From: Micromonospora tarapacensis
GTDB taxonomy: Bacteria; Actinomycetota; Actinomycetes; Mycobacteriales; Micromonosporaceae
Assembly: GCF_019697375.1 (NCBI RefSeq)
Contig: NZ_JAHCDI010000004.1
Location: 5,319,324 to 5,383,323, forward strand
Direction of reading: 5' to 3'
DNA length: 64,000 nucleotides
Shown here: positions 1-64,000 of the stretch, in pieces
How positions within the stretch are numbered: position 1 is the first letter of the stretch
How the letters are laid out: each line of letters starts with the position of its first letter
Made by a program: the position numbers and the translations under genes
Notes under the pieces: model-generated
The model's input: only the letters and a program-made list of their open reading frames with translations
The model's database searches: none
What the model was told of the DNA's origin: nothing

Positions 1-78
1 CTCGACGCGCGCGTCGCCGCGCGTCTCCACCGTCTCCTCGGCGCCCGCGCCGTCCACGGTCTCCGGTGCCTGGCTCAT
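1..78 (-). CDS. N-terminus of an unidentified protein (runs off the left edge)
   Basis: Only the first 26 residues are visible. They start at an ATG (complement of 76-78) preceded by a good Shine-Dalgarno sequence (GGAAGGA, about 6 bases upstream on the minus strand). The segment begins MSQAPETVDGAGAEE and is rich in Ala, Glu, Thr and Val, which suggests a disordered N-terminal tail. Nothing in it identifies a family. The rest of the gene lies to the left of the window. Confidence 0.6.
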   Translation of the reverse strand, partial: MSQAPETVDGAGAEETVETRGDARVE

Positions 79-271
79 CTGCTCGTCCTTCCCTCGGTTG
101 TCGGCGATCTGTACCCGATCCGGCCCGCCCCCACGCATCGGCGCGGGGTCGGCGCTGCATAGGGTCGCAGCATGACTGAGCGGAGCGTACGGGCTGGCTC
201 CGGCGTGGCGGCGATCCCGCGCGCCGGCGGCGTCAGCGAGCGGTCGATGGTCACTGTGCGGTGGTGTCGCG
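79..271 (+). other. Intergenic region with possible leaderless 35-codon leader ORF
   Basis: This gap separates the divergent left-edge gene from the dehydrogenase gene. A TAGGGT hexamer at about 160-165 sits just upstream of an ATG at 172. That ATG opens a 35-codon frame (172-279) beginning MTERSVRAG and ending inside the start of the next gene, which itself begins MTERF. The placement would fit a leaderless leader peptide with translational coupling. It is short, has no homologue I know and may be chance. Confidence 0.25.
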
Positions 272-1227
272 ATGACTGAACGGTTCGTGGTGGTGGGGGC
301 CGGCACGATGGGCCTGGGCATCGCGTACGTGGCCGCCGGCAGCGGTCACGCGGTGGAGTTGGTCGAGGTGGATCGGGAGCGCGGCAGCGCGGCAGTGCGC
401 CGGCTCGCCCAGCTCTGGGAGGGTGCCGTGCAGCGCGGCCGGCTCACCGCCGAGCAGGCCACGGCCAGCCGGGAGCGGGTCGTCCTGCGGTCGGGGCTCG
501 CCGAGGTGGGCCAGGGGCCGGAGGTGATCGTGGAGGCGGTACCGGAACGGCTGGACCTCAAACGCACCGTACTGGCCGAGGCGGAGGCGCTGCGCCCCGA
601 GTTGCTGGGCAGCAACACCTCCAGCATCCCGATCGCCGGCCTCGCCGAGGGGTTGTCACGACCGGAGCGGTTCTGCGGGCTGCACTTCTTCAACCCGGTC
701 TGGGCGATGGCGCTGCTGGAGATCGTGATCGGGCCGGCCACCGCACCGGAGACCACGGACGCGGCGGTCGCGCTCGCCGGCCGGCTGGGCAAGGATCCCG
801 TCCTGGTCCGCGACATGCCGGGCTTCGCCACCTCGCGGCTCGGCGTGACGCTCGGGCTGGAGGCGATCCGGATGGTGGCCGACGGGGTGGCCAGCCCCGC
901 CGACATCGACAAGGCGATGACGCTCGGTTACCGACACCCCGTCGGGCCGCTGGAGCTGACCGATCTGGTGGGTCTGGACGTGCGCCTCGACATCGCCCGC
1001 ACCCTGCGGGCCGCCTACGGGGACCGGTTCGCCCCGCCGCCACTGCTGGTGGATCTGGTCGCGGCGGGACGGCTGGGCAAGAAGTCCGGGCAGGGCTTCT
1101 ACCGGTGGGTCGACGGCGTCCGGTCCGGCGGCACGGAGCCGTTCGAGGTGCCCGGCCGCACCCGGGCAGCCCGACGCCCGGCGGCGGGTCGGGTGGCGCC
1201 GGGTCGGCAGTGGGAGCGGCCCGGTGA
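272..1227 (+). CDS. 3-hydroxyacyl-CoA (3-hydroxybutyryl-CoA) dehydrogenase; 3' end frame uncertain
   Basis: NAD-dependent oxidation of 3-hydroxyacyl-CoA to 3-ketoacyl-CoA. The N-terminal Rossmann domain has GAGTMG at residues 9-14. It is followed by the family's IVEAVPE, SNTSS and GLHFFNPV (catalytic His) motifs, then the C-terminal helical dimer domain from about residue 185 to GKKSGQGFYRW near 280. Homology stops there, as is normal for this roughly 285-residue family, but the frame stays open to 1966 through the next gene. The natural stop would be the TGA at 1225-1227, overlapping the GTG of the hydratase gene (GTGA). Reaching it requires one missing base between about 1115 and 1225. Coupling to an enoyl-CoA hydratase fits beta-oxidation or aromatic degradation. 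Confidence 0.8.
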
Positions 1228-1966
1228 GTGGGGGGCTGCGCGTCGAGGAGCAGCCGGACCGGCTGGTGGTCACGCTGGACCGGCCCGAGAAGCGCAATGC
1301 CATCGACGCCGATCTGATCGCCGCGCTGCACGAGGTCTGCGCCGAGTTGGAGGCACGCCCCCGGATGCTGTTGCTGACCGGCGGCACGGAGGGGATCTTC
1401 GCCGGTGGTGCCGACATCGCCCAGCTTCGCGAGCGGGGACGACTGGACGCACTGGCCGCGATCAACTCGGCCGCCTTCGCCCGGGTCCGGGCGTTGCCGA
1501 TGCCGACCGTGGCGGCCGTCGACGGCCCGGCGCTGGGCGGCGGCGCCGAGTTGGCGTACGCCTGCGATCTTCGGGTCTGCACCGAGCGGGCGGTCTTCGG
1601 CCAGCCGGAGGTACGGCTCGGCATCCTGGCCGGCGCCGGCGCGACCCACCGGCTGCCGGCGCTGGTCGGGAGGCCCGGGCCAAGGAGCTGTTGTTCACCG
1701 GGCGACGGGTGGACGCCGCGGAGGCGCTGCGGGTCGGGCTGGTCAACCGCGTGGTCCCGACCCCGGACGAGCTACTGCCCGCAGCCCACGGACTGATCGA
1801 CGAGATGACCAAGGGGTCGGCGTTGGCGCTGCGGCTGACCAAGCTCGCCGTCGACGCCCCGGCCGCCGCGCACCCGCACCTGGACCTGGTCAGCCAGGCG
1901 GTGCTCTTCACCGACGAGGAGAAACATCGCCGGATGACGGAGTTCCTCCAGCGGCGCGGGCGCTGA
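1224..1966 (+). pseudogene. Enoyl-CoA hydratase/isomerase, single-base frameshift
   Basis: Crotonase family, hydrating 2-enoyl-CoA. The N-terminal frame (GTG at 1224) has RPEKRNAID, the oxyanion-hole region GIFAGGADI and the second oxyanion strand GGGAELAYACDLR. At 1668-1670 (GGG) the frame breaks. The family continues in the frame ending at 1966 with ARAKELLFTGRRVDA, LVNRVVP and a normal C-terminal helix. Restoring one G (GGGG) gives a seamless 247-residue protein reading VGEARAKELL, the usual length. The upstream dehydrogenase overlaps by 4 bases, so the two are probably co-translated. The lesion is the same kind as at seven other sites in this window and is probably not biological. Confidence 0.8.
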
Positions 1967-1984
1967 CCGGGCCGGAAGACGGCG

Positions 1985-2013
1985 ACGGCCGCACCGGATT
2001 CCGGTGCGGCCGT
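1985..2013. terminator. Bidirectional hairpin terminator
   Basis: A perfect 13-bp inverted repeat, ACGGCCGCACCGG, has a 3-base loop (ATT). It lies between the converging hydratase gene and the binding-protein gene, 18 bases after one stop and 14 bases after the other. There is no long T run, which is usual for this G+C content. Confidence 0.75.
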
Positions 2014-2027
2014 CCGTGCCGGGTGGG

Positions 2028-3386
2028 TCAGCCGTCCAGCGCCGCCAGCGGCACGCCGGCGTCGGCGAGCGCCTGGATCACCGCGGCCGACTCACCGAAC
2101 CCGATGATCAGCACGGCGTCGGCACCGAAGTCCTTGATCTGGTTGGCGCCGGCACTGAAGTTGATGGGCGCGGCCTCGGCGTCCTCACCGGGCTCGTAGC
2201 CGAGCAGCTTCACCGTGTCGCTGCCGAAACCGGCCCGCTCCAGCTCGGCCCGGACGACCTCCTGGAGGCCCTCGCCATAGGAGTCCTTCCGAGCCACGAT
2301 CGCGATCTTGTGCGGCCCGTCCCGGAGGATCACGTCGGCCAGCGCCCGACCCTGGAGGCTGTCCGGCGGCGCGGTGCGGAAGTAGAGCCCTTTGTCGTCC
2401 GCCTCGGTCAGGCTCGCGGCCGTGTTCGACGGCGAGAAGAGGATCAGGCCGGCCTTCACCACGTCCTCCAGCACTGCGGCGGAGATCCCGGAGGCGCCGG
2501 CGCCGATGATCACGTGTACCTCGGCACCCACGTGGCGAGCCACGGTCGCCTTGGCCACCGCCGGGCTTGTGCCGTCGTCGCCGTCGATCCAGACCACGTC
2601 CTCGCCGAGCACCCCGCCGGCCGCGTTGATCTCCTTGATCGCCAGCTCGGCGCCGGCGGCCATCGGCGGATAGGCCAGCGCCAGGTCGCCGGTCTTGGGC
2701 AGTAGACCGCCGATGACGAGGGGCGCACCGCTCGCCAGGCCGGTGAAGTTGCCGGACTGCCGCCTGCCCGCCGGTGGCTTCTTGGAGCTGGCCGCGGAGT
2801 CGTCACCGGCGCCGACGAACTCGGTCTTGGCGTCGTTCAGCTGCCGGCCGTCGAAGTGCAGGGTGGCGTAGCTGGCGGTGGCCGGCTCGCCCGCGTCGGT
2901 GAAACCGGCCCGGGTGATCGAGACGCTGCGATACTCGATGTCCGTCCCCTCGCGGGCGAGGCGCAGGCACTGGTTCGCGGTGCTGCAGCGGGTGCCCCCG
3001 TTGGTGACACCGACGATCTGCTTGGCGATGTCCGCCGGATCGGTGCTGCCGGCGAGCTGCGCCGCCAGGGCGCTGATCACCACCGCGTCGTACGACTCGG
3101 CGGCGTAGAGGTAGTCGGTCAGCTTCGAGTCCACCGACCGTAGCCGGTTCTTGAAGCCCTCCGGCAGCGGCGTGAGCGGCGTGGTGCCCTTCATCCCGTC
3201 GACCAGGTTGGCGCGATCCTGCAACTCTTCCGGGTACGAGTTGAGCATGTTGCCATCCGTGCCGTAGAGGCGCACCTGTTGGGCGGTCGCCTCCTCGGGC
3301 TGGTCATCCCCACAGGCGCTGGTGGCGAGCAGGGCCGTGGCGCAGACAGCCAGGATGGCCGTCCGCGAGCCGCGTGACATGTGCAT
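2028..3386 (-). CDS. Branched-chain-type substrate-binding lipoprotein, circularly permuted
   Basis: A secreted lipoprotein of 452 residues. The lipobox LLATSAC puts the lipidated Cys at residue 25, and GGAAGGA precedes the ATG. The fold is a type I periplasmic binding protein (Leu/Ile/Val or amide type), but the segments are in swapped order. Residues 38-178 (VRLYGTDGN, GMKGT, ESYDAVVISALAA, NGGTRC) are what normally forms the C-terminal part of this family. A linker rich in Ser, Lys and Gly (about 179-221) follows. Residues 222-452 (IGGLLPKTGDLA, INAAGGVLGEDV, LYFRTAPPDSLQGR, IGFGESAAVIQALADAGV) are what normally comes first, and the protein stops just where the C-terminal part should begin. 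No permease or ATPase gene is adjacent, so it may act as a sensor or serve a distant transporter. Confidence 0.85.
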   Translation of the reverse strand: MHMSRGSRTAILAVCATALLATSACGDDQPEEATAQQVRLYGTDGNMLNSYPEELQDRANLVDGMKGTTPLTPLPEGFKNRLRSVDSKLTDYLYAAESYDAVVISALAAQLAGSTDPADIAKQIVGVTNGGTRCSTANQCLRLAREGTDIEYRSVSITRAGFTDAGEPATASYATLHFDGRQLNDAKTEFVGAGDDSAASSKKPPAGRRQSGNFTGLASGAPLVIGGLLPKTGDLALAYPPMAAGAELAIKEINAAGGVLGEDVVWIDGDDGTSPAVAKATVARHVGAEVHVIIGAGASGISAAVLEDVVKAGLILFSPSNTAASLTEADDKGLYFRTAPPDSLQGRALADVILRDGPHKIAIVARKDSYGEGLQEVVRAELERAGFGSDTVKLLGYEPGEDAEAAPINFSAGANQIKDFGADAVLIIGFGESAAVIQALADAGVPLAALDG

Positions 3387-3540
3387 GGTCGTCCTTCCTC
3401 GGGCGAAGGTCCGCTGCGCAGACTAGCGTGCCTGGCTGGGCCGCGGGACCGTGGAGGGCGGTCTATCCGCAGGTCGCCTCCACCATGTGCGGAGAGTAAC
3501 CATAGAAGCTTCCTTGACCGCGACCCCTACCGTGCGGTGG

Positions 3541-3930
3541 GTGACCGACTCGCCACAGCAGACGTTCGACGACGCCGCAGCCATTCTCAGCTCGGCGCTC
3601 GACGGGGACTCCGACGCCGTGGCGGGGACCTTCGACGCGGTCGTCGACCGGGCCGGCCTCGTCGGCGCGTACGACGTGGCGTGGTGCCTGGCCGCGACGA
3701 TGGTCGGTGATCCGGTGCCGCCCGGTGCGTGTGCGCTCGAATTTCCCGGCATCGAGCAGGCCGGGTACGACGCCCGGTGGGTGGCCCGCTTCGTCAGCGC
3801 GTACGCCAATGCCGACCTCGACACGGCCCGGGCGCTGTTCGGGGCGGCGGCAGCCGACGGGCGGCTGCCGGAATGCCTGCTCACTCTCGCCGGCTCGACC
3901 GTGGCGACGCTGCGGCACCGGGCCGCCTGA
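3541..3930 (+). CDS. Conserved hypothetical protein, about 129 residues
   Basis: The frame uses typical codons and encodes an acidic, alpha-helical protein (TFDDAAAILSSALDGDSDAV, CALEFPGIEQAGYDARWVARF, TLAGSTVATL). It has no signal peptide, membrane segment or motif I recognise. The frame is open from 3451; I place the start at the GTG at 3541 because the upstream part looks like non-coding sequence in composition. No clear Shine-Dalgarno sequence is visible, so the start is uncertain. It converges on the SRPBCC gene. Confidence 0.55.
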   Translation: MTDSPQQTFDDAAAILSSALDGDSDAVAGTFDAVVDRAGLVGAYDVAWCLAATMVGDPVPPGACALEFPGIEQAGYDARWVARFVSAYANADLDTARALFGAAAADGRLPECLLTLAGSTVATLRHRAA

Positions 3931-3967
3931 CCGTTTCCGCCGGTCGTCACGGCGGTCGCGTCGGTTC

Positions 3968-4468
3968 TCATGCCGGGTCGTGGATCAGTGTCGTTGCATA
4001 GCGGGAGAGCAGTTCGTGCCAGCCGGCCGTGAGCGCTCGCCGGTAGCCCTCCGCGGCGGTGCCGTGCCGGTCGAAGTGCCGGTGCGCCACCTCGACCAGC
4101 GTGCCGGAACGGGCCGGGGTGAACAGCACCTCCACCTCGCTGGCCCGCGCCGGGTCGGGCACCGGCGCCCGATCCGCGCCGATCTGCCAGGTGAAGACCA
4201 GCCGGCGGGGTGGGTCCCAGGTCAGCACCCGCCCCCAGTCGCTGCGGAAACCGTAGGGGCCGATCTCGTAGAGCATGCCGCCGGCTCGGGGCTCCATACC
4301 CAACTCGGCCAGGAGGGCCGGTCCGGACCAGGTGTACTCCATCACCCACCAGTCGGCGAGTCGGGCGCTGAACACCTCGTACGCCCGCTCGGCCGGCGCG
4401 GGGACGAGCAGGGTGCTGCGGAGTGCGAATCGCTCGTGGTCCTGCTGGATGTCGGCAGGATCGGCCAT
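3968..4468 (-). CDS. SRPBCC (START/Bet v1, AHSA1-like) domain protein
   Basis: A small-ligand-cavity protein of about 166 residues. Features of the AHSA1/SRPBCC group are visible: an N-terminal STLLVPAPAERAYEVFS strand-helix, LTWDPPRRLVFTWQI, EVEVLFTPARSGTLVEVAHRHF, and a C-terminal helix AEGYRRALTAGWHELLSRYA. The substrate cannot be inferred. I prefer the ATG at 4466-4468 (GGGA upstream) over the in-frame ATG at 4478-4480. The gene ends downstream of, and converges on, the hypothetical gene ending at 3930. Confidence 0.75.
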   Translation of the reverse strand: MADPADIQQDHERFALRSTLLVPAPAERAYEVFSARLADWWVMEYTWSGPALLAELGMEPRAGGMLYEIGPYGFRSDWGRVLTWDPPRRLVFTWQIGADRAPVPDPARASEVEVLFTPARSGTLVEVAHRHFDRHGTAAEGYRRALTAGWHELLSRYATTLIHDPA

Positions 4469-4554
4469 CCCCTGTCCCATAGGCCCGGACCATACCGGCT
4501 GATGCCCGGGTGCGCAGCTTCCACCGATGCCTCTCCCGCCTGGTGACGGGCGAA

Positions 4555-4596
4555 AGCAAAGAAAAGCGCCGACCGGCGTTTCCGCTGATCGGCGCT
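4555..4596 (-). terminator. Rho-independent terminator after tRNA-Phe
   Basis: Inverted repeat AGCGCCGA / TCGGCGCT (4565-4572 and 4589-4596), followed on the minus strand by the T-rich run TTTTCTTTGCTTT. It lies about 25 bases past the 3' end of tRNA-Phe and is the clearest T-tailed terminator in the window. Confidence 0.85.
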
Positions 4597-4620
4597 GCAA
4601 TAGCCCGGCGAAAGGCTATG

Positions 4621-4694
4621 TGGCCAGGGGCGGGGTCGAACCGCCGACCTTCCGATTTTCAGTCGGACGCTCGTACCAACTGAGCTACCTGGCC
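4621..4694 (-). tRNA. tRNA-Phe (anticodon GAA)
   Basis: A full cloverleaf on the minus strand, 74 bases. The acceptor stem is GGCCAGG/CCTGGCC, the anticodon stem TCCGA/TCGGA carries loop CTGAAAA (GAA), and the T arm is GGCGG-TTCGACC-CCGCC. The discriminator base is A and CCA is not encoded. Confidence 0.97.
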
Positions 4695-4764
4695 ATGATG
4701 CTCGGTTCATGCTACCCGGCCCGGGGGATCGCCGCCGGAAGGGTCACACGCCCCGATACGCAGA

Positions 4765-4787
4765 ACGCCGCGCGTGTTGCGCGGCGT
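4765..4787 (-). terminator. Hairpin between tRNA-Asp and tRNA-Phe
   Basis: Perfect 9-bp stem ACGCCGCGC/GCGCGGCGT with a 5-base loop, starting 9 bases past the 3' end of tRNA-Asp. It has no T run. It may be a terminator or a processing signal in a joint tRNA transcript. Confidence 0.5.
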
Positions 4788-4796
4788 CAGCGCTTG

Positions 4797-4870
4797 CGGT
4801 CCTGACGGGACTTGAACCCGCGACCTCCGCCTTGACAGGGCGGCGAGCACTCCAACTGCTCCACAGGACC
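4797..4870 (-). tRNA. tRNA-Asp (anticodon GTC)
   Basis: A full cloverleaf, 74 bases. Acceptor stem GGTCCTG/CAGGACC, anticodon stem CCGCC/GGCGG with loop CTGTCAA (GTC), T arm GCGGG-TTCAAGT-CCCGT, discriminator G. Confidence 0.97.
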
Positions 4871-4905
4871 TCGCTGTCGTGTTGCATCCGGCCGAAGCCG
4901 GACCG

Positions 4906-4978
4906 TGCCCCCAACGGGATTCGAACCCGTGCTACCGCCTTGAAAGGGCGGCGTCCTGGGCCGCTAGACGATGAGGGC
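4906..4978 (-). tRNA. tRNA-Glu (anticodon TTC)
   Basis: A full cloverleaf, 73 bases. Acceptor stem GCCCTCA/TGGGGGC with one U-G pair, anticodon stem CCGCC/GGCGG with loop CTTTCAA (TTC), T arm CGGGT-TCGAATC-CCGTT, discriminator A. It is first in the Glu-Asp-Phe series transcribed leftward. A 6-bp hairpin (TCCGGC, loop CGAA) at 4887-4902 separates it from tRNA-Asp. Confidence 0.97.
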
Positions 4979-5120
4979 GGCCCCGCCATCATTGCACACT
5001 CGCAACGTGAGCGGACTTGCTCCCACCCGGCCCCGCCGGAGGCCTCGAAAGCATACGTGATGTCGAACCGGTCGACCAAACCGGTATGGCCGCAGCTACG
5101 CGGACCCGAAGAAGCGCAGG

Positions 5121-5915
5121 TCAGGCGAGTTCCGTGATGCCGTGGTCGCGCTTGAGGCCGGCGATCAGCCGCTGGCAGGCGGCGAGGGTGGCGGCCCGGT
5201 CACCGCCCCCGTCGTGCAGCAGGACGACGGCTCCGGGACGGGCGGCGCGTTTCACCCGCTTCTCGATCGTGGCGGCGGTCGGCTTGGCCCAGTCCTTGGG
5301 GTCGACGGTCCAGTGCAGCGACCGCATGTCCAACTGCTTCGCGACCTTCACCACCTCGGCCGTCCACCGTCCGCCGGGCTGCCGGTAGAACGGCACCTCC
5401 GCGTCGGGGGCGGCCCGCCGGATCTCCTTGTTCGTGCGTACCAGGTCGGCGCGAATCTCGGCGACCGGCCGCCGAGCCAGGTCGAGGTCGTGGTTCCAGC
5501 TGTGGTTGCAGAGCTGGTGCCCCTCCCGGACGATCCGCCGGAGCAGCCCGGGGTGCTTGCGGACCTGCGTACCCACCACGCAGAAGATGGCGGTGACCTT
5601 GGCAGCCTTCAACCGGTCCAGCACCTTCGGCGTCCAGGCCGGGGTCGGGCCGTCGTCGAAGGTGAGGGCCACCTTCTTGGTGCCGGTGGTGCGGATCAGA
5701 CCGGCCGGCAGCTTCGCCGGCAGGGGCAGCAGCGTCGGCGGCGTCGGCGGCACGGTGCGGACCGGCGACGGGGTCGTCTCCGGCGGCAGGGCCGCCGAGG
5801 GCGGCGGGCTGGCTGGGGCGCCCGCCCCGGGCGAACTGCCGCCATCACCACCGCAGCCGGTGACGAGCAGGACGACCAGGCCCAGGAGGCACGCGAGCAG
5901 GGCGTGGGGACGCAT
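5121..5915 (-). CDS. Polysaccharide deacetylase (NodB, CE4) lipoprotein
   Basis: A secreted metal-dependent deacetylase of peptidoglycan or chitin-type sugars, 264 residues. The N-terminus is a lipoprotein signal (LLVTGC lipobox), followed by a Pro/Ser/Thr-rich stalk to about residue 72 and then the NodB domain. Its motifs are TFDDGP (metal Asp-Asp), HSWNHD (metal His residues), RQPGGRW, WTVDPKDW and VVLLHDGGG. GGGAG lies 6 bases before the ATG. The gene stands alone between the tRNA cluster and the carotenoid locus. Confidence 0.93.
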   Translation of the reverse strand: MRPHALLACLLGLVVLLVTGCGGDGGSSPGAGAPASPPPSAALPPETTPSPVRTVPPTPPTLLPLPAKLPAGLIRTTGTKKVALTFDDGPTPAWTPKVLDRLKAAKVTAIFCVVGTQVRKHPGLLRRIVREGHQLCNHSWNHDLDLARRPVAEIRADLVRTNKEIRRAAPDAEVPFYRQPGGRWTAEVVKVAKQLDMRSLHWTVDPKDWAKPTAATIEKRVKRAARPGAVVLLHDGGGDRAATLAACQRLIAGLKRDHGITELA

Positions 5916-6065
5916 CGTTCGCTCCCGAGAGGAGTTCGGGTTACGCGGACCTCCAGACGCTAGTTCACCTGTTCCGGGTGGACCGACGGCGGGTCAGGAC
6001 GTGACCGCACTCCGTGCGTACGCCGGACCCGTCAGCGCGACCGCCGTCCGCGGCGTGCCGAGCGG

Positions 6066-7001
6066 TCAGGACCCGGCCGAGTGGTCCAGCGAGTCCCGTA
6101 CGGCGATGGCGAGCGCGACCGCCTCGGACAGGTCGATCGGGCGCACCACTGCGGTGGGCAGCGTGCCGGCTCGCCAGCCCGGCCCGGCCGCGAGCACCAG
6201 CAGCGGCCGGCGTGGCGCCGTGAGCAGGGCGCTGAGCTGGGCCGGATCGGCCGTGGCCCGGGTGTGCGACCAGACCACCACGGCGGCCGGTCCGGTCCGG
6301 TCGACCGCGTCCAGCAGCGCCGCCACCGGCACCCGGGCGCCGAGCATCCGGTAGCCGACGCCGACCTCGGCGAGCGCCGCGGCCAGCGCCTCCAGCGGCA
6401 GGCTGTGCTGCTCCTCGTCGGCGCAGGAGAGCAGGATGCGGGGCGGACCGGGCGCGGGACGGCCCATGGCAGCCGCGGTCAACGCCGCCGAGACGCACCG
6501 GGACATCAGGTGCTCCACCTCGATCAGCACCCCGGTCGCGGCGTGCCGCTCGCCGATCGCGGCGAGCACCGGGCGCAGCAGCCGATCCCAGGTGCCGACG
6601 ACCCCGTCGGTGGCGATGGCACGGGAGATCGCCTCGCTGATCGCCGCCGCGTCCAACCGCATCGCGGCCCGGGCCAGGCCGCGGGCGGCCGGCCCGGCGC
6701 GGCCGACCGGAATGGTCGCGCCGCCGCCGTCGCGCGCCCGCTTCCCGGCAGGCATGCCCGCGGCCTGGGTGTCGGGTGTCTGCCGAGCCCAGCGGGCCGC
6801 CTCGGCGGGGCTGACCCCCTCGGCGGTGAGCCGCCGCATGATCTCCAACCGGGCCAGGTCGGGCGGGGTGTATCGCCGGTGGTGACCCGGGGCATGCTGG
6901 CTGGGACCGAGGCCGTACCGCTGGTGCCAGGTGCGCAGTGTGGTCACGGCGACCCCCAGCCGCCGGGCGACGACCCCCGCGCTCAGCGCCTCATCGGTCA
7001 C
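6066..7001 (-). CDS. MerR-family regulator with B12-binding domain (LitR/CarH-like)
   Basis: A 311-residue regulator with an N-terminal MerR helix-turn-helix (residues 5-70: AGVVARRLGVAVTTLRTW, GHHRRYTPPDL). A four-helix cap (about 110-180) and a cobalamin-binding Rossmann domain (185-300) follow. E163-H164 and E197-Q-H199 match the spacing of Glu141-His142 and His177 of Thermus CarH exactly. The positions equivalent to Trp131 and His132 are H153 and A154, so the light-sensing chemistry may differ. It overlaps idi by 11 bases and is last in the crtE-crtI-idi-merR operon. The role inferred from context is control of carotenoid genes by light and B12. Confidence 0.85.
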   Translation of the reverse strand: MTDEALSAGVVARRLGVAVTTLRTWHQRYGLGPSQHAPGHHRRYTPPDLARLEIMRRLTAEGVSPAEAARWARQTPDTQAAGMPAGKRARDGGGATIPVGRAGPAARGLARAAMRLDAAAISEAISRAIATDGVVGTWDRLLRPVLAAIGERHAATGVLIEVEHLMSRCVSAALTAAAMGRPAPGPPRILLSCADEEQHSLPLEALAAALAEVGVGYRMLGARVPVAALLDAVDRTGPAAVVVWSHTRATADPAQLSALLTAPRRPLLVLAAGPGWRAGTLPTAVVRPIDLSEAVALAIAVRDSLDHSAGS

Positions 7002-7581
7002 CCGACCGCTCCGACGCGTCGCCGGCTCGCCGCCCGGTGGGTTCCGAGGGGTGCAGCAGCCGGTCCAGCACGCCGCTCAGCCACGGCGCGTACACGTCGG
7101 GATCGCGGTCGATGGCGACGGCCAGCTGCGCCGGGTCGACCCAGCGCAACTCGGCGACCTCCGCCGGATCCGGGCGCAGCGGCTGGTCGGTGCCGAACTC
7201 GCCGCGCAGGACGTGGTCGTACTCGACCTCGACCCGTCCGGTGGCCGGATCCTCGGCCCGGTAGAGATGGATCCCGACCTCGGTGAGCGGGACCGGGCCG
7301 GCGCCCAGTTCCTCCGACAGCCGCCGGTTGGCGGCTTCGGTCAGCGCCTCGCCGGGCCGCGGATGCCCGCAACAGGAGTTGGCCCAACGCAGCGGGAACC
7401 GGGTCTTCACGGCGGCGCGCCGCTGGAGCAGTACCCGGCCGTCCGGCGCGACGAGCAGTACGGAGAACGCCCGGTGCAACCGGCCCGGCGGCTGGTGGGC
7501 GGCGGCCACCGTGGCCGAACCGACGGGCCGGCCCGTGTCGTCGACCAGCTCCACCAGGTGGCCCTCCCGCGACTGTGGCAT
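6991..7581 (-). CDS. idi: Isopentenyl-diphosphate delta-isomerase, type I
   Basis: Interconverts IPP and DMAPP, supplying the starter for GGPP. The protein has 196 residues with a NUDIX-type fold. The active-site Cys motif is ANSCCGHPRPGE, the NUDIX-like region is EAANRRLSEELGA, the catalytic-Glu region is EVEYDHVLRGEF, and LRWVDPAQL follows. It lies 55 bases after crtI and overlaps the start of the MerR gene, so it is part of the carotenoid operon. Confidence 0.95.
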   Translation of the reverse strand: MPQSREGHLVELVDDTGRPVGSATVAAAHQPPGRLHRAFSVLLVAPDGRVLLQRRAAVKTRFPLRWANSCCGHPRPGEALTEAANRRLSEELGAGPVPLTEVGIHLYRAEDPATGRVEVEYDHVLRGEFGTDQPLRPDPAEVAELRWVDPAQLAVAIDRDPDVYAPWLSGVLDRLLHPSEPTGRRAGDASERSGDR

Positions 7582-7636
7582 CAGAGCCGTCCTTCGCTCG
7601 CGACCGCGGGGCTGCGCCGCGCGTCGCTGTTCGTGC

Positions 7637-9118
7637 TCACCGGTTTCCCCCGGTCACCCGGGCGGCGGCGAGCTTGCCGGAGATGAGCACCATCGGGACT
7701 CCGACGCCCGGCTGGGTGCCGGAGCCGACGAAGACCACGTTGGACAGTGACCGGTGCAGGTTCGACGGCCGGAACGGCCCGGTCTGGAAGAGGGTGTGCG
7801 CGGCGGCGAACGGGGTGCCGGCCGCCATGCCCTGCTCGGCCCACTCCGCCGGGGTGATCGACCGCAATACCTCGACGCCCGCGCCGAAGCCGACGTACCC
7901 GCGTTGCTCCAGGGTGCGGACGAGCCGGTCGGTGTATCGGGCGGTGAGATCGCCGCGCCAGTCGAACGGCGCCCGGTCGAGGTTGGGCACCGGGGCCAGC
8001 ACGTAGTAGGTGTGCCGCCCCGCCGGGGCCACCGCCGGGTCCGTCCGGCTCGGGTTGGTGACCAGCAGCGAGGGGTCGGACATCAGCTGACCGCGCCGGA
8101 TCACCTCGTCGAACGTGCCCTTCCAGGCCCGCCCGAAGTGGATGTTGTGGTGGGCGATGCGGCGGTAGCCCTGGGTCGAGCCGACGTGTAGGACGACGCA
8201 GGAGGGGGAGTAGGTGAGCCGGCGCGGACGGGTCGGCGGGAGCAGGTCGCGGTAGGCGACCGGCAGGTCGGGGTTGAGCACCACGGCGTCGGCGGGGACG
8301 AACTCGCCGTCGGCGGTCGACACCCCGGTGGCCCGGCCGTTCGCGGTCTCCACCCGGGTGACCGTGGTGCCGTACCGGATCTTCACGCCGTGCTTCTCGG
8401 CGGCGCCGGCCAGCCCCCGGGAGACCGCGTGGACGCCGCCGCGCGGGAAGTACACCCCGGCCACCGAGTCGAGGTACGCGATCACCGCGTAGATGGCCAG
8501 CGCGTCGTGTGGGGCGAGCCCCGCGTACATCGCCTGGAAGGAGAAGATCCGCCGGGTGCGTGGATCCCGGAAGAACTGGTCGATCTTGGTCTGGAGGCGC
8601 CGGAAGGCGCCGGTGGCGACCAATTTGAGCAGGTTGGCGGTGAGCAGGTCGGTCGGCGCGTCGAGGTTGCGCTCGATGAAGTCCGCCCGCTCCAGCCGCC
8701 ACAGGTTGCGGGCGAAGTCGACGAACCGCAGGTAGCCGTCGGCTTCCCGAGGCCCGCACACCCGGGAGATCTCGGCCGCCATCGCGGCCGTGTCGGTGCG
8801 CACGTCCAGCGTGGAGCCGTCCGGATAGTAGGCACGGTAGGCCGGGTCGAGTGGGACCAACTCGAGCCAGTCGGACAGCTCCTCACCGACGGCGGCCAGC
8901 GCCTCGGCGATGAGGTCGGGCATGGTGAGCACGGTCGGGCCGGTGTCGAACTCGTAGCCGTCGACGCTGAGCCGGCCGGCCCGCCCGCCCGGTACCGGTT
9001 CGCGTTCCAGCACTGTCACCTGTCGTCCGCTGCCGGCCAGGTGCAGCGCGCAGGCCAGGCCACCGAGGCCGGCCCCGACGACCACCACCCGATCCGTACG
9101 CCCGTCAACGGTCCGCAC
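7637..9118 (-). CDS. crtI: Phytoene desaturase
   Basis: A flavoprotein that desaturates phytoene towards lycopene. 493 residues. The FAD dinucleotide motif VVVGAGLGGLACALHLA is at 12-28, and PVPGGRAGRLSVDGYEFDTGPT follows. The C-terminal carotenoid-desaturase signature is VVFVGSGTQPGVGVPMVLISG at about 460-480. The start is GTG with GAGAGG upstream. It lies 30 bases downstream of crtE. No lycopene cyclase or later tailoring gene is in the window, so the end product cannot be stated. Confidence 0.95.
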   Translation of the reverse strand: MRTVDGRTDRVVVVGAGLGGLACALHLAGSGRQVTVLEREPVPGGRAGRLSVDGYEFDTGPTVLTMPDLIAEALAAVGEELSDWLELVPLDPAYRAYYPDGSTLDVRTDTAAMAAEISRVCGPREADGYLRFVDFARNLWRLERADFIERNLDAPTDLLTANLLKLVATGAFRRLQTKIDQFFRDPRTRRIFSFQAMYAGLAPHDALAIYAVIAYLDSVAGVYFPRGGVHAVSRGLAGAAEKHGVKIRYGTTVTRVETANGRATGVSTADGEFVPADAVVLNPDLPVAYRDLLPPTRPRRLTYSPSCVVLHVGSTQGYRRIAHHNIHFGRAWKGTFDEVIRRGQLMSDPSLLVTNPSRTDPAVAPAGRHTYYVLAPVPNLDRAPFDWRGDLTARYTDRLVRTLEQRGYVGFGAGVEVLRSITPAEWAEQGMAAGTPFAAAHTLFQTGPFRPSNLHRSLSNVVFVGSGTQPGVGVPMVLISGKLAAARVTGGNR

Positions 9119-9148
9119 CGGCGACCACCTCTCTGGGTAGGGAGCCCA

Positions 9149-10303
9149 TCATGCCCGCCGGCGGGTGGCGGCGCTGGCGAGACCGATCAGCGCGGTGCGC
9201 GCGGTCTCGTCGACGGCGACGGCGTCGAGCGCGGCCAGCGCGTCCTCGACCCGCTCGTCGATCATCCGCTCGACCCGTCCGACCGCGCCGGTGTCGACCA
9301 CGATCTCGGCGAGCCGGGCGATCTCCGGTGCCTCGGACGGGTGGTCGGCGCCGTCGAGCGTCCGCAACTGAGCCGGGGTGGCCAACTCCCGGGCCAGCAT
9401 CAGCAGCGCGGTCGGCTTGCCGGTGCGCAGGTCGTCACCGGACGGCTTGCCGGTGGTGGTCGGGTCGCCGTAGACGCCGAGCAGGTCGTCGCAGAGCTGG
9501 AACGCCTCGCCGACGGCCACGCCGTAGCGGGTGTAGGCGGTGGCCAGGGGGTTGTCCTCGCCGACACCGGCCAGGCTGGCGCCGAAGAGCAGCGGTCGCT
9601 GGACGGTGTAGCTGGCGGTCTTGTAGCGGGCCACCCGCAGCGCCCGGTCGACCGACCAGTTTCCCGCATCCGTCTCGCCGAGGATGTCGAGGTACTGCCC
9701 GGCGACCGTCTCCACCCGCATCCGGTCGTAGCCCTGGCGTACCTTGAGCAACCGGCTCGCTGGCAGGTCGGCGCGGGCCAGCAGTTGATCGGCCCAGACC
9801 ATGCAGAGGTCGCCGATGAGCACCGCGACCGCCTCTCCGAAGCGATCGGAGTCGCCGTTGCGGCCGGCCGCGGCGTGTTGGGCGGCCACCGCCACGTGTG
9901 CGGTCGGTCTGCCCCGGCGGGTCGCGGAGGCGTCCATCACGTCGTCGTGGACCAGCGCGAAGGTGTGCAGCAGCTCCAAGGTGGCCAGCGCGGGCAGCAC
10001 CGGGGTGATCGGCTCGTCACCGCCGATCACCCCGCGCCATCCCCAGTAGGCGAAGGTCGGGCGGACCCGCTTGCCACCCGTGAGGACGCAGTCGCGGGCG
10101 GTCGCGGCGAAGTCGCCCATCGCCGCGTCGATCTCGGTCAGCCCGTCGACCTCGGCGGTCAGGAATTCGGCAAGCGTCTCGTCGACCGCCGCGACGAGAT
10201 CCCGGGTGTACGCCGCCAGCACCGCGCCGATCGGGTCGTCTCCGTCGACCGTCTGTTCAGGTGCCACGCGAAGGAGGTTACCGGTTGGTCCGTCGCTGGC
10301 CAT
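9149..10303 (-). CDS. crtE: Polyprenyl (geranylgeranyl) diphosphate synthase
   Basis: Chain-elongating prenyltransferase of 384 residues, inferred to make GGPP for crtB. The first Asp-rich motif is LVHDDVMD (about 118-125) and the second is QLCDDLLGVYGD (about 278-289). GGKRVRP lies at the IPP site. It is first in the minus-strand carotenoid operon. The ATG at 10301-10303 has only a weak ribosome-binding site (CGGTGG), so a slightly later start is possible. Divergent from crtB. Confidence 0.9.
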   Translation of the reverse strand: MASDGPTGNLLRVAPEQTVDGDDPIGAVLAAYTRDLVAAVDETLAEFLTAEVDGLTEIDAAMGDFAATARDCVLTGGKRVRPTFAYWGWRGVIGGDEPITPVLPALATLELLHTFALVHDDVMDASATRRGRPTAHVAVAAQHAAAGRNGDSDRFGEAVAVLIGDLCMVWADQLLARADLPASRLLKVRQGYDRMRVETVAGQYLDILGETDAGNWSVDRALRVARYKTASYTVQRPLLFGASLAGVGEDNPLATAYTRYGVAVGEAFQLCDDLLGVYGDPTTTGKPSGDDLRTGKPTALLMLARELATPAQLRTLDGADHPSEAPEIARLAEIVVDTGAVGRVERMIDERVEDALAALDAVAVDETARTALIGLASAATRRRA

Positions 10304-10367
10304 GCCACCGAGCGTACCCTAAGGTGACAAGTTGCGTCGATTGGTGCATCGATTCAAGGGAGGGCCG
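10304..10367. promoter_or_regulatory. Divergent crtE/crtB promoter region
   Basis: The 64 bases between divergent crtE and crtB must hold both promoters. TCGATT is repeated directly at 10337-10342 and 10349-10354, with a 12-base period that includes ATCGAT. This would suit binding of the MerR/B12 regulator encoded in the operon, but that is inference. AAGGGAGGG at 10356-10364 is the crtB ribosome-binding site. No strong -10/-35 pair is obvious. Confidence 0.5.
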
Positions 10368-11279
10368 GTGGACCTGGATCTCGCCGCTGCCTACGAGAGG
10401 TGTCGTGAGCTGCACAGACGTCATGGCCGCACCTACTATCTCGCCACCCGACTGCTGCCCGCATGGAAACGGCGGCATGTACACGCCTTGTATGGATTCA
10501 CCCGGTACGCCGACGAGATCGTCGACCAGACGGACGCCCTGCCGCCGGCCGAGCGCGCGGCGCGGCTCGACGACTGGGGCGGGCGGTTCGTCGCCGGTCT
10601 GCACGGCGAGCGGGTGGTCGACCCGTTGCTTCCGGCGGTGCTGCACACCATCGCCGTCTTCGACCTCGACCGGGAGGACTTCGCCTCGTTCCTCAAGAGC
10701 ATGGCGATGGACCTGACCGTCACGTCCTACCGCAGCTACGACCATCTGGTGGACTACATGGAGGGCTCGGCCGCGGTCATCGGCACCATGATGCTGCCCG
10801 TCCTGGGCAGTAGCGACGCGGCGGCGGCCCGCGAGCCGGCCCGCCAACTCGGCTTCGCGTTCCAGCTCACCAACTTCATCCGGGACGTCGCCGAGGACCT
10901 GGACCGGGGCCGGACGTACCTGCCGGATGAGGACCTGGCCGCCTTCGGCGTGAGCCGGGACGACCTGGCGGCCTGCCGCGCCGCCGGCCGGGCCAGCGAG
11001 CCGGTCCGCGAGTTGATCCGGTACGAGGTGACGCGGGCCCAGGCGCACTACGCCGCCGCCGCGCCGGGCGTCGTGCTGCTCGACGGTGCCTCGCAGGCCT
11101 GCATCCGCACCGCGTACCTGCTCTACGGCGGGATCCTCGACGAGGTTGCCGCCCAGGACTACGACGTGTTCGCCCGACGGGCCACCGTGCCGCAGCGTCG
11201 ACGGATGGCGGTGGCCGCCGGCGTCCTGCTCGCCCCGACCGGTCGGCCGGTCGCCGTACCCGGACCGAAGGTGCGCTGA
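10368..11279 (+). CDS. crtB: Phytoene synthase
   Basis: Head-to-head condensation of two GGPP to phytoene. About 303 residues from the GTG at 10368, which I prefer over the TTG at 10332 because AGGGAGGG sits directly upstream. Both Asp-rich substrate sites are present: YADEIVD (DxxxD) near residue 48 and RDVAEDLDRGRTYLP. The trans-isoprenyl signature YMEGSAAVIG is also present. Divergent from crtE. Confidence 0.95.
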   Translation: MDLDLAAAYERCRELHRRHGRTYYLATRLLPAWKRRHVHALYGFTRYADEIVDQTDALPPAERAARLDDWGGRFVAGLHGERVVDPLLPAVLHTIAVFDLDREDFASFLKSMAMDLTVTSYRSYDHLVDYMEGSAAVIGTMMLPVLGSSDAAAAREPARQLGFAFQLTNFIRDVAEDLDRGRTYLPDEDLAAFGVSRDDLAACRAAGRASEPVRELIRYEVTRAQAHYAAAAPGVVLLDGASQACIRTAYLLYGGILDEVAAQDYDVFARRATVPQRRRMAVAAGVLLAPTGRPVAVPGPKVR

Positions 11280-11337
11280 GCGGCTGCTGCCGCGTGGCCG
11301 GCTGGCCGCCGGCGGCAGGGTGCGCGATGCTGGCGTC

Positions 11338-12816
11338 ATGGCGGAGCCGGAACTTGTGGACGTGGTGGTGCTCGGGCTCGGAGTCGGCGGCGAGGAGGTG
11401 GCCGGGCGACTCGCCGAGGCCGGGCTCACGGTCGTCGGGGTCGAGCGGAATCTGGTCGGCGGGGAGTGCCCGTACTGGGGCTGCATCCCGAGCAAGATGA
11501 TGATCCGCGCGGCGAACGCCCTGGCCGAGGCCCGCCGGGTCGGCGAGCTGGCCGGCGCCGCCCAGGTCAGCCCGGACTGGGCACCGGTGGCGAAGCGCAT
11601 CCGCGACGAGGCCACCGACGGGTGGGACGACCGGGCCGCTGTGCAACGGTTCACCGGCAAGGGTGGTCGTTTCGTCCGGGGTGGTGGCCGGCTCGACGGG
11701 CCCGGCCGGGTCCGCGTCGGTGACCAGGTCTTCCAGGCCCGGCACGGAATCGTGCTGGGCACCGGGACCAGCCCGTCGATCCCCCCGGTCGACGGGCTGG
11801 CCGACACCCCGTACTGGACCAACCGCGAGGCCATCGAGGTCGAGGAACTGCCCGGGTCGCTGCTGGTGCTCGGTGGCGGGGCGATCGGACTGGAGCTGTC
11901 CCAGGTGTTCGCCCGCTTCGGCGTACGGGTCACCGTGGTCGAGGCGTCCGACCGGGTGTTGGCCGTCGAGGAGCCGGAGGCCTCCGAGGCCGCCGCAGCC
12001 GCGCTGCGGGCCGACGGAGTGGAGATCCGCACCGGGATCAAGGCCGCCCGGGTGGAGCACGGCACCGAAGGCTTCACCCTGCGGGGCGCCGACGGCGAGG
12101 AGTTCACCGCCGAGCGGCTGCTGGTGGTGACCGGCCGCCGCGCGCGCCTCGATGAGCTGGGGCTGGACACGGTCGGCGTGGATGCCGGTCGGCGGTACCT
12201 CGCGGTCGACGACCGGCTGCACGTGACCGACGGGATCTGGGCGGTCGGTGACGTGACCGGCGAGGGCGCGTTCACCCACATCGCCATGTACCAGGCGTCC
12301 ATCGTCGTCGCCGACGTGCTCGACCAGATGCGGCGGGCCCAGGGCGGGGCGGATCCGAGCGGCACCGCCAGCGTGGTCGGTGGCGCGGCCGGTGTGGCCA
12401 GCTCGCTGGCCGCCACCGGATCGAGCGGCACGGCCGGGTCGGTGCCCCGCGCCGACTACCGGGCGCTACCCCGGGTCACCTTCACCGACCCGGAGATCGG
12501 CGCGGTCGGCCTCACCGAGCGGCAGGCCCGGGAGCGTGGCATCAACGTGCAGGTCGGCTTCACGCAGCTCGCCTCGTCCACCCGGGGTTGGATCCACAAG
12601 ACCGACGAGGTGGGCTTCATCAAGCTCGTCGCCGATGCCGACCAGGGGGTGCTCATCGGGGCGACCTCGGCCGGCCCGGCCGGCGGCGAGGTGCTGTCCG
12701 GGCTGGCGGTGGCCGTGCACGCGGCGGTCCCGCTGGCCCAGCTCCGGCACATGATCTACGCGTACCCGACCTTCCACCGGGCCATCTCCGAGGCGCTGCG
12801 CGACCTCGCCTCGTGA
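11338..12816 (+). CDS. Class I pyridine nucleotide-disulfide oxidoreductase
   Basis: A FAD/NAD(P)H flavoprotein of 492 residues, related to dihydrolipoamide dehydrogenase, mercuric reductase and soluble transhydrogenase. FAD motif VVLGLGVGGEEVA is at about 9-21. The redox-active disulfide motif GGECPYWGCIPSK is at 41-53. The NAD(P) motif VLGGGAIGLELSQ is near 180, VGDVTGEGAFTH at about 303, and a dimerisation domain with the C-terminal YPTFHRAISE. An Ala/Gly/Ser-rich insert (about 330-370) separates the FAD domain from the interface domain. The frame is open further upstream; the ATG at 11338 fits the family. It follows crtB by 58 bases, but a carotenoid role is not established. Confidence 0.85.
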   Translation: MAEPELVDVVVLGLGVGGEEVAGRLAEAGLTVVGVERNLVGGECPYWGCIPSKMMIRAANALAEARRVGELAGAAQVSPDWAPVAKRIRDEATDGWDDRAAVQRFTGKGGRFVRGGGRLDGPGRVRVGDQVFQARHGIVLGTGTSPSIPPVDGLADTPYWTNREAIEVEELPGSLLVLGGGAIGLELSQVFARFGVRVTVVEASDRVLAVEEPEASEAAAAALRADGVEIRTGIKAARVEHGTEGFTLRGADGEEFTAERLLVVTGRRARLDELGLDTVGVDAGRRYLAVDDRLHVTDGIWAVGDVTGEGAFTHIAMYQASIVVADVLDQMRRAQGGADPSGTASVVGGAAGVASSLAATGSSGTAGSVPRADYRALPRVTFTDPEIGAVGLTERQARERGINVQVGFTQLASSTRGWIHKTDEVGFIKLVADADQGVLIGATSAGPAGGEVLSGLAVAVHAAVPLAQLRHMIYAYPTFHRAISEALRDLAS

Positions 12817-12888
12817 TCTGACGTCTGGCTTCAATTCGCAGCAGATGGCTGTTCGATTCTTGCAGCCAGTAGACGTAGGATTGCGGCC

Positions 12889-13890
12889 GTGACGAAACGG
12901 CTGACCGAGGTTGCTCGCAAGGCGGGCGTCAGTGAGGCCACGGTGAGCCGGGTGCTCAACGGCCGCGGCGGGGTGGCCGAGGCGACCCGGACCGCGGTGC
13001 TCACCGCCCTCGACGTGCTCGGTTACGAGCGACCCAGCAAGCTGCGCGGAGAACGTGCCCGGCTGGTGGGGCTGGTACTCCCCGAGTTGCAGAACCCGAT
13101 CTTCCCGGCGCTCGCCGAGGTGGTCACCGGCTCGCTGGCCCAGCGCGGGTTCACCCCGGCGCTCTGCGCCCGCACCATCGGCGGCGTCTCCGAGTCGGCG
13201 TACGTCGAGATGTTGCTGGACCACCAGGTCTCCGGCGTCATCTTCGCCGGTGGGTCGTACGCCCTGGCCGACGCGTCGCACGAGCACTACCGGCGGCTGA
13301 CCGACCGCGGGCTGCCGGTGGTGCTGGTCAACGCCGGCGTGGACGCGCTCGGTTTCCCCCGGGTCTCCACGGACGACGCGGTGGCGGTGGAACAGGCGTA
13401 CGGTCACCTGCACTCACTGGGCCACGAGCGGATCGGCCTGGTGCTGGGGCCGGAGGACCACGTGCCGTCGCAGCGCAAGCTGACCGCGATGCGGCCGGTG
13501 GCCGGCTGGGCCGACGACGTCGAGTGGGTCGAACGCTCCAGCTTCTCCATGGAGGGTGCCCGGGTCGCGGCGACCAAACTGGTCGACCGTGGGATCACCG
13601 GGATCATCTGCGCCAGTGACGTGTTGGCTCTGGGCGCCATCCGGGCGGTCCGCCGGCTCGGCCGGTCGGTGCCCGACGACGTGTCGGTGGTGGGCTACGA
13701 CGACTCCGTCTTCATGACCTGCACCGACCCGCCGTTGACCACCGTGCGGCAGCCGATCGAGACGATGGGGCAGGCTGCGGTGGACCTGCTGGTCACCCAG
13801 ATCGAGGGTGGCGGGGTGCTCACCGACGAGTTGCTCTTCGAGCCCGAACTGGTGGTGCGCGGCTCGACCGCGCCCACGCCGCGCCGCTGA
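12889..13890 (+). CDS. LacI-family transcriptional regulator
   Basis: 333 residues. The N-terminal LacI helix-turn-helix and hinge read LTEVARKAGVSEATVSRVLNG through GYERPSKLRG. The sugar-binding core follows (LVLPELQNPIFPALAEVVTG, VVLVNAGVDALGFPRVSTDD, GITGIICASDVLALGAIRAV, VSVVGYDDSVFMTCTDPPLTTVRQP). It sits upstream of and in the same direction as a sugar ABC importer and glucosidases, so it is the likely local repressor, relieved by an alpha-glucan-derived sugar. GTG start. Confidence 0.92.
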   Translation: MTKRLTEVARKAGVSEATVSRVLNGRGGVAEATRTAVLTALDVLGYERPSKLRGERARLVGLVLPELQNPIFPALAEVVTGSLAQRGFTPALCARTIGGVSESAYVEMLLDHQVSGVIFAGGSYALADASHEHYRRLTDRGLPVVLVNAGVDALGFPRVSTDDAVAVEQAYGHLHSLGHERIGLVLGPEDHVPSQRKLTAMRPVAGWADDVEWVERSSFSMEGARVAATKLVDRGITGIICASDVLALGAIRAVRRLGRSVPDDVSVVGYDDSVFMTCTDPPLTTVRQPIETMGQAAVDLLVTQIEGGGVLTDELLFEPELVVRGSTAPTPRR

Positions 13891-14238
13891 CCCGACCGCC
13901 CCCGACCGCCCCCGACCGCACTGCGCCGTCCGGTCGGTGGTCGGCAGCGCTGCGGCCGGCTTGAGGACAAATCATCGAGAAGCGGACCTGTGTGGCCGCC
14001 CGATGTAGCCCTGTCGCGATCTCTCGTGGATAAGTCGTGTCCTTGCAAAACAAGCACGATACCTTGCTGAAATGAGTCGCCCTCGCTACAGTGACTCCAC
14101 TCACACCTGGCCGCGGAGTGGCTACTCCGGGTCAGTTCGCATGGCAGATACCGATCAGCAGCAGGCGACGCGGCGGTGACCGATCACCGCGGATCAAGCG
14201 AACTTCATGGCGACACTCGTTCCCGAAGGGATGGACAG
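13891..14238 (+). promoter_or_regulatory. Regulatory region upstream of the sugar importer
   Basis: A 348-base non-coding stretch with lower G+C than its surroundings after about 13965. A small inverted repeat CTTG-CAAAA-CAAG lies at 14042-14054, and another CCTTGCT at about 14062. CTTGCAG also occurs upstream of the LacI gene (near 12858), so a shared CTTGCA half-site is a candidate operator. No cre-like site with a central CG is clear. AAGGGATGGACAG precedes the importer gene start. Confidence 0.4.
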
Positions 14239-15618
14239 ATGTCCGTACCGCAGTACCGGAAGGCTGCGGCGTTGGCGCTCGTAGCCGGGCTGGGGCTCAG
14301 CCTCACGGCGTGCTCCACGAAGAGCGACGACGCGAGTAACGACGCGAGCGGCAAGGTCACCATCACCGTCGACTGCCAGCCGGTCGGCGCCCAGAAGGAG
14401 TTGCTGCAGAACTGGAACGAGGATGTCGCCGAGTTCCAGCGGCAGAACACCGACATTGTGATCAAGAGCGTCAGCGTCGGCGAGCAGTGCAACAACCCGC
14501 CGGACTTCACCGCCCGGCTGGCCGGCGGCACGGTCACCGACGTGTTCTACGGGTACATGACCGATCTCCAGCAGGTGCTCGACTCCGGCCAGGCGATGGA
14601 CATCTCCGAGTTCGCCACCACGGAGACGATCCCGACCTGGGACAGCGTCGACCCCGCGCTCAAGGAGGTCTTCACCGACGGCGGAAAGCTCTACGCCGTA
14701 CCGGTGAAGAACTACTCGATGGGCCTGGTCTACAACAAGGTGCTGTTCCAGCAGGCGGGGCTCGACGTGAACAACCCGCCGAAGACCTGGCCCGAGGTCC
14801 GGGACGCGGCCAAGAAGATCTCGGCGCTCGGCGACGGCATCGCCGGCTACGCGGAGTACAGCGCCGGCAACACCGGTGGCTGGCACTTCACCTCGCTGCT
14901 CTACTCCCAGGGCGGCCAGGTGCTGACCGCGGACGGCACCAGGGCCGACTTCAACAACGCCATGGGCAAGCAGGTCCTGCAGAACCTCAGGGACATGCGG
15001 TACGGCGACGACAGCATGGGTGCCCGCCAGCTGCTCCAGTGGGGTGACCTGCTGACCAACGCCGGCGCGGGCAAGGTCGGCATGTTCATCGGTGCGCCGG
15101 ACACCACTCAGGCGATCGTCAGCCAGTTCCAGGGCAAGTTCGAGGACTGGGCGATGGGCCCGCTGCCCGGCCAGGACGGCGCGGCCAAGGGGACGCTCGG
15201 CGGTGGCGAGGGCTACTTCTTCAAGAAGGACCTCACTCCCGAGCAGGTCAGGGCCGGTCTGAAGTGGATCGCGTACCAGAAGCTGACGCCCGGCAAGGGT
15301 CAGTTCGACTACGTCCGGGCCAAGCCGCAGAACTACCCGGTGGGTCTGCCCCAGCCGCTGCTCTTCACCAACGGCAGTGAGGCGCAGAAGCAGGAACTGG
15401 AGCTGCGCAGGGCGAACGCGAACGTCGACACCGCCAACTTCGTGCTCTTCGAGGCGAACCCGGTCCCGATCAAGGGCGAGCCGCGCAACGCACAGGCGAT
15501 CTACGCGGTGCTCGACGCGGCGATGTCCGGGGTGCTGACCAACCCGAACGCGAACATCGACGCGCTGCTCAAGACGGCCGAGGAGAAGGTCAACCAGATC
15601 CTCGCCGCGCAGAGCTGA
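14239..15618 (+). CDS. Sugar ABC transporter substrate-binding lipoprotein
   Basis: Extracellular solute-binding protein, family 1 (MalE-like), 459 residues. The lipobox LSLTACS puts the lipid-modified Cys at residue 25. The mature part begins with a Ser/Asp/Lys spacer and then KVTITVDCQPVG. The family region VTDVFYGYMTDLQQVLDSGQAMDI, YAVPVKNYSMGLVYNK and GGEGYFFKKDLTPEQ are visible. It is first in the importer operon. The ATPase is missing here, as is usual in actinobacteria, where a shared MsiK/MalK energises such importers. An alpha-glucoside ligand is inferred from the neighbours. Confidence 0.92.
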   Translation: MSVPQYRKAAALALVAGLGLSLTACSTKSDDASNDASGKVTITVDCQPVGAQKELLQNWNEDVAEFQRQNTDIVIKSVSVGEQCNNPPDFTARLAGGTVTDVFYGYMTDLQQVLDSGQAMDISEFATTETIPTWDSVDPALKEVFTDGGKLYAVPVKNYSMGLVYNKVLFQQAGLDVNNPPKTWPEVRDAAKKISALGDGIAGYAEYSAGNTGGWHFTSLLYSQGGQVLTADGTRADFNNAMGKQVLQNLRDMRYGDDSMGARQLLQWGDLLTNAGAGKVGMFIGAPDTTQAIVSQFQGKFEDWAMGPLPGQDGAAKGTLGGGEGYFFKKDLTPEQVRAGLKWIAYQKLTPGKGQFDYVRAKPQNYPVGLPQPLLFTNGSEAQKQELELRRANANVDTANFVLFEANPVPIKGEPRNAQAIYAVLDAAMSGVLTNPNANIDALLKTAEEKVNQILAAQS

Positions 15619-15625
15619 GCCGAAC

Positions 15626-15657
15626 GGGGTGGGGTCCGGCGCGCCGGACCCCACCCC
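15626..15657. terminator. 32-base perfect palindrome after the binding-protein gene
   Basis: GGGGTGGGGTCCGGCG is followed directly by its exact reverse complement, 8 bases after the binding-protein stop and 42 bases before the permease start. In ABC operons such a hairpin commonly stabilises the upstream message and attenuates read-through into the permeases. That role is inferred here. Confidence 0.7.
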
Positions 15658-15699
15658 AACCGCGCCGCACGTCCGGACACTGACTCACCAGGAGTTACG

Positions 15700-16656
15700 T
15701 TGGCGATCACCACCGTCCCGGGTGCCGGCCGAGCACCAGGTCGCCCCGCGCCGTCGTCTCCGGCGGGGCCACCGCGAACCAGCCTCGGCCGCAAGGTACG
15801 CGACAACCTCACCGGGCACACGTTCCTGATCGGCGCGGTGCTCTGCTTCGCGGTCTTCTCCTGGTACCCGATGGTCCGCGGCGTCGTGATGAGCTTCCAG
15901 CGCACCCGGCGCGGCGAGACCACCTGGGTCGGCTGGGACAACTACCTGCGGATCCTCGACGACCCCAGCTTCTGGACCGCCTGGAAGAACACGTTCTACT
16001 TCACCGCTCTCGCGCTCGTCCTCGGGTACGCGGTGCCGTTCTTCGTGGCGATCCTGCTGAACGAGTTCCGGCACGCCCAGGGGTACCTGCGGATCCTGGT
16101 CTACCTGCCGGTGATGCTGCCGCCCGCCTCGGCGCTCTTCCTCTTCAAGTTCTACGCGTACGACCCCAGCGACGCGGGGCTGTTCAACGCGATCCTCAAA
16201 TCCCTGGGCCTGCCGACATCGCAGTGGATGCAATCCCCCGAGATGACCATGCCGGCGATGGTGATCGCGTCGACCTGGATGAACATGGGTGGCGCGGTGC
16301 TGATCTACCTGGCGTCGTTGCAGAACATTCCCGGCGAGCTCTACGAGGCGGCCGAGCTCGACGGCGCCGGGGTCTGGCGCCGGATTCGGCACGTGACGAT
16401 CCCGCAGACCCGGCTGATCCTCGCGCTCCTGGCGATGCTGCAGATCGTCGCCACCATGCAGCTCTTCATCGAGCCGCTGATCCTCGCCAACGGCGCGGGC
16501 GCGGAGGACTCGGCGACCTCCGTCGCGTACCTCATCTACCAGCACGGATTCTTCCAGAACGATCTCAACGGGGCCGCGGCGCTGGGCGTGATCATGCTCG
16601 TGGTGCTGGCCGGCTTCTCCGCCGTCTACCTGCGGCTGACCGCGAAACAGGACTAG
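15700..16656 (+). CDS. Sugar ABC transporter permease (MalF type)
   Basis: 318 residues, inner membrane, about six transmembrane helices. The start is TTG, 5 bases after CAGGAG. The N-terminus is a Pro/Gly-rich cytoplasmic tail, followed by helices beginning FLIGAVLCFAVFSWYPMV. The EAA loop that contacts the ATPase reads ELYEAAELDGAGVWRRIRHVTIPQTR at about residues 212-237. The gene pairs with the next permease as a heterodimeric channel. Confidence 0.92.
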   Translation: MAITTVPGAGRAPGRPAPSSPAGPPRTSLGRKVRDNLTGHTFLIGAVLCFAVFSWYPMVRGVVMSFQRTRRGETTWVGWDNYLRILDDPSFWTAWKNTFYFTALALVLGYAVPFFVAILLNEFRHAQGYLRILVYLPVMLPPASALFLFKFYAYDPSDAGLFNAILKSLGLPTSQWMQSPEMTMPAMVIASTWMNMGGAVLIYLASLQNIPGELYEAAELDGAGVWRRIRHVTIPQTRLILALLAMLQIVATMQLFIEPLILANGAGAEDSATSVAYLIYQHGFFQNDLNGAAALGVIMLVVLAGFSAVYLRLTAKQD

Positions 16657-16670
16657 GACACGGACGACCC

Positions 16671-17558
16671 ATGGCACACGACTCCGGGACCCGGACCCTC
16701 ATCTCCCAGGCCCAGCTGCGGCGAGGGCGCGGCAGGGCGACCTACTGGATGCTGCTCGCCGTCGTGATCATCGGCTTCACGCTCGTCTTCCTCGGGCCGC
16801 TCTACTGGATGGTCACCGGTGCGCTCAAGTCCGGCCAGGAGATCGCGCAGACCCCGCCGTCGCTGTTCCCGCAGGATCCGCAGTGGCAGAACTACGCCGA
16901 CGCGTGGAACAACCTGGATCTCGCCAAGCTGCTGTTCAACACCTTCTACTACGCGGCCGGCGCGGTGCTCTTCCAACTCGTCTTCGACACCGCCGCGGCG
17001 TACTCCCTGTCGAAGCTCCGGCCGGTCTTCGGCAACGTGATCCTCGGCATGATGCTGGCGACGCTGATGATCCCGGCGATGGTCCTGATCGTCCCGCAGT
17101 ACGTGACCGTGATCGACCTGCCGATCCTGCACATCAACCTGCTCGACTCGCCGTTCGCGATCTGGCTGCCCCTGGTCGCCAACGCGTTCAACATCTTCCT
17201 GCTGAAACGGTTCTTCGACTCGATTCCGGAGGACCTGATGGCGGCGGCCCTGATGGACGGTGCGACGCCGCTGCGCACGCTCTGGTCGATCGTCCTGCCG
17301 ATGTCGCGCCCGATCCTCGGCGTGGTCTCCATCTTCGCGGTGACCGCGGTCTGGAAGGACTTCCTCTGGCCGAAGCTGGTCATGCCGTCGCCCGAGACCC
17401 GGACGGTCAGCGTCGGCATCTATGCCTTCGCCGGCGGCACGCCGATGAACGTGGTGATCGCCGCGTCGGTGATCGCCGCGATACCGACCGTCGTCATCTT
17501 CCTGATCTTCCAACGGAACATCATGTCCGGTTTGACCACCGGCGGCCTCAAGGGATGA
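16671..17558 (+). CDS. Sugar ABC transporter permease (MalG type)
   Basis: 295 residues, inner membrane, six predicted helices starting WMLLAVVIIGFTLVFLGPLYW. The EAA loop reads EDLMAAALMDGATPLRTLWS (about residues 187-206), and the typical MalG C-terminus IFLIFQRNIMSGLTTGGLKG is present. The start ATG is 14 bases after the first permease. The stop overlaps an ATG (ATGA at 17555-17558) in the glucosidase frame. Confidence 0.92.
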   Translation: MAHDSGTRTLISQAQLRRGRGRATYWMLLAVVIIGFTLVFLGPLYWMVTGALKSGQEIAQTPPSLFPQDPQWQNYADAWNNLDLAKLLFNTFYYAAGAVLFQLVFDTAAAYSLSKLRPVFGNVILGMMLATLMIPAMVLIVPQYVTVIDLPILHINLLDSPFAIWLPLVANAFNIFLLKRFFDSIPEDLMAAALMDGATPLRTLWSIVLPMSRPILGVVSIFAVTAVWKDFLWPKLVMPSPETRTVSVGIYAFAGGTPMNVVIAASVIAAIPTVVIFLIFQRNIMSGLTTGGLKG

Positions 17559-17584
17559 CTCCCGAATCCAGAAAGCAGGTGCTC

Positions 17585-19221
17585 GTGTCCACAACAGACA
17601 GCGGTCCGTGGTGGCGGGGAGCGGTGATCTACCAGGTGTACCCGCGTAGCTTCGCCGACGGCAACGGCGACGGCATCGGCGACGTCGCCGGCATCCGGTC
17701 CCGGCTGAGCTACCTGTCCGCGCTCGGCGTCGACGCGATCTGGTTCAGCCCCTGGTATCCCTCGCCGATGGCGGACGCCGGCTACGACGTGGCCGACTAC
17801 CGGGACATCGATCCGGTCTTCGGCACCCTGGCCGAGGTGGAGGCGCTGATCGCGGAGGCGCACGCTCTCGGCATCAGGAGCATCGTCGACGTGGTGCCCA
17901 ACCACTGCTCCGCCGCGCACCCCTGGTTCCAGGCGGCCCTCGCCGGCGGCCCGGACGCGCCCGAGCGGGACCTCTTCTGGTTCCGCCCCGGTCGGGGACC
18001 GGGCGGCGACCAGCGCCCCACCGACTGGGTCGGCGAATTCGGCGGCCCGACCTGGACCCGGACCACCAACCCCGACGGCACCCCCGGTGACTGGTACCTG
18101 CACCTCTTCGCCCCCGAACAGCCGGACTTCAACTGGGACCACCCCCGGGTGCGTGCCGAGTTCGAGGACATCCTGGCGTTCTGGTTCGACCGGGGCGTCG
18201 ACGGCATCCGGATCGACTCGGCCGGACTGCTGGTCAAGGACGCGACGCTGCCCGAGATCCGGCCGGAGCAAGCGCACCCGTTCCACGACCTCGACGGGGT
18301 GCACGAAATCTACCGGAGCTGGCGGCGGGTGGCCGAGGCGTATCCCGGCGACCGGGCGCTGATCGGCGAGGTGTGGCTGCCGGACCGGCAGCGGTTCGCC
18401 AACTATCTGCGCCCGGACGAGTTGCACGCCGCCTTCAACTTCGACTTCCTCGGCTGCGCCTGGGACGCCGCCGCGCTGCGCGAGAGCATCGACGGCACGC
18501 TCGGCGCCCACGCGCCGGTCGGCGCGCCCGCCACCTGGGTTCTCTCCAACCACGACGTCACCCGGCACGTCACCCGCTACGGCCGGGGCGACACCACGTT
18601 CAGCTTCGCCGGCAAGCGGGGAGGAGTCCCCACCGACCTGGAGTTGGGCACCCGCCGGGCCCGGGCCGCCGCGCTGCTGTCGCTGTCGCTGCCCGGCGCC
18701 GCCTACGTCTACCAGGGTGAGGAGCTGGGCCTGTGGGAGGTCGAGGACATCCCGCACGAGCTGCGGCAGGACCCGATGTTCCACCGCTCCGGCGGTGTCG
18801 ACCCGGGCCGGGACGGCTGCCGGGTCCCGCTGCCCTGGGCCGGTGACGGGCCACCGTTCGGCTTCAGCCCGGACGGTGTGACCGCGCAGCCGTGGCTGCC
18901 CCAACCGGCCGACTGGAAGGACCGCACGGCCCGGACACAGGCCGACGACCCGCACTCGATGCTGGAGCTGTACCGCGCGGCAATCGCGTTACGCCGTACC
19001 GAGGCTGCGCTCGGCGACGGGGCGCTGAGCTGGCTGCCGGCCCCGGACGGCGTGCTGGCGTTCCGGCGGGATCCCGGGTTCACCTGCCTGGTCAACCTCT
19101 CCGGCGCGCCGGTGCCACTGCCGCCGCACACCGGGCAACTGCTGGCCAGCGGCCCACTCGACGACGGCCGGCTGCCCCGGACACCGCCGTCTGGCTGCGC
19201 ACCGCGGGCGGGCCCGGATAG
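17585..19221 (+). CDS. GH13 alpha-glucosidase, frameshift near the 3' end
   Basis: Cytoplasmic retaining alpha-glucosidase (oligo-1,6-/alpha-1,4-glucosidase type), about 545 residues. The four GH13 regions are visible: DVVPNH, GIRIDSAG (nucleophile Asp), LIGEVW (acid/base Glu) and SNHDV. The N-terminus WWRGAVIYQVYPRSFADGNGDG is typical. The frame as given runs to 19375 with an implausible Pro/Gly/Arg-rich tail. Adding one C at 19174-19177 gives a normal C-terminus (LPPDTAVWLRTAGGPG) ending at the TAG at 19219-19221. Start: GTG at 17585 with GCAGG upstream, or the ATG at 17555 that overlaps the permease stop. It probably hydrolyses the sugars brought in by the importer. Confidence 0.9.
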
Positions 19222-19393
19222 CCCGCACGGCGCCGGTGGTCCCGTCCCGCCACCGGCGCCGCCCGGCCGGCGGATCGCCCCGCCAAAGGCCGCCGACCCA
19301 TCCCGCCAGCCGCTTCGGACGAGGAGGTATCCGCACAACCGGCAAGCCGCATCCACGGGGGACCTGGCCACCTGAGAAAAAGGGAGCCTGCTC

Positions 19394-22255
19394 ATGGCCG
19401 ACCACACCGCCCCGCACCAGCCGCCCAGAAACCGGATCCGTACGGCGCTCGCCGCCCTCACCGGCACCGCCCTCGCCGCCGCCTCGATCTCGGTCGTCGC
19501 CCTCACCACCACCGCGACCCCGGCGCAGGCCGCCGGGCTCTCACCGTTCGACATCGCCGGCCGGGGCGCCACCGTCCCGTTCATCGAGCACGAGGCCGAG
19601 AGCGCCGCGCACAACGGCACCCGGATCGGCCCGGACCGGCGCTACGGCACCCTGCCGTCCGAGGCCAGCGGCCGGGAGGCGGTCACCCTCGACGCGGTCG
19701 GGGAATACGTCGAGTTCACGCTCACCGCCCCGGCGAACGCGGTGACGTTCCGCTACAGCATCCCGGACAACGCCGCCGGCACCGGCCGGGACGCCAGCAT
19801 CGACCTGCGGGCCAACGGCACCCTGGTCAAGGCGGTGCCGGTGACCTCGAAGTACGGCTGGTACTACGGCGGCTACCCGTTCAACAACAACCCGGGCGAC
19901 ACCAACCCGCACCACTTCTACGACGAGACGCGGACGCTTTTCGGCACCACCTACCCGGCCGGTGCGAAGATCCGGCTCCAGGTCTCCTCGACCGCCCAGT
20001 CGCCGACCTTCACCATCGACCTGGCCGACTTCGAGCTGGTCGCCGCGCCGATCGCCAAGCCGGCGAACGTGCTCGACGTGGTGACCGACTTCGGTGCCGA
20101 CCCGACCGGCGTCACCGACTCCACCGGCCGGTTCCAGGCCGCCGTGGACGCCGGCCGGGCCCAGGGCCGAGCGGTGTGGATCCCGCCGGGCACCTTCACC
20201 CTCTGGGACCATGTGGTGGTCGACGGGGTGACCCTGCGCGGTGCCGGTCCCTGGCATTCGGTGCTCGGCGGCCGGCACCCCACCGACCGTAAGCGGGCCG
20301 CCGGCATCTACGGCAAGTACGTCAACGGCGGCGGCTACCGGGGTGGGATCCGCCCGCACGAGGCCGGCGGACCCAGCCGCAACGTGCTGCTGCGGGACTT
20401 CGCCATCATCGGCGACATCCGGGAACGGATCGACGACGACCAGGTCAACGCCATCGGCGGAGCGATGTCGGACTCCGTGGTGGACAACGTCTGGATGCAG
20501 CACACCAAGGTCGGTGCCTGGATGGACGGCCCGATGGACAACTTCACCATCCGCAACAGCCGGATCCTGGACCAGACCGCGGACGGGGTGAACTTCCACT
20601 GGGGCGTCACCAACTCCACGGTCACCAACACCTTCGTCCGCAACACCGGCGACGACGCCCTCGCCATGTGGGCGGACACCGTGCCGAACGTCGGGAACTC
20701 GTTCACCCACAACACCATCGGGGTGACCCTCCTCGCCAACCACCTGGTCACCTACGGCGGGCGGGACATCCGGATCACCGACAACGTGACGGCCGACTCG
20801 GTCACCAACGGCGGCGGCATCCACGTGGCCAACCGGTACACCGGCGTGAACGGGCCGACCACCGTCGCCGGCACCATCACCGTCGCCCGCAACACCCTGA
20901 TCCGCAACGGCAACTCCGACTACAACTGGCAGTTCGGCGTCGGCGCGATCTGGTTCTCCGCGCTGAACGAGCCGATCCAGGGCGCGTCGATCGTGGTCAG
21001 CGACACCGACATCCTGGACAGCTCCTATGCGGCGCTGCACTGGATCGAGGGCGCCACCAGCGGGATCAGCTTCACCAACGTACGCATCGACGGCGCGGGC
21101 ACGTACGCCCTCCAGGTGCAGGCGCCGAGCCAGGTGTCCTTCACCAACGTGCGGGCCACCGGCATCGCGCAGACAAACCCGATCCACAACTGTGTGGGCA
21201 GCGGGTTCCAGATCACCCAGGGTGCCGGGAACTCCGGCTGGTACACCGCCAACCCGTACTGCGGCCCGTGGCCGGAGCCGCAGTGGGGCGGCGGCCCGAC
21301 CAGCCCGCCGCCCACCACGCCGCCGCCGACCACCCCGCCACCGACCACCCCGCCACCGACCACTCCACCGCCCACCACGCCGCCGCCGGCCGGTGGAAAC
21401 CTGGCGCAGGGCAGGCCGGTCGTCGCGTCCAGCCACAACCAGAGCTATGTCGCGGGGAACGCCGTCGACGGCAACGCGGGCACCTACTGGGAGAGCGCCA
21501 ACAGCGCCTTCCCGCAGACCCTCACCGTCGACCTGGGCAGCGCCCGATCCGTCGACCGGGTGGTGCTGAAACTGCCGGCCGGTTGGGAGACGCGGACCCA
21601 GACGCTGTCGGTGCTCGGCTCCATCGACGGCAACTCCTGGGCCACCCTCGCAGGCTCGGCCGGGCGCACCTTCAACCCGGCCAACGGCAACAGCGCGTCG
21701 ATCAACCTGCCCGACGGTGAACGCCGGTACCTCCGGCTGAGCATCACCGGCAACACCGGCTGGCCCGCCGCCCAGGTCGCCGAGTTCGAGGTGTACGGCG
21801 GCACCACCCCGCCGCCGACGACCACCCCACCACCGGCCGGGAACCTGGCGCTGGGCCGACCGGTCGCCGCCACCAGCCACGCCGACGTGTACGTGGCCAC
21901 CAACGCGGTGGACGGCAACCCGGGCACGTACTGGGAGAGCGCCAACAACGCCTTCCCGCAGACCCTCACTGTCGACCTGGGCAGCGCCCGGCAGGTCGGT
22001 CGGGTCGTGCTGAAGCTGCCACCGTCGTCGGCGTGGCAGACCCGCACCCAGACGCTGTCGGTCCTCGGCTCGACCGACGGCAACTCCTGGACCACCCTCG
22101 CCGGTTCGGTGGGTCGCACCTTCAACCCGGCCACCGGTAACACCGTCTCCATCGACCTGCCGGCCGGCGAACGCCGGTTCCTGCGACTCGACGTCACCGG
22201 CAACACCGGCTGGCCGGCGGCCCAGCTCGCCGAGTTCGAGGTGCACACCTCCTGA
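19394..22255 (+). CDS. Secreted GH87-type glucanase (mycodextranase/alpha-1,3-glucanase-like) with two discoidin modules
   Basis: 953 residues, exported. The signal peptide ends near ATPAQAAG (about residue 48). A CBM35/CBM6-like module (VPFIEHEAESAAHNGTRIG, to about 215) follows, then a right-handed beta-helix catalytic domain (about 220-635). Its segment DGVNFHWGVTNSTVTNTFVR-NTGDDALAMW matches the Asp and Asp-Asp pattern I recall for GH87 enzymes. A Pro-Thr linker and two F5/8 type C (discoidin, CBM32-like) modules, about 670-800 and 820-953, end the protein. AAGGGAG precedes the ATG. The substrate is inferred to be an alpha-1,3/1,4-glucan such as nigeran. The family call is from memory, not from a search. 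Confidence 0.8.
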   Translation: MADHTAPHQPPRNRIRTALAALTGTALAAASISVVALTTTATPAQAAGLSPFDIAGRGATVPFIEHEAESAAHNGTRIGPDRRYGTLPSEASGREAVTLDAVGEYVEFTLTAPANAVTFRYSIPDNAAGTGRDASIDLRANGTLVKAVPVTSKYGWYYGGYPFNNNPGDTNPHHFYDETRTLFGTTYPAGAKIRLQVSSTAQSPTFTIDLADFELVAAPIAKPANVLDVVTDFGADPTGVTDSTGRFQAAVDAGRAQGRAVWIPPGTFTLWDHVVVDGVTLRGAGPWHSVLGGRHPTDRKRAAGIYGKYVNGGGYRGGIRPHEAGGPSRNVLLRDFAIIGDIRERIDDDQVNAIGGAMSDSVVDNVWMQHTKVGAWMDGPMDNFTIRNSRILDQTADGVNFHWGVTNSTVTNTFVRNTGDDALAMWADTVPNVGNSFTHNTIGVTLLANHLVTYGGRDIRITDNVTADSVTNGGGIHVANRYTGVNGPTTVAGTITVARNTLIRNGNSDYNWQFGVGAIWFSALNEPIQGASIVVSDTDILDSSYAALHWIEGATSGISFTNVRIDGAGTYALQVQAPSQVSFTNVRATGIAQTNPIHNCVGSGFQITQGAGNSGWYTANPYCGPWPEPQWGGGPTSPPPTTPPPTTPPPTTPPPTTPPPTTPPPAGGNLAQGRPVVASSHNQSYVAGNAVDGNAGTYWESANSAFPQTLTVDLGSARSVDRVVLKLPAGWETRTQTLSVLGSIDGNSWATLAGSAGRTFNPANGNSASINLPDGERRYLRLSITGNTGWPAAQVAEFEVYGGTTPPPTTTPPPAGNLALGRPVAATSHADVYVATNAVDGNPGTYWESANNAFPQTLTVDLGSARQVGRVVLKLPPSSAWQTRTQTLSVLGSTDGNSWTTLAGSVGRTFNPATGNTVSIDLPAGERRFLRLDVTGNTGWPAAQLAEFEVHTS

Positions 22256-22257
22256 CC

Positions 22258-22297
22258 CGTGGGTGGGTCCCGTCCGCCGAAGCGGGGCCCACCCACG
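22258..22297. terminator. Hairpin after the first glucanase gene
   Basis: A long inverted repeat, CGTGGGTGGG at 22258-22267 and CCCACCCACG at 22288-22297, begins 2 bases past the stop codon. An inner CCCG/CGGG pairing extends the stem. It probably terminates or attenuates transcription before the next secreted enzyme gene. Confidence 0.7.
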
Positions 22298-22357
22298 TCG
22301 CAAGAGCGCAACCCCCGTAACGCCTCTCCACGTCCCGGAAGAAGGTGTCGATCTCCC

Positions 22358-25300
22358 ATGTCCAGATTCCGTACCCGGTTGACCGCCGCGCTCGCCACGG
22401 TCGGCCTCGCCCTGACCGCGGCGCCCGCACCCCGGCCCTCGCGGCCGGCGGCCCCAACCTCGCGGCCGGTCGCACCACCACCGCCAGCAGCGTCAACGGA
22501 CCGTACGCCGCAGCCAACGTCACCGACGGCAACGCCGCGACCTACTGGGAGAGCAGCGGCGCCCTCCCGCAGTGGGTCCAGGTCGACCTCGGCTCCGGTC
22601 AGCCCATCGACCAGGTCAAGCTGAAGCTGCCGGCCGGATGGGAGGCCCGCACCCAGACGCTGTCGGTGCAGGGCAGCACGAGCGGCAGTGGCTTCGACAC
22701 GATCGTCAGCTCGGCGGGCCGGACCTTCAGCCCCGGCGGCGGCAACACCGTCACCCTCGACTTCCCGGCCACCACCACCCGGTTCGTCCGCATCGCGATT
22801 ACCGCGAACACCGGCTGGCCGGCCGCCCAGCTGGCCGAACTGGAGGTGTACGGCGCTGCCAGTTCGTCGACCAACCTGGCGGCCGGCCGGAGCATGTCGG
22901 CCAGCGGCCACTCCGACGTCTACGTCGCCGGCAACGCCAACGACGGCAACCAGAGCAGCTACTGGGAGAGCGCCAACAACGCCTTCCCGCAGTGGATCCA
23001 GGTGGACCTGGGCGCCACGGTCAACGTCGACCGGCTGGTGCTGAAGCTGCCCGGCGGCTGGGGCTCGCGTACCCAGACGCTGACCGTGCAGGGCAGCACC
23101 AACGGGTCGAGCTTCAGCACCCTCGTCGCCTCGGCCGGGTACACCTTCAGCCCGGCGGGCAACAACACGGTGACCATCACCGCCGGCGCGGCCAGCACCC
23201 GCCACGTCCGGCTGCTGGTCACCGCGAACACCGCCTGGCCGGCCGCGCAGCTCGCCGAACTGGAGGTGTACGGCCCGGCCGGCGGCGGCGACACCCAGGC
23301 ACCGTCGGCACCGACGAGCCTGGCGTTCACCGAGCCGGGGAGTGGGCAGATCCGGTTGACCTGGTCCGCGTCGACGGACAACGTCGGGGTGACCGGTTAC
23401 GAGGTGTACGCCAACGGGTCGTTGCGGGCCAGCGTGTCTGGTTCGACCTTGACGTACCTGGACACGCAGCCGGCGAGCGCGACGGTCTCGTACTTCGTCC
23501 GGGCGAAGGACGCCGCCGGCAACGTCTCCGCCAACAGCAACACGGTGACCCGCACCGGCAGCACTCCCGGGGGCACCAACCTCGCCGCCGGCAAGCCGGC
23601 CACCGCCTCCTCGATGGTGCACGTCTTCGCCGCGGCCAACGCCGTCGACGACGACGTCACCACCTACTGGGAGGGTGCGCCGGGGGCGTACCCGAGCACG
23701 CTGACCGTCGCGCTCGGCGCCAACGCGAGCCTCAGCGCGGTCGTGGTGAAACTGAACCCCGACCCGGCCTGGGGTCCGCGTACCCAGACCTTCTCGGTGC
23801 TCGGTCGGGAGCAGTCGGCCGCCGGGTTCAGCACCGTGGTCGGCTCGGCGAACTACTCGTTCAGCCCGGCGAGCAGCAACACGGTGACCATTCCGGTGTC
23901 GGCGACGGCCGCCGAGGTCCGGCTCCAGTTCACCGCCAACAGCGGGTCGTCCAACGGGCAGGTCGCCGAACTCCAGGTGCTCGGCACCCCGGCGCCGAAC
24001 CCGGACCTCACCGTCACCAACGTGACCTTCGCCCCCGCCGCGCCGGTGGAGACCGACCAGCTCACCCTCTCCGCCACCGTGCGCAACGCCGGCACGCTGG
24101 GCTCCGGTGCGACCACGGTCGACCTCGCCCTGGACGGTACGAAGGTCGGCCAGGCCAACGTCGGTGCCCTGGCGGCCGGCGCGTCGAGCACCGTGTCGAC
24201 CACGGTCAGCGCCCGGGACGCCGGCAGCTACCAGCTCAGTGCCACGGTCGACCCGGCGAACACCGTCATCGAGCAGGACGAGTCCAACAACAGCCGGTCC
24301 AACCCCAGCCCGCTGGTGGTGAGCCCGGTGGCCAGCTCGGATCTGGTCGCCTCGGCGGTGACCTGGTCACCGGGCACGCCGAGCACGGGTGCCACGGTCA
24401 GCTTCGCGGTGACCCTGCGCAACCAGGGCACGATCGCCTCGGCGGGCGGTGCGCACGGCGTCACGCTGACCGTGCTCGACGACTCCGGCACCGCGGTACG
24501 CACGCTCACCGGCTCGTACAGCGGGACCATCGGTGCCGGTGCCACCGCCGGCCCGGTCAACCTGGGCACCTGGACGGCGGCCAACGGCCGTTACACCATC
24601 CGGGTGGTGCTCGCCGCCGATGCCAACGAGTTGCCGGTGAAGCGGGCCAACAACACCAGCGAACGACCGCTGTTCGTGGGTCGCGGCGCCAACCTGCCGT
24701 ACGACATGTACGAGGCCGAGGAGGGCTCGGTCGGCGGCGGCGCGCAGGTGGTCGGGCCGAACCGGACCATCGGCGACCTGGCCGGTGAGGCGTCCGGGCG
24801 GCGGGCGGTGACCCTCAACACCACCGGCGCGTACGTCGAGTGGACCACCAAGGCGCCGGCCAACGCCCTGGTCACCCGCTTCTCCATCCCGGACGCCCCG
24901 AACGGCGGCGGGATCAACTCGACGCTGAACATCTACGTCAACGGCGTGCTGCACAAGCCGATCAGCCTCACCTCCAAGCACATCTGGCTGTACGGCGCGG
25001 AGGCCAGCCCGAGCGACTCGCCGAGTGCCGGGCCGCCCCGGCATCTCTACGACGAGGCGAACGTGCTGCTGAACTCGACCATCCCGGCGGGCAGCCGGAT
25101 CCGCCTGCAGAAGGATCCGGCGAACACCACCACGTACGCCATCGACTTCATCAACCTGGAGCAGGTGGCACCGCGGGAGAACCCGGATCCGGCCCGGTAC
25201 CGGGTGCCCAACGGGTTCAGCCATGCCGACGTGCAGAGTGCCCTGGACGCGGTCCGGATGGACACCACCGGCAACCTGGTCGGCGTCTACCTGCCGGCCG

Positions 25301-26367
25301 GGATGTACGAGACCGCCCAGAAGTTCCAGGTGTACGGCAAGCCGGTCAAGGTGGTCGGCGCGGGCATGTGGTTCACCCGGTTCGCCACCCCGGCGTCGCA
25401 GCAGAACACCGACGCCGGCTTCCGGGTGGAGCCCAGTGCCAGCGGCTCCTCCTTCGAACACCTCGCCTTCTTCGGCAACTACACCGTCCGGCAGGACGGG
25501 CCGGGCAAGGTCTGGGGCGAGTTGAAGGACGTCGACAACCTCACCCTGGACAACGTCTGGGTCGAGCACACGGTGTGCGCGTACTGGGGCGTCAGCGTCA
25601 GCGGATTGGAGATCACGAACAGCCGGTTCCGGAACACCTTCGCCGACGCGGTGAACCTGACCAACGGCAGCACCGACAACCTGGTCAGCAACTCGGAGGG
25701 CCGGTCCAACGGTGACGACGCGTTCGCGCTCTTCTCCGCCACCGATCAGGGCGCGTCCACCGGCAACCACGGCAACGTGTTCGAGAACCTGACCGCCACG
25801 CTGACCTGGCGGGCGGCCGGGATCGCGGTGTACGGCGGCTACGACAACGTGTTCCGCAACCTCTACATCGCCGACCAGTTGACATATTCCGGCATCACGA
25901 TCAGCTCGCTGGACTTCGGCTACCCGTTCATCGGGTTCGGGGCCAGCCCGCCGACCCGCTTCGAGAACATCTCGCTGATCCGGTCCGGCGGCCATTTCTG
26001 GGGCGCGCAGACCTTCCCGGCGATCTGGGTGTTCTCCGCGTCGAAGGAGTTCCGCGGCATCCGCGTCACCGACGTGGACATCGTGGACCCGACCTACTCG
26101 GGCATCATGTTCCAGACCAAGTACACCGGCAGTCAGCCGGAGAACCCGATCACCGACACGGTTTTCACCAACGTGTCGATCTCCGGCGCACAGCGCAGCG
26201 GTGACGCCTTCGACGCCAAGTCGGGCTTCGGGATCTGGGTCAACGAGATGCCCGAGGCAGGCCAGGGCCCCGCCGTCGGCTCGGTCACCTTCAACAACCT
26301 GCGGTTGACCAACAATCACCAGGACATCCGCAACACCACCTCCACCTTCACCATCACCCGCAACTGA
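22358..26367 (+). CDS. Giant secreted multi-module beta-helix glucanase (GH87-like), frameshift in the signal peptide
   Basis: About 1336 residues. The ATG at 22358 opens a signal peptide (FRTRLTAALATVGLALTAAPAP) that goes out of frame at the CCCC at 22430-22433. Adding one C joins it to ALAAGGPNLAAGR and the rest of the protein. Modules in order: two discoidin domains (NLAAGRTTTASS; NLAAGRSMSASG), a fibronectin III domain (APTSLAFTEPGSGQIRLTWSAS), a third discoidin (NLAAGKPATASS), two CARDB-like domains (DLTVTNVTFAPAAP; DLVASAVTWSPGTP), a CBM35-like module (YDMYEAEEGSVGGG) and a C-terminal beta-helix catalytic domain. The latter contains ADAVNLTNGSTDN and RSNGDDAFALF, again the GH87-like Asp pattern. 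Probably a partner of the preceding enzyme in attack on insoluble alpha-glucan. Confidence 0.8.
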
Positions 26368-26378
26368 CCACCAGCCTT

Positions 26379-26400
26379 CCCGCCACGCTCAGGTGGCGGG
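26379..26400. terminator. Bidirectional hairpin between glucanase and hydratase genes
   Basis: CCCGCCAC, loop GCTCAG, GTGGCGGG. The hairpin lies between the convergent genes. Its loop contains the TGA stop of the corrected hydratase reading frame on the minus strand. Confidence 0.7.
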
Positions 26401-27152
26401 GAGGCCGTGGCGGCCGGCGCCCGCGCTGAAGCGGGCGGCGCCGGCCGCCGCGTCGGTGGCGAGGAGTGCAGGCCGTAGGCGAGCTCGGTGGCCAGGGCGT
26501 CGGGCTCGGGTTGGGTGGCGGCGGCCAGCACCGAGGCGCGGTCGTTGCGCAGACAGGTCTGGGGGTGGCGGGCGATCTCGGCGGCCAGCTGCTCGGCCGC
26601 CGTCCGCGCCTCACCCGGGCCGACCAGCCGGTTGACCAACCCCATCGCGTACGCCTCCTCGGCCGGCACCGGGCGTCCGGTGAGAATCAGGTCCATCGCC
26701 CGGCTCTCGCCGATCAGCCGGGGCAGCCGTACCGTCCCACCGTCGATCAGGGGCACCCCCCAGCGCCGGCAGAACACCCCGAGCACCGCGTCGGATTCCG
26801 CGATCCGCAGGTCGCACCAGATCGCCAGCTCCAACCCGCCGGCCACCGCGTAGCCGGAGATCGCGGCGATCACCGGTTTGCCGAGGACCATCCGGGTCGG
26901 TCCCATCGGGCCGTCGCCGTCGGCCTCGACCCGGTTGCCGCTGGGCGTGCCGATCGCCTTCAGGTCGGCGCCCGCGCAGAACGTGCCACCGGCTCCCCAG
27001 AGCACCGCCACCGAGGCGTCCGGATCGGCGTCGAACGAGCGGAACGCGTCGGCCAGCGCCCGCGCGGTCGGCCCGTCGATCGCATTGCGGGCCGCCGGCC
27101 GGTCCAGGATCACCGTGGTCACCGGCCCGTCACGGGCCACCCGTACCGCCAT
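26389..27152 (-). CDS. Enoyl-CoA hydratase/isomerase family protein, frameshift near the 3' end
   Basis: Crotonase fold, about 254 residues when corrected. LDRPAARNAID, the first oxyanion region GGTFCAGADLKAI, the second ISGYAVAGGLELAIWCDLRI, and LTGRPVPAEEAYAMGLVNRLV are present. The frame as read ends in a Pro/Arg/Ala-rich tail at 26316. Adding one base at GG 26463-26464 (plus strand) gives LHSLATDAAAGAARF ending in HGLPAT at the TGA at 26389-26391, which is the usual family ending. It stands alone; the substrate is unknown. Confidence 0.85.
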
Positions 27153-27238
27153 CCCACCAGCATGCCCTGCCGGAGCCCGCCCGGCGATTCGTCACGGGCG
27201 ACCGGTTTGCGACCGGGTACGGCGGGAAGTCGGTAACC

Positions 27239-28090
27239 GTGCGAGCGTTCCTGACGAAGATCGAGCAAGCTGCCGGCCTGGACCGGTTCGGCGACCGGCT
27301 GCAAGCTGTGGTGCAGGGCACCCTCCGCGGGCAACGGGTCCGGGACCTGCTGCACGGGGTCTGGCTGGGCCATCCGCTGCACCCGGCCATGGTGCAGGTG
27401 CCGGTCGGTGCCTGGATGAGCGCGGCCGTGCTCGACCTGATGCCCGGCCAGCGACGGGCCGCCACCACACTCACCGCGGTCGGGACACTGAGCGCGGTGC
27501 CGGCGGCGGTCGCCGGGCTCAACGACTGGGCGGCGCTCGCCCGCGATCAGCGCCGGATCGGCCTGGTGCACGCCGCGTCGAACACCGTCGGGCTGGCACT
27601 GTACGGCGGCTCGCTGGCCGCTCGCCTGTCCGGCCGGCACGGTCTCGGTCGTGCCCTGGGCTGGCTCGGCCTCGGCGCCGTCGGCGCCGGGGCCTACCTC
27701 GGCGGGCACCTGGCCTACAAGCAGGGTGCACAGGTGAACGTGAGCGTCTCCGACCTGCACCTGATCAGCGACGGCTGGCACTCGCTCGCCGAGCTGGCCA
27801 CGCTGCCACAACGGGAGTTGGTCACCCGCGAGGTGGACGACGTCTCGCTGATCCTCTACCGGCACGGCGACGATGTCACCGTCATGCTGGAGCGCTGCCC
27901 GCACCAGAGCGGCCCACTCGGTGAGGGCGAGGTGCGCGAGGTCGATGGCCACGCGTGCGTGGTGTGCCCGTGGCACGGCAGCACGTTCCGCCTCAACGGT
28001 GGCGAGGTGGTGCACGGGCCGTCCTCGAACGACCAGCAGATCCTGCCCACCCGGATCGTCGATGGCACGCTGGAGACCCGCTTGCCCTGA
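27239..28090 (+). CDS. DUF2231 membrane domain fused to a Rieske [2Fe-2S] domain
   Basis: 283 residues. The N-terminal part is a DUF2231-type four-helix membrane region (GHPLHPAMVQVPVGAWMSAAVLDL, LNDWAAL, HAASNTVGLALYGGSLAARL, LGAYLGGHLAYKQG-like). The C-terminal Rieske ferredoxin domain carries both cluster motifs, CPHQSGPL and CPWHGSTF (Cys-x-His plus Cys-x2-His). It is probably a membrane-tethered electron carrier; the partner is unknown. The start is GTG at 27239 with no strong ribosome-binding site. Confidence 0.88.
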   Translation: MRAFLTKIEQAAGLDRFGDRLQAVVQGTLRGQRVRDLLHGVWLGHPLHPAMVQVPVGAWMSAAVLDLMPGQRRAATTLTAVGTLSAVPAAVAGLNDWAALARDQRRIGLVHAASNTVGLALYGGSLAARLSGRHGLGRALGWLGLGAVGAGAYLGGHLAYKQGAQVNVSVSDLHLISDGWHSLAELATLPQRELVTREVDDVSLILYRHGDDVTVMLERCPHQSGPLGEGEVREVDGHACVVCPWHGSTFRLNGGEVVHGPSSNDQQILPTRIVDGTLETRLP

Positions 28091-28649
28091 CCCGGTTCGG
28101 CTGCCGGCCGTGGGGAACGAGGCCGACCGTGGGGGAAATACGCCTACGGCGGCGACGTGGTCGACGGATGTTGGGCCACCCGCCGGGGCGGAACTACTAG
28201 CTCGCGCCCCGTCGAGCTGAACCGTTTGTGCTGTCACGCCCCGGTCGCCTGTCACCCGTCATCGATCGCGTGCCGCCCGTCGCCTGGCATCCGTCGCGCG
28301 GTGCCCGTCGCGCGGTGCCCGTCGCCCGTGGCTCCTGGCTCCTGGCGCTGTGCTCGTCGCTCGTGGCTCGTCGCTCGTGGCTCGTCGCCCGTGGCTCCTG
28401 GCTCTGTGCTCGTCGCTCGTCACGCGGTGTCCGGTTCCTGGTTGCCGGTTCCTGATCCCCGGCGTGCCCCGGCCCCCGACTCCCGGCAGCCCTGTTGACG
28501 GGAAGCCCAGCTTGCCTGAGTCGGGTCGTGGGAGCGGTCGGCGAAGTGACCCCGTCTGTGCTCTCAGCTCGACAGGGACCGCACCGCGGTTGTCTGCCGC
28601 CGGGGGAGTCGGCCACGCCCCGTGCTCCGGCCGGGCGGTGTGCTCACCG
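28091..28649. repeat. Non-coding gap with a degenerate tandem-repeat tract (28260-28480)
   Basis: No convincing gene is seen on either strand. From about 28260 to 28480 the sequence is built from repeats of CTCGTGGCTCGTCG and GCCCGTGGCTCCTGG-type units. A longer unit (TCGCCCGTGGCTCCTGGCT, then CTGTGCTCGTCGCTCGT) occurs at about 28322-28364 and again at 28385-28420. Open frames across it encode only Arg/Ala/Thr/Ser repeats. The remainder, to the LysM gene, holds nothing I can identify. Confidence 0.65.
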
Positions 28650-29753
28650 TCAATCCTTGCGATGTCGGCCCGCTGGTAGCTCGCGGGGCAGGCTGGTCGG
28701 TGGGTGCTTTCGCGTACCGGCGCGTGCCGCCACCGGCCGGCGGCGCATGCCCAGGACCGCGCCGATCTGCGCACCGACGATGCCGGCCACGGCCAGCACC
28801 GCGGAGACGGCGAGCGGCCGGTTCACCCGGTCGGGCTCGCCGGCCCGGGCCGCACCCACGGTCACGACCGGAGGATGGCCCTCCGGCGCCGCGCCGTCCG
28901 GCTGCCCCGCGCCGTCCGGCTGCCCCGCGCCGCCGGGCTGGTCCACCGCGCTGTCGGGCGTGGCGCCCGGCTTCGCCGGGGTCGGGCGCTTGTCCTCGGC
29001 CCGCTCCGGTGCGGTCGGCCCGGGTGTCGGCCGAGGCTTCGGTGCGACCAGGCGGCCGGTGGCGTGCGGGCGGGAGCCCTGGTCCTGCGCCCGGGCCGGC
29101 AACTTGATCAACTGGCCGGGCTGGATCCGGTCCGGATCGCGCAGCTCGTTGAGCGCGGCCAGCTTCCGGTAGTCGTCGAAGTCGTCGAGGTACCGGTCGG
29201 CGACCCCACCGAGGTAGTCGCCCTTGGCCACCTTGTACACCGGCGTGTCGGCCGGCGTGTCCGTGGGCCCCGCCAACGCGGGCGCCGTCGCCGGTACGAG
29301 CGTCACGCTCGCCGTGGGCGGGGGCCGATACGTCGGGCCGGCGAAGGTCGTGGTGGCGGCCGTGGCGGCCGGACTGGCGGCGAGGATCAGCGCGACCGAC
29401 CCGACCAGTGCGGCGGCGGCCCGCTGCTGGCGGCCCATCCCGGGTAGCCGGGGGGCCGGCCGGCGCGCCGACTGCGCACCTAGTTCCACCAGGACGGAGA
29501 GGGCGAAGGTGGCCCAGCCGAACCAGCCGGCGACCGCCAGCGTACGCAGGAATAGCTGCCCGTCGTCGCGGCTGGTCAGCGTGGTGCCGATCTCCGCCAG
29601 CGTGGGTACGTGGTCGGGGAGCGGGTTGCCGGCGAAGGCCAGCAACGCGACAGGTCCGCCGGCCAGCAGACCGATCAGTACGACCAGCGCACCGAACCCG
29701 GTCAGCACCCGACCGGCCCGCCGTACGACGGCGGTACCACCCGATGCGGCCAT
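28650..29753 (-). CDS. LysM-domain membrane protein of the Tad locus
   Basis: 367 residues. Two N-terminal membrane segments (VLTGFGALVVLIGLLAG; TLAVAGWFGWATFALSVLVEL) and a third, AALVGSVALILAASPA, lead to an external LysM domain at about 172-222 (VYKVAKGDYLGGVADRYLDDFDDYRKLAALN, IQPGQLIKLP). A Pro-rich linker with GQPDGAG repeats and a final membrane helix (AVSAVLAVAGIVGAQIGAVLGM) follow. It probably anchors the secretion or pilus machinery to peptidoglycan. It is the last gene of the leftward Tad cluster, 16 bases after the TadG-like gene. Confidence 0.85.
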   Translation of the reverse strand: MAASGGTAVVRRAGRVLTGFGALVVLIGLLAGGPVALLAFAGNPLPDHVPTLAEIGTTLTSRDDGQLFLRTLAVAGWFGWATFALSVLVELGAQSARRPAPRLPGMGRQQRAAAALVGSVALILAASPAATAATTTFAGPTYRPPPTASVTLVPATAPALAGPTDTPADTPVYKVAKGDYLGGVADRYLDDFDDYRKLAALNELRDPDRIQPGQLIKLPARAQDQGSRPHATGRLVAPKPRPTPGPTAPERAEDKRPTPAKPGATPDSAVDQPGGAGQPDGAGQPDGAAPEGHPPVVTVGAARAGEPDRVNRPLAVSAVLAVAGIVGAQIGAVLGMRRRPVAARAGTRKHPPTSLPRELPAGRHRKD

Positions 29754-29769
29754 GGCTACCTTCCTTCCC

Positions 29770-30195
29770 TTAGAGGGCGCCGGTGAGCGCCCGCGCGGTC
29801 GCCTCGCCGGAGACGGTGACGGAGTCGGAGAGGCCGAAGAGACCGAGCATGGCCCGGTCGTAGGTGACCGAGACGCGTACCCGGATGTGGGTTTCGCCGT
29901 CGACCACCGGGAAACTCACCGTGTGACTGCTGGCGCCGGCGGCGGCGAGATAATCCCGGACGGCCCGGCGGGCCTGCGGCTGGTTGATCTGCTTGGGCCC
30001 GCCCTCGATCGCGGTCGCCCGGTCGATGGCCTGGCCGCCCGCGCGGGCCGCCTCGGCGGCCAGGTTCTCGGCGCGCTGCAGCGTGCGGAGCTGCCCCGCG
30101 CCGTCGAAGGCCATGCCGATGACGGCGAGCACGCCGACCATGGCCACGGCGAGGAAAATGCTCACCCGCCCGGCGTCGCCGCCTCCGGCCGTCAT
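29770..30195 (-). CDS. TadG-like pseudopilin / pilus assembly protein
   Basis: 141 residues. A short basic N-terminus GGGDAGRVSIFLAVAMVGVLAVIGMAFDGAGQLR resembles the TadE/TadG-type class III signal followed by a hydrophobic stretch and the Asp-Gly of TadG proteins. LRTLQRAENLAAEAARAGGQAID is the typical amphipathic helix. The rest is an extracellular beta-rich domain. It overlaps the preceding TadE gene by 4 bases. Confidence 0.78.
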   Translation of the reverse strand: MTAGGGDAGRVSIFLAVAMVGVLAVIGMAFDGAGQLRTLQRAENLAAEAARAGGQAIDRATAIEGGPKQINQPQARRAVRDYLAAAGASSHTVSFPVVDGETHIRVRVSVTYDRAMLGLFGLSDSVTVSGEATARALTGAL

Positions 30196-30644
30196 CCCCG
30201 GCTCCGGTAGCGGTCCAGCGGCGAGGTGAACGACGCGGTGATCCGGCTGCCGCCCGGCATCTTCAACGCCGGCAACTCGATGTCGTCGTAGGAGACGGAG
30301 CAGGCGATCTCGACGGTGACCGTCGCGTCCTGGCCGGCCCGGCTGCGAAAAGCCGCGTTGAAGGTGGTGGACCGACCGTTGACCGAGCCGCGGAAGATCA
30401 CTTCAGGGTTGCCGGAGCAGGACACTCCGCGCCAGTCGAGCTGGTTGCGGGCCGCGTCCCGGGCCTCCCGGCGGGCGGTGGGGGCGTCCCGGGAGATCGA
30501 CGCGGCGCGGGCCGCGTCATGGGCGGCGGCCTCCAACGCCTCACTGGCCACCGCGGTGCGTCCCGCGACCCCCGCCAGCACCATCAGTGCCACGAAGGCC
30601 GGCGCCAGCACCGCCACCTCGATCGAGACCGAGCCGCGGCTCAT
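30192..30644 (-). CDS. TadE-family pseudopilin
   Basis: About 150 residues. MSRGSVSIEVAVLAPAFVALMVLAG is the TadE signature: a short positively charged leader, a Glu at position +5 of the hydrophobic segment and one membrane helix. ALEAAAHDAARAASISRD follows. The ATG at 30644 overlaps the stop of the previous gene (ATGA); an in-frame ATG at 30656 is possible. Substrate of the prepilin peptidase encoded at 38317. Confidence 0.82.
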   Translation of the reverse strand: MSRGSVSIEVAVLAPAFVALMVLAGVAGRTAVASEALEAAAHDAARAASISRDAPTARREARDAARNQLDWRGVSCSGNPEVIFRGSVNGRSTTFNAAFRSRAGQDATVTVEIACSVSYDDIELPALKMPGGSRITASFTSPLDRYRSRG

Positions 30645-31084
30645 GGTGCGGTCCATCGTTCCACCGTTCCGTGTGCCGTCTGCCGGACGGAGAAGCTGAC
30701 GCCCGGCACCACCGAGAGGGACCTACCGGTCACCGTGCAGGTCACGTCGGTGGCGGTGACGGTGCAACTCGGGCCCGGGTCGTCCCAGTCGACCAGCCAG
30801 TCCCCGGCGGCCTGCAGGAACTTGACGGCCCGGTCCTCGCCGGTCCCCGGCGGGGCCTGGTGGAGCCGCTGGGCGTTGACGGCGCTCTGCGCCGCGTTGA
30901 GCGCGGTCGACCGGGCGACGAACACGACGGCGACCTGGATGGAGGCGAACAGCATCACCAGGACCGCCGGTAGCGCCACCGCCAACTCGACCGGGTTGCC
31001 GCCCCGCTCTCCGTCGCCGGGCAGCCGGAGGCGCCGGGTGGCGGCGACCACCCGGCACCAGCCGGCGGAGAGGTGACGGCGCAT
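30641..31084 (-). CDS. TadE-family pseudopilin
   Basis: 147 residues. A basic leader ends GDGERGGNPVELAVALPAVLVMLFASIQVAVVFVAR, again a TadE-like hydrophobic segment with the conserved Glu. LNAAQSAVNAQRLHQ follows, and the external part has a Cys pair (SCTVTATDVTCTVTG) that may form a disulfide. Four bases separate it from the small membrane protein upstream. Confidence 0.8.
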   Translation of the reverse strand: MRRHLSAGWCRVVAATRRLRLPGDGERGGNPVELAVALPAVLVMLFASIQVAVVFVARSTALNAAQSAVNAQRLHQAPPGTGEDRAVKFLQAAGDWLVDWDDPGPSCTVTATDVTCTVTGRSLSVVPGVSFSVRQTAHGTVERWTAP

Positions 31085-31087
31085 GGG

Positions 31088-31315
31088 TCAGTCGGCCACG
31101 GGGTCCTGGTGGGTCGGGATGTTGTCCATCCAGTCGTTGGCCGCGCCGAGGGCGGCGGCGGTCACCGCCATCGCCACCGCCACCAGGCCGAAGATGATCA
31201 CAGCGGTCGGTACGGGGCTGTCGCCGCGATCACCGCGCAACTCGGCGAGCCGCGTGCGCAGCGCGACGTGCAGCCGCGCTCCCAGCGCGCCCTGCATGTG
31301 TGTGAGGACGGACAT
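31088..31315 (-). CDS. Small single-helix protein, possible Flp-type pilin
   Basis: 75 residues. A basic, amphipathic N-terminal half ending RGDRGDSP is followed by one membrane helix (VIIFGLVAVAMAVTAAALGAA) and a short acidic tail. Its size, position between tadC and the tadE genes, and RGDRG before the helix suggest it is the pilin or a pilin-like subunit. The usual Flp Glu-Tyr pair is absent, so this is uncertain. Confidence 0.6.
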   Translation of the reverse strand: MSVLTHMQGALGARLHVALRTRLAELRGDRGDSPVPTAVIIFGLVAVAMAVTAAALGAANDWMDNIPTHQDPVAD

Positions 31316-31342
31316 CGGTACTCCTTAACTCGGGGGTCGGTC

Positions 31343-32205
31343 TCAGAGACGGGCCAGGAACGGGTAGATGGCGAAGCCGAGCAGGACGAAGACCAGCAGC
31401 GCACCGGGAATGTCGAGGCGGCTGGTCACCCCCTCCGCCCGGGCGAGGTTGTCGGTGCGGATCTGGTCGCGCAGCGAGTCGGCCCGGCTGCGCAGGGTCT
31501 CGTGGACCTGCGCGCCCTCACTGCCGGAGGAGCGCATGATCGCGCCCACGTCACCCAGTTCCGGGATGCCGATCCGGTCGGCGAGGTCGCGCAGCTCGTC
31601 CCAGGGCGAGTGCATCTGCATCTGGGCCATCCGCAGCGCCTCCGAGATCCGGTCGAAGACCCAGCCCTCGCAGATGGCCGCCGCCCGCTCCAGCGACTGC
31701 ACCGGACCGTGCGCCGCGGACAACTGCAACGCGACCAGGTCCAGATAGGTGCAGACCGCCTGCCGGAACTCGTCCCGTGCGACGTCGGCCCTGGCCAGCA
31801 CCGCACGGTGCGCCACCAACGCACAGAGCAGCGACAGACCGAGACTGCCCAGGACCGGTACGGTCAGCGGCAGCGAGATGCCGACAGCGAGCAGCGTGAC
31901 GCCGAGCAGAGCCGGTGCGGACAGCCCGATCAGGGCCGACAGCAGCAGGGAGAGCGCGTACTGCTCGGGCGTCCGGTCGAGCAGTGCCAGTTGCCGGTGC
32001 GGCGGGTGCAGCCAGCGGGCCAGCCCGGTCAGCCACTCCAGGCGCCGGCCGGCCGGGCCGGCCCGGTTGCTCCCGGTGGCTGGTGCAGCCGGCGCAACGC
32101 CGGGCCGAGCGCGGGGGTTGCCGGCACCAGCTCGCGGACCACCAGGAACACGCCCAACCCGACCACGGCCCCGGCGACGACGGCGAGGGTGAGAAAGGTG
32201 TTCAC
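31343..32205 (-). pseudogene. tadC: TadC, type II secretion system F-domain protein, single-base frameshift
   Basis: Inner-membrane platform protein. The GTG at 32205 overlaps the tadB stop (GTGA). The N-terminus NTFLTLAVVAGAVVGLGVFLVV is a membrane helix. The frame breaks near 32062-32064. Adding one base there (GGG to GGGG on the coding strand) joins it to GRRLEWLTGLARWLHP and on to VAHRAVLARADVARDEFRQ, the T2SSF domain LRDLADRIGIPELGDVGAIM and the last helix ALLVFVLLGFAIYPFL. The corrected length is about 287 residues, normal for TadC. Confidence 0.8.
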
Positions 32206-33104
32206 GCGACCACCTCGCGGGGGTCGGGAGCCGGCAGGAAGCGGGCCGGCCGGGGCGGCTGGCTCATCGAGCGCACCCAGGCCAGCAGGCCCACGAAGGC
32301 GGCACCGAGTACCGCCATCACCACCTGCCCGAACGGCGTGTCGTACGGCTGGACGTACTCGCGGTTCAGCAGCCCGTACGCGATGGTGGCCAGCGTCATC
32401 CCGGTGAGGAAGCGGACCGCGAACCGGGGCTGGGTGCGCTTGGCCTCGATCTCCCGCCGGGTCGCCACCTCGGCGGCGGCGGCCGAGGCGATCGAGCCCA
32501 GCACGTCGCCGAGCCGCTCACCCCGGTCGCTCAGGTGCAGGATGAGCGCCGCGACCACCTGGTCGCCGACCGGGTCACCGATCTCGTCGGCGAAGGCCAG
32601 CAGGGCCGACCGGGCCACCCAACCGGCCTGGAGGCGGGCGGCCAGCAGGCGTACCTCCTCCTCGATCTGCTCCGGTGCGGTGGTGACCGTGCCGATGATC
32701 GCCTGCTGGAGCCCCTGACCGGTGGCGGAGACGTCCTTGAGCCGGCGGGTCCACTCGCCGACTGCCTCGATCCGGGCGATCGCCCGCTGCTCGGCCCGGC
32801 CGACCGAGAACAGCCACGGGGTGCCGGGCACCGCCACCGCGACCAGCACACCCACCACGGGCAGGCCGGTCAGCAGGAAGGCAACCGCGCCGGCGACCAC
32901 CGCACCGAGCAGCAGCGCCTGGTGCGCCCGCTGCTCGCGCTCGGTGCTGCCGGAGCCGCGCCAGAGCCGGCCGAGCCCGGGGCCGGCGCCGGGTGCCGGG
33001 CCGGGCGGGCGGCGGGTGCCGACCAGCGCGACGACCACCAGCACCAGGCCGGCCACGCAGGCCGCCCCGGAGACCACGGCGATCAGCTCGATGTTCGTAC
33101 CCAC
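32202..33104 (-). CDS. tadB: TadB, type II secretion system F-domain protein
   Basis: 300 residues, inner-membrane platform of the Tad pilus machine, partner of TadC. Helices at the N-terminus (IELIAVVSGAACVAGLVLVVVALV) and around residues 63-95. The cytoplasmic T2SSF domain reads RIEAVGEWTRRLKDVSATGQGLQQAI and GDQVVAALILHLSDRGERLGDVL. Two further helices lie at about 225-280. It is four bases downstream of the ATPase gene and overlaps tadC. Confidence 0.88.
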   Translation of the reverse strand: MGTNIELIAVVSGAACVAGLVLVVVALVGTRRPPGPAPGAGPGLGRLWRGSGSTEREQRAHQALLLGAVVAGAVAFLLTGLPVVGVLVAVAVPGTPWLFSVGRAEQRAIARIEAVGEWTRRLKDVSATGQGLQQAIIGTVTTAPEQIEEEVRLLAARLQAGWVARSALLAFADEIGDPVGDQVVAALILHLSDRGERLGDVLGSIASAAAAEVATRREIEAKRTQPRFAVRFLTGMTLATIAYGLLNREYVQPYDTPFGQVVMAVLGAAFVGLLAWVRSMSQPPRPARFLPAPDPREVVA

Positions 33105-33108
33105 CGCC

Positions 33109-34641
33109 TCACCGCCGACCGAGTCGGGTCTGCCGGGGACGGCGCCAGGCGCCCTGGCCGGCCTCGATCCAGCGGCTCAGCAACCGGGCGTCGTAGCCCA
33201 CCCGCAACAGCTGGTCCCGGATCCGTTCGGGCAGGTGCCGGGGGATCGCCCGGCCGTCCGGGCCGGGGCCGAAGACCTGTGTGGTGATGATCCGGCTGCC
33301 CTCGCCGACGCCCAGCACCTCCTCGACGTGCGAGACGAAACGGTGCTTGCGTCCACCGATGCCGGTCTCGTCGTCGACGTTGACGTAGACGATGAGATCG
33401 AGCGCGTTACCGGCCATCCGGCGTGCCTGGTCGACCGTCATCTCCCGGCCGTGCGCCAGCGCCAGCTCGATGATCCGCTCGCTGACCCCGGCCGGGGTAC
33501 GCGCGTGGATGGTGCACATCGACCCGCGGCTGGTGGTCATCGCCTGGAGCATCGGCACGATCTCCCGGGACCGCACCTCACCGACGATGATCCGCAGCAC
33601 GCCCATCCGCAGCGACACCGGGATCAGGTCGGCGATGCTCACCTCGCCGGCCGGGCGGCCGTCCGGTCCGCGCTCGCCGTGTCCCTCGCGGGACTCGAAG
33701 CTCATCACCGCCCGGTGCCGGTCGCCCCGCCGGGCCGGCAGCAGCTCCCGGCTCTCCTCCAGCAGCACGTACGGCTCGTCCGGCGGGATCTCGCTCATCA
33801 GCGCCCGGATCACGGTGGTCTTACCGGCACCGGCCAGCCCGGCGACCATGATGTTCAGCCCGGCCCGCATCGAAGCCCGCAGGAAGTCCCGCAGCAGCGG
33901 GTCGACCATCTCGTCCAGGTCGCCCCGGGTGCCGGCCAGGTCGTCCAGGGTCACGTCGAGGGTGTTGTGCTTGCGGATCACCGCGTACGGGCGGTGGCTG
34001 ACCAGGAACACCGCAGCCAGTCGGCTGCCGTCGGGCAGTTGCAGGTCGAGGGTGGGTTTCGAGGTGGACAGCGAGCGTTCCGTCGCGCCGGCCCGGCGGG
34101 CCGCCGCCTGGAGGATCTCCACCAGCTCGTCGTCGCTGTCGGCGATGGCCTCGACCCAGTCGACGCCACCGCCGTGCCGGGTGATGCGCACCTGGTCACA
34201 GCCGAGGATGTGCACCTCCTCGATGGTGTCGTCGACGAGCAGCGTCTGGAGCCGGCCGAGACCGGCCAGCTCGGCGGTGACCTGGTCGAGCAGCAGTCGT
34301 TCCTCGCCGGCGGCCATCGGGGTACCAGCCCGGCGCACCGAGTCGGCGTACTCGGCGACCAGTTCGACCGCGAGCCGGGCCCGCTCGGTGTCCTCCTCGT
34401 CAACGCTGAACTCCCGGCCACGCTGCCAGTGGGTGAGCCGTTCGCTCAGCTGCCGGCGCAGCTCGCGCACCACCTGGAAGTCCACCCGTGGCCGGGGCGG
34501 TGCCGCCGGTGGCGCCGCCACCACGGGCACCGGCACCTGTGGAGGGTGGTGCCGGCCGTTGACGGAAGGCAGTGGCGGGGCCGTGGAGGTGGCGCCCGGT
34601 GGGGGGCGGCGCGGATCCGACGAGACCGGTTCAAATCGCAT
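33109..34641 (-). CDS. tadA: TadA/CpaF secretion ATPase
   Basis: Hexameric ATPase that powers pilus assembly, 510 residues. A Pro-rich N-terminus is followed by the CpaF N-terminal domain (TAELAGLGRLQTLLVDDTIEEVHI) and the ATPase core. Walker A is GLAGAGKTT, the Asp box is YVLLEESRELLPAR, Walker B and following region are LRIIVGEVRSREIVPMLQAMTTS, and the His box is SMCTIHARTPAGV. It overlaps the tadZ stop by 11 bases. Confidence 0.94.
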   Translation of the reverse strand: MRFEPVSSDPRRPPPGATSTAPPLPSVNGRHHPPQVPVPVVAAPPAAPPRPRVDFQVVRELRRQLSERLTHWQRGREFSVDEEDTERARLAVELVAEYADSVRRAGTPMAAGEERLLLDQVTAELAGLGRLQTLLVDDTIEEVHILGCDQVRITRHGGGVDWVEAIADSDDELVEILQAAARRAGATERSLSTSKPTLDLQLPDGSRLAAVFLVSHRPYAVIRKHNTLDVTLDDLAGTRGDLDEMVDPLLRDFLRASMRAGLNIMVAGLAGAGKTTVIRALMSEIPPDEPYVLLEESRELLPARRGDRHRAVMSFESREGHGERGPDGRPAGEVSIADLIPVSLRMGVLRIIVGEVRSREIVPMLQAMTTSRGSMCTIHARTPAGVSERIIELALAHGREMTVDQARRMAGNALDLIVYVNVDDETGIGGRKHRFVSHVEEVLGVGEGSRIITTQVFGPGPDGRAIPRHLPERIRDQLLRVGYDARLLSRWIEAGQGAWRRPRQTRLGRR

Positions 34642-35431
34642 CCGGCACCCCCTGGGACACGGGCCACGCCAGTCGGGCCCGTCGCCGTTCCAGCAGCGCG
34701 CCGATCGGCACCTCCAGGCCGCGGGCCGCGCGCAGCAACGGCCGCCCGGCCCGCACGGTGCCGCCCAGGCTCAGCACCCCGGCGGTACGCGGGTCGTGCG
34801 GCAGCCGGGCGACCACCGGCAGCTGGAGGGCCTTGCTGATCTCGCTCTTGCCGTGCCCGGCACCGACCAGCAGCAGTCGTAGCGTGCCCGGTGGCACCCG
34901 GTGCTCGGCGAAGTCGCGCTCGACGGCCCGGAGCAGGGCGCGGGTGCCGGACAGGTCGGGCAGCTGCGCCCGGGTCACCACCAGCACCACCGAGGCGGCC
35001 CGCAGCAACGGCCAGGGCGGGCCGGTGACGTGCAGGCGTCCACAGTCGACGATCACGTCGTACGGTGGATCGCCGCGTTCCAGCCCGGTGAAGAAGTCGG
35101 CGAACCGCTGCCACAGCGGGGTGATGCTGCCCGCCTGGGCGGGATCGGTCACCCCGGGCAGCAGGAGCCGCTCGCGGCGCGGCGCGTCCAGGTCGACCAG
35201 CTGCGACCAGAACGCGCTCTCCAGGTTGCCGTCGCGCAGCTCGCCGACGGCCAGTTCGCCGATGCCCCGCGGGCCGTCGAGCGCGCCGCCGAGATAGCCG
35301 GCGAGGACCGAGCCGCCGGCCGGGTCGCACTCGGCGAGGATCAGCCGCCGGTGCCAGCTCAGCGCGCAGGCCAGCGCGGTGGTGGTGACCCCCGGCGAGC
35401 CCTTGGCCGACACCAGCGCGATGATCGCCAT
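34631..35431 (-). CDS. tadZ: TadZ/CpaE-like MinD-family ATPase
   Basis: 266 residues. Deviant Walker A at the very N-terminus: LVSAKGSPGVTTTALACALS. LAECDPAGGSV and the dimer-type P-loop context follow, then VIVDCGRL and VVLVVTRAQLPDLSGTRALL. It probably sets the cell position of the Tad apparatus. The frame is open upstream, but the ATG at 35429-35431, two bases after the SAF-gene stop, is the only start that fits. Confidence 0.85.
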   Translation of the reverse strand: MAIIALVSAKGSPGVTTTALACALSWHRRLILAECDPAGGSVLAGYLGGALDGPRGIGELAVGELRDGNLESAFWSQLVDLDAPRRERLLLPGVTDPAQAGSITPLWQRFADFFTGLERGDPPYDVIVDCGRLHVTGPPWPLLRAASVVLVVTRAQLPDLSGTRALLRAVERDFAEHRVPPGTLRLLLVGAGHGKSEISKALQLPVVARLPHDPRTAGVLSLGGTVRAGRPLLRAARGLEVPIGALLERRRARLAWPVSQGVPDAI

Positions 35432-35433
35432 GC

Positions 35434-36093
35434 TCAGGCCACCTTGGTCAGCACGACCGCGATCCGGTCCTGCGCGGCCAGCGCGACCACGGATGGCACG
35501 TCCCGGACGGCCAGCGCCAGATAGACGACGACCTCGTCGCGGCCGTCGGTGGAGACGGCGTCGGTGACGGTCGCGGTGAACCGGGTGGCACCGGAGGCCG
35601 GGCCACTGTCGTCGCTGCTCGGGGTGCTGACCAGCAGCACCTGGTCGCCGGGGCGCAGCTTCGGGGCGGGCACCTGGGCCGCCCGCAGCCCGAGGGCGAG
35701 CTGCTGCTGCCCCGGGCCGAGCAGGGGGTCGTCGGTGAGCTGCGCCATGGTCAACAGCGTTCCGGGGGTGAGCGCGACGGCGGCTCGCATGCCGATCACG
35801 TCGGCGAGCCGGCCGGCCGGCACCGGGTCGAGTCCCTGCCCGCCGGCCACCTGCACCGAGACCAGGTCGTCGGCGCCGACCACGCTGCCGACCTCGACCG
35901 TCCGGGCCACCGCCAGGTAGCTGCCGGTCGCGCGGACCGAGGTGACCGCGAACGCCGAGCCGAGCCCGCCGAGGGCGATCAGCAGGACGGCGAGGCCGAG
36001 CAGGCCGGGGCGGACCCGGCGTTGCCGGACGACCCGGGGCGGCGCGACCGGTGCGTCCACCGGGGGGTTTCCGTTGCGGGTCGCCACGCTCAC
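35434..36093 (-). CDS. CpaB/RcpC-type SAF-domain protein
   Basis: 219 residues. One N-terminal membrane helix (GLLGLAVLLIALGGLGSAFAV) is followed by a SAF domain (YLAVARTVEVGSVVGADDLV, AGRLADVIGMRAAVALTPGTLL). An external beta-rich region carries AQVPAPKLRPGDQVLLVST. CpaB/RcpC proteins act in pilus assembly at the cell surface. It lies between the secreted protein gene and tadZ. Confidence 0.85.
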   Translation of the reverse strand: MSVATRNGNPPVDAPVAPPRVVRQRRVRPGLLGLAVLLIALGGLGSAFAVTSVRATGSYLAVARTVEVGSVVGADDLVSVQVAGGQGLDPVPAGRLADVIGMRAAVALTPGTLLTMAQLTDDPLLGPGQQQLALGLRAAQVPAPKLRPGDQVLLVSTPSSDDSGPASGATRFTATVTDAVSTDGRDEVVVYLALAVRDVPSVVALAAQDRIAVVLTKVA

Positions 36094-36151
36094 CGGTTCC
36101 GACCTTTCGTTCGCGACTGCGGGGCTCGCAGGACCGGCTCACTCCTCGCGC

Positions 36152-37159
36152 TCACCGGGTCACCACCTGAAGCTCGTTGATCTGGATCTCGACGGTGCCG
36201 GTGGTGCGGGTGACGCCGGGAATGTTCCCGTTCTCACCGCCCGTGCCGGTCCACGTCACGGACCAGTACGTGGTCGCCTGGACCCGGTACGTTCCGGCCT
36301 GGAGGTAGCCGTTGCGGTAGCCGCAGTCCGGTGAGGGCCGGCCGGCGTACGGGCCGTCGGGGTGGTACGGGGTGCCGGGGCCGGTGCAGGTGACCTGGTC
36401 GCCGTTGCCCATGTCCCAGACGGCCCGGTCGACCTCGGCCCGGATCGTGACGGTCAGGCCCCGGTCCGAGGCGGAGGCGCTCAGCGGGCCGAAGTAGTTG
36501 TCGCCCCGGCTGGCCCACATCCAGACGGGCAGACCGACCAGCCCGGGGCCGACGGACTTGCGCGGGGCGACCGCGGCCCGGGGCGCCAGCAGGGTGATCG
36601 AGGCGAACGCCCGGCGGGCCAACTCCTCCGGGTCCGGCGGGGCACCGAAGCCCGGTGGCGGTTCGTCCAGCGGCACGACGCGCTCGTCGCCGAGCGCGCC
36701 GTCGACGCAGCTGCGCACGTACCACTGCTGGCCCTCGGGCGCCTCCTGCTGTGGCTCGGCGAGCTTGTAGTAGCAGCCGTTGCTGTTGTCGAACCAGCCG
36801 AGCACGTCGTCGTAGCAGGGGATGGTGCGCCCGTTCCACTGGCAGCCGCCCCCGCCCCCACTGCCGCCGTTGTCGCCGCCGCCGTTGTCGCCACCGTCGC
36901 CCCCGCCGCCGGGCGTGCCGGGGTCGTCGTCCCAGACGCTGCAGTTGGGCTGCGCCGGTGGACACTCGGCGCCCGGGTCGGCGGCGGTCGCGGGCAGCGC
37001 CGGGCCGGTCGCCAGCAGCAGCGCCACGGCGCTGCCGAGCAGGGCCCGGCGGGCACCTGCGGCCCGCCGACGGTCTCGGCCGTGACGGCGGTCGGCCGCG
37101 TTGCGGACGCGCGGGAGCCGGCCGTTCCGGTGGCTCCGCGCCGTGGTTGCGGTCAGCAC
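36152..37159 (-). CDS. Secreted protein of the Tad locus, Gly-rich N-terminus
   Basis: 335 residues. A long basic leader (Arg-rich, residues 1-38) is followed by a signal helix ALLGSAVALLLATGPALPATAA. A Gly/Asp/Asn-rich segment (about 80-107) follows, then QWNGRTIPCYDDVLGWFDNSNGCYYKL and a C-terminal domain with PVWMWA, DNYFGPLSASASDRGLTVTI and DMGNGDQVTCTGPGTPYHP. The last looks like a PKD-type beta sandwich. Six Cys residues could form disulfides. I know similar uncharacterised secreted proteins in actinobacterial Tad loci, but no function. It overlaps the lipoprotein gene by 7 bases. Confidence 0.7.
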   Translation of the reverse strand: MLTATTARSHRNGRLPRVRNAADRRHGRDRRRAAGARRALLGSAVALLLATGPALPATAADPGAECPPAQPNCSVWDDDPGTPGGGGDGGDNGGGDNGGSGGGGGCQWNGRTIPCYDDVLGWFDNSNGCYYKLAEPQQEAPEGQQWYVRSCVDGALGDERVVPLDEPPPGFGAPPDPEELARRAFASITLLAPRAAVAPRKSVGPGLVGLPVWMWASRGDNYFGPLSASASDRGLTVTIRAEVDRAVWDMGNGDQVTCTGPGTPYHPDGPYAGRPSPDCGYRNGYLQAGTYRVQATTYWSVTWTGTGGENGNIPGVTRTTGTVEIQINELQVVTR

Positions 37160-37719
37160 GGCTGGTCCTGGTGGGCGGCGCCGGCGCTGATCAACCAGCG
37201 GCCGTCGGGGTAGCGGGTGACGACGGCGGTGGCCAGGTGGCGGGAGCCTCGGGTGCCGGGCACCACCCGCTCGTTGGCGAGGTAGACCAGCCGGTAGCCG
37301 GTGGCGTCGAGGCAGTCCTGGATCTCCACCGTGGGCGGTTCGGCGTCCAGGTCCACGGCGACCACGGTGGGGTCGGAGCGCAGCTTGCCGGTGCTGACGG
37401 CGCCGTGCTCGCGGGCCTGCCGCAGGCTCAGCCGGACCCGGGTCAACAGCGGGTCGGCGAGGAACCGGGTCAGCTCCGGCTCCTGCGGATCGCTGCGCCG
37501 GCTGGCCGTACGCGACGCCGCGAGGTAGCCGGCGTAGGCCGCCAGCGCCGCCTTCTCCGCCGCTGCCTGCTCGGTCGCCCGTTGGCTACCGGCGGGTCTG
37601 TCCCGTTCGGGTGCTGTGGTGGTGGACGCCTCCTGCGCGCCGCCGCAGGCGGTGGTCGTGCCGACCGTGGCCGCCGCGACCAGGCCGGCCGCCCAGCGGC
37701 TCAGCTGCCGTGCTCGCAC
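37153..37719 (-). CDS. Lipoprotein at the start of the Tad operon
   Basis: 188 residues. Signal peptide with lipobox VGTTTACGG (Cys near residue 25), then a Thr/Ala/Glu-rich linker and a helical AAYAGYLAASRTASRR region. The C-terminal alpha/beta domain (TVVAVDLDAEPPTVEIQDCLDATGYRLVY, TAVVTRYPDGRWLISAGA) resembles the SnoaL/NTF2-like folds seen in actinobacterial lipoproteins. First gene of the leftward Tad operon. Function unknown. Confidence 0.75.
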   Translation of the reverse strand: MRARQLSRWAAGLVAAATVGTTTACGGAQEASTTTAPERDRPAGSQRATEQAAAEKAALAAYAGYLAASRTASRRSDPQEPELTRFLADPLLTRVRLSLRQAREHGAVSTGKLRSDPTVVAVDLDAEPPTVEIQDCLDATGYRLVYLANERVVPGTRGSRHLATAVVTRYPDGRWLISAGAAHQDQPC

Positions 37720-37987
37720 CCTCGTGCCCTCCTCGGTGCCGCCCGGCGAACGCGGTCGCCGGCGTTTGCGGGCGTGCGGCAGCCCGGCCGGACGGGTGTC
37801 TCCGGTCCTGTCGGACGCGCAGCCGCATTTACGTTTATGGATCTTCTACAAATGCACTGCCTCGGCGGGTCGTGGGCTCCGGACGTGGGTTGCGTCACAT
37901 CCAAGGGGCGAGCATAGGCTGACGCCAGCCGATACAACAGAGGCAATTCAATCGAACACTCTGGGTTATGAAAGGTGGTGGTACTGC
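37720..37987. promoter_or_regulatory. Divergent promoter region of the Tad locus
   Basis: This stretch lies between the leftward Tad operon and the rightward prepilin peptidase region and is lower in G+C from about 37825 to 37985. On the plus strand TTGCGT (37890-37895) and CATAGG (37913-37918) are 17 bases apart and would make a reasonable housekeeping promoter. For the minus operon an AT-rich stretch at about 37826-37856 is the best place for a promoter, but no clear hexamer pair is seen. Confidence 0.45.
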
Positions 37988-38320
37988 ATGGCTGCCGCGG
38001 GGTTTCGAGCGCCGGCCGAGTCGGTGCGGGCAACGGGCCGGCGGGGCGGGCCGAGCGGTCGTCGTGGCCACGGAACGGGCTTTCCGGCGCCGGGCCGCCA
38101 TGGGGTGGGAAATGGCAATGGGTCCGATCCGTCCCCCGCAAAACGGGTACCGGCTGGGCCTAAATTGCGTTCGGTGGGAATTCCATCTGCCCGTTCGGCG
38201 CATTCCGGTCGGCGTTCGGCCGGCGGGACGGAAGCCCTTGCAGGACGTTCGGCCCGCCACCCGAGCCGACCGGACACACTACCGTCCGTGGTGGTGCTCG
38301 CGGTGGGGCCGCCGACGTGA
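37988..38320 (+). CDS. Doubtful 110-residue ORF before the prepilin peptidase
   Basis: An ATG with AAAGGTGG about 9 bases upstream opens a frame that ends in a GTGA overlap with the prepilin peptidase gene. The product is rich in Gly, Arg, Ser and Pro and has no fold-like features. The layout favours a real coupled ORF, whereas the composition argues for chance. If it is not a gene, this is simply a long leader. Confidence 0.25.
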   Translation: MAAAGFRAPAESVRATGRRGGPSGRRGHGTGFPAPGRHGVGNGNGSDPSPAKRVPAGPKLRSVGIPSARSAHSGRRSAGGTEALAGRSARHPSRPDTLPSVVVLAVGPPT

Positions 38321-39126
38321 GCCGGCCATCCGTCCCGGGGCGGCTGCCCGACCGCGCCGTGGTGGGCGATCCGCGGCCGGCGGAGACCCCGGCGGCCGAC
38401 GGATCGTGGCGCCGTGCCCTGGCCGTGCTGACCCTCGTCCCACTGCTGCGGTGTGCCGTCGCCCGGCACGCCGTACCCCCGGGAAGCGATCGCCGGACCC
38501 GCTGTGACGCCTGTGACACGCCGATCGGCCTGGACCGCCCATGGCCGGCGCTCGGCCCGGCCGCCCGCTGCGGCGGCTGCGGCGGCCGGGTCGGCGCGCC
38601 GCCGGCCACCGTCGAGCTGGCCACGGTGGCGGCTGCGGTGGCGCTGCTGCTGGCCCGCCCGTCCGCCGTCGAGCTGATCGCCGCCGCCTGGTGGCTGGCG
38701 TTCGTGGTGCCGCTGCTCTTCGTCGACCTCGCCGTGCACCGGCTGCCCGACCGGCTCACCTGGCCGGCCGCCGCCGGCACCTGGTTGCTGCTCGGATCGG
38801 CCGCGCTGGCCGGCGCCGGAGCGGCGCCGTTCCTGCGGGCCACCGCCACCGGGCTCGGGCTGGCGCTCTTCTTCGCGGCCACCACCCTGCTGCTCGGGGC
38901 GCGCGGCTTCGGCATCGGCGACGCCAAGCTCGCGCTGAGCACGGGTGCCCTGCTCGGCTGGTACGGCTGGAGCGTGCCCGTGCTCGGGCTGCTGCTGGCG
39001 CTGACGCTGTCCGGCGTGGTCGCCCTGGGCCTGCTGGTCAGTCGCCGGGCCCGCTTGTCGAGCCACCTGCCGTTCGGGCCGTACCTGGTGCTCGGCGCCC
39101 TCGGCGCGCTGCTGCTGGTGTGGTGA
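38317..39126 (+). CDS. tadV: TadV-type prepilin peptidase (A24 family)
   Basis: 269 residues, inner membrane aspartic protease that processes the TadE/TadG/pilin precursors. A zinc-ribbon-like motif is CDACDTPIG...CGGCGG (residues about 66-90). FVDLAVHRLPDRLTWP carries the first active-site Asp, and GFGIGDAKLALSTG is the GxGD motif with the second. Six or so hydrophobic helices are present. GTG start, divergent from the main Tad operon. Confidence 0.9.
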   Translation: MSRPSVPGRLPDRAVVGDPRPAETPAADGSWRRALAVLTLVPLLRCAVARHAVPPGSDRRTRCDACDTPIGLDRPWPALGPAARCGGCGGRVGAPPATVELATVAAAVALLLARPSAVELIAAAWWLAFVVPLLFVDLAVHRLPDRLTWPAAAGTWLLLGSAALAGAGAAPFLRATATGLGLALFFAATTLLLGARGFGIGDAKLALSTGALLGWYGWSVPVLGLLLALTLSGVVALGLLVSRRARLSSHLPFGPYLVLGALGALLLVW

Positions 39127-39185
39127 GCAGACCGGCGGGGAAAGGGTAGGCCGCAGGGACCGCCGCAATCCCCCAGGAGGCACTT

Positions 39186-41556
39186 GTGCACCCCATCCCC
39201 GACCGGCCGCCCCCGCAGTCCGACGAGTGCTGGCGGATCCGGCGGACCCGCGACGACCTGGACCGGCTCGGCGAGACCGAGTCGGTCTTCGCGTTGAGCA
39301 ACGGCTGGCTGGGCTGGCGCGGCAACCTCGACGAGGGGGCGCCGAGCGACATGCCGGGCAGCTACCTCAACGGGCTGCACGAACGGCGTGAGCTGACCTA
39401 TCCCGAGGACGGCTACGCCTTTCCGCAGCTCAGCGACACGGTGATCAGTCCGCCGAACGCCACGCTCGTCCGCCTGTGGGTCGGCGGTGAGCCGCTGGAC
39501 GTGCGGACCGGCACGCTGCGCGCCCACGAGCAGGTGCTGGACCTGCGGGCCGGGGTGGTCGAACGGCTCACCGAATGGATCTCGCCGGCCGGGCACGGAG
39601 TGCGGGTACGCAGCACCCGACTGGTGTCGCTACCCCACCGCCGGGTCGCCGCGGTCGACTGGACGGTGGAGCCGCTGGACGGGCCGGTCGACGTGCGGGT
39701 CAGCGCGGACCTGCTGGCCAACGAACGCATCCCGGAACGCGCCGACGACCCGCGGGCCGCCTCGCTCGTCGAGGAGCCACTGGTGGCCGAGCTGCACCAC
39801 GCCGCCGGCACCGACGGGGTGCTGGTGCACCGCACCGAGCGCAGCCGACAGCGGGTCGCCGTGGCCGTCGCGCACCGGCCGACGGTTCCGGAGCACTTCG
39901 CCGCCGATGTCGACGCCAGCCCGGACCGGATCCGACTCACCGTCAGCGGGTCGCTGCGGGCGGGTGAGCGGGTACGGCTGACCAAGTTCGTGGCGTACGA
40001 GTGGACGCCCGTCGACGGCGCCTCCCCGGCCGAGCTGGCCGACCAGGTGGTGGCCGAGGCGGAGGCCGCCCGCGCCCGGGGTTTCGAGGCCCTGCTCGCC
40101 GGGCAGCGGGCGACCCTCGACGCCGCCTGGCGCACCGCCGACGTGCTCCTCGACGGCGACGAGGAGTTACAACTGGCGATCCGGTTCGCGATGTTCCACC
40201 TGATCCAGGCCGGCCGGTCGGACGGCGACCGGACCGTCCCGGCCAAGGGACTGACCGGCAACGGCTACGACGGCCACGTGCTCTGGGACACCGAGGGGTA
40301 CGTGCTGCCGGTCCTGACCTACGTCGCTCCCGAGGTGGCCCGGTCGGCACTGCGCTGGCGGCATGCGCACCTGCCGGAGGCGCTCGACCGTGCGGCGGAG
40401 CTGCGGCTGACCGGAGCCGCATTCCCGTGGCGGACCATCGGCGGTCGGGAGTGCTCCGGCTACTGGCCGGCGGGCACCGCGGCGCTGCACGTCAACGCCG
40501 ACATCGCCGATGCGGTGCTGCGCTACGCCGGGGCCACCGGCGACGAGGGCTTCCTCGCCGGCCCCGGGCTGGACATGCTGGTTTCCACCGCCCGGCTGTG
40601 GCACGGTTTCGGACACTTCACCGACGACGGTGTGTTCCACATCGCCGGTGTCACCGGCCCCGACGAGTACGCCGCGCTGGTCGACGACAACCTGTTCACC
40701 AACCTGATGGCCCGGCGCAACCTGCGCGGTGCGGCCGGCGCCGTCGAGCGGTATCCGGCGGCGGCCGACCGGCTGGGGTCGACCCGGCCGAGGTGGCCGG
40801 CTGGCGGGCCGCGGCCGACTCGATGGCCGTGCCGTACGACGCCAAGCGCGGGGTGCACCAGCAGGCCGCCGGCTTCACCGGCCGGCCGGAGTGGGACTTC
40901 GCCAGCACCGGCGACGACGACTACCCGCTGCTGCTGCACTTTCCCTACCTGGAGCTGTACCGCCACCAGGTGGTCAAGCAGGCCGACCTGGTGCTGGCCA
41001 TGCTGCGCTGCCCGGGTGAGTTCACCGCCGAGGAGAAGGCGGCCAACTTCGCCTACTACGAGGCGCGGACGGTCCGCGACTCGTCGCTGTCGGCCGCCCC
41101 GCAGGGGGTGCTCGCCGCCGAACTGGGCCACCTCGACCTGGCCTACGACCTGTTCGCCGAGTCGGTGTTGCAGGACCTCGAGGATCTCGGTGACAAGACG
41201 GGCGACGGGCTGCACCTGGCTGCCCTGGGCGGGGCGTGGCTGGCGCTGGTGCAGGGCTTCGGCGGCATGCGGGACGACCGGGAGCTGCTGTCGTTCGACC
41301 CCCGGCTGCCCGGCCGGATCGACCGGCTCGCGTTCAGCCTGCGCTGGCACGGTCACCGGCTGCGGGTCACGCTGACCGCCGACCAGGCCCGCTACGAGTT
41401 GCCCGACGCCCCCGCGGACACCGCCGTCGAGCTGTGGCACCACGGCGAGCGGTTGCGGGTGACCGCCGGTGACCCGGTGACCCGCCCCATGTCACCGCTG
41501 CCCGACTTCGGCCCCGAACCGCCCTCGCCCCCGGCCGCCGCCCCACCCGCCGCTGA
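39186..41556 (+). pseudogene. GH65 phosphorylase (maltose/trehalose/kojibiose type), single-base frameshift
   Basis: Family 65 glycoside hydrolase, about 790 residues. GTG start, 5 bases after AGGAGG. The N-terminal beta-sandwich reads ETESVFALSNGWLGWRGNLDEG. The (alpha/alpha)6 catalytic barrel has LTGNGYDGHVLWDTEGYVLPVL and AGVTGPDEYAALVDDNLFTN, which contains the catalytic Glu (GPDEY). At GGGG 40775-40778 the frame breaks. Adding one G joins LGVDPAEVAGWRAAADSM, YDAKRGVHQQAAGF and the C-terminal domain to about 41500. The proper stop is probably the TGA at 41554-41556, which needs a second missing base. It phosphorolyses an alpha-linked disaccharide and is distant from the other glucan genes. 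Confidence 0.85.
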
Positions 41557-41599
41557 CCTGCGACGACGGCGCACCCGGCCCGGGCGTCACGGGGAGGCG

Positions 41600-42106
41600 T
41601 CACTCGACGGTTGCCCCGGGTTGCGGCAGCTGCTCACGCTGGTCGCCGAGGACCGACCCGCCGGACATCCGCTGCCGCACGGCCGCCAGCTCCTCGAAGG
41701 CGTACGCCCAGTTGTGGCACTTGAAGCTGCGCAGCCCCTCGATCGGGGAGCGGCAGTCGGCGCAACGCACGCCGGCGATGGCGTCGGGCAGGCCGGTGTT
41801 GACGTACCGGCGGTCGCCGAGGATCACCGCCGCGATCATCATCGGGTCGTGCCTGCCCTTGACCGCCGAGGAGACGATGTCGTACCAGGTGATCCGGCGA
41901 CCGCACTTCGGGCAGTCCGGCTGGTCGCCGCTGACCCACAGCGGTGCGCCGATGGTGCGCGGCGGCATGTTGAGCAGCTTCTCGATCCGCCGCACGTCGG
42001 CCTCGGGGGTGGTCCAGCGGTGCCGGCCCGGCAGCGAGGCGGGCGAGTCGTAGACGGCTTGGAACAGGGCGGGTTCGACCTCGACGGTCTCGCGCTCGCT
42101 GGTCAT
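41600..42106 (-). CDS. Zinc-ribbon protein of unknown function
   Basis: 168 residues from the ATG at 42104-42106, preceded by AGGAGG. Two Cys pairs, CPKCGRR and CADCRSP, about 50 residues apart, suggest a bound zinc. Between them lie ITWYDIVSSAVKGRHDPMMIAAVILGDRRYVNT and, after them, LRSFKCHNWAYAFEELAAVRQRM. I recognise it as a conserved actinobacterial hypothetical but cannot assign a role. Confidence 0.7.
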   Translation of the reverse strand: MTSERETVEVEPALFQAVYDSPASLPGRHRWTTPEADVRRIEKLLNMPPRTIGAPLWVSGDQPDCPKCGRRITWYDIVSSAVKGRHDPMMIAAVILGDRRYVNTGLPDAIAGVRCADCRSPIEGLRSFKCHNWAYAFEELAAVRQRMSGGSVLGDQREQLPQPGATVE

Positions 42107-42252
42107 CGGCGTCCTCCTGGACTTCTCGGCGCTCCCACCGTGGTCACCGGCGGGTGGCCGGCACAACCGGATCAACGACAGGCCGGGGCCGCCGGCCCTG
42201 GTTCAGGTGTGCTTCCTGCCGGAGCCCACCGCGAACCGGGCCGGCGGGGGTG

Positions 42253-42969
42253 TCACGCGGGTGACCGGATGGCGAGCGGCGCGGTGGGCGCGGCGTGCGG
42301 AGCCTCGGTGAGCGCCCGCTTCCGGACGCCAAAGATGATCAGGTAGCCGAGGATCCAGAACTCGCCCACGGTGGCGGGGATGACCAGCAGGTCACCGGCG
42401 ACGCCGGCGCCGGGGGCGAGGTACCTCATGAACGTCATGAGCACGTAGCCCACACCGCCGGCGACGAGGATCCAGCCGAGAGCCCGGGGCAGCCACCCCG
42501 AGCGCAGTACGCACCAGCCCATCGGCATCAGCCAGAGGCCGAAGAAGAGCCCGCCGACCCCCCACAGGTTCTCGCTGACGAGATACAGCAACTGGACGGT
42601 GTCGGCGGGATCGCCGTACCCGCCGGTGGCCACCCCGACGGCGGTCGCGAGCATGGCGGCGCTGCCGAGGATCGCGACGGCGTTGACGATGCCGAAGACG
42701 GCGATGCTGCCGGCGGCGGTGCTGTCGACGGTTCGGAACAGCCGGTAGAACCAGACGGCGGCGAGTGTCTGGGTGAGGACGAGGAGGAGTTCGAGGGCCA
42801 CCCCGAGGCGCGCCAGCGACTCGTTGGCGACCAGGTTGGCGAGGGTCGTGTCGGCGTCACCGGCGTCGAAAATCATGGGGCGGATGGTGAGGAAACCCAG
42901 CACGCCGGCGAGGCCGAGGCCGAGGTAGAGCAGCCCGGTCGTACGGGCGGTGCGGATCAGCGGATGCAT
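42253..42969 (-). CDS. DUF4386-family membrane protein
   Basis: 238 residues with about six hydrophobic helices (TTGLLYLGLGLAGVLGFLTI, LARLGVALELLLVLTQTLAAVWFYRLF, LYLVSENLWGVGGLFFGLWLMPMGW, ALGWILVAGGVGYVLMTFM). This pattern fits DUF4386. Divergent from a TetR gene with a palindromic operator between them, so it is the probable regulated target. Confidence 0.82.
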   Translation of the reverse strand: MHPLIRTARTTGLLYLGLGLAGVLGFLTIRPMIFDAGDADTTLANLVANESLARLGVALELLLVLTQTLAAVWFYRLFRTVDSTAAGSIAVFGIVNAVAILGSAAMLATAVGVATGGYGDPADTVQLLYLVSENLWGVGGLFFGLWLMPMGWCVLRSGWLPRALGWILVAGGVGYVLMTFMRYLAPGAGVAGDLLVIPATVGEFWILGYLIIFGVRKRALTEAPHAAPTAPLAIRSPA

Positions 42970-43017
42970 GGTGGCTCCTTCGGTTTCGGCAGCTCCGGTG
43001 GCGGGCCAGGTGGATCA

Positions 43018-43051
43018 ACCTTACGCCGTAAGGCAACCATACTTGTAAGGT
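43018..43051. promoter_or_regulatory. Operator between the TetR and DUF4386 genes
   Basis: ACCTTAC at 43018-43024 is repeated inverted as GTAAGG at 43028-43033 (spacer GCC) and again as GTAAGGT at 43045-43051. The overlapping palindromes lie 21-54 bases upstream of the TetR start and next to the divergent gene, the usual place for a TetR autoregulatory operator. Confidence 0.7.
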
Positions 43052-43071
43052 CAAGGGAAGATGGGAGCCAC

Positions 43072-43785
43072 ATGGGAGCGAGGAAGCGCCGGGCGCCGCT
43101 GAGCCGTGACGGAGCACTGGCCGCCGCGATCGCGCTGGTGGACGCGGAGGGGATGGCGGCGCTGACGATGCGCCGGCTCGCCGCCGACCTCGGCGTCGAG
43201 GCGATGTCGCTCTACCACCACCTGCCCGGCAAGGAAGGGCTGCTCGACGGCCTCGTCGATGCCGTCGTCGCCGAGATCGCCACGGCCGCCGGCCAGGCCG
43301 AGACGGAGGCGGCCGGCGGCGACTGGCGTACCGGGCTGCGACTGCGTTTCCTCGCCGCACGTGCGGTCATGCTGCGACACCCGTGGGCGCCCGCGCTGCT
43401 CAGCTCCCGCCCGACCATTCCCGCCGGGGTGTACGGCTACTACGAGGGCATCCTCGCGACTCTGGTCGACGGCGGCTTCTCGTACCGGATCGCCCACCGG
43501 GCGCTGCACGCGTTCGGCAGCCTGGCGCTCGGGTTCGCCCAGGAGGTCTTCCAGCCCGCCGCCGGCGCGGATGTCGACGCCGCGGAGGCGGAGCTGGCCG
43601 TGCTGGCCGAGCAGCTGCCCCACCTGGCGGCGATGGTCGCCGCCGAGATGCACGACGTCGCCGACCCCACCCTGGGCTGGTGTGACAGTCAGACCGAGTT
43701 CGAGTTCACCCTCGATCTGCTGTTCGACGGTCTGGAGAATGCCCGCGGCGCAGCCGGCCCGGCGGCATCCCGTAAGCCCGTCTGA
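43072..43785 (+). CDS. TetR-family regulator
   Basis: 237 residues. The helix-turn-helix region LSRDGALAAAIALVDAEGMAALTMRRLAADLGVEAMSLYHHLPGKEGLLDG is typical of the TetR subgroup with the TetR-type C-terminal ligand domain (RHPWAPALLSS, HRALHAFGSLALGFAQE). GGGAG lies 6 bases before the ATG. It probably represses itself and the divergent membrane protein gene. Confidence 0.9.
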   Translation: MGARKRRAPLSRDGALAAAIALVDAEGMAALTMRRLAADLGVEAMSLYHHLPGKEGLLDGLVDAVVAEIATAAGQAETEAAGGDWRTGLRLRFLAARAVMLRHPWAPALLSSRPTIPAGVYGYYEGILATLVDGGFSYRIAHRALHAFGSLALGFAQEVFQPAAGADVDAAEAELAVLAEQLPHLAAMVAAEMHDVADPTLGWCDSQTEFEFTLDLLFDGLENARGAAGPAASRKPV

Positions 43786-43879
43786 AGGCCCGGCAGAAAA
43801 CCACCTCGGACTGGTAGCCGAACCGCCGGGCCACCACCGGCAGCGGCTCGTCGGTCGGGCCGAGGTGGTCGTGGGCGAG
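43706..43879 (-). pseudogene. Remnant of an AraC-family regulator (C-terminal helix-turn-helix)
   Basis: On the minus strand the last 57 codons of an open frame read DEPLPVVARRFGYQSEVVFCR-AFRRAYGMPPGRLRR. This is the second helix-turn-helix and C-terminus of an AraC-type protein. There is no N-terminal part: upstream (43880-43985) is non-coding and then an oppositely oriented AraC gene begins. It overlaps the 3' end of the TetR gene. I read it as the leftover end of a lost gene. Confidence 0.65.
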
Positions 43880-43985
43880 TGGTAGCCGACGCGCCGCGGC
43901 GGCCCCGCACCTGATCGGATCGGTTCGCCGCGGTCGGGCACGGCCGGTGGTTCTTCGGCCAGGCTTGACGTCGAAGGGAGGCCGC

Positions 43986-44855
43986 ATGATCTCGGCACTC
44001 AACCGGTTCGTCGACCTTGTCGAGCAGCATCTCACCGGGGAGTTCGACGTCGACGGATGGGCCAGGACGCTCGGCACGACCGAATACCACCTGCGCCGGA
44101 TGTTCTCGTCGTTGGCCGGCATGCCGCTGTCGGAGTACGTGCGCCGTCGCCGCATGACCGTCGCCGCCGGCGACGTCGTGCGGGGCGAGGACGATCTGCT
44201 GAGCATCGCCGTCCGCCACGGGTACGGCTCGACCGAGGCGTTCGGGCGCGCGTTCCGGGCGGTCCATGGCGTCGGCCCCGGTGACGTTCGCCGGGACGGA
44301 GGTCCCCTCCGGGCCCAACCACAGCTCAGATTCCGCCTGACCGTCGAAGGGAGCATTTCCATGGACACCCGCATCGTCGACCGCCCCGCGTTCCGGCTGG
44401 TCGGACACGCAGCCCGGGTGCCGCTGATCCACCAGGGCATCAACCCGCACATCCAGCGGCACATCGCCGCGCTGCCGCCGGAGGAGCATGCCCGGCTGAA
44501 GGCCCTCGGCGACACCGAGCCGCAGGGCCTGTTGCAGGTCTGCGACGACCTCGACCCCGACGACACCGAGGGCAGCGAACTGACCTACCTGCACGGCGTC
44601 GCGTTCTCGGCGGACAGGCCGGCCCCCGACGATCTCGATGCCATCGTCGTGCCGGCCGGCAGGTGGGCGGTCTTCCGCACCGCCGGCCCCCACCCGCAGG
44701 CCCTTCAGCGGACCTGGGCCGCGACCGCGACCGAGTGGTTCCCGGCCAACCCGTGGCGCCTGCGGCCGGGGCCCTCGATCGTCGCGATCCTCGAACGCGC
44801 GGCCGACCTCAGCACCGCGACCTGTGAACTGTGGCTACCCGTCGAGCCGACCTGA
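43986..44855 (+). CDS. AraC-family regulator with GyrI-like effector domain
   Basis: 289 residues. The N-terminal AraC DNA-binding domain (VDLVEQHLTGEFDVDGWARTL through FGRAFRAVHGVGPGDVRRDGG) is followed from about residue 125 by a GyrI/BmrR-type small-molecule domain (RIVDRPAFRLVGHAARVPL, PAGRWAVFRTAGPHPQALQRTW, AATCELWLPVEPT-like ending). The ligand is probably a hydrophobic cation or drug. GGGAGG precedes the ATG. Confidence 0.9.
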   Translation: MISALNRFVDLVEQHLTGEFDVDGWARTLGTTEYHLRRMFSSLAGMPLSEYVRRRRMTVAAGDVVRGEDDLLSIAVRHGYGSTEAFGRAFRAVHGVGPGDVRRDGGPLRAQPQLRFRLTVEGSISMDTRIVDRPAFRLVGHAARVPLIHQGINPHIQRHIAALPPEEHARLKALGDTEPQGLLQVCDDLDPDDTEGSELTYLHGVAFSADRPAPDDLDAIVVPAGRWAVFRTAGPHPQALQRTWAATATEWFPANPWRLRPGPSIVAILERAADLSTATCELWLPVEPT

Positions 44856-44892
44856 ACAGACCCGGCGGGAGGAGTCCGCCACGCCTGCGAAC

Positions 44893-46650
<1,758 letters not shown>

Positions 46651-46685
46651 TCAACGACCTGAACCAGCCCTGATCCCGACGCGGG

Positions 46686-47267
46686 TCAGGAGCCGTCCCG
46701 CGCATCCGCGAGCGTGGTGGGCATGATCCTGATATCCGACACGCGGGCGCTGAGCCCTTCACCTGTCGGGGACTGCACGCTGAAGCCGACCCGGTGACCG
46801 GCTGCCGGTCCGAGCGTGAAGAGCCGATCGAGCGACCAGCGCACCCCGTCGGCGGAGTGGTGGAACGCGTACACCGCGCCCATCCGGGAGATCCGCAGCC
46901 AGGACCGGCCTGCCTGCGCCACGGTGACCCCGTTGGCGTCGTCCGAGACCCCGCGGGTGACCACGGTGACGATCATGTCTGCACCGCCCGGTGATCGCTC
47001 CAGGGCCAGCTTCGCCCAGGTGACCGGGTCACCGTGGACGAAGAGCGCGACCGCGTCGTACATCACCGCCAGCGGCGCCTCCACGAGCGCGCTGAACTGG
47101 AAATCCCCGTCCAGCCGCGCCACCGTGAGCGGCGCGGATCCGACCGGGTCGCCGCCGGCAGGGTCGACGAACCAGTCCGTACGCGCGGAAGCGCTCAGCG
47201 GCCCGGAGCCGGGGGCCTCCACGCCGCCGCCGTTGACGTCCTGCCACCCGATCGACTCAATCGACAT
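46686..47267 (-). CDS. DUF1349 (concanavalin-like fold) protein
   Basis: 193 residues from the ATG at 47265-47267. The sequence has ASARTDWFVDPAG, DFQFSALVEAPLAVMYDAVALFVHGDPVTWAKLALE, RGVSDDANGV, WLRISRMGAVYAFHHSADGVRWSLDRLF and VGFSVQSPTGEGL, the usual pattern of DUF1349 jelly-roll proteins. No signal peptide, so it is cytoplasmic. Function unknown. Confidence 0.82.
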   Translation of the reverse strand: MSIESIGWQDVNGGGVEAPGSGPLSASARTDWFVDPAGGDPVGSAPLTVARLDGDFQFSALVEAPLAVMYDAVALFVHGDPVTWAKLALERSPGGADMIVTVVTRGVSDDANGVTVAQAGRSWLRISRMGAVYAFHHSADGVRWSLDRLFTLGPAAGHRVGFSVQSPTGEGLSARVSDIRIMPTTLADARDGS

Positions 47268-47370
47268 GGCGCCAAGCCTGCCGGTCGTCCACAACGGACG
47301 CAACCTCCGACCCGATCCGAGGGCCGCCTGGCATCAACCGGATCCGGTGCGAAGGGGTGTGGTGCCTGCA

Positions 47371-47559
47371 TCAGTGGAGCGGAACGGGCAGAGGCACCTC
47401 TCCCGTTATCGCCTTTTCGGCCAACTCCGCACGCTGCGGGTGGAGGGCGCCGCCGTGTGGCGGGTGCTCGGGCACGCTGATGCAGCGCTGGCCTGACAGG
47501 AGCCCCACGGCGATCATCGCGAGGCCCGTCGCCGATATCGAGATCCGTAACCAGCGCAT
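47371..47559 (-). CDS. Small membrane protein, 62 residues
   Basis: One hydrophobic helix near the N-terminus (ISISATGLAMIAVGLLSG) follows a short basic start MRWLR. The C-terminal tail is PEHPPHGGALHPQRAELAEKAITGEV. GGGAG lies about 9 bases before the ATG. It is divergent from the TetR gene at 47591 and shares its operator region, which supports its being real and regulated by that TetR. Confidence 0.55.
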   Translation of the reverse strand: MRWLRISISATGLAMIAVGLLSGQRCISVPEHPPHGGALHPQRAELAEKAITGEVPLPVPLH

Positions 47560-47571
47560 CCTTCAAACTCC

Positions 47572-47607
47572 CTGATAGTATGATTCAGGTATGATAGACG
47601 CTATCAG
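47572..47607. promoter_or_regulatory. TetR operator
   Basis: CTGATAG at 47572-47578 and CTATCAG at 47601-47607 form a perfect inverted repeat spanning the TetR start codon. An inner TATGAT is repeated at 47579-47584 and about 47590-47595. The region is AT-rich. Binding here would block both the TetR gene and the divergent small membrane protein. Confidence 0.65.
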
Positions 47608-48217
47608 GGGGCGGACGTCGAGTCGCTTGGCAGAAGCGCGGGAGCGGGAGCGCATCCGCGTCATGCGGGATGTCTCCGCGATCGCGATCCGTCTGTTCGA
47701 GGAGCGCGGCTACGACAACGTCACGATGGAGGAGGTCGCAGCGGCGACAGGCGTGTCGGTCGCGACCCTGTATCGCCGATTCACCACCAAGGAGAACCTG
47801 GTCTGCTGGCAGTCGGACGAGCAGTGGGGCATGGCCGCACTCCTCGCGGCTGTCCGGTCCGGTCAGACCCTCGCCAGCGCAGCGGTGAGCCTTGCGCGCA
47901 CCCTGCCCGACGACGCGGTCGACGCCATCGAGGACACCGCACGCACTCGACTGCGGCTGATCGCCGGCCATCCGTCGCTCCAAGCCGCCGCCGGGGAGAA
48001 GGCCCAGTCGTTCATCACCGCGATCCTCGCTGCGCCGGAGGTCGACGGCCGGCGCCCGCTGCTCGAACGTGAGATCGAGGCCCGCTGCGTTGCGGCGGCG
48101 TTCGAGGCCGCCAACAACGCGTGGCTGCGCGGAGAGGGATCCTTGCGCGACTGCACACTTCACGCCCTCGAAATCCTGGGCCGGTACCGCACCGGGGCAT
48201 CCGCGACGGATGAGTGA
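47591..48217 (+). CDS. TetR-family regulator
   Basis: 208 residues. Helix-turn-helix: VMRDVSAIAIRLFEERGYDNVTMEEVAAATGVSVATLYRRFTTKENLV. The C-terminal domain is helical with LARTLPDDAVDAIEDTARTRLRLI. Divergent from the small membrane protein gene; the methyltransferase gene follows 42 bases later and may be co-transcribed. Confidence 0.9.
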   Translation: MIDAIRGRTSSRLAEARERERIRVMRDVSAIAIRLFEERGYDNVTMEEVAAATGVSVATLYRRFTTKENLVCWQSDEQWGMAALLAAVRSGQTLASAAVSLARTLPDDAVDAIEDTARTRLRLIAGHPSLQAAAGEKAQSFITAILAAPEVDGRRPLLEREIEARCVAAAFEAANNAWLRGEGSLRDCTLHALEILGRYRTGASATDE

Positions 48218-48259
48218 CCAGCGACCTGCCCTCACCCCTGGCGAAGAGGAAGAGCCGCG

Positions 48260-48829
48260 ATGAGCGGATACTCGGCCTACGAGGCCTACCGGATGCAGGC
48301 CGTGGCGTCTCTGCGGGGACGGGTCCTGGAGATCGGCGCCGGACGCGGCGCAAACCTCGCGCTGCTGCCTGCCGGCGTGTCCTGGCAGGGACTGGAGCCC
48401 GACCGCCGCCGGCACGCCCGGTTGCGCAAGGTCGCGCTGCGCCACGGTCATGGCAGCGCGCCGCTGCGCGCATCAGCCGAGGACATACCGCTGCCTGACG
48501 CAACCGTCGACGGCGTGCTGTCTGTCGTGACGCTGTGCAGCGTGGATGATCCCCAACTGGCACTCTCGGAGGTTCGTCGCGTGCTCCGGCCAGCTGGTCG
48601 GTTCGTGTTCGCCGAGCACGTCGCCGCTCCGGCCGGCACCTGGTCGCGCAAGGCGCAGCGCGTCATCGCCCCCCTGTCGCGTCGGTTCGACCACGGCTGC
48701 GACCCGCTCCGCGAAACCGAGTCGATCATCCGCAGGTCCGGGCTTGAGGTGCGCGAGCTTCGGCGGTTCGAGCTGCCCCAGCCACTCGGCGTCCGGATCC
48801 CCTACGTCGTGGGTGTTGCCGCGCGATGA
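48260..48829 (+). CDS. Class I SAM-dependent methyltransferase
   Basis: 189 residues. Motif I GRVLEIGAGRGANLALLP, GLEPDRRRHARLR, motif III region RASAEDIPLPDATVDGVLSVVTLCSVDDPQLALSEVRRVLRPAGRFVFAEH. This is the Methyltransf_11 layout (UbiE/phosphatidylethanolamine-type). GAGGAAGAG precedes the ATG. The substrate is unknown; it may be controlled by the preceding TetR. Confidence 0.88.
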   Translation: MSGYSAYEAYRMQAVASLRGRVLEIGAGRGANLALLPAGVSWQGLEPDRRRHARLRKVALRHGHGSAPLRASAEDIPLPDATVDGVLSVVTLCSVDDPQLALSEVRRVLRPAGRFVFAEHVAAPAGTWSRKAQRVIAPLSRRFDHGCDPLRETESIIRRSGLEVRELRRFELPQPLGVRIPYVVGVAAR

Positions 48830-48886
48830 CACGGTGCTCACCGTACTGAATGCCATGGCACCATCAGACACGGAGGGCCAGGGGCG

Positions 48887-49174
48887 TCAGGAACGGTACA
48901 CATCCCTTCGATGATCGATGTCCACAACGGTCACGGTGTGGTTGTCGTCGTCGATGCGGCAGATGATCCGGTAGGTGCCTCGCCGGGCGCTGAACCGATC
49001 AGACAACGGCGGCAGCAAGCGCTTCCCGACCCGATAGGGCTCTCGTGCCAACGGCCCGGTCATGAACTCGTACGCGGCGACCGCGACGGCCTCTGGCAAC
49101 CGTTCGGCGAGCGCTCGACGGACGGTCGGCGTGGTGCGAAGCGTGTACGGATCCTGCGGCAGCCGAGGGCTCAC
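48887..49174 (-). CDS. RelE/ParE-superfamily toxin
   Basis: 95 residues. YTLRTTPTVRRALAERLPEAVAVAAYEFMTGPLAREPYRVGKRLLPPLSDRFSARRGTYRIICRIDDDNHTVTVVDIDHRRDVYR: the R-G-x-Y-R-x-x-Y/C-R strand and the terminal VxxIxHRxDVYR are RelE hallmarks. RelE toxins cleave mRNA on the ribosome. The start overlaps the antitoxin stop by 4 bases. Confidence 0.9.
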   Translation of the reverse strand: MSPRLPQDPYTLRTTPTVRRALAERLPEAVAVAAYEFMTGPLAREPYRVGKRLLPPLSDRFSARRGTYRIICRIDDDNHTVTVVDIDHRRDVYRS

Positions 49175-49455
49175 GCGGCCGAGGCGCGACGGGCGCGAAT
49201 GGTCTCCGCGAGCTGGTCGGCGGACACCTCTTCGCCTCGGGCCAGTTCCGCGTCGGAGTCGACCAGTCGCCGCAGGGTGCCTGCATCTCCGAGTACCGCG
49301 ACGGTTTCCTCCAGACGCTCCAGGTCCTCCACCGAAACCAGCACGGCGGACGGCCGGCCGTGCACCGTGACCGTCACTCGCTCGTGGTGGTCGTGCACCC
49401 GCCCCACCAGCTCAGAAAGCCGGGTCTTCACTTCCCCCAACGGCAGCGTCGTCAT
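49171..49455 (-). CDS. Phd/YefM-family antitoxin
   Basis: 94 residues from the ATG at 49453-49455. TTLPLGEVKTRLSELVGRVHDHHERVTVTVHGRPSAVLVSVEDLERLEET is the Phd/YefM DNA-binding fold. The acidic C-terminus (SDAELARGEEVSADQLAET) is the toxin-binding arm. An 18-base palindrome overlaps its start, as expected for autoregulation. Confidence 0.9.
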   Translation of the reverse strand: MTTLPLGEVKTRLSELVGRVHDHHERVTVTVHGRPSAVLVSVEDLERLEETVAVLGDAGTLRRLVDSDAELARGEEVSADQLAETIRARRASAA

Positions 49456-49472
49456 GGTCACAAGTATGACCA
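49455..49472. promoter_or_regulatory. Operator of the RelE-type module
   Basis: TGGTCA-CAAGTA-TGACCA, a perfect inverted repeat directly at the antitoxin start. It would be occupied by the antitoxin-toxin complex. Confidence 0.65.
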
Positions 49473-49516
49473 AAATCTTTCAGAGCGTCTACCGTTCCTC
49501 CAGACGCCACGCCGAA

Positions 49517-49637
49517 GGTTCGCATGGTGCCCACATCCCGCCACGAACCAGCAGGTCAGGAAGGTGCGTGGGCCGGACGTACCACCATGCGAACCAACCG
49601 ACGACCATCGCTGGTGACCCGCTGCCGCTGCATGTGG
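49517..49637. repeat. Inverted repeat and copy A of a dispersed repeat
   Basis: GGTTCGCATGGTG (49517-49529) is repeated inverted as CACCATGCGAACC (49583-49595), 53 bases apart. The second arm belongs to a block of about 65 bases (about 49571-49637) that recurs at about 52011-52075 with roughly three quarters identity, including an exact GTACCACCATGCGAACCA. The two copies flank the gene pair at 49707-51781. An ORF on the minus strand (49489-49710) covers this sequence but does not look like a protein. Confidence 0.55.
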
Positions 49638-49706
49638 GCAGGTGAAGTCGATGAGCGGGGAACGTCACCTCGGCCAGGGTGGACCGGCCGTCCAGCGCCG
49701 ATCCGA

Positions 49707-50897
49707 TCACGAGTCGCGGTTACGCCTACCGCTGCGAACCCTGTCCCCGTCAGTGTTCCGTTTCCGGGACCAGAAGACCGTCGCGCCCAGCAGGCCGGCG
49801 GCCAACAGGGCCACCCCGGAGACGGTTACCGCCTTCGTCTGCCCGTTCACGTCCGGCAGCAGGAAGGCGGCGATGTCCAGCATGAACGCCGCGGACGCGA
49901 CCACGGTGAGCGCGGCGGCGACCCGATTGAGCCGCCCGTCCAGCTGTTCGCTGCGCAGTGAAGACTCGGCGAGCAGCGAGGCGTTCACGTGGGTGAGCAG
50001 CTTCTCCGCACGCTCGTGCGTACCGTCGAGCCCGATGGTCTCACGGGCGGCGAGGTAGGTGGCGCGGTGGTCCTGGCCCGACTCGACGCGGTACGCGTCG
50101 AGTCGGTGGTAGTCGGCCCAGACGCTGTCGAGGAAACGACGAAACTCTGGTCCCTCGAGCCGTCCAGGGATCGCCCGGGCTAGTTCGGTCAGGATCCGGA
50201 GCCCGCCGACGCTGGCGCCGACCAGCACCGACTGCTGAGCGACGGTGATATCGGCGGGTTCGAGCATCGTCAGGATGTCGTCGATACGTTCCGGGGACGG
50301 ATCATCGTCCCAGGCATAGGTGTAGGGCAGCAGGATCTGGCAGCGGGGGCCCAGGACCAGTTTCGGCACCCGACAATCTGGTTCCCAGGCGGGCTTGCGG
50401 GCGATGAAATGACAGTTGTATCGAACGGCGCGGGGGTCGACCTCCTTCCATTCGGAGGCCGCGGCACCACCGGGCGGTACCACCAGGTGTCCGAGAAGCC
50501 CGGACTGCTGCGCGCCGGCCAGCACGTCCCCCAGCAACGCTCGGTCGGCTTCGCGGAGCTTGCGGTTGATCGTCGCGTCCAGCGCGGCCAAGTCGTGTGC
50601 GTCGAGCTTTCGGAGATCGGTCGGGTGGAGCAGGGCGTACGCTACGAATACGGCACCGGCGGCGAGGACCCGGATCCGACAGCTGACGATCGTTGCCTCG
50701 GGCAGGCTGACCGTGGCCCGGACGATGTCCGTGAGATCGACCTCGAGCGTTTCCTCGGAGTTGTAGGCCACCGAAGCGAGCGTTCCCGGGACGGGGTGAA
50801 GCTCACCCCGTCCCGGCAGCACCACCCGCTTCACCGTACGGTCGAGCGTGTAGTGCAGGGGGTAGGCCCTGGTCTGGATGTGCAGCACATCGGTCAT
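49707..50897 (-). CDS. Unrecognised protein with C-terminal two-helix membrane hairpin
   Basis: 396 residues. The N-terminal 290 residues are soluble: YSEETLEV-like beta regions, IVSCRIRVLAAGAVFVAYALLHPTDLRKL, then ARKPAWEPDCRVPKLVLGPRCQILLPYTYAWDDD. A helical region (RAEKLLTHVNASLLAESSLRSEQLDGRLNRV) leads into two membrane helices (VVASAAFMLDIAAFLL; GVALLAAGLLGATVFWS). The C-terminal layout recalls CorA-like proteins, but the sequence lacks a GMN motif. No family recognised. It overlaps the methyltransferase gene by 4 bases, so the two form an operon. Confidence 0.7.
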   Translation of the reverse strand: MTDVLHIQTRAYPLHYTLDRTVKRVVLPGRGELHPVPGTLASVAYNSEETLEVDLTDIVRATVSLPEATIVSCRIRVLAAGAVFVAYALLHPTDLRKLDAHDLAALDATINRKLREADRALLGDVLAGAQQSGLLGHLVVPPGGAAASEWKEVDPRAVRYNCHFIARKPAWEPDCRVPKLVLGPRCQILLPYTYAWDDDPSPERIDDILTMLEPADITVAQQSVLVGASVGGLRILTELARAIPGRLEGPEFRRFLDSVWADYHRLDAYRVESGQDHRATYLAARETIGLDGTHERAEKLLTHVNASLLAESSLRSEQLDGRLNRVAAALTVVASAAFMLDIAAFLLPDVNGQTKAVTVSGVALLAAGLLGATVFWSRKRNTDGDRVRSGRRNRDS

Positions 50898-51781
50898 AGC
50901 CTGGCCACCGCCACATGCTCCGGGATCAGCTCGGTCTCGGGTACGACGACCGCACCGAGGTACCTGCGCTGGAGGTCCTCGGGACTGTGGTTGTCCACCG
51001 GGCTGCCCACGATCGTCGAGAGATCACTGGTCGTCAGGTAGGTAGCGTCCTCGGGCACCGACCGTTTCCGGAACCACCGGCGTTGCGCTGACAACACCGG
51101 ATGGTCCATGGTGGAGAACGGCCAGTAGCTGACCATCGTCAGGGTGTCCGGTCCCGCCGAGACCCCCAGTCCGACGACCGCCCTGGCGCCATCCGGCGGC
51201 AAATAGAAGATCAGCCCCTCGGCCACGTACGCGATGGGCCGCCCGGCGGCGAACTGCCGGATGCGGCCCAGGAGACGACGACGTGCCTCCGGGTCGTTGA
51301 GATCCGTCGCGATTTGATCGACATCTCGTTGATCGAGCACCCCGGCTGCCCGCAGCTCGGCAGCTCGTCGCCGCTTGGTCGCCACGATGTTGGGCAGGTC
51401 GACCTCCATCGCCGCGGCGAACGGCAGCAGCCATGGGTACGAGGAGAAGCCAGCGCCGCACACCACCAGCACCGTGTCGCTGCGCTTCTCCAAGGCCTGG
51501 GTCAGGGTTTCCAGGATGATGCGGCCACGCAAAGACACGACCAGGTCGTCGTGGGGGTACACCGATTCGGCGAACTCGTCCCACATGTCCCGAACCGCGC
51601 CGCGTTGCTCGTCCGAAATCCACTCCCTCGCCAGCGGATCGGCCGCGAGATCCTCCCGCCGTGCTCGTGATTCGTTGACTAGGTAGGCGGTAAGTCCGAC
51701 ATCGTTGTGCACGTCCACATAGAACCATGAATCGACAACATGACAGATGCCTGCGACGCAGGCGCTCCTGCACTCGATCAT
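50894..51781 (-). CDS. SAM-dependent methyltransferase, leucine carboxyl/PPM1-like family
   Basis: 295 residues from the ATG at 51779-51781. RRAAELRAAGVLDQRDVDQIATDLNDPEARRRLLGRIRQF and VLVVCGAGFSSYPWLLPFA (SAM-binding motif I variant), VDLPNIVATKRRRA, and RPIAYVAEGLIFYLPPDGARAVVGL resemble the LCMT/PPM1 methyltransferases that include O-methyltransferases of secondary metabolism. The substrate is unknown. Upstream in-frame codons have non-coding composition. Confidence 0.78.
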   Translation of the reverse strand: MIECRSACVAGICHVVDSWFYVDVHNDVGLTAYLVNESRARREDLAADPLAREWISDEQRGAVRDMWDEFAESVYPHDDLVVSLRGRIILETLTQALEKRSDTVLVVCGAGFSSYPWLLPFAAAMEVDLPNIVATKRRRAAELRAAGVLDQRDVDQIATDLNDPEARRRLLGRIRQFAAGRPIAYVAEGLIFYLPPDGARAVVGLGVSAGPDTLTMVSYWPFSTMDHPVLSAQRRWFRKRSVPEDATYLTTSDLSTIVGSPVDNHSPEDLQRRYLGAVVVPETELIPEHVAVARL

Positions 51782-52010
51782 GCCGCCCGACTGAGCATCC
51801 CCCGTGCACGGATGCCGCACCACAGCGGCCGGGAGTTCCGTCAGCGTACGGTCAAGTTGGCCGCACTCAAGATGATCGACAGTCAGCAACCATCCAGCGC
51901 CAACGGGTGGAGCAGCCGTACGGCGAGATGGCCGGCGGTCTTCGGCGCAGGCTCGAGGGTCGCGGCGCGACGACCCGGCCGCCAACCGCTGTTCCACAGG
52001 TGGGCCGGAG

Positions 52011-52075
52011 GTACCACCATGCGAACCACGCCGCCACGATCGCCGGTGATCCGCTCCCGCTACACCCGCGCCGCT
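52011..52075. repeat. Copy B of the dispersed repeat
   Basis: A block beginning GGGCCGGAGGTACCACCATG and ending near CCCGCTACACC matches copy A at 49571-49637 in the same orientation. The 358-base gap from 51782 to 52140 that holds it contains no convincing gene. Confidence 0.5.
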
Positions 52076-52140
52076 CCTGGGCCTGATCAACAGTTCAAGG
52101 CCAGACGTCGGACCGTCTGGCGAGCAGCTCCGGCAAGCTT

Positions 52141-52156
52141 GTACAATTTATTGTAC
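52141..52156. promoter_or_regulatory. YefM-type operator
   Basis: GTACAATTTATTGTAC is a perfect 16-base palindrome, 22 bases before the antitoxin start. TGTACA is the core recognised by YefM-type antitoxins; here it overlaps 52140-52145 with an inverted half at the right end. Its AT-rich sequence stands out from the surroundings and probably contains the promoter. Confidence 0.75.
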
Positions 52157-52178
52157 GTAACGTTTGGGAGGCAGCAGC

Positions 52179-52463
52179 ATGCGCACCGTTCCCTACTCAG
52201 AAGTCCGGCAGAACCTGGCCAAGATGCTCGACCATGTCGTGGACGACGCCGAGGAAGTGGTGGTCACCCGCTCCGGCCGGGAGGCCGCGGTCATCATCTC
52301 GCTGCGCGAGTACGAGTCGTTGAAGGAGACGGCCTACCTGATGGCCAGCCCCGCCAACGCGCGCCGTCTGAATGAAGCCGTAGAAGAGCTGCGCAACGGG
52401 GGTGGGGAGATGCGCGACCTGATCGACCCCGACGCCAGTTCAGGCGAGGCGTCGGCAGCGTGA
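52179..52463 (+). CDS. yefM: YefM-family antitoxin
   Basis: 94 residues. RTVPYSEVRQNLAKMLDHVVDDAEEVVVTRSGREAAVIISLREYESLKETAYLMASPANARRLNEAVEEL is close to YefM/Axe antitoxins. The C-terminus is acidic and flexible. The GGGAGG ribosome site precedes the ATG, and the stop overlaps the toxin start by 4 bases. Confidence 0.94.
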   Translation: MRTVPYSEVRQNLAKMLDHVVDDAEEVVVTRSGREAAVIISLREYESLKETAYLMASPANARRLNEAVEELRNGGGEMRDLIDPDASSGEASAA

Positions 52464-52714
52464 AGGTCCAGTTCGCCGGCCGAGGCTGGGAAGACTATCT
52501 GACCTGGCAACGGGATCGCCAGATGCTCAAACGAGTGAACGCCTTGATCGAGGACATCCGACGCAACGGCCACCAAGGCATCGGCAAACCGGAGCAGCTC
52601 CGCGGAAACTGGGCGGGATTCTGGTCGAGACGCATCGACCAGGAACACCGCCTCGTATACCGGATCATGGACGACACAGTGCAGATCGCGCAGTGCCGCT
52701 ACCACTATGAATGA
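52460..52714 (+). CDS. yoeB: YoeB/Txe-family toxin
   Basis: 84 residues, the same length as E. coli YoeB. W10-x-x-Y, LIEDIRRNGHQGIGKPEQLRGNWAGFWSRRIDQEHRLVYRI and the terminal CRYHYE are family features. Glu45, Arg64, His82 and Tyr83 match the catalytic E46, R65, H83 and Y84 of E. coli YoeB with a constant offset of one. Ribosome-dependent mRNA endonuclease. GTG start. Confidence 0.95.
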   Translation: MKVQFAGRGWEDYLTWQRDRQMLKRVNALIEDIRRNGHQGIGKPEQLRGNWAGFWSRRIDQEHRLVYRIMDDTVQIAQCRYHYE

Positions 52715-53521
52715 GGTAGAGGACCACTCCCTCCGCCGAGGGACACGGCCCTGCGGCGGTCTGCGTGCCGTCGTCATGCGACCCGCCGTAGGACAACATC
52801 CCGGCCGTCCAGCACCGCGCCGCCGTGGCCAGCCACAGTCCGCGTCGAGAAGCCGAGCCAAGCGTCACGATGCGTCGCGGTCAACTGGTTCGCATAAAAG
52901 ATCAACAGAGTAGGCCGCCAGGGACTCGAACCCTGAACCTATGGATTAAAAGTGCGCAGAGATAGACAAAGTGCAACGAACGTCCCATGCCAGGGCGGCC
53001 TCGGCTTGCCGTCCGAGTAGCGGCAGTGCTGTCCCGTGGTGTCCGCGCTGGTCCATGGCCTGGTTGCGGTGTACCGCGCGGCGGTGTGCGGCCCGCCTTG
53101 GGGTGATGTCCGAGGGTGGCTTGGTGCGTCCGTCCTGGGTTGGGGACGTCCGAGCACCCGGGGAGCGGCCCATCGGTGGTACGACGCGGTTCCGCCCGCC
53201 GCGGAGCGTACGGGTATCGGGTCAGCAGCTCGTACGCGAAGAATGCGGTGTTGAGGCCGATCAGGTTGCCGGAGGCCAGGATGGCCGCAGCTGGTATCCG
53301 CACTTTGGGACTGGAATCCGGCAGCTCGCTGGCGTCATCGCACCGAAATTGGTCAACTGGTCGAATGGCGGTGGAGAGTCCGATACGCCCTCACCTCGCG
53401 TGCTGGAAGAACGCGCCAGCTCCCTGTGGCTCGTTCGCTTTACAGCACCCCGTCGCCAACCCACCGCCTGCTACAGGTACCCGGGCGTCCATCATCGACC
53501 GCCCCATGCGAGGATCAGGTC
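52715..53521. other. Gene-poor stretch with a tRNA fragment
   Basis: No convincing gene is seen. It contains the tRNA-Lys-like fragment described next. The open frames across it are short or biased in composition, and the minus-strand frame 52902-53303 reads through the tRNA fragment. It separates the YoeB module from the putative nuclease gene and may be decayed mobile-element DNA. Confidence 0.5.
52912..52953 (-). pseudogene. 3' half of a tRNA-Lys gene (probable attachment-site scar)
   Basis: On the minus strand the sequence runs ACTTTTAATCCAT, AGGTT, then a T arm CAGGG-TTCGAGT-CCCTG and the acceptor strand GCGGCC. It equals the anticodon loop (TTT, Lys) to the 3' end of a tRNA. The 5' half is missing: the bases before the loop (GCGCA) cannot pair with TCCAT. 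Integrative elements of actinomycetes recombine in such tRNA 3' ends, so this is probably one end (att site) of a past or present integration. Confidence 0.7.
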
Positions 53522-55090
53522 ATGGCACTGATATCCGCCGATGCCCTCGCCGGGTATCTCCTCGAGGAGGCCATCGCCTTCCTGCTTAGCTCGAACGGAT
53601 ACCGCCTCTTGCAGGACTCGGACGCTGATGAGCAAGCCTTGCGTCAAGCGGGACATGGTCTACTCGTTCGCGGCCGGGGTGCTGATCACCAGGCTGACGT
53701 TTTGGGTGATCTGCTGATGCCCACACCGTTTTCCCTACCCGTTCGGCTGTTCGTCGAGGCGAAGAACCGCAGATCGAAGGTCGGCTTGGCGGAGGTGCGC
53801 AACGCCCACGGGGTCATCGATGACGTGAACCAGCAGTACTCGACCGAGCTGTCGACGTCGTACCGGCAACCGTTACGCCGGTATCAGTACCGCTACGCAT
53901 TGTTCTCGGCGGCTGGTTTCAAGAAGGAAGCGCAAAGCTATGCGCTCGCTCAGCAGATCTCGCTTGTCGACCTATCCGGCCCCGCTTTCGAACCCCTCAT
54001 CGCCACGGTAGAAGGGGCCGCCTGGCGGGTCCTCGCTCACGCAAAAGACGCAGATCTCACGACTTTTCCTGTCGGGCAAGTACGACTGGCACTCCGAACT
54101 GCATTCAGCAGCGCAGGAGCCGAACTGATCGCCGCCGGAGTGCCCTCCGAAAATACGGGCGGCGGCCTGCCCGCGGATGTCCTGGCATCCTGGGCGGCCC
54201 TCGTGACCGCTGAGCTGCAGGATTCAGCAACCGGTGAAGGACTTATCCTGGGCTTCCCAGCAGCCCCGTTCATCTTGGCCATGCACCCCGACAGCATGGA
54301 GGACTTCGAGGCTTTCATCGCGGAGCACGGCACTCACATTCCAGTGGACATTCGTTTCGGCCGAGAAGGGGCTCGTGGAGATTGGACTATCACCCCCACG
54401 GAACATCCTGACGCTTTCCGGCTGTCGTTCGGTCTCCCCGGCGCGCTCGAGGCATGGTTGTTGTCCGTGCCGGAACAGGAACGCCGACGTGCGGCCGACG
54501 CCCGACAATTCTTGCTACCGACGATTAGCCTATTTTTGGAAGACCGCCTGGTCCAGTTGCGGTATCAACCGATGCAGGCGCCCCCCCGGCCTCCCTTGGA
54601 CGAGGAGCAGCTCGGCGGTGGCGCGGGGACTGACGCAGCCGATACCTCGTTCCTGCGGCAAAACCTGCCGGCACGGCCTCGGCAGCGACATCGTCCCGAG
54701 GAACGAGTGGTCATCGAAGATCAGACTGAGCGGGTGCCACGCGAGGTTCGAGGCTGGTCGGTTCAGGCAGCTGAGACGCTGATGACCGTGCTCGACAACT
54801 CCTACCCGACGCGAGCGGCTCTGATCCGTACCGCTGCGCACCAGTACGGTCGGCTGGAGCGGGCACAGGTGTACGCGATCGCCGAGTTCCCACCGGATCG
54901 CACGCTGCGTGGGCTGACACGTCCCACTAACCGCATCGCGGCCTCTCTCATCGACCAAGGCAGCCTTCCCGAGGAAGTGGAGTATCCGTTCCAAACGGGC
55001 TACGACCACGGGGTTCAAGCGACTCACTTCACTGTGCCGCCCGACCTCGTGGCAGCGCTCCGAGCGCTCGGGCCGCCACGAGGCATCTGA
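53522..55090 (+). CDS. Putative PD-(D/E)xK-type nuclease of unknown family (possible defence gene)
   Basis: 522 residues. The N-terminal domain carries a candidate restriction-endonuclease core: HQADVLGDLLMPTPFSLPV then RLFVEAKNRRSKVGLAEVRNAHGVIDDV, i.e. an Asp followed about 20 residues later by Glu-Ala-Lys on a strand and then a helix, as in Mrr-like nucleases. The middle (about 150-350) is mixed alpha/beta. A disordered Pro/Gly/Arg segment at about 370-410 leads to a helical C-terminal domain (WSVQAAETLMTVLDNSYPTRAALIRTAA, VYAIAEFPPDRTLRGLTRPTNRIAASL). No membrane helices. It stands alone inside the accessory region with lower G+C than the core. Start: ATG at 53522 with AGGATCAGG upstream. 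Confidence 0.6.
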   Translation: MALISADALAGYLLEEAIAFLLSSNGYRLLQDSDADEQALRQAGHGLLVRGRGADHQADVLGDLLMPTPFSLPVRLFVEAKNRRSKVGLAEVRNAHGVIDDVNQQYSTELSTSYRQPLRRYQYRYALFSAAGFKKEAQSYALAQQISLVDLSGPAFEPLIATVEGAAWRVLAHAKDADLTTFPVGQVRLALRTAFSSAGAELIAAGVPSENTGGGLPADVLASWAALVTAELQDSATGEGLILGFPAAPFILAMHPDSMEDFEAFIAEHGTHIPVDIRFGREGARGDWTITPTEHPDAFRLSFGLPGALEAWLLSVPEQERRRAADARQFLLPTISLFLEDRLVQLRYQPMQAPPRPPLDEEQLGGGAGTDAADTSFLRQNLPARPRQRHRPEERVVIEDQTERVPREVRGWSVQAAETLMTVLDNSYPTRAALIRTAAHQYGRLERAQVYAIAEFPPDRTLRGLTRPTNRIAASLIDQGSLPEEVEYPFQTGYDHGVQATHFTVPPDLVAALRALGPPRGI

Positions 55091-55362
55091 CGACTACCCC
55101 GCCAACGACGGTACGGACTATCTAAATGGCAGGCCGGTTCTTCTCAACAGGCCCCAGTGGCACAAGGCATGGCCGGTCTTACCGGATCATCGAGGCGCTG
55201 AACGCAGTCCGGGCAGGCGCAGGGGTTCGATTCCCCGGAATACATCGCATGCCCAGTACAGCACACAGGTGATGGCGCACAGGGCACGGCACACTACCGG
55301 GTGCAGATCCACGACGGCGAGGGTGGGACAGGGGACTTCCGCAACCTCTATCCAGGCATACG
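55091..55362. other. Intergenic stretch with tRNA-like fragment
   Basis: No gene seen. At about 55220-55236 GGGGTTCGATTCCCC looks like a tRNA T arm. Further upstream GGCCCCAGTGGCACAAGGCA (from 55154) resembles an acceptor and D arm. The pieces do not make a full cloverleaf, so it is at best a decayed tRNA. Confidence 0.35.
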
Positions 55363-56040
55363 TTACGGCGCGGCGACCGGGTAATCGATCTCGGCGAGGT
55401 CCTCGCGCACCAGGGCGACAGTGAGTTCAGGGTTCAGGGCGCGAACTACCGCGTCGGTGAGTGGGCGGTGCGCGACGACGTGCGCGACCGCCGCCCGGTC
55501 CACCTCGATCTCGTAGTAGTCGCCGCAGAACTCGACGAACCGGTCGACGATGTCGTCGCCCAGGATGTCGAGCAGGTAGGAGCCATCCAGGCCGAAGTCG
55601 TACGGCCTCCGCAGGGGCGGGAAGACGATGCCCTCTCCGGCGTGCCAGCGGTCGTCTCCGGTCAACCGCCACAGCACCGCCGTGGCCACGAATTGGTCCG
55701 TCTCGTCGCCGAACGCAGGCTCGGCCACCTGCGGGTGCAACGGTTCGGGAAGGCCGTCGAGCAGGCCCGGCCACAACTCGTGGTCCGCGTCGCGGTAGGG
55801 CGACATCGCCGACTCGTGATCGAAGACCCGGATGAACGCGCCGTGGCTCGTGAACACGACGGTCCACTCGTCGCCGCTGCCGTTGCTCATCGACGCCGCT
55901 TCGTCCCGCCCCCAGCGGCAGGTGTAGGCGTAGTAGGGCGCGCCGCCGTCGATGATGCGTTCCAGGACGGCCAGCGCCTTGCAGCGCTTCCGTAGCTCGT
56001 CGATGGCGGGCAGTCGGGCGGCGACGTCGTACGCGGTCAC
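55363..56040 (-). CDS. Hypothetical protein, 225 residues
   Basis: A soluble acidic protein: LPAIDELRKRCKALAVLERIIDGGAPYYAYTCRWGRDEAASMSNGSGDEWTVVFTSHGAFIRVFDHESAMSPY, PFLLDG-like loops, and VDRFVEFCGDYYEIEVDRAAVAHVVAHRPLTDAVVRALNPEL. I have seen this pattern in uncharacterised actinobacterial proteins that occur near toxin-immunity genes but know no function. Codon use is typical of a real gene. Confidence 0.65.
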   Translation of the reverse strand: MTAYDVAARLPAIDELRKRCKALAVLERIIDGGAPYYAYTCRWGRDEAASMSNGSGDEWTVVFTSHGAFIRVFDHESAMSPYRDADHELWPGLLDGLPEPLHPQVAEPAFGDETDQFVATAVLWRLTGDDRWHAGEGIVFPPLRRPYDFGLDGSYLLDILGDDIVDRFVEFCGDYYEIEVDRAAVAHVVAHRPLTDAVVRALNPELTVALVREDLAEIDYPVAAP

Positions 56041-56093
56041 CGGACGACCCTACGGGTGACGGAGACGTCGTCAGGCAGGTAGGGAGTCGTGAT

Positions 56094-56585
56094 TCAGTCT
56101 TCGTCAGTAGCCAGCACCGCGACCATGAGGCCGCCGCCCTTGCCGATCACGAAGGCGTCCACGACGTGTCGGGTGACCGGTTCCCATGAGACCAGGTCGG
56201 TGTTCGTCCACCACCGGGTTCCATGGCCCAGCAGCTTCAGCAGCGCCCGGAACAACTCACCAGCGCGCTCCTGCGAGTATCGCCGCCGCGTCCCGTAGGC
56301 GAGTGTGCGTGAGGTCATTCCGATCAGTAGGGCGGAGGCAACGTCCTGGCTTGCCTCACTCATCCGCGCCGACAACTGCGCCGCGTCCTGCGGGGCCTGC
56401 GGCGGGGCTCCGGCTGGACCGCCAGCATCCAGAACGGCAGCGCCGGTCAGGAACGCGAACGCGTCAGGGAAGGGATCGCTGGCGTCCGTGGATCGGATCA
56501 AGGTCCAGAGATGGCCGTTGCCGTACGGGCCTGACAGCCCGGCCATAAGCTGCCGGATCCGTCCGAGCCGTTCGGTGATATCCAC
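56094..56585 (-). CDS. Hypothetical protein, 163 residues
   Basis: Helical and soluble (RIRQLMAGLSGPYGNGHLWTLI, AQLSARMSEASQDVASALLIGMTSRTLAYGTRRRYSQERAGELFRALLKLLG), with a C-terminal beta-like AFVIGKGGGLMVAVLATDED. No motif recognised. It lies 6 bases downstream of the next gene, so the two are probably co-transcribed. Confidence 0.6.
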   Translation of the reverse strand: MDITERLGRIRQLMAGLSGPYGNGHLWTLIRSTDASDPFPDAFAFLTGAAVLDAGGPAGAPPQAPQDAAQLSARMSEASQDVASALLIGMTSRTLAYGTRRRYSQERAGELFRALLKLLGHGTRWWTNTDLVSWEPVTRHVVDAFVIGKGGGLMVAVLATDED

Positions 56586-56591
56586 CGCCGA

Positions 56592-56957
56592 TCACTCGGC
56601 CTGCTCGGCCGGCCGGAATTCGTGGACCACCTCGATGAGCCCGACGATGTGCCGGTTGAACTCGTCGAGTTCCTCGGCCGGTACCCACAGCTCGAGGATG
56701 TCGCGGCCGCCGACTTGCCGGACGGGGTAGCGGGCGGCGAACTCCTGGTCCACGTGGAACCGGGTGACGTAGCCAACGCCGGAGGCGGGAACGTTCCAGT
56801 CCCGGGCAATCATGATCGCGTACTGCTCGTTGAGGACGGGATAGAAGATCGGCTGGTCGGGCAGCCGTGGCGGCCACGCCTTCCAACCGGACGCGCGGAC
56901 GAGCTCAAGCTCCTGCGGGCCGGTCGGCCGCCACAGCGTCATCGTCTCCGTCACCAC
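56592..56957 (-). CDS. Small actinobacterial protein, 'ADP-ribosylation/crystallin J1'-labelled type
   Basis: 121 residues: TLWRPTGPQELELVRASGWKAWPPRLPDQPIFYPVLNEQYAIMIARDWNVPASGVGYVTRFHVDQEFAARYPVRQVGGRDILELWVPAEELDEFNRHIVG. Near-identical short proteins are labelled 'ADP-ribosylation/crystallin J1' in public annotation as I recall, but the sequence is far too short to be an ADP-ribosylglycohydrolase and the label may be misleading. It is divergent from the NADAR gene, 87 bases away. Confidence 0.6.
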   Translation of the reverse strand: MVTETMTLWRPTGPQELELVRASGWKAWPPRLPDQPIFYPVLNEQYAIMIARDWNVPASGVGYVTRFHVDQEFAARYPVRQVGGRDILELWVPAEELDEFNRHIVGLIEVVHEFRPAEQAE

Positions 56958-57044
56958 GGCCCTCCTCTGTCAGATCGAGGTACGGTACCGGCAGTCGCGA
57001 AACGCGCTGGTGCCGCACCACGCGAGTCTGGCAGCCTGCTGGGT

Positions 57045-57614
57045 GTGCCCGAGACGGATTTCTTGCCGTGCAGCCTGGCGGAGTTGCAGGCGCTCGCCGC
57101 TGCGAAAGGGCACATCAAATACCTGTTCTTCTGGGGTCATCAGCCCCAGCCCGACGGCAGCATCGGACCGGGGTGCCTGAGTCAGTGGTGGCCGGCCCCG
57201 TTCGTCGTGAACGGCATTCGATACGCCACGGCGGAGCACTACATGATGGTCGGCAAGGCGTGCCTGTTCGGCGACGAGGCGATTGCCGAACAGATGCTGG
57301 CCGCGTCGCATCCGGGCGCGGTCAAGGCCCTGGGCCGCCAGGTACGCGGCTTCAACCAGGCACTGTGGGACGCGCACCGCTTCGACCTGGTCGTCGCCGC
57401 CAACGTGGCGAAGTTCAGCCAGCACCCCGACCTCGGACGGTACCTGTCGCACACGCGTAACCGCGTGCTGGTGGAAGCCAGCCCCGTGGATCAAGTCTGG
57501 GGCATCGGCCTGGTCGCCACCGACCCACGTGTGCATGATCCCGCCCAGTGGCGCGGCCAGAACCTCCTCGGATTCGCACTGATGCGCGCCCGCCTACAAC
57601 TCGATGCAGGATGA
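57045..57614 (+). CDS. NADAR-domain protein (YbiA family)
   Basis: 189 residues from GTG at 57045. YLFFWGHQPQPDGSIGPGCLSQWWPAPFVVNGIRYATAEHYMMVGKACLFGDEAIAEQMLAASHPGAVKALGRQVRGFNQALWDAHRFDLVVAANVAKFSQ and VEASPVDQVWGIG are the NADAR signature. NADAR proteins act on ADP-ribose linkages; some remove ADP-ribose from DNA guanine and serve as antitoxins to DarT-type enzymes, others are N-glycosidases in riboflavin metabolism. No dart-like gene is adjacent. Confidence 0.88.
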   Translation: MPETDFLPCSLAELQALAAAKGHIKYLFFWGHQPQPDGSIGPGCLSQWWPAPFVVNGIRYATAEHYMMVGKACLFGDEAIAEQMLAASHPGAVKALGRQVRGFNQALWDAHRFDLVVAANVAKFSQHPDLGRYLSHTRNRVLVEASPVDQVWGIGLVATDPRVHDPAQWRGQNLLGFALMRARLQLDAG

Positions 57615-57693
57615 CCTGAAGATCTATGGCGGCATTCTTCGGTGCTCGGTGTCTGAGGGGGCTGTCCAAAGCCTCCTGCGCCGTGGGACTGGC

Positions 57694-58146
57694 CTACCGC
57701 ACGATCATCTCCCGGACGCCGTATGTGTCCCACCACGATGGCCGGTGTTCGCGGAGCTCTCCCGCGATTCGTGTTAGTAGGAGCCAGTTGCCGTTGAGCA
57801 CGAGTGCGACGTCTTCGGGTCGGCTGGCCAGGACACGGCCGACGGCCGACACCATGGCGGGAACCGCACCCTCCGGTGGGTCGATCTTGCGCAGGTCGAA
57901 GACGACGTTGGCGTACGTGTCGGGTTCCCACTCCCATTGGGTGCCGTCGTCGTTTTCGGCGTCGAAGTAGCCGTTGCTGCCCCCGGTAATGGTGACGGTG
58001 TAGCCGAGTTCGTCACCGAGGTCGGCGGTGAGGAGCCGGGGGTAGCCGGGCTGTGTCGACTCCTCGACGCCGTGCGGGGCGACGAGGGGAGCGAGGTCCT
58101 CCAGCGGGATGTCGCCGGCCAGGGTCAGTCGGTACTCGATGCCCAC
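57694..58146 (-). CDS. SitI3-family immunity protein
   Basis: 150 residues. IEYRLTLAGDIPLEDLAPLVAP, GYTVTITGGSNGYFDAENDDGTQWEWEPDTYANVVFDLRKID, RVLASRPEDVALVLNGNWLLLTRIAGELREHRPSWWDTYGV: the SitI3 pattern (Myxococcus immunity protein family, common in actinobacteria). It follows the toxin gene by 15 bases, so it is the probable immunity protein. Confidence 0.75.
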   Translation of the reverse strand: MGIEYRLTLAGDIPLEDLAPLVAPHGVEESTQPGYPRLLTADLGDELGYTVTITGGSNGYFDAENDDGTQWEWEPDTYANVVFDLRKIDPPEGAVPAMVSAVGRVLASRPEDVALVLNGNWLLLTRIAGELREHRPSWWDTYGVREMIVR

Positions 58147-58161
58147 GTGCTGCCTGCCTTC

Positions 58162-58680
58162 TCAGTCTCGTCGGACGATCTGAATGATCGCACCGCTTCG
58201 CGTCACCGCTGCCAGTTCCTTGAGGTGCGGGACCGGCCAGTCGTCGAACTGCTTCTGCAGGGCGGCGATGTCACCACGCCAGTCCTGCAGGTTCAACACC
58301 ACCCGTTGGGTCTGCTGCCTCGCCACCTTCTCCGCTACTTCTGTCCACACCCCGCGTACCGCCTTGCCGGGGGTGGGCGCGTAGCAGTCGAAGACGTGGC
58401 CCTCGATGAGATAGTCGGGTTCCTTGTCCGGCTTGCCCACGTCGCCGGTGCTCTGCCGGGCGTCGGCGATCTCCCGCCGGGTTGGGTTCTGGTGTACGCG
58501 GTAGCCGTCGTGGGCGAGCGTGTCGGCGCACTCGTTTTCCAACTCCAGCGAGCGCCGTACCGCGTCGTCTTCGCGTGGTGGGATTCTGGTCCGTGGTCCG
58601 GTCGGAGAGCCGCCGGGAACGCCGGTGGGCGTTCTGCTCCATAGGGTGGGGCCCGATCCGGGCAGGTCGGGGTCGCGCAT
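58162..58680 (-). CDS. CdiA C-terminal tRNase-type toxin
   Basis: 172 residues from the ATG at 58678-58680 (start uncertain; the frame is open to 58857 and overlaps the DUF6244 gene). After a Pro/Ser/Arg-rich leader comes RRSLELENECADTLAHDGYRVHQNPT, KEPDYLIEGHVFDCYAPTPGKAVRGVWTEVAEKVARQQTQRVVLNLQDWRGDIAALQKQFDDWPVPHLKEL, closely like the CdiA_C tRNA nuclease domain of contact-dependent inhibition toxins (E..., P-D-Y-x-I-E, x-K-x-x-x-x-Q-T). It is probably delivered or expressed from a polymorphic-toxin system. Confidence 0.82.
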   Translation of the reverse strand: MRDPDLPGSGPTLWSRTPTGVPGGSPTGPRTRIPPREDDAVRRSLELENECADTLAHDGYRVHQNPTRREIADARQSTGDVGKPDKEPDYLIEGHVFDCYAPTPGKAVRGVWTEVAEKVARQQTQRVVLNLQDWRGDIAALQKQFDDWPVPHLKELAAVTRSGAIIQIVRRD

Positions 58681-58747
58681 GGCGGTTGCGGTCGGACCGC
58701 CGGTGGCGTCGGGGGCAGGGCTGGCCGGGAGAGACCGCCAGCCCCGG

Positions 58748-59275
58748 TCAGTTTCCCGCTGATCCCAGCCGTCGTGCCTCGGCGGTCGCCGCGTCGACGA
58801 ACTGCCGGGCGGCGCCAGCGCGTTGAACGATGAGCACCATGACCTGCTTGACGCCATCCAGGGCCTGTAACAGGGGTCCCGGCTGCCCGCCGAGCAGGAC
58901 GGCCGTGACGAGTTGTTGCGCCGCGCCGACCTGACTGATCACCCCGGTTGCCGCGTCGCGGGCGCTGTCCAACGCGCTCTGCACCGGTGCAAGCCCGCCG
59001 ATTGTCTCCTGCGGTGTGCCGTGGCGGGGCACCGCAGCGGTGGCCTGCGCCGCCTCCCCGATCGACGTGGAGAGGCGGCCCAGACCAGCCTGAATCTCAC
59101 CGATCGCGCCACGGACCCGGACCATGCCAGCGGCCACCGCAGCGAAACCGGCACCCGCCGCACGAAGACCGACCTCCTGCGCCTGGTCACCGGCTACAGC
59201 GGTGAGGCCGCGAGCTCTGTCGACGCCGGCTGTCAAGGCACGCAACTCGGCGTCAACCTTCTCAATGTTCGACAC
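58748..59275 (-). CDS. DUF6244 family protein (likely toxin-delivery adaptor)
   Basis: 175 residues from GTG at 59273-59275, preceded by GGAG. SNIEKVDAELRALTAGVDRARGLTAVAGDQAQEVGLRAAGAGFAAVAAGMVRVRGAIGEIQAGLGRLSTSIGEAAQAT is an all-helical, coiled-coil-like protein. I recognise it as the Micromonosporaceae DUF6244 type. It has no signal peptide or WXG motif. It precedes the CdiA-like toxin in frame-overlapping order. Confidence 0.7.
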   Translation of the reverse strand: MSNIEKVDAELRALTAGVDRARGLTAVAGDQAQEVGLRAAGAGFAAVAAGMVRVRGAIGEIQAGLGRLSTSIGEAAQATAAVPRHGTPQETIGGLAPVQSALDSARDAATGVISQVGAAQQLVTAVLLGGQPGPLLQALDGVKQVMVLIVQRAGAARQFVDAATAEARRLGSAGN

Positions 59276-59540
59276 GTCGAGCCATTCTCCAATCGTCGAC
59301 GATGTTGCATAAGCACTGAGTCCGAACGAGTTGCAGGCGCTTGCCCCATCTTGGCAACGGAGACAGTGTCGATGATCAGCATTATCGCGCTGGCTGCCGA
59401 GGCATGCCGAGCAGCGACCGGCGCTCGACAGAACGGACAACACCGGACATGCGGTGTCCACGCGTTCCGATTCTGCACCACGGCTCGCGGCCAGACGGGT
59501 TACAGAGAACTCGTGCAGCGCGGAAAGGTCACCAGCGCGG
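59276..59540. other. Gap without a gene
   Basis: 265 bases between DUF6244 and the nucleotidyltransferase exon. Short frames on both strands have no recognisable product. Upstream DUF6244 codons to 59461 are in frame but do not look coding. Confidence 0.4.
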
Positions 59541-60107
59541 TCACCCAGTTCTGGAGTGACGGTCGGCGTGGGGTTCGGCCCCTGCGATCACGGCGGTCTC
59601 GATCCCTACGCGGTCCAGCACCGCCCGCATCTTCGTGTCGTGGAGGGGACCAAGGCGACGGGCGTCGGCCCCGTGGTTGTCGGCGAGGTACAGAGACGCG
59701 CGAAAACCATGGCGTCGGGTGGCTTCACGGACGATCTTGTAGAGCGTTATGACGGTGCTCGACGTCGGGGGCAGGTTCCAGGCGATGGAGTCAACGTCGC
59801 TCCAGCCCTCCACGAATTCTCCCCGTGCTGCGGATCCCCACAGCCCGACCCCGGCATCCGGGTGCCCGGCGATAGCGGCCTGAGCCTCTGCCCCCACCTC
59901 ATTGACCAGATGACTGAGTTTCTGGCTGAAGGGCTGTTGCTGGGCAGCACGCCAGGTGATGACGGCAAGTGCGCGATCCAGTACCTCCTGGAACTGGGGA
60001 TGACTGGCGGCCTGCCGGGCGGCGGGAGCATCGAGCCACCGGGCCCGGACGAAGCCTTCGTCTCGGGCCGGCGTCGTGGCGGTGGTAGCTGTGGTGAAGA
60101 GGAACCA
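59541..60107 (-). pseudogene. NUDIX-nucleotidyltransferase fusion, 3' part (interrupted by group II intron)
   Basis: 188 residues of coding sequence. It begins WFLFTTATTATTPARDEGFVRARWLDAPAARQAASHPQFQEVLDRA, the C-terminal part of a NUDIX hydrolase, and continues as a nucleotidyltransferase domain: VGLWGSAARGEFVEGWSDVDSIAW (Gly-Ser, then Asp-x-Asp metal site). The apparent start in the unbroken frame lies inside the intron (60131) and is an artefact. Joined to 62515-62790 it gives a continuous 280-residue protein reading AAKTVDWFLFTT. Confidence 0.85.
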
Positions 60108-60638
60108 GTGCGCCACGAGGCGCTCTGACACATCCCCGTTTCAGGCGGGACAGACTCGAAGGGAGGTCTGCTGGGTCCGATGGCTTACCTGGATCCGAAA
60201 GGTGAAGGGGACAAGAGCATGCCAGGAAATCGGCGGCCGGGTTCAGATGCCCGAGACGGCGTGCCGGGAGACCCGTGCGGTATGGCGAAGACTTGATTGT
60301 TTGAACCCTAATCTCCAGCGGCAGCAATTTACTGCGACCGGAAAGGCATCTGAAACCGGTGTCCGTCGTGGTCGGGGTGTACTGGTTCGCCCTGGCCAAC
60401 CTTCGCGGCGGAAGCGATACCCGGCGAGGGTATTCAAGGAGATGAGTGGGGCGCCTGCAGCCGCGCTATTTCGTGTGTCAGAGACGAACGTGGGATCACC
60501 GTCCCAGTTCGGCTGGCGGTGTCGGAGCACTCGTAGTAGTCGCCGGAGTAACGCCCGGCCAAGGAGAACGGGAAAGCCGTTCACAGGGCGAAGGGGTGCA
60601 GGTGATGCGGACTGTGAGAAACAGTGGAGGTATGCGTA

Positions 60639-62406
60639 ATGCAGAGCGCTGACACGGTACTCAAAGTCCTGCGTGGCAGGGGACGACGAAAACTGCCCCT
60701 GGAACGGCTGTATCGGCAACTGTTCAACGAGCAGTTGTTTCTGATCGCCTACGGGAGGATTTACGCCAACGACGGCGCGATGACGCCCGGAGTCGATGGG
60801 AGAACACCCGACGGGATGAGCCTGGAAGCCATCCGGGACATCATCGGTCGGCTTCGCGCCGAACGCTACCGGTTCACACCGGTCCGCCGGGTTTACATCC
60901 CGAAGAAGAACGGAGCCCAACGGCCCCTCGGGCTGCCGGCCTGGACCGACAAACTGGTCGGTGAGGTGGTGCGCCTGCTGTTGGAGGCGTACTACGAACC
61001 GCAGTTCTCGACCAGGTCGCACGGGTTCCGCACTGGTCGGGGCTGCCACACGCACTCGACGAGATCGCCTCGACATGGACGGGCACGACCTGGTTCATCG
61101 AGGGCGACATCGCCGACTGCTTCGGGAGCCTCGACCACGAGGTCATGCTCGCGATCCTCGCCGAGCAGATCCACGACAATCGGTTCTTGAACCTGGTAGG
61201 AGGAATGCTGCGGGCGGGATATCTGGAAGACTGGAAATGGCATGCCACGCATTCCGGTGCGCCACAAGGCGGCGTCATATCGCCGATCCTGTCGAACATC
61301 TATCTCGACCGTCTCGATACATTCGTGGAACAGGAAATGGTCCCGGCCTGGACCCGCGGAACAGTCCGACGGCCGAACCGGGCGTACTACAACGCGACGT
61401 CAAGAGTCGGCTACTGGAAAAGGAAGGGCGACCGCGACAAGGTCAAAACCTACCGCAAGATCCAGCAGTCGATTCCCACTCGCGACGTTCACGACCCGGA
61501 CTACCGCCGGCTACGCTATATCCGCTACGCCGACGATCACCTCCTAGGATTCGCCGGCACCAAGGCCGAAGCCGAACAGATCAAGAACGAGCTAACCGCG
61601 TTTCTGCGCAAGGATCTGAAGCTCGCTCTTCTACCGAGAAAACCTTGATCACCCACGCCCGCACCCACAAGGCACGGTTCCTCGGCTACGACATCTGGAC
61701 ACGGCAGGCCGACACCTGGCACACCAAGGGCAAACGATCACTCAACGGCTCCATCGCCCTCGGTGTCCCACCGGAAAACGTCAACGCCAGATGCCGAAAA
61801 TACCTGCGGAAACAGAACAAGCCCCTGATCCGTAACGACCTGATCCGCACCAGCGACCACAACATCGTCGCCTCCTACGGCGCGGAATATCGAGGATATG
61901 TCCAGTACTATCAGATGGCCGGAAACATCAGCTGGCTCAACAAGCTCCGTTATGTCATGGAACGGTCGATGATGTCGACCCTGGCAGCCAAATATCGCCG
62001 ACCACCGTGGGTGATGCGAAACCGCTACCAAACCACCGTCGTCACCCCCCACGGGAAACGCCGGTGCTTCGAAGCGACCCAGCGCACCCCGAACGGAACG
62101 GTATTCACCGCCAGATTCGGCGGGATCCCGCTACGCCGCCGCAAACACGCCCGCCTCATCGACGGAGCGTGGCCGACCCGGCGGGGAACCCAACTCATCG
62201 CCCGGCTCACCGCCGGGATCTGCGAACTCTGCGACGCCCACGACGGGATCACCGTCCACCACGTCACACGACTCGCCGACCTCAACAGATACAGCCCTGC
62301 GGCCACACCACCCTGGGTGCAAGCCATGCGGGACAGCCGACGGAAGACCCTGATCGTCTGCGCCCGCTGCCACGGCGACATCCATCAACAGCCGCACACG
62401 CAGTAG
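60639..62406 (+). pseudogene. ltrA: Group II intron reverse transcriptase-maturase-HNH protein, two single-base frameshifts
   Basis: Intron-encoded protein of about 590 residues. ATG at 60639 with GGAGG upstream. The RT domain has RIYANDGAMTPGVDG, YIPKKNGAQRPLGLPAWTDKLV, GDIADCFGSLDH, GAPQGGVISPILSNIYLDRLD and the catalytic RYIRYADDHLLGF (YADD at about 61526-61537). A maturase domain X follows. The C-terminal HNH endonuclease reads CELCDAHDGITVHHVTRL...CARCHGDIH. The frame breaks at G 61052 (one G missing) and at TT 61629-61630 (one T missing). With both restored it is intact and full length. Confidence 0.88.
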
Positions 62407-62416
62407 CAACACTGGA

Positions 62417-62452
62417 GAGCCGTGATGCGGGGAAAGCTCGCACGTCCGGTTC
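62417..62452 (+). ncRNA. Group II intron domain V
   Basis: A 36-base hairpin that starts GAGCCG (with the AGC catalytic triad) and ends CGGTTC, with a GCGGG/CTCGC upper stem and GAAA-type loop. This is the catalytic core of group II introns. It follows the protein gene by 11 bases; domain VI is in the next roughly 60 bases. Confidence 0.88.
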
Positions 62453-62514
62453 GGGGAGGAGTCGCGCGGAAACGGACCCCCACAAGGGACACCGCGCCGC
62501 GCGGCTTACTCCAC

Positions 62515-62790
62515 GTCGACGGTCTTCGCCGCGACTGTTCCGTCGTTGTCGGTAAAGGTGTAGGCCTCCTGCCCCAGGTAGGCGCCGTAGTGCGTATTGG
62601 TCAGGCCGGCTTCCTCGGCCACCTCCCTCCTGGCTGCCTGGAGTGGTGACTCGCCTGGTTCCAGGCGGCCCTTCGGGCCAACGGTCTGTTGTTCACCGCT
62701 CTTCCGGACCTGATCGAGGAGCAGGATTTGTGGAGAGCTGAGGTCGCCGGTCGCGACGACGGCCCCGGCGGAGGCGTATCGACGAGTCAT
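62515..62790 (-). pseudogene. NUDIX-nucleotidyltransferase fusion, 5' part (interrupted by group II intron)
   Basis: 92 codons from the ATG at 62788-62790, 9 bases after AGGAGG. SAGAVVATGDLSSPQILLLDQVRKSGEQQTVGPKGRLEPGESPLQAARREVAEEAGLTNTHYGAYLGQEAYTF contains the NUDIX box (GRLEPGESPLQAARREVAEEAGL; Gx5Ex7REUxEExGU). It breaks off at VAAKTVD where the intron begins, and continues at 60107 with WFLF. Confidence 0.88.
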
Positions 62791-63021
62791 GGCTGAATGC
62801 CTCCTGAGGATGTCCGCAGGGCCTGGAACGCGTCGCGGAGACGAGCCCTCACGGTGACAGCGTTGGCGATTGGTCGGGCGTGAGAATGTGATGACGGTGC
62901 ACTACTACCCGATTGTCTCGGCCGGCGGCCGGGCGAATCTCGTGGTGCTGGCGTCGCTTCCAGCGTTCTGCCCTGGATATCGCTGAGGCTGACCGCGGGT
63001 TGTTCGGTAGCCTGCTATCCG
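62791..63021 (+). promoter_or_regulatory. Intergenic region with the gltX promoter
   Basis: Divergent promoters for the interrupted NUDIX gene and gltX must lie here. CTGACC (about 62986) and TGCTAT (63014-63019) are close to 17-18 bases apart, with the GTG start of gltX only a few bases past the -10. The gltX mRNA may therefore be leaderless. Nothing else is seen. Confidence 0.4.
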
Positions 63022-64000
63022 TGACCAGTTCCGATCTCCGCGTTCGCTTCGCGCCCTCCCCGACGGGCATGTTCCACGTCGGCAATGCCCGGTCTGTCCT
63101 GTTCAACTGGGTGCTGGCCCGACAGTCGGGCGGAACGATGGTGCTGCGGATCGAGGACACGGACGCGGCGCGGAACCGCCCGGAATGGGTCCAGGGCATC
63201 CTCGACGCGATGGAGTGGCTTGGCATCGGCCCGAGCGAGTACGAGGGTCCGCTGTTCCAGTCCGACTACGCCCCGCAGCACCGCGAGGCCATCGACCGGC
63301 TGCTCGCCGCCGGGCGCGCCTACTACTGCGACTGTGCCCGGGATCAGGTCATCGCGCGTACGGGCAGCGAGCACAAGGGCTACGACGGCTTCTGCCGGGA
63401 CCGTGGCCTGTCCGCCGGGGAAGGTCGCGCTCTGCGTTTCCGCACGCCGGACGACGGCTCGACTGTGATCGTCGACCTGGTGCGTGGCAAGCCGACTTTC
63501 GACAACGCGCTGATCGAGGACTTCGTGATCGCCCGTGGTGACGGGTCGCCGGTGTTCCTGCTGGCCAACGTGGTCGACGACATGGTCATGGGCATCACCC
63601 ACGTGATCCGGGCTGAGGAGCACCTCCCCAACGCGCCCAAGCAGCAGTTGCTGTGGGAGGCGCTGGGTGCTGAGCCTCCGGTGTGGGTGCACGCGCCGAT
63701 CCTGGTCAACGAGAAGCGGCAGAAGCTGTCCAAGCGTCGGGACCGGGTGGCCCTGGAGGACTTCCGTGCCGAGGGTTACCTCGCCGAGGCGATGCGGAAC
63801 TACCTGATGTTGCTCGGATGGGCGCCGTCCGGTGACCGGGAGATCCTGCCCTGGGATGACATCGTGGCGGAGTTCCGGCTGGAAGATGTCAACCCCTCGC
63901 CGGCGTTCTTCGACGTGAAGAAGCTCCGAGCCTTCAACGGGGACTACATCCGGGCACTGTCGGTGGAGGCGTTCATCGAGGCGTGTCAGCCCTGGTTGAG
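63022..64000 (+). CDS. gltX: Glutamyl-tRNA synthetase (runs off the right edge)
   Basis: The first 326 residues or so. [26 protein letters not shown] is the class I signature (HIGH motif as HVGN). [10 protein letters not shown] binds glutamate. [25 protein letters not shown] is a GluRS zinc-binding motif. [17 protein letters not shown] carries the KLSKR loop. GTG start. The anticodon-binding domain lies outside the window. Confidence 0.93.

Follow-up and report, generated by a model that had tools for sequence, protein, structure and literature searches.

A circularly permuted LivJ-type binding lipoprotein conserved in Micromonospora, with similarly permuted proteins in related bacterial groups

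A type I binding lipoprotein that is circularly permuted in nature has already been published. TpMglB-2 (Tp0684), the glucose-binding lipoprotein of Treponema pallidum, carries the first three strands of its N-lobe at the C-terminus while the strand order of the C-lobe is unchanged, and the name 'Type Ic / Cluster Bc' was proposed for this natural permutation (PMC4990184). According to the available part of that report, relatives occur in other treponemes and in Gram-positive bacteria, and its authors considered that tethering possibly favoured the topology (PMC4990184). Rearranged pieces of a ribose-binding protein have been crystallised as laboratory products, as the accessible part of the report states (PMC9815098), whereas the case described here, from Micromonospora tarapacensis, is natural and conserved.

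The Micromonospora protein resembles TpMglB-2, as far as the available description goes, in that both are bilobed, lipid-tethered binding proteins of type I/Cluster B whose chain has been circularly permuted in nature (PMC4990184). The two proteins differ in family, since TpMglB-2 binds glucose (PMC4990184, available part) and the present protein belongs to an amino-acid (LivJ/HAAT) family. By comparison with the description of TpMglB-2, the predicted cut lies in the C-lobe, and the starting strands of the N-lobe together with the first strands of the C-lobe would follow the linker. In addition, unlike TpMglB-2 as described in that part of the report, normal and permuted versions occupy the same gene position, and there are two cut sites. 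A literature search covering titles and the beginnings of abstracts, with subscription papers and preprints outside its scope, found no naturally permuted LivJ-type or actinobacterial binding protein. The protein shares with LivJ, LivK and other Peripla_BP_6 proteins (4n0q, 3ipc, 1z15, 2lbp) the sequence of its N-terminal part (N-part), the predicted fold and the presumed backbone-gripping residues. It differs from LivJ and LivK in its permuted chain and in a lipid anchor that would sit on the other lobe; in Micromonosporaceae, its side-chain pocket is changed as well and no liv permease gene lies next to its own. From TpMglB-2, the present family is set apart by its class, its cut, the gene-position evidence and its probable recurrence; that type I binding lipoproteins can be permuted in nature was known. 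We consider it very probable that the gene encodes a natural, circularly permuted type I (Venus-flytrap) branched-chain/HAAT lipoprotein that most likely feeds liv transporters in other groups and is an orphan in Micromonosporaceae.

Coding frame, chain order and predicted fold

The window, which is the whole stretch of DNA analysed (64,000 nucleotides), contains an open reading frame of 452 amino acids that starts with ATG and is preceded by AGGAAGG 6 nt upstream. The features of this frame and its flank are as follows.

2028–3386, minus strand: permuted LivJ-type binding lipoprotein, 452 amino acids, stop included in the coordinates (sequence, profile and predicted fold)
3312–3386, minus strand: lipoprotein signal peptide, residues 1–25, ending in TSAC; Cys25 does not vary among the 19 aligned rows
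2802–3275, minus strand: C-terminal part of the family domain (C-part), residues 38–195, placed first (alignment, profile and predicted fold)
2724–2801, minus strand: linker, residues 196–221, leading from the family C-terminal tail to the first strand (alignment and predicted fold)
2031–2723, minus strand: N-terminal part of the family domain, residues 222–452, placed last (Peripla_BP_6 positions 2–217)
1979–2017, no strand assigned: strong hairpin (folding energy), between the convergent ends of the binding-protein gene and the upstream plus-strand gene

The preliminary description assigned the protein a proper signal peptide, and the conserved TSAC cysteine identifies it as one of the lipoprotein type. 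A permissive lipobox pattern of our own design picked out 96 of the 98 distinct permuted sequences and 78 of the 79 normal ones. A terminator had also been placed directly after the gene. The hairpin at this position is strong (−44.8 kcal/mol, z −5.0) and makes that assignment plausible; however, it has no T run, and a scan with the terminator consensus found nothing at 1979–2017. It is possibly a two-way terminator that lacks a T run.

The Pfam profile Peripla_BP_6 matched residues 223–447 only, at profile positions 2–217 of 343, with 116.2 bits (cut-off 31.7). When the two parts were reordered to the family order, the same profile was matched in one stretch over positions 2–310 (125.9 bits), and ANF_receptor was matched over positions 5–328 in one stretch instead of the two obtained as encoded. 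The first part alone gave a weak Pfam match, below the cut-off (ANF_receptor 228–329, E 0.0083). A sharper control was provided by a custom profile of 361 positions built from 79 normal-order relatives. The protein as encoded scored 221.5 bits against positions 2–218 of this profile, rotation anywhere between residues 194 and 222 raised the match to 341.2 bits over positions 2–357, and residues 38–195 alone gave 124.6 bits at positions 222–357. The best values among scoring shuffles, with 200 shuffles in each control, were 4.4 and 3.6 bits. At the level of sequence, this control is decisive for the swapped order.

Pairwise alignment gave the same picture. In G058, a normal-order relative from another family of the taxonomic order, a single frame of 469 amino acids aligned with query residues 221–445 (48%, E 4.9e-50) and next with residues 36–178 (41% identity, E 5.3e-24). 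The sequence profile places the protein in the Peripla_BP_6 / LivJ-type (HAAT) family, and the best PDB sequence match of the N-part was 4n0q (E 1e-18). The chain does not follow the family order, as the C-part (residues 38–195) precedes the N-part (222–452). The segment order proposed beforehand is thus confirmed by alignments and profile rotation, and the 124.6 bits of the first segment and its alignment to G058 indicate that it is no unrelated domain and that the two halves are opposite ends of one domain.

A first structure model, based on 19 permuted sequences of which 18 were from Micromonospora, was too weak (pLDDT 64.3) and was replaced. The second AlphaFold model used 136 aligned sequences, including the separated halves of normal-order proteins, which help the fold. 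It gave one confident fold with a pLDDT of 90.7 and a pTM of 0.88 (88.8–90.7 across five models), in agreement with the earlier expectation that the halves would close into one fold; residues 211–220 of the linker had a mean pLDDT of 59. Structure aligners, which are bound to the order of the chain, mainly matched residues 219–450 to LivJ-like chains; for this reason the structural matches listed were taken up by the N-part, and none of them concerned the C-part. The predicted structure is of the type I bilobed fold, with a structural match for residues 219–450 only.

In the proposed arrangement, the chain was opened within the C-lobe, directly ahead of the strand bearing the ligand-binding YxxDGN motif; residues 38–195 correspond to the family domain from this strand (YGTDGN) through the last strands. 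The linker connects the old C-terminal tail to the old first strand, and the predicted fold is the usual one. The predicted strand order puts the new N-terminus in the C-lobe, and the lipid anchor would therefore hang from the C-lobe instead of the N-lobe. The preliminary description, otherwise supported, needs amending on this point and on docking to a transporter.

Conservation, distribution and gene neighbourhood

The permuted order was kept in 37 of 37 genomes of the genus, including the source genome itself. Thirty-six of them gave end-to-end alignments in the permuted arrangement; in the remaining one (G014), the gene is split into two overlapping pieces in two frames with the order kept. 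A sample of 250 genomes of the family holds 63 genomes of the genus, a number also obtained by a search with the neighbouring gene, and all 63 matched end to end in the permuted order. None of the 20 family genomes listed without a match (there were 43 further ones) belonged to the genus. The nearest proteins of the genus were 82–92% identical over the full length, and the best 120 relatives in the protein database covered 93–100% of the query at full or nearly full length.

These data bear on the possibility that a normal gene was broken or misassembled, with a fragment fused by local rearrangement in this genome. Such an origin could explain why the Pfam match by itself stops at position 217 of 343 and why G014 carries the gene in two frames. 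However, the order and the full-length identity of the nearest proteins are maintained across the 37 genomes, the lipobox and the backbone-gripping residues are conserved, and the same order is seen outside the family, including in database records named as Geodermatophilaceae. We regard this explanation as having a negligible probability. An assembly error or a pseudogene is ruled out by the conservation in independent genomes. The view that this is a gene design and not a simple truncation is upheld by the shared order and the single predicted fold, and the orthologues that were to be checked for the same order have it, which means that it is not local to one genome.

The permutation is wider than could be seen from the window and recurs in a number of related bacterial groups. 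Because the loci were collected through their similarity to permuted queries, the following counts are not frequencies. In loci up to L212, 204 open reading frames were classified, repeats included: 111 with the C-part before the N-part, 87 in the normal order, 4 with the N-part only and 2 with the C-part only. The distinct sequences among them number 98 for the permuted and 79 for the normal order (177 in total). No gene with a doubled C-part, which would represent an intermediate, was present among these 204 frames. Permuted genes are carried by Blastococcus, Geodermatophilus and Modestobacter (MAGs), Planosporangium, Nocardioides donggukensis, N. zeae, actinobacterium LLX17, Acidimicrobiia-type MAGs and groups coded f39, f49 and f41. 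Among the relatives with the normal order are Planotetraspora, Arthrobacter, Cellulomonas, Aeromicrobium and further Nocardioides. Three genomes (G065, G074 and G139) have a normal and a permuted gene together. A class-wide search matched 151 of 394 genomes; among the matches listed, 11 were end to end and nearly all others were via the N-part only.

The common cut site lies before YxxDGN. A second cut, about 22 residues further on, was found at five Acidimicrobiia-type loci (L098, L099, L101, L102 and L111), three of which are titled Acidimicrobiales or Acidimicrobiia. The proteins with the second cut end in ...YGTDGNMGNALGENFDAGK, and their first part begins with GELEGMKGTTP. The stretch between the matched parts, natural tail included, is 19–45 residues long (median 36). 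A likely origin of the permuted gene would be tandem duplication followed by loss of the outer parts. Tandem pairs of normal-order genes, a kind of duplication that could give rise to a permutation, were observed at L124, L132, L136 and L139. Two metagenomic, Geodermatophilaceae-like sequences (P0136 and P0144) are permuted and, behind the linker, contain the opening segment of the N-part twice; their contigs are 1,610 and 1,544 bases long, and the doubled segments may be artefacts.

The gene neighbourhood was compared at 24 loci of our own choice, 10 normal and 14 permuted, the latter hand-picked outside Micromonosporaceae from 37 fetched. A series of pyk (pyruvate kinase), an ANTAR response regulator, the binding protein and a convergent livFGMH block recurs, in some loci with other genes in between. 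The full series was found at 3 of the 10 normal loci (L021, L113 and L119) and at 7 of the 14 permuted loci (L022, L083, L086, L100, L105, L106 and L182). It is not universal: at the normal loci L127 and L137, pyk and the ANTAR gene are on the far side of LivH, and only liv genes are seen at L112, L122, L180 and the Acidimicrobiia-type loci. The liv genes were present at all 24 loci, although L102, at a contig end, shows only livF. Pfam confirmed the domain names at L022. Thus, permuted and normal genes hold the same gene position, between the ANTAR regulator and livFGMH, in different actinobacteria. Because of this gene order, the permuted protein most likely feeds the adjacent livFGMH in Geodermatophilaceae, some Nocardioides, the Acidimicrobiia-type MAGs and families f39 and f49. 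In the LivH of L022 (9665–10900, minus strand), the permease domain is preceded by a CarboxypepD_reg domain at the N-terminus, and the LivH of L021 has a similar sequence as read by eye; the tethered binding protein could dock to this domain outside the cell.

The permuted loci of Micromonosporaceae have no adjacent liv permease or ATPase. LivH was found within 13–17 kb at none of 15 such loci, and L172 gave one ATPase match at 30%. A LivH orthologue (E ≤ 1e-50) was present in 57 of the 250 family genomes, none of them of the genus. The normal gene of G065 (L183) adjoins an ANTAR gene and liv genes. With a normal gene beside liv in G065 and no liv neighbours of its own, the permuted gene of Micromonosporaceae is therefore taken to be an orphan paralogue. 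A changed docking to a transporter, suggested in the preliminary description, is unreadable at this locus because no liv transporter adjoins the gene.

Both versions at one gene position, beside the same transporter genes, offer tests of chain order in folding, docking and transport, and of what the placement of a lipid anchor does. Permuted genes are easily overlooked because Pfam reports the N-part only and the database names of the best 120 relatives are silent on order.

A divergent neighbour of about 129 amino acids (window 3541–3927, plus strand) lies beside the permuted gene at 14 of 15 Micromonosporaceae loci; it has no Pfam family above the cut-off. It was found in 209 of the 250 family genomes. 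It is also present in g51 genomes, three of which (G088, G134 and G266) were checked and have only normal-order genes, whereas G232, of the same genus as the window, carries the permuted gene but not the neighbour. Because each occurs without the other, the adjacency is no evidence of joint function, and a functional link was rejected.

Evolutionary history of the two chain orders

A tree was calculated from 71 rows, picked for spread from the 177 distinct sequences, to follow the chain orders in family-order alignment; two distant paralogues (L124 and L136) were left out. At least four changes between the orders are required (bootstrap range 4–5), with the caveats that L190 and L122 have long branches and that some rows are of odd composition. 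A quick tree of 99 rows also gave four changes. A single clade was rejected for all 36 permuted rows (p 4e-151), for the 34 permuted rows with the common cut (p 1.6e-58) and for the 32 permuted rows without the Nocardioides group (p 1.3e-49). Micromonosporaceae and Geodermatophilaceae as one permuted clade were not rejected (p 0.295); this group and the one of 32 rows were chosen after the tree had been seen. The trees of the N-half and the C-half alone gave five changes each; they agree on the Nocardioides-type and Geodermatophilaceae groups and differ on others.

If the two halves came from different binding-protein genes, the protein would be a chimera produced by fusion and not a permutation of one gene. 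Conflicts between the half-trees are what this would produce: two of the tested groups form one clade in the N-half tree and require two changes in the C-half tree, and one tested group shows the reverse, being a clade in the C-half tree only. However, permuted and normal Nocardioides-type proteins form one clade of nine rows in both half-trees, as do the four permuted Nocardioides-type rows and the five Geodermatophilaceae rows. Furthermore, compared with normal relatives, the last residues of the window and G051 proteins run straight into the first residues of the other part. A chimeric origin is accordingly very unlikely.

A single permutation, with the nested normal-order proteins being reversions or horizontal replacements, would agree with the clade of Micromonosporaceae and Geodermatophilaceae that was not rejected and with the one cut site common to all permuted groups seen except the Acidimicrobiia type. 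That type is cut elsewhere, the 36-, 34- and 32-row clades were rejected, and a reversion would be the same rare event backwards; we thus consider a single event unlikely, though less so than a chimera. The clade tests do not separate gains from losses of the permuted order. Four gains without reversion fit if Micromonosporaceae and Geodermatophilaceae share one, and fewer gains plus reversions are possible. The most far-reaching interpretation, to which we give somewhat less than even odds, is that permutation occurred independently about four times, with two nearby cuts and in place beside the transporter, and that a permuted copy in Micromonosporaceae then left its transporter and became a stand-alone ligand sensor or an adaptor for another permease. 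Permutation in place beside the transporter, if true, would suggest selection for an anchor on the other lobe, and independent events, if true, would amount to replicate experiments of evolution.

Ligand pocket and proposed function

In the alignment to E. coli LivJ, Ser79, Thr102 and Tyr150 were unchanged and position 226 was Asp in all 71 rows. We take position 226 to be a ligand contact and these four residues to grip the backbone of the amino acid through its amino and carboxyl groups. The contacts of isoleucine obtained by docking are Ser79, Thr102, Tyr150, Tyr18, Leu77, Cys78 and Ala100, according to the available part of a sensor paper (PMC6983066). LivJ positions 18, 77, 78 and 100 read L, A, S and A in the 50 rows outside the permuted Micromonosporaceae (48 of 50 at position 78), and normal-order Micromonosporaceae rows are among these 50. 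In the 21 permuted Micromonosporaceae rows, 20, 18, 19 and 21 differ at the respective positions, and the window protein, with A, G, A and S, differs at all four. The residues that grip the backbone are kept and the side-chain pocket is mostly changed; therefore, judging from these residues, the Micromonospora protein most likely holds an amino-acid backbone with a different side chain, and the ligand in Micromonosporaceae would be a different amino-acid-like compound.

The orphan paralogue of Micromonosporaceae would pass this ligand to an unlinked permease or report it. PF02653, a permease family that also covers sugar permeases, is matched 24 times in the source genome, and an unlinked partner is therefore possible. 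Feeding of an unlinked HAAT-type permease seems slightly more likely than not. A role as a ligand sensor is the less probable alternative.

In the window, a frame of 564 amino acids (272–1966, plus strand) contains complete 3-hydroxyacyl-CoA dehydrogenase domains and, of the enoyl-CoA hydratase profile, positions 147–230 of 251 only. The start of the hydratase, as judged by eye, is in another frame (1224–1796), and the hydratase gene therefore appears to be frameshifted in the window. At L170, the corresponding genes are two separate overlapping frames.
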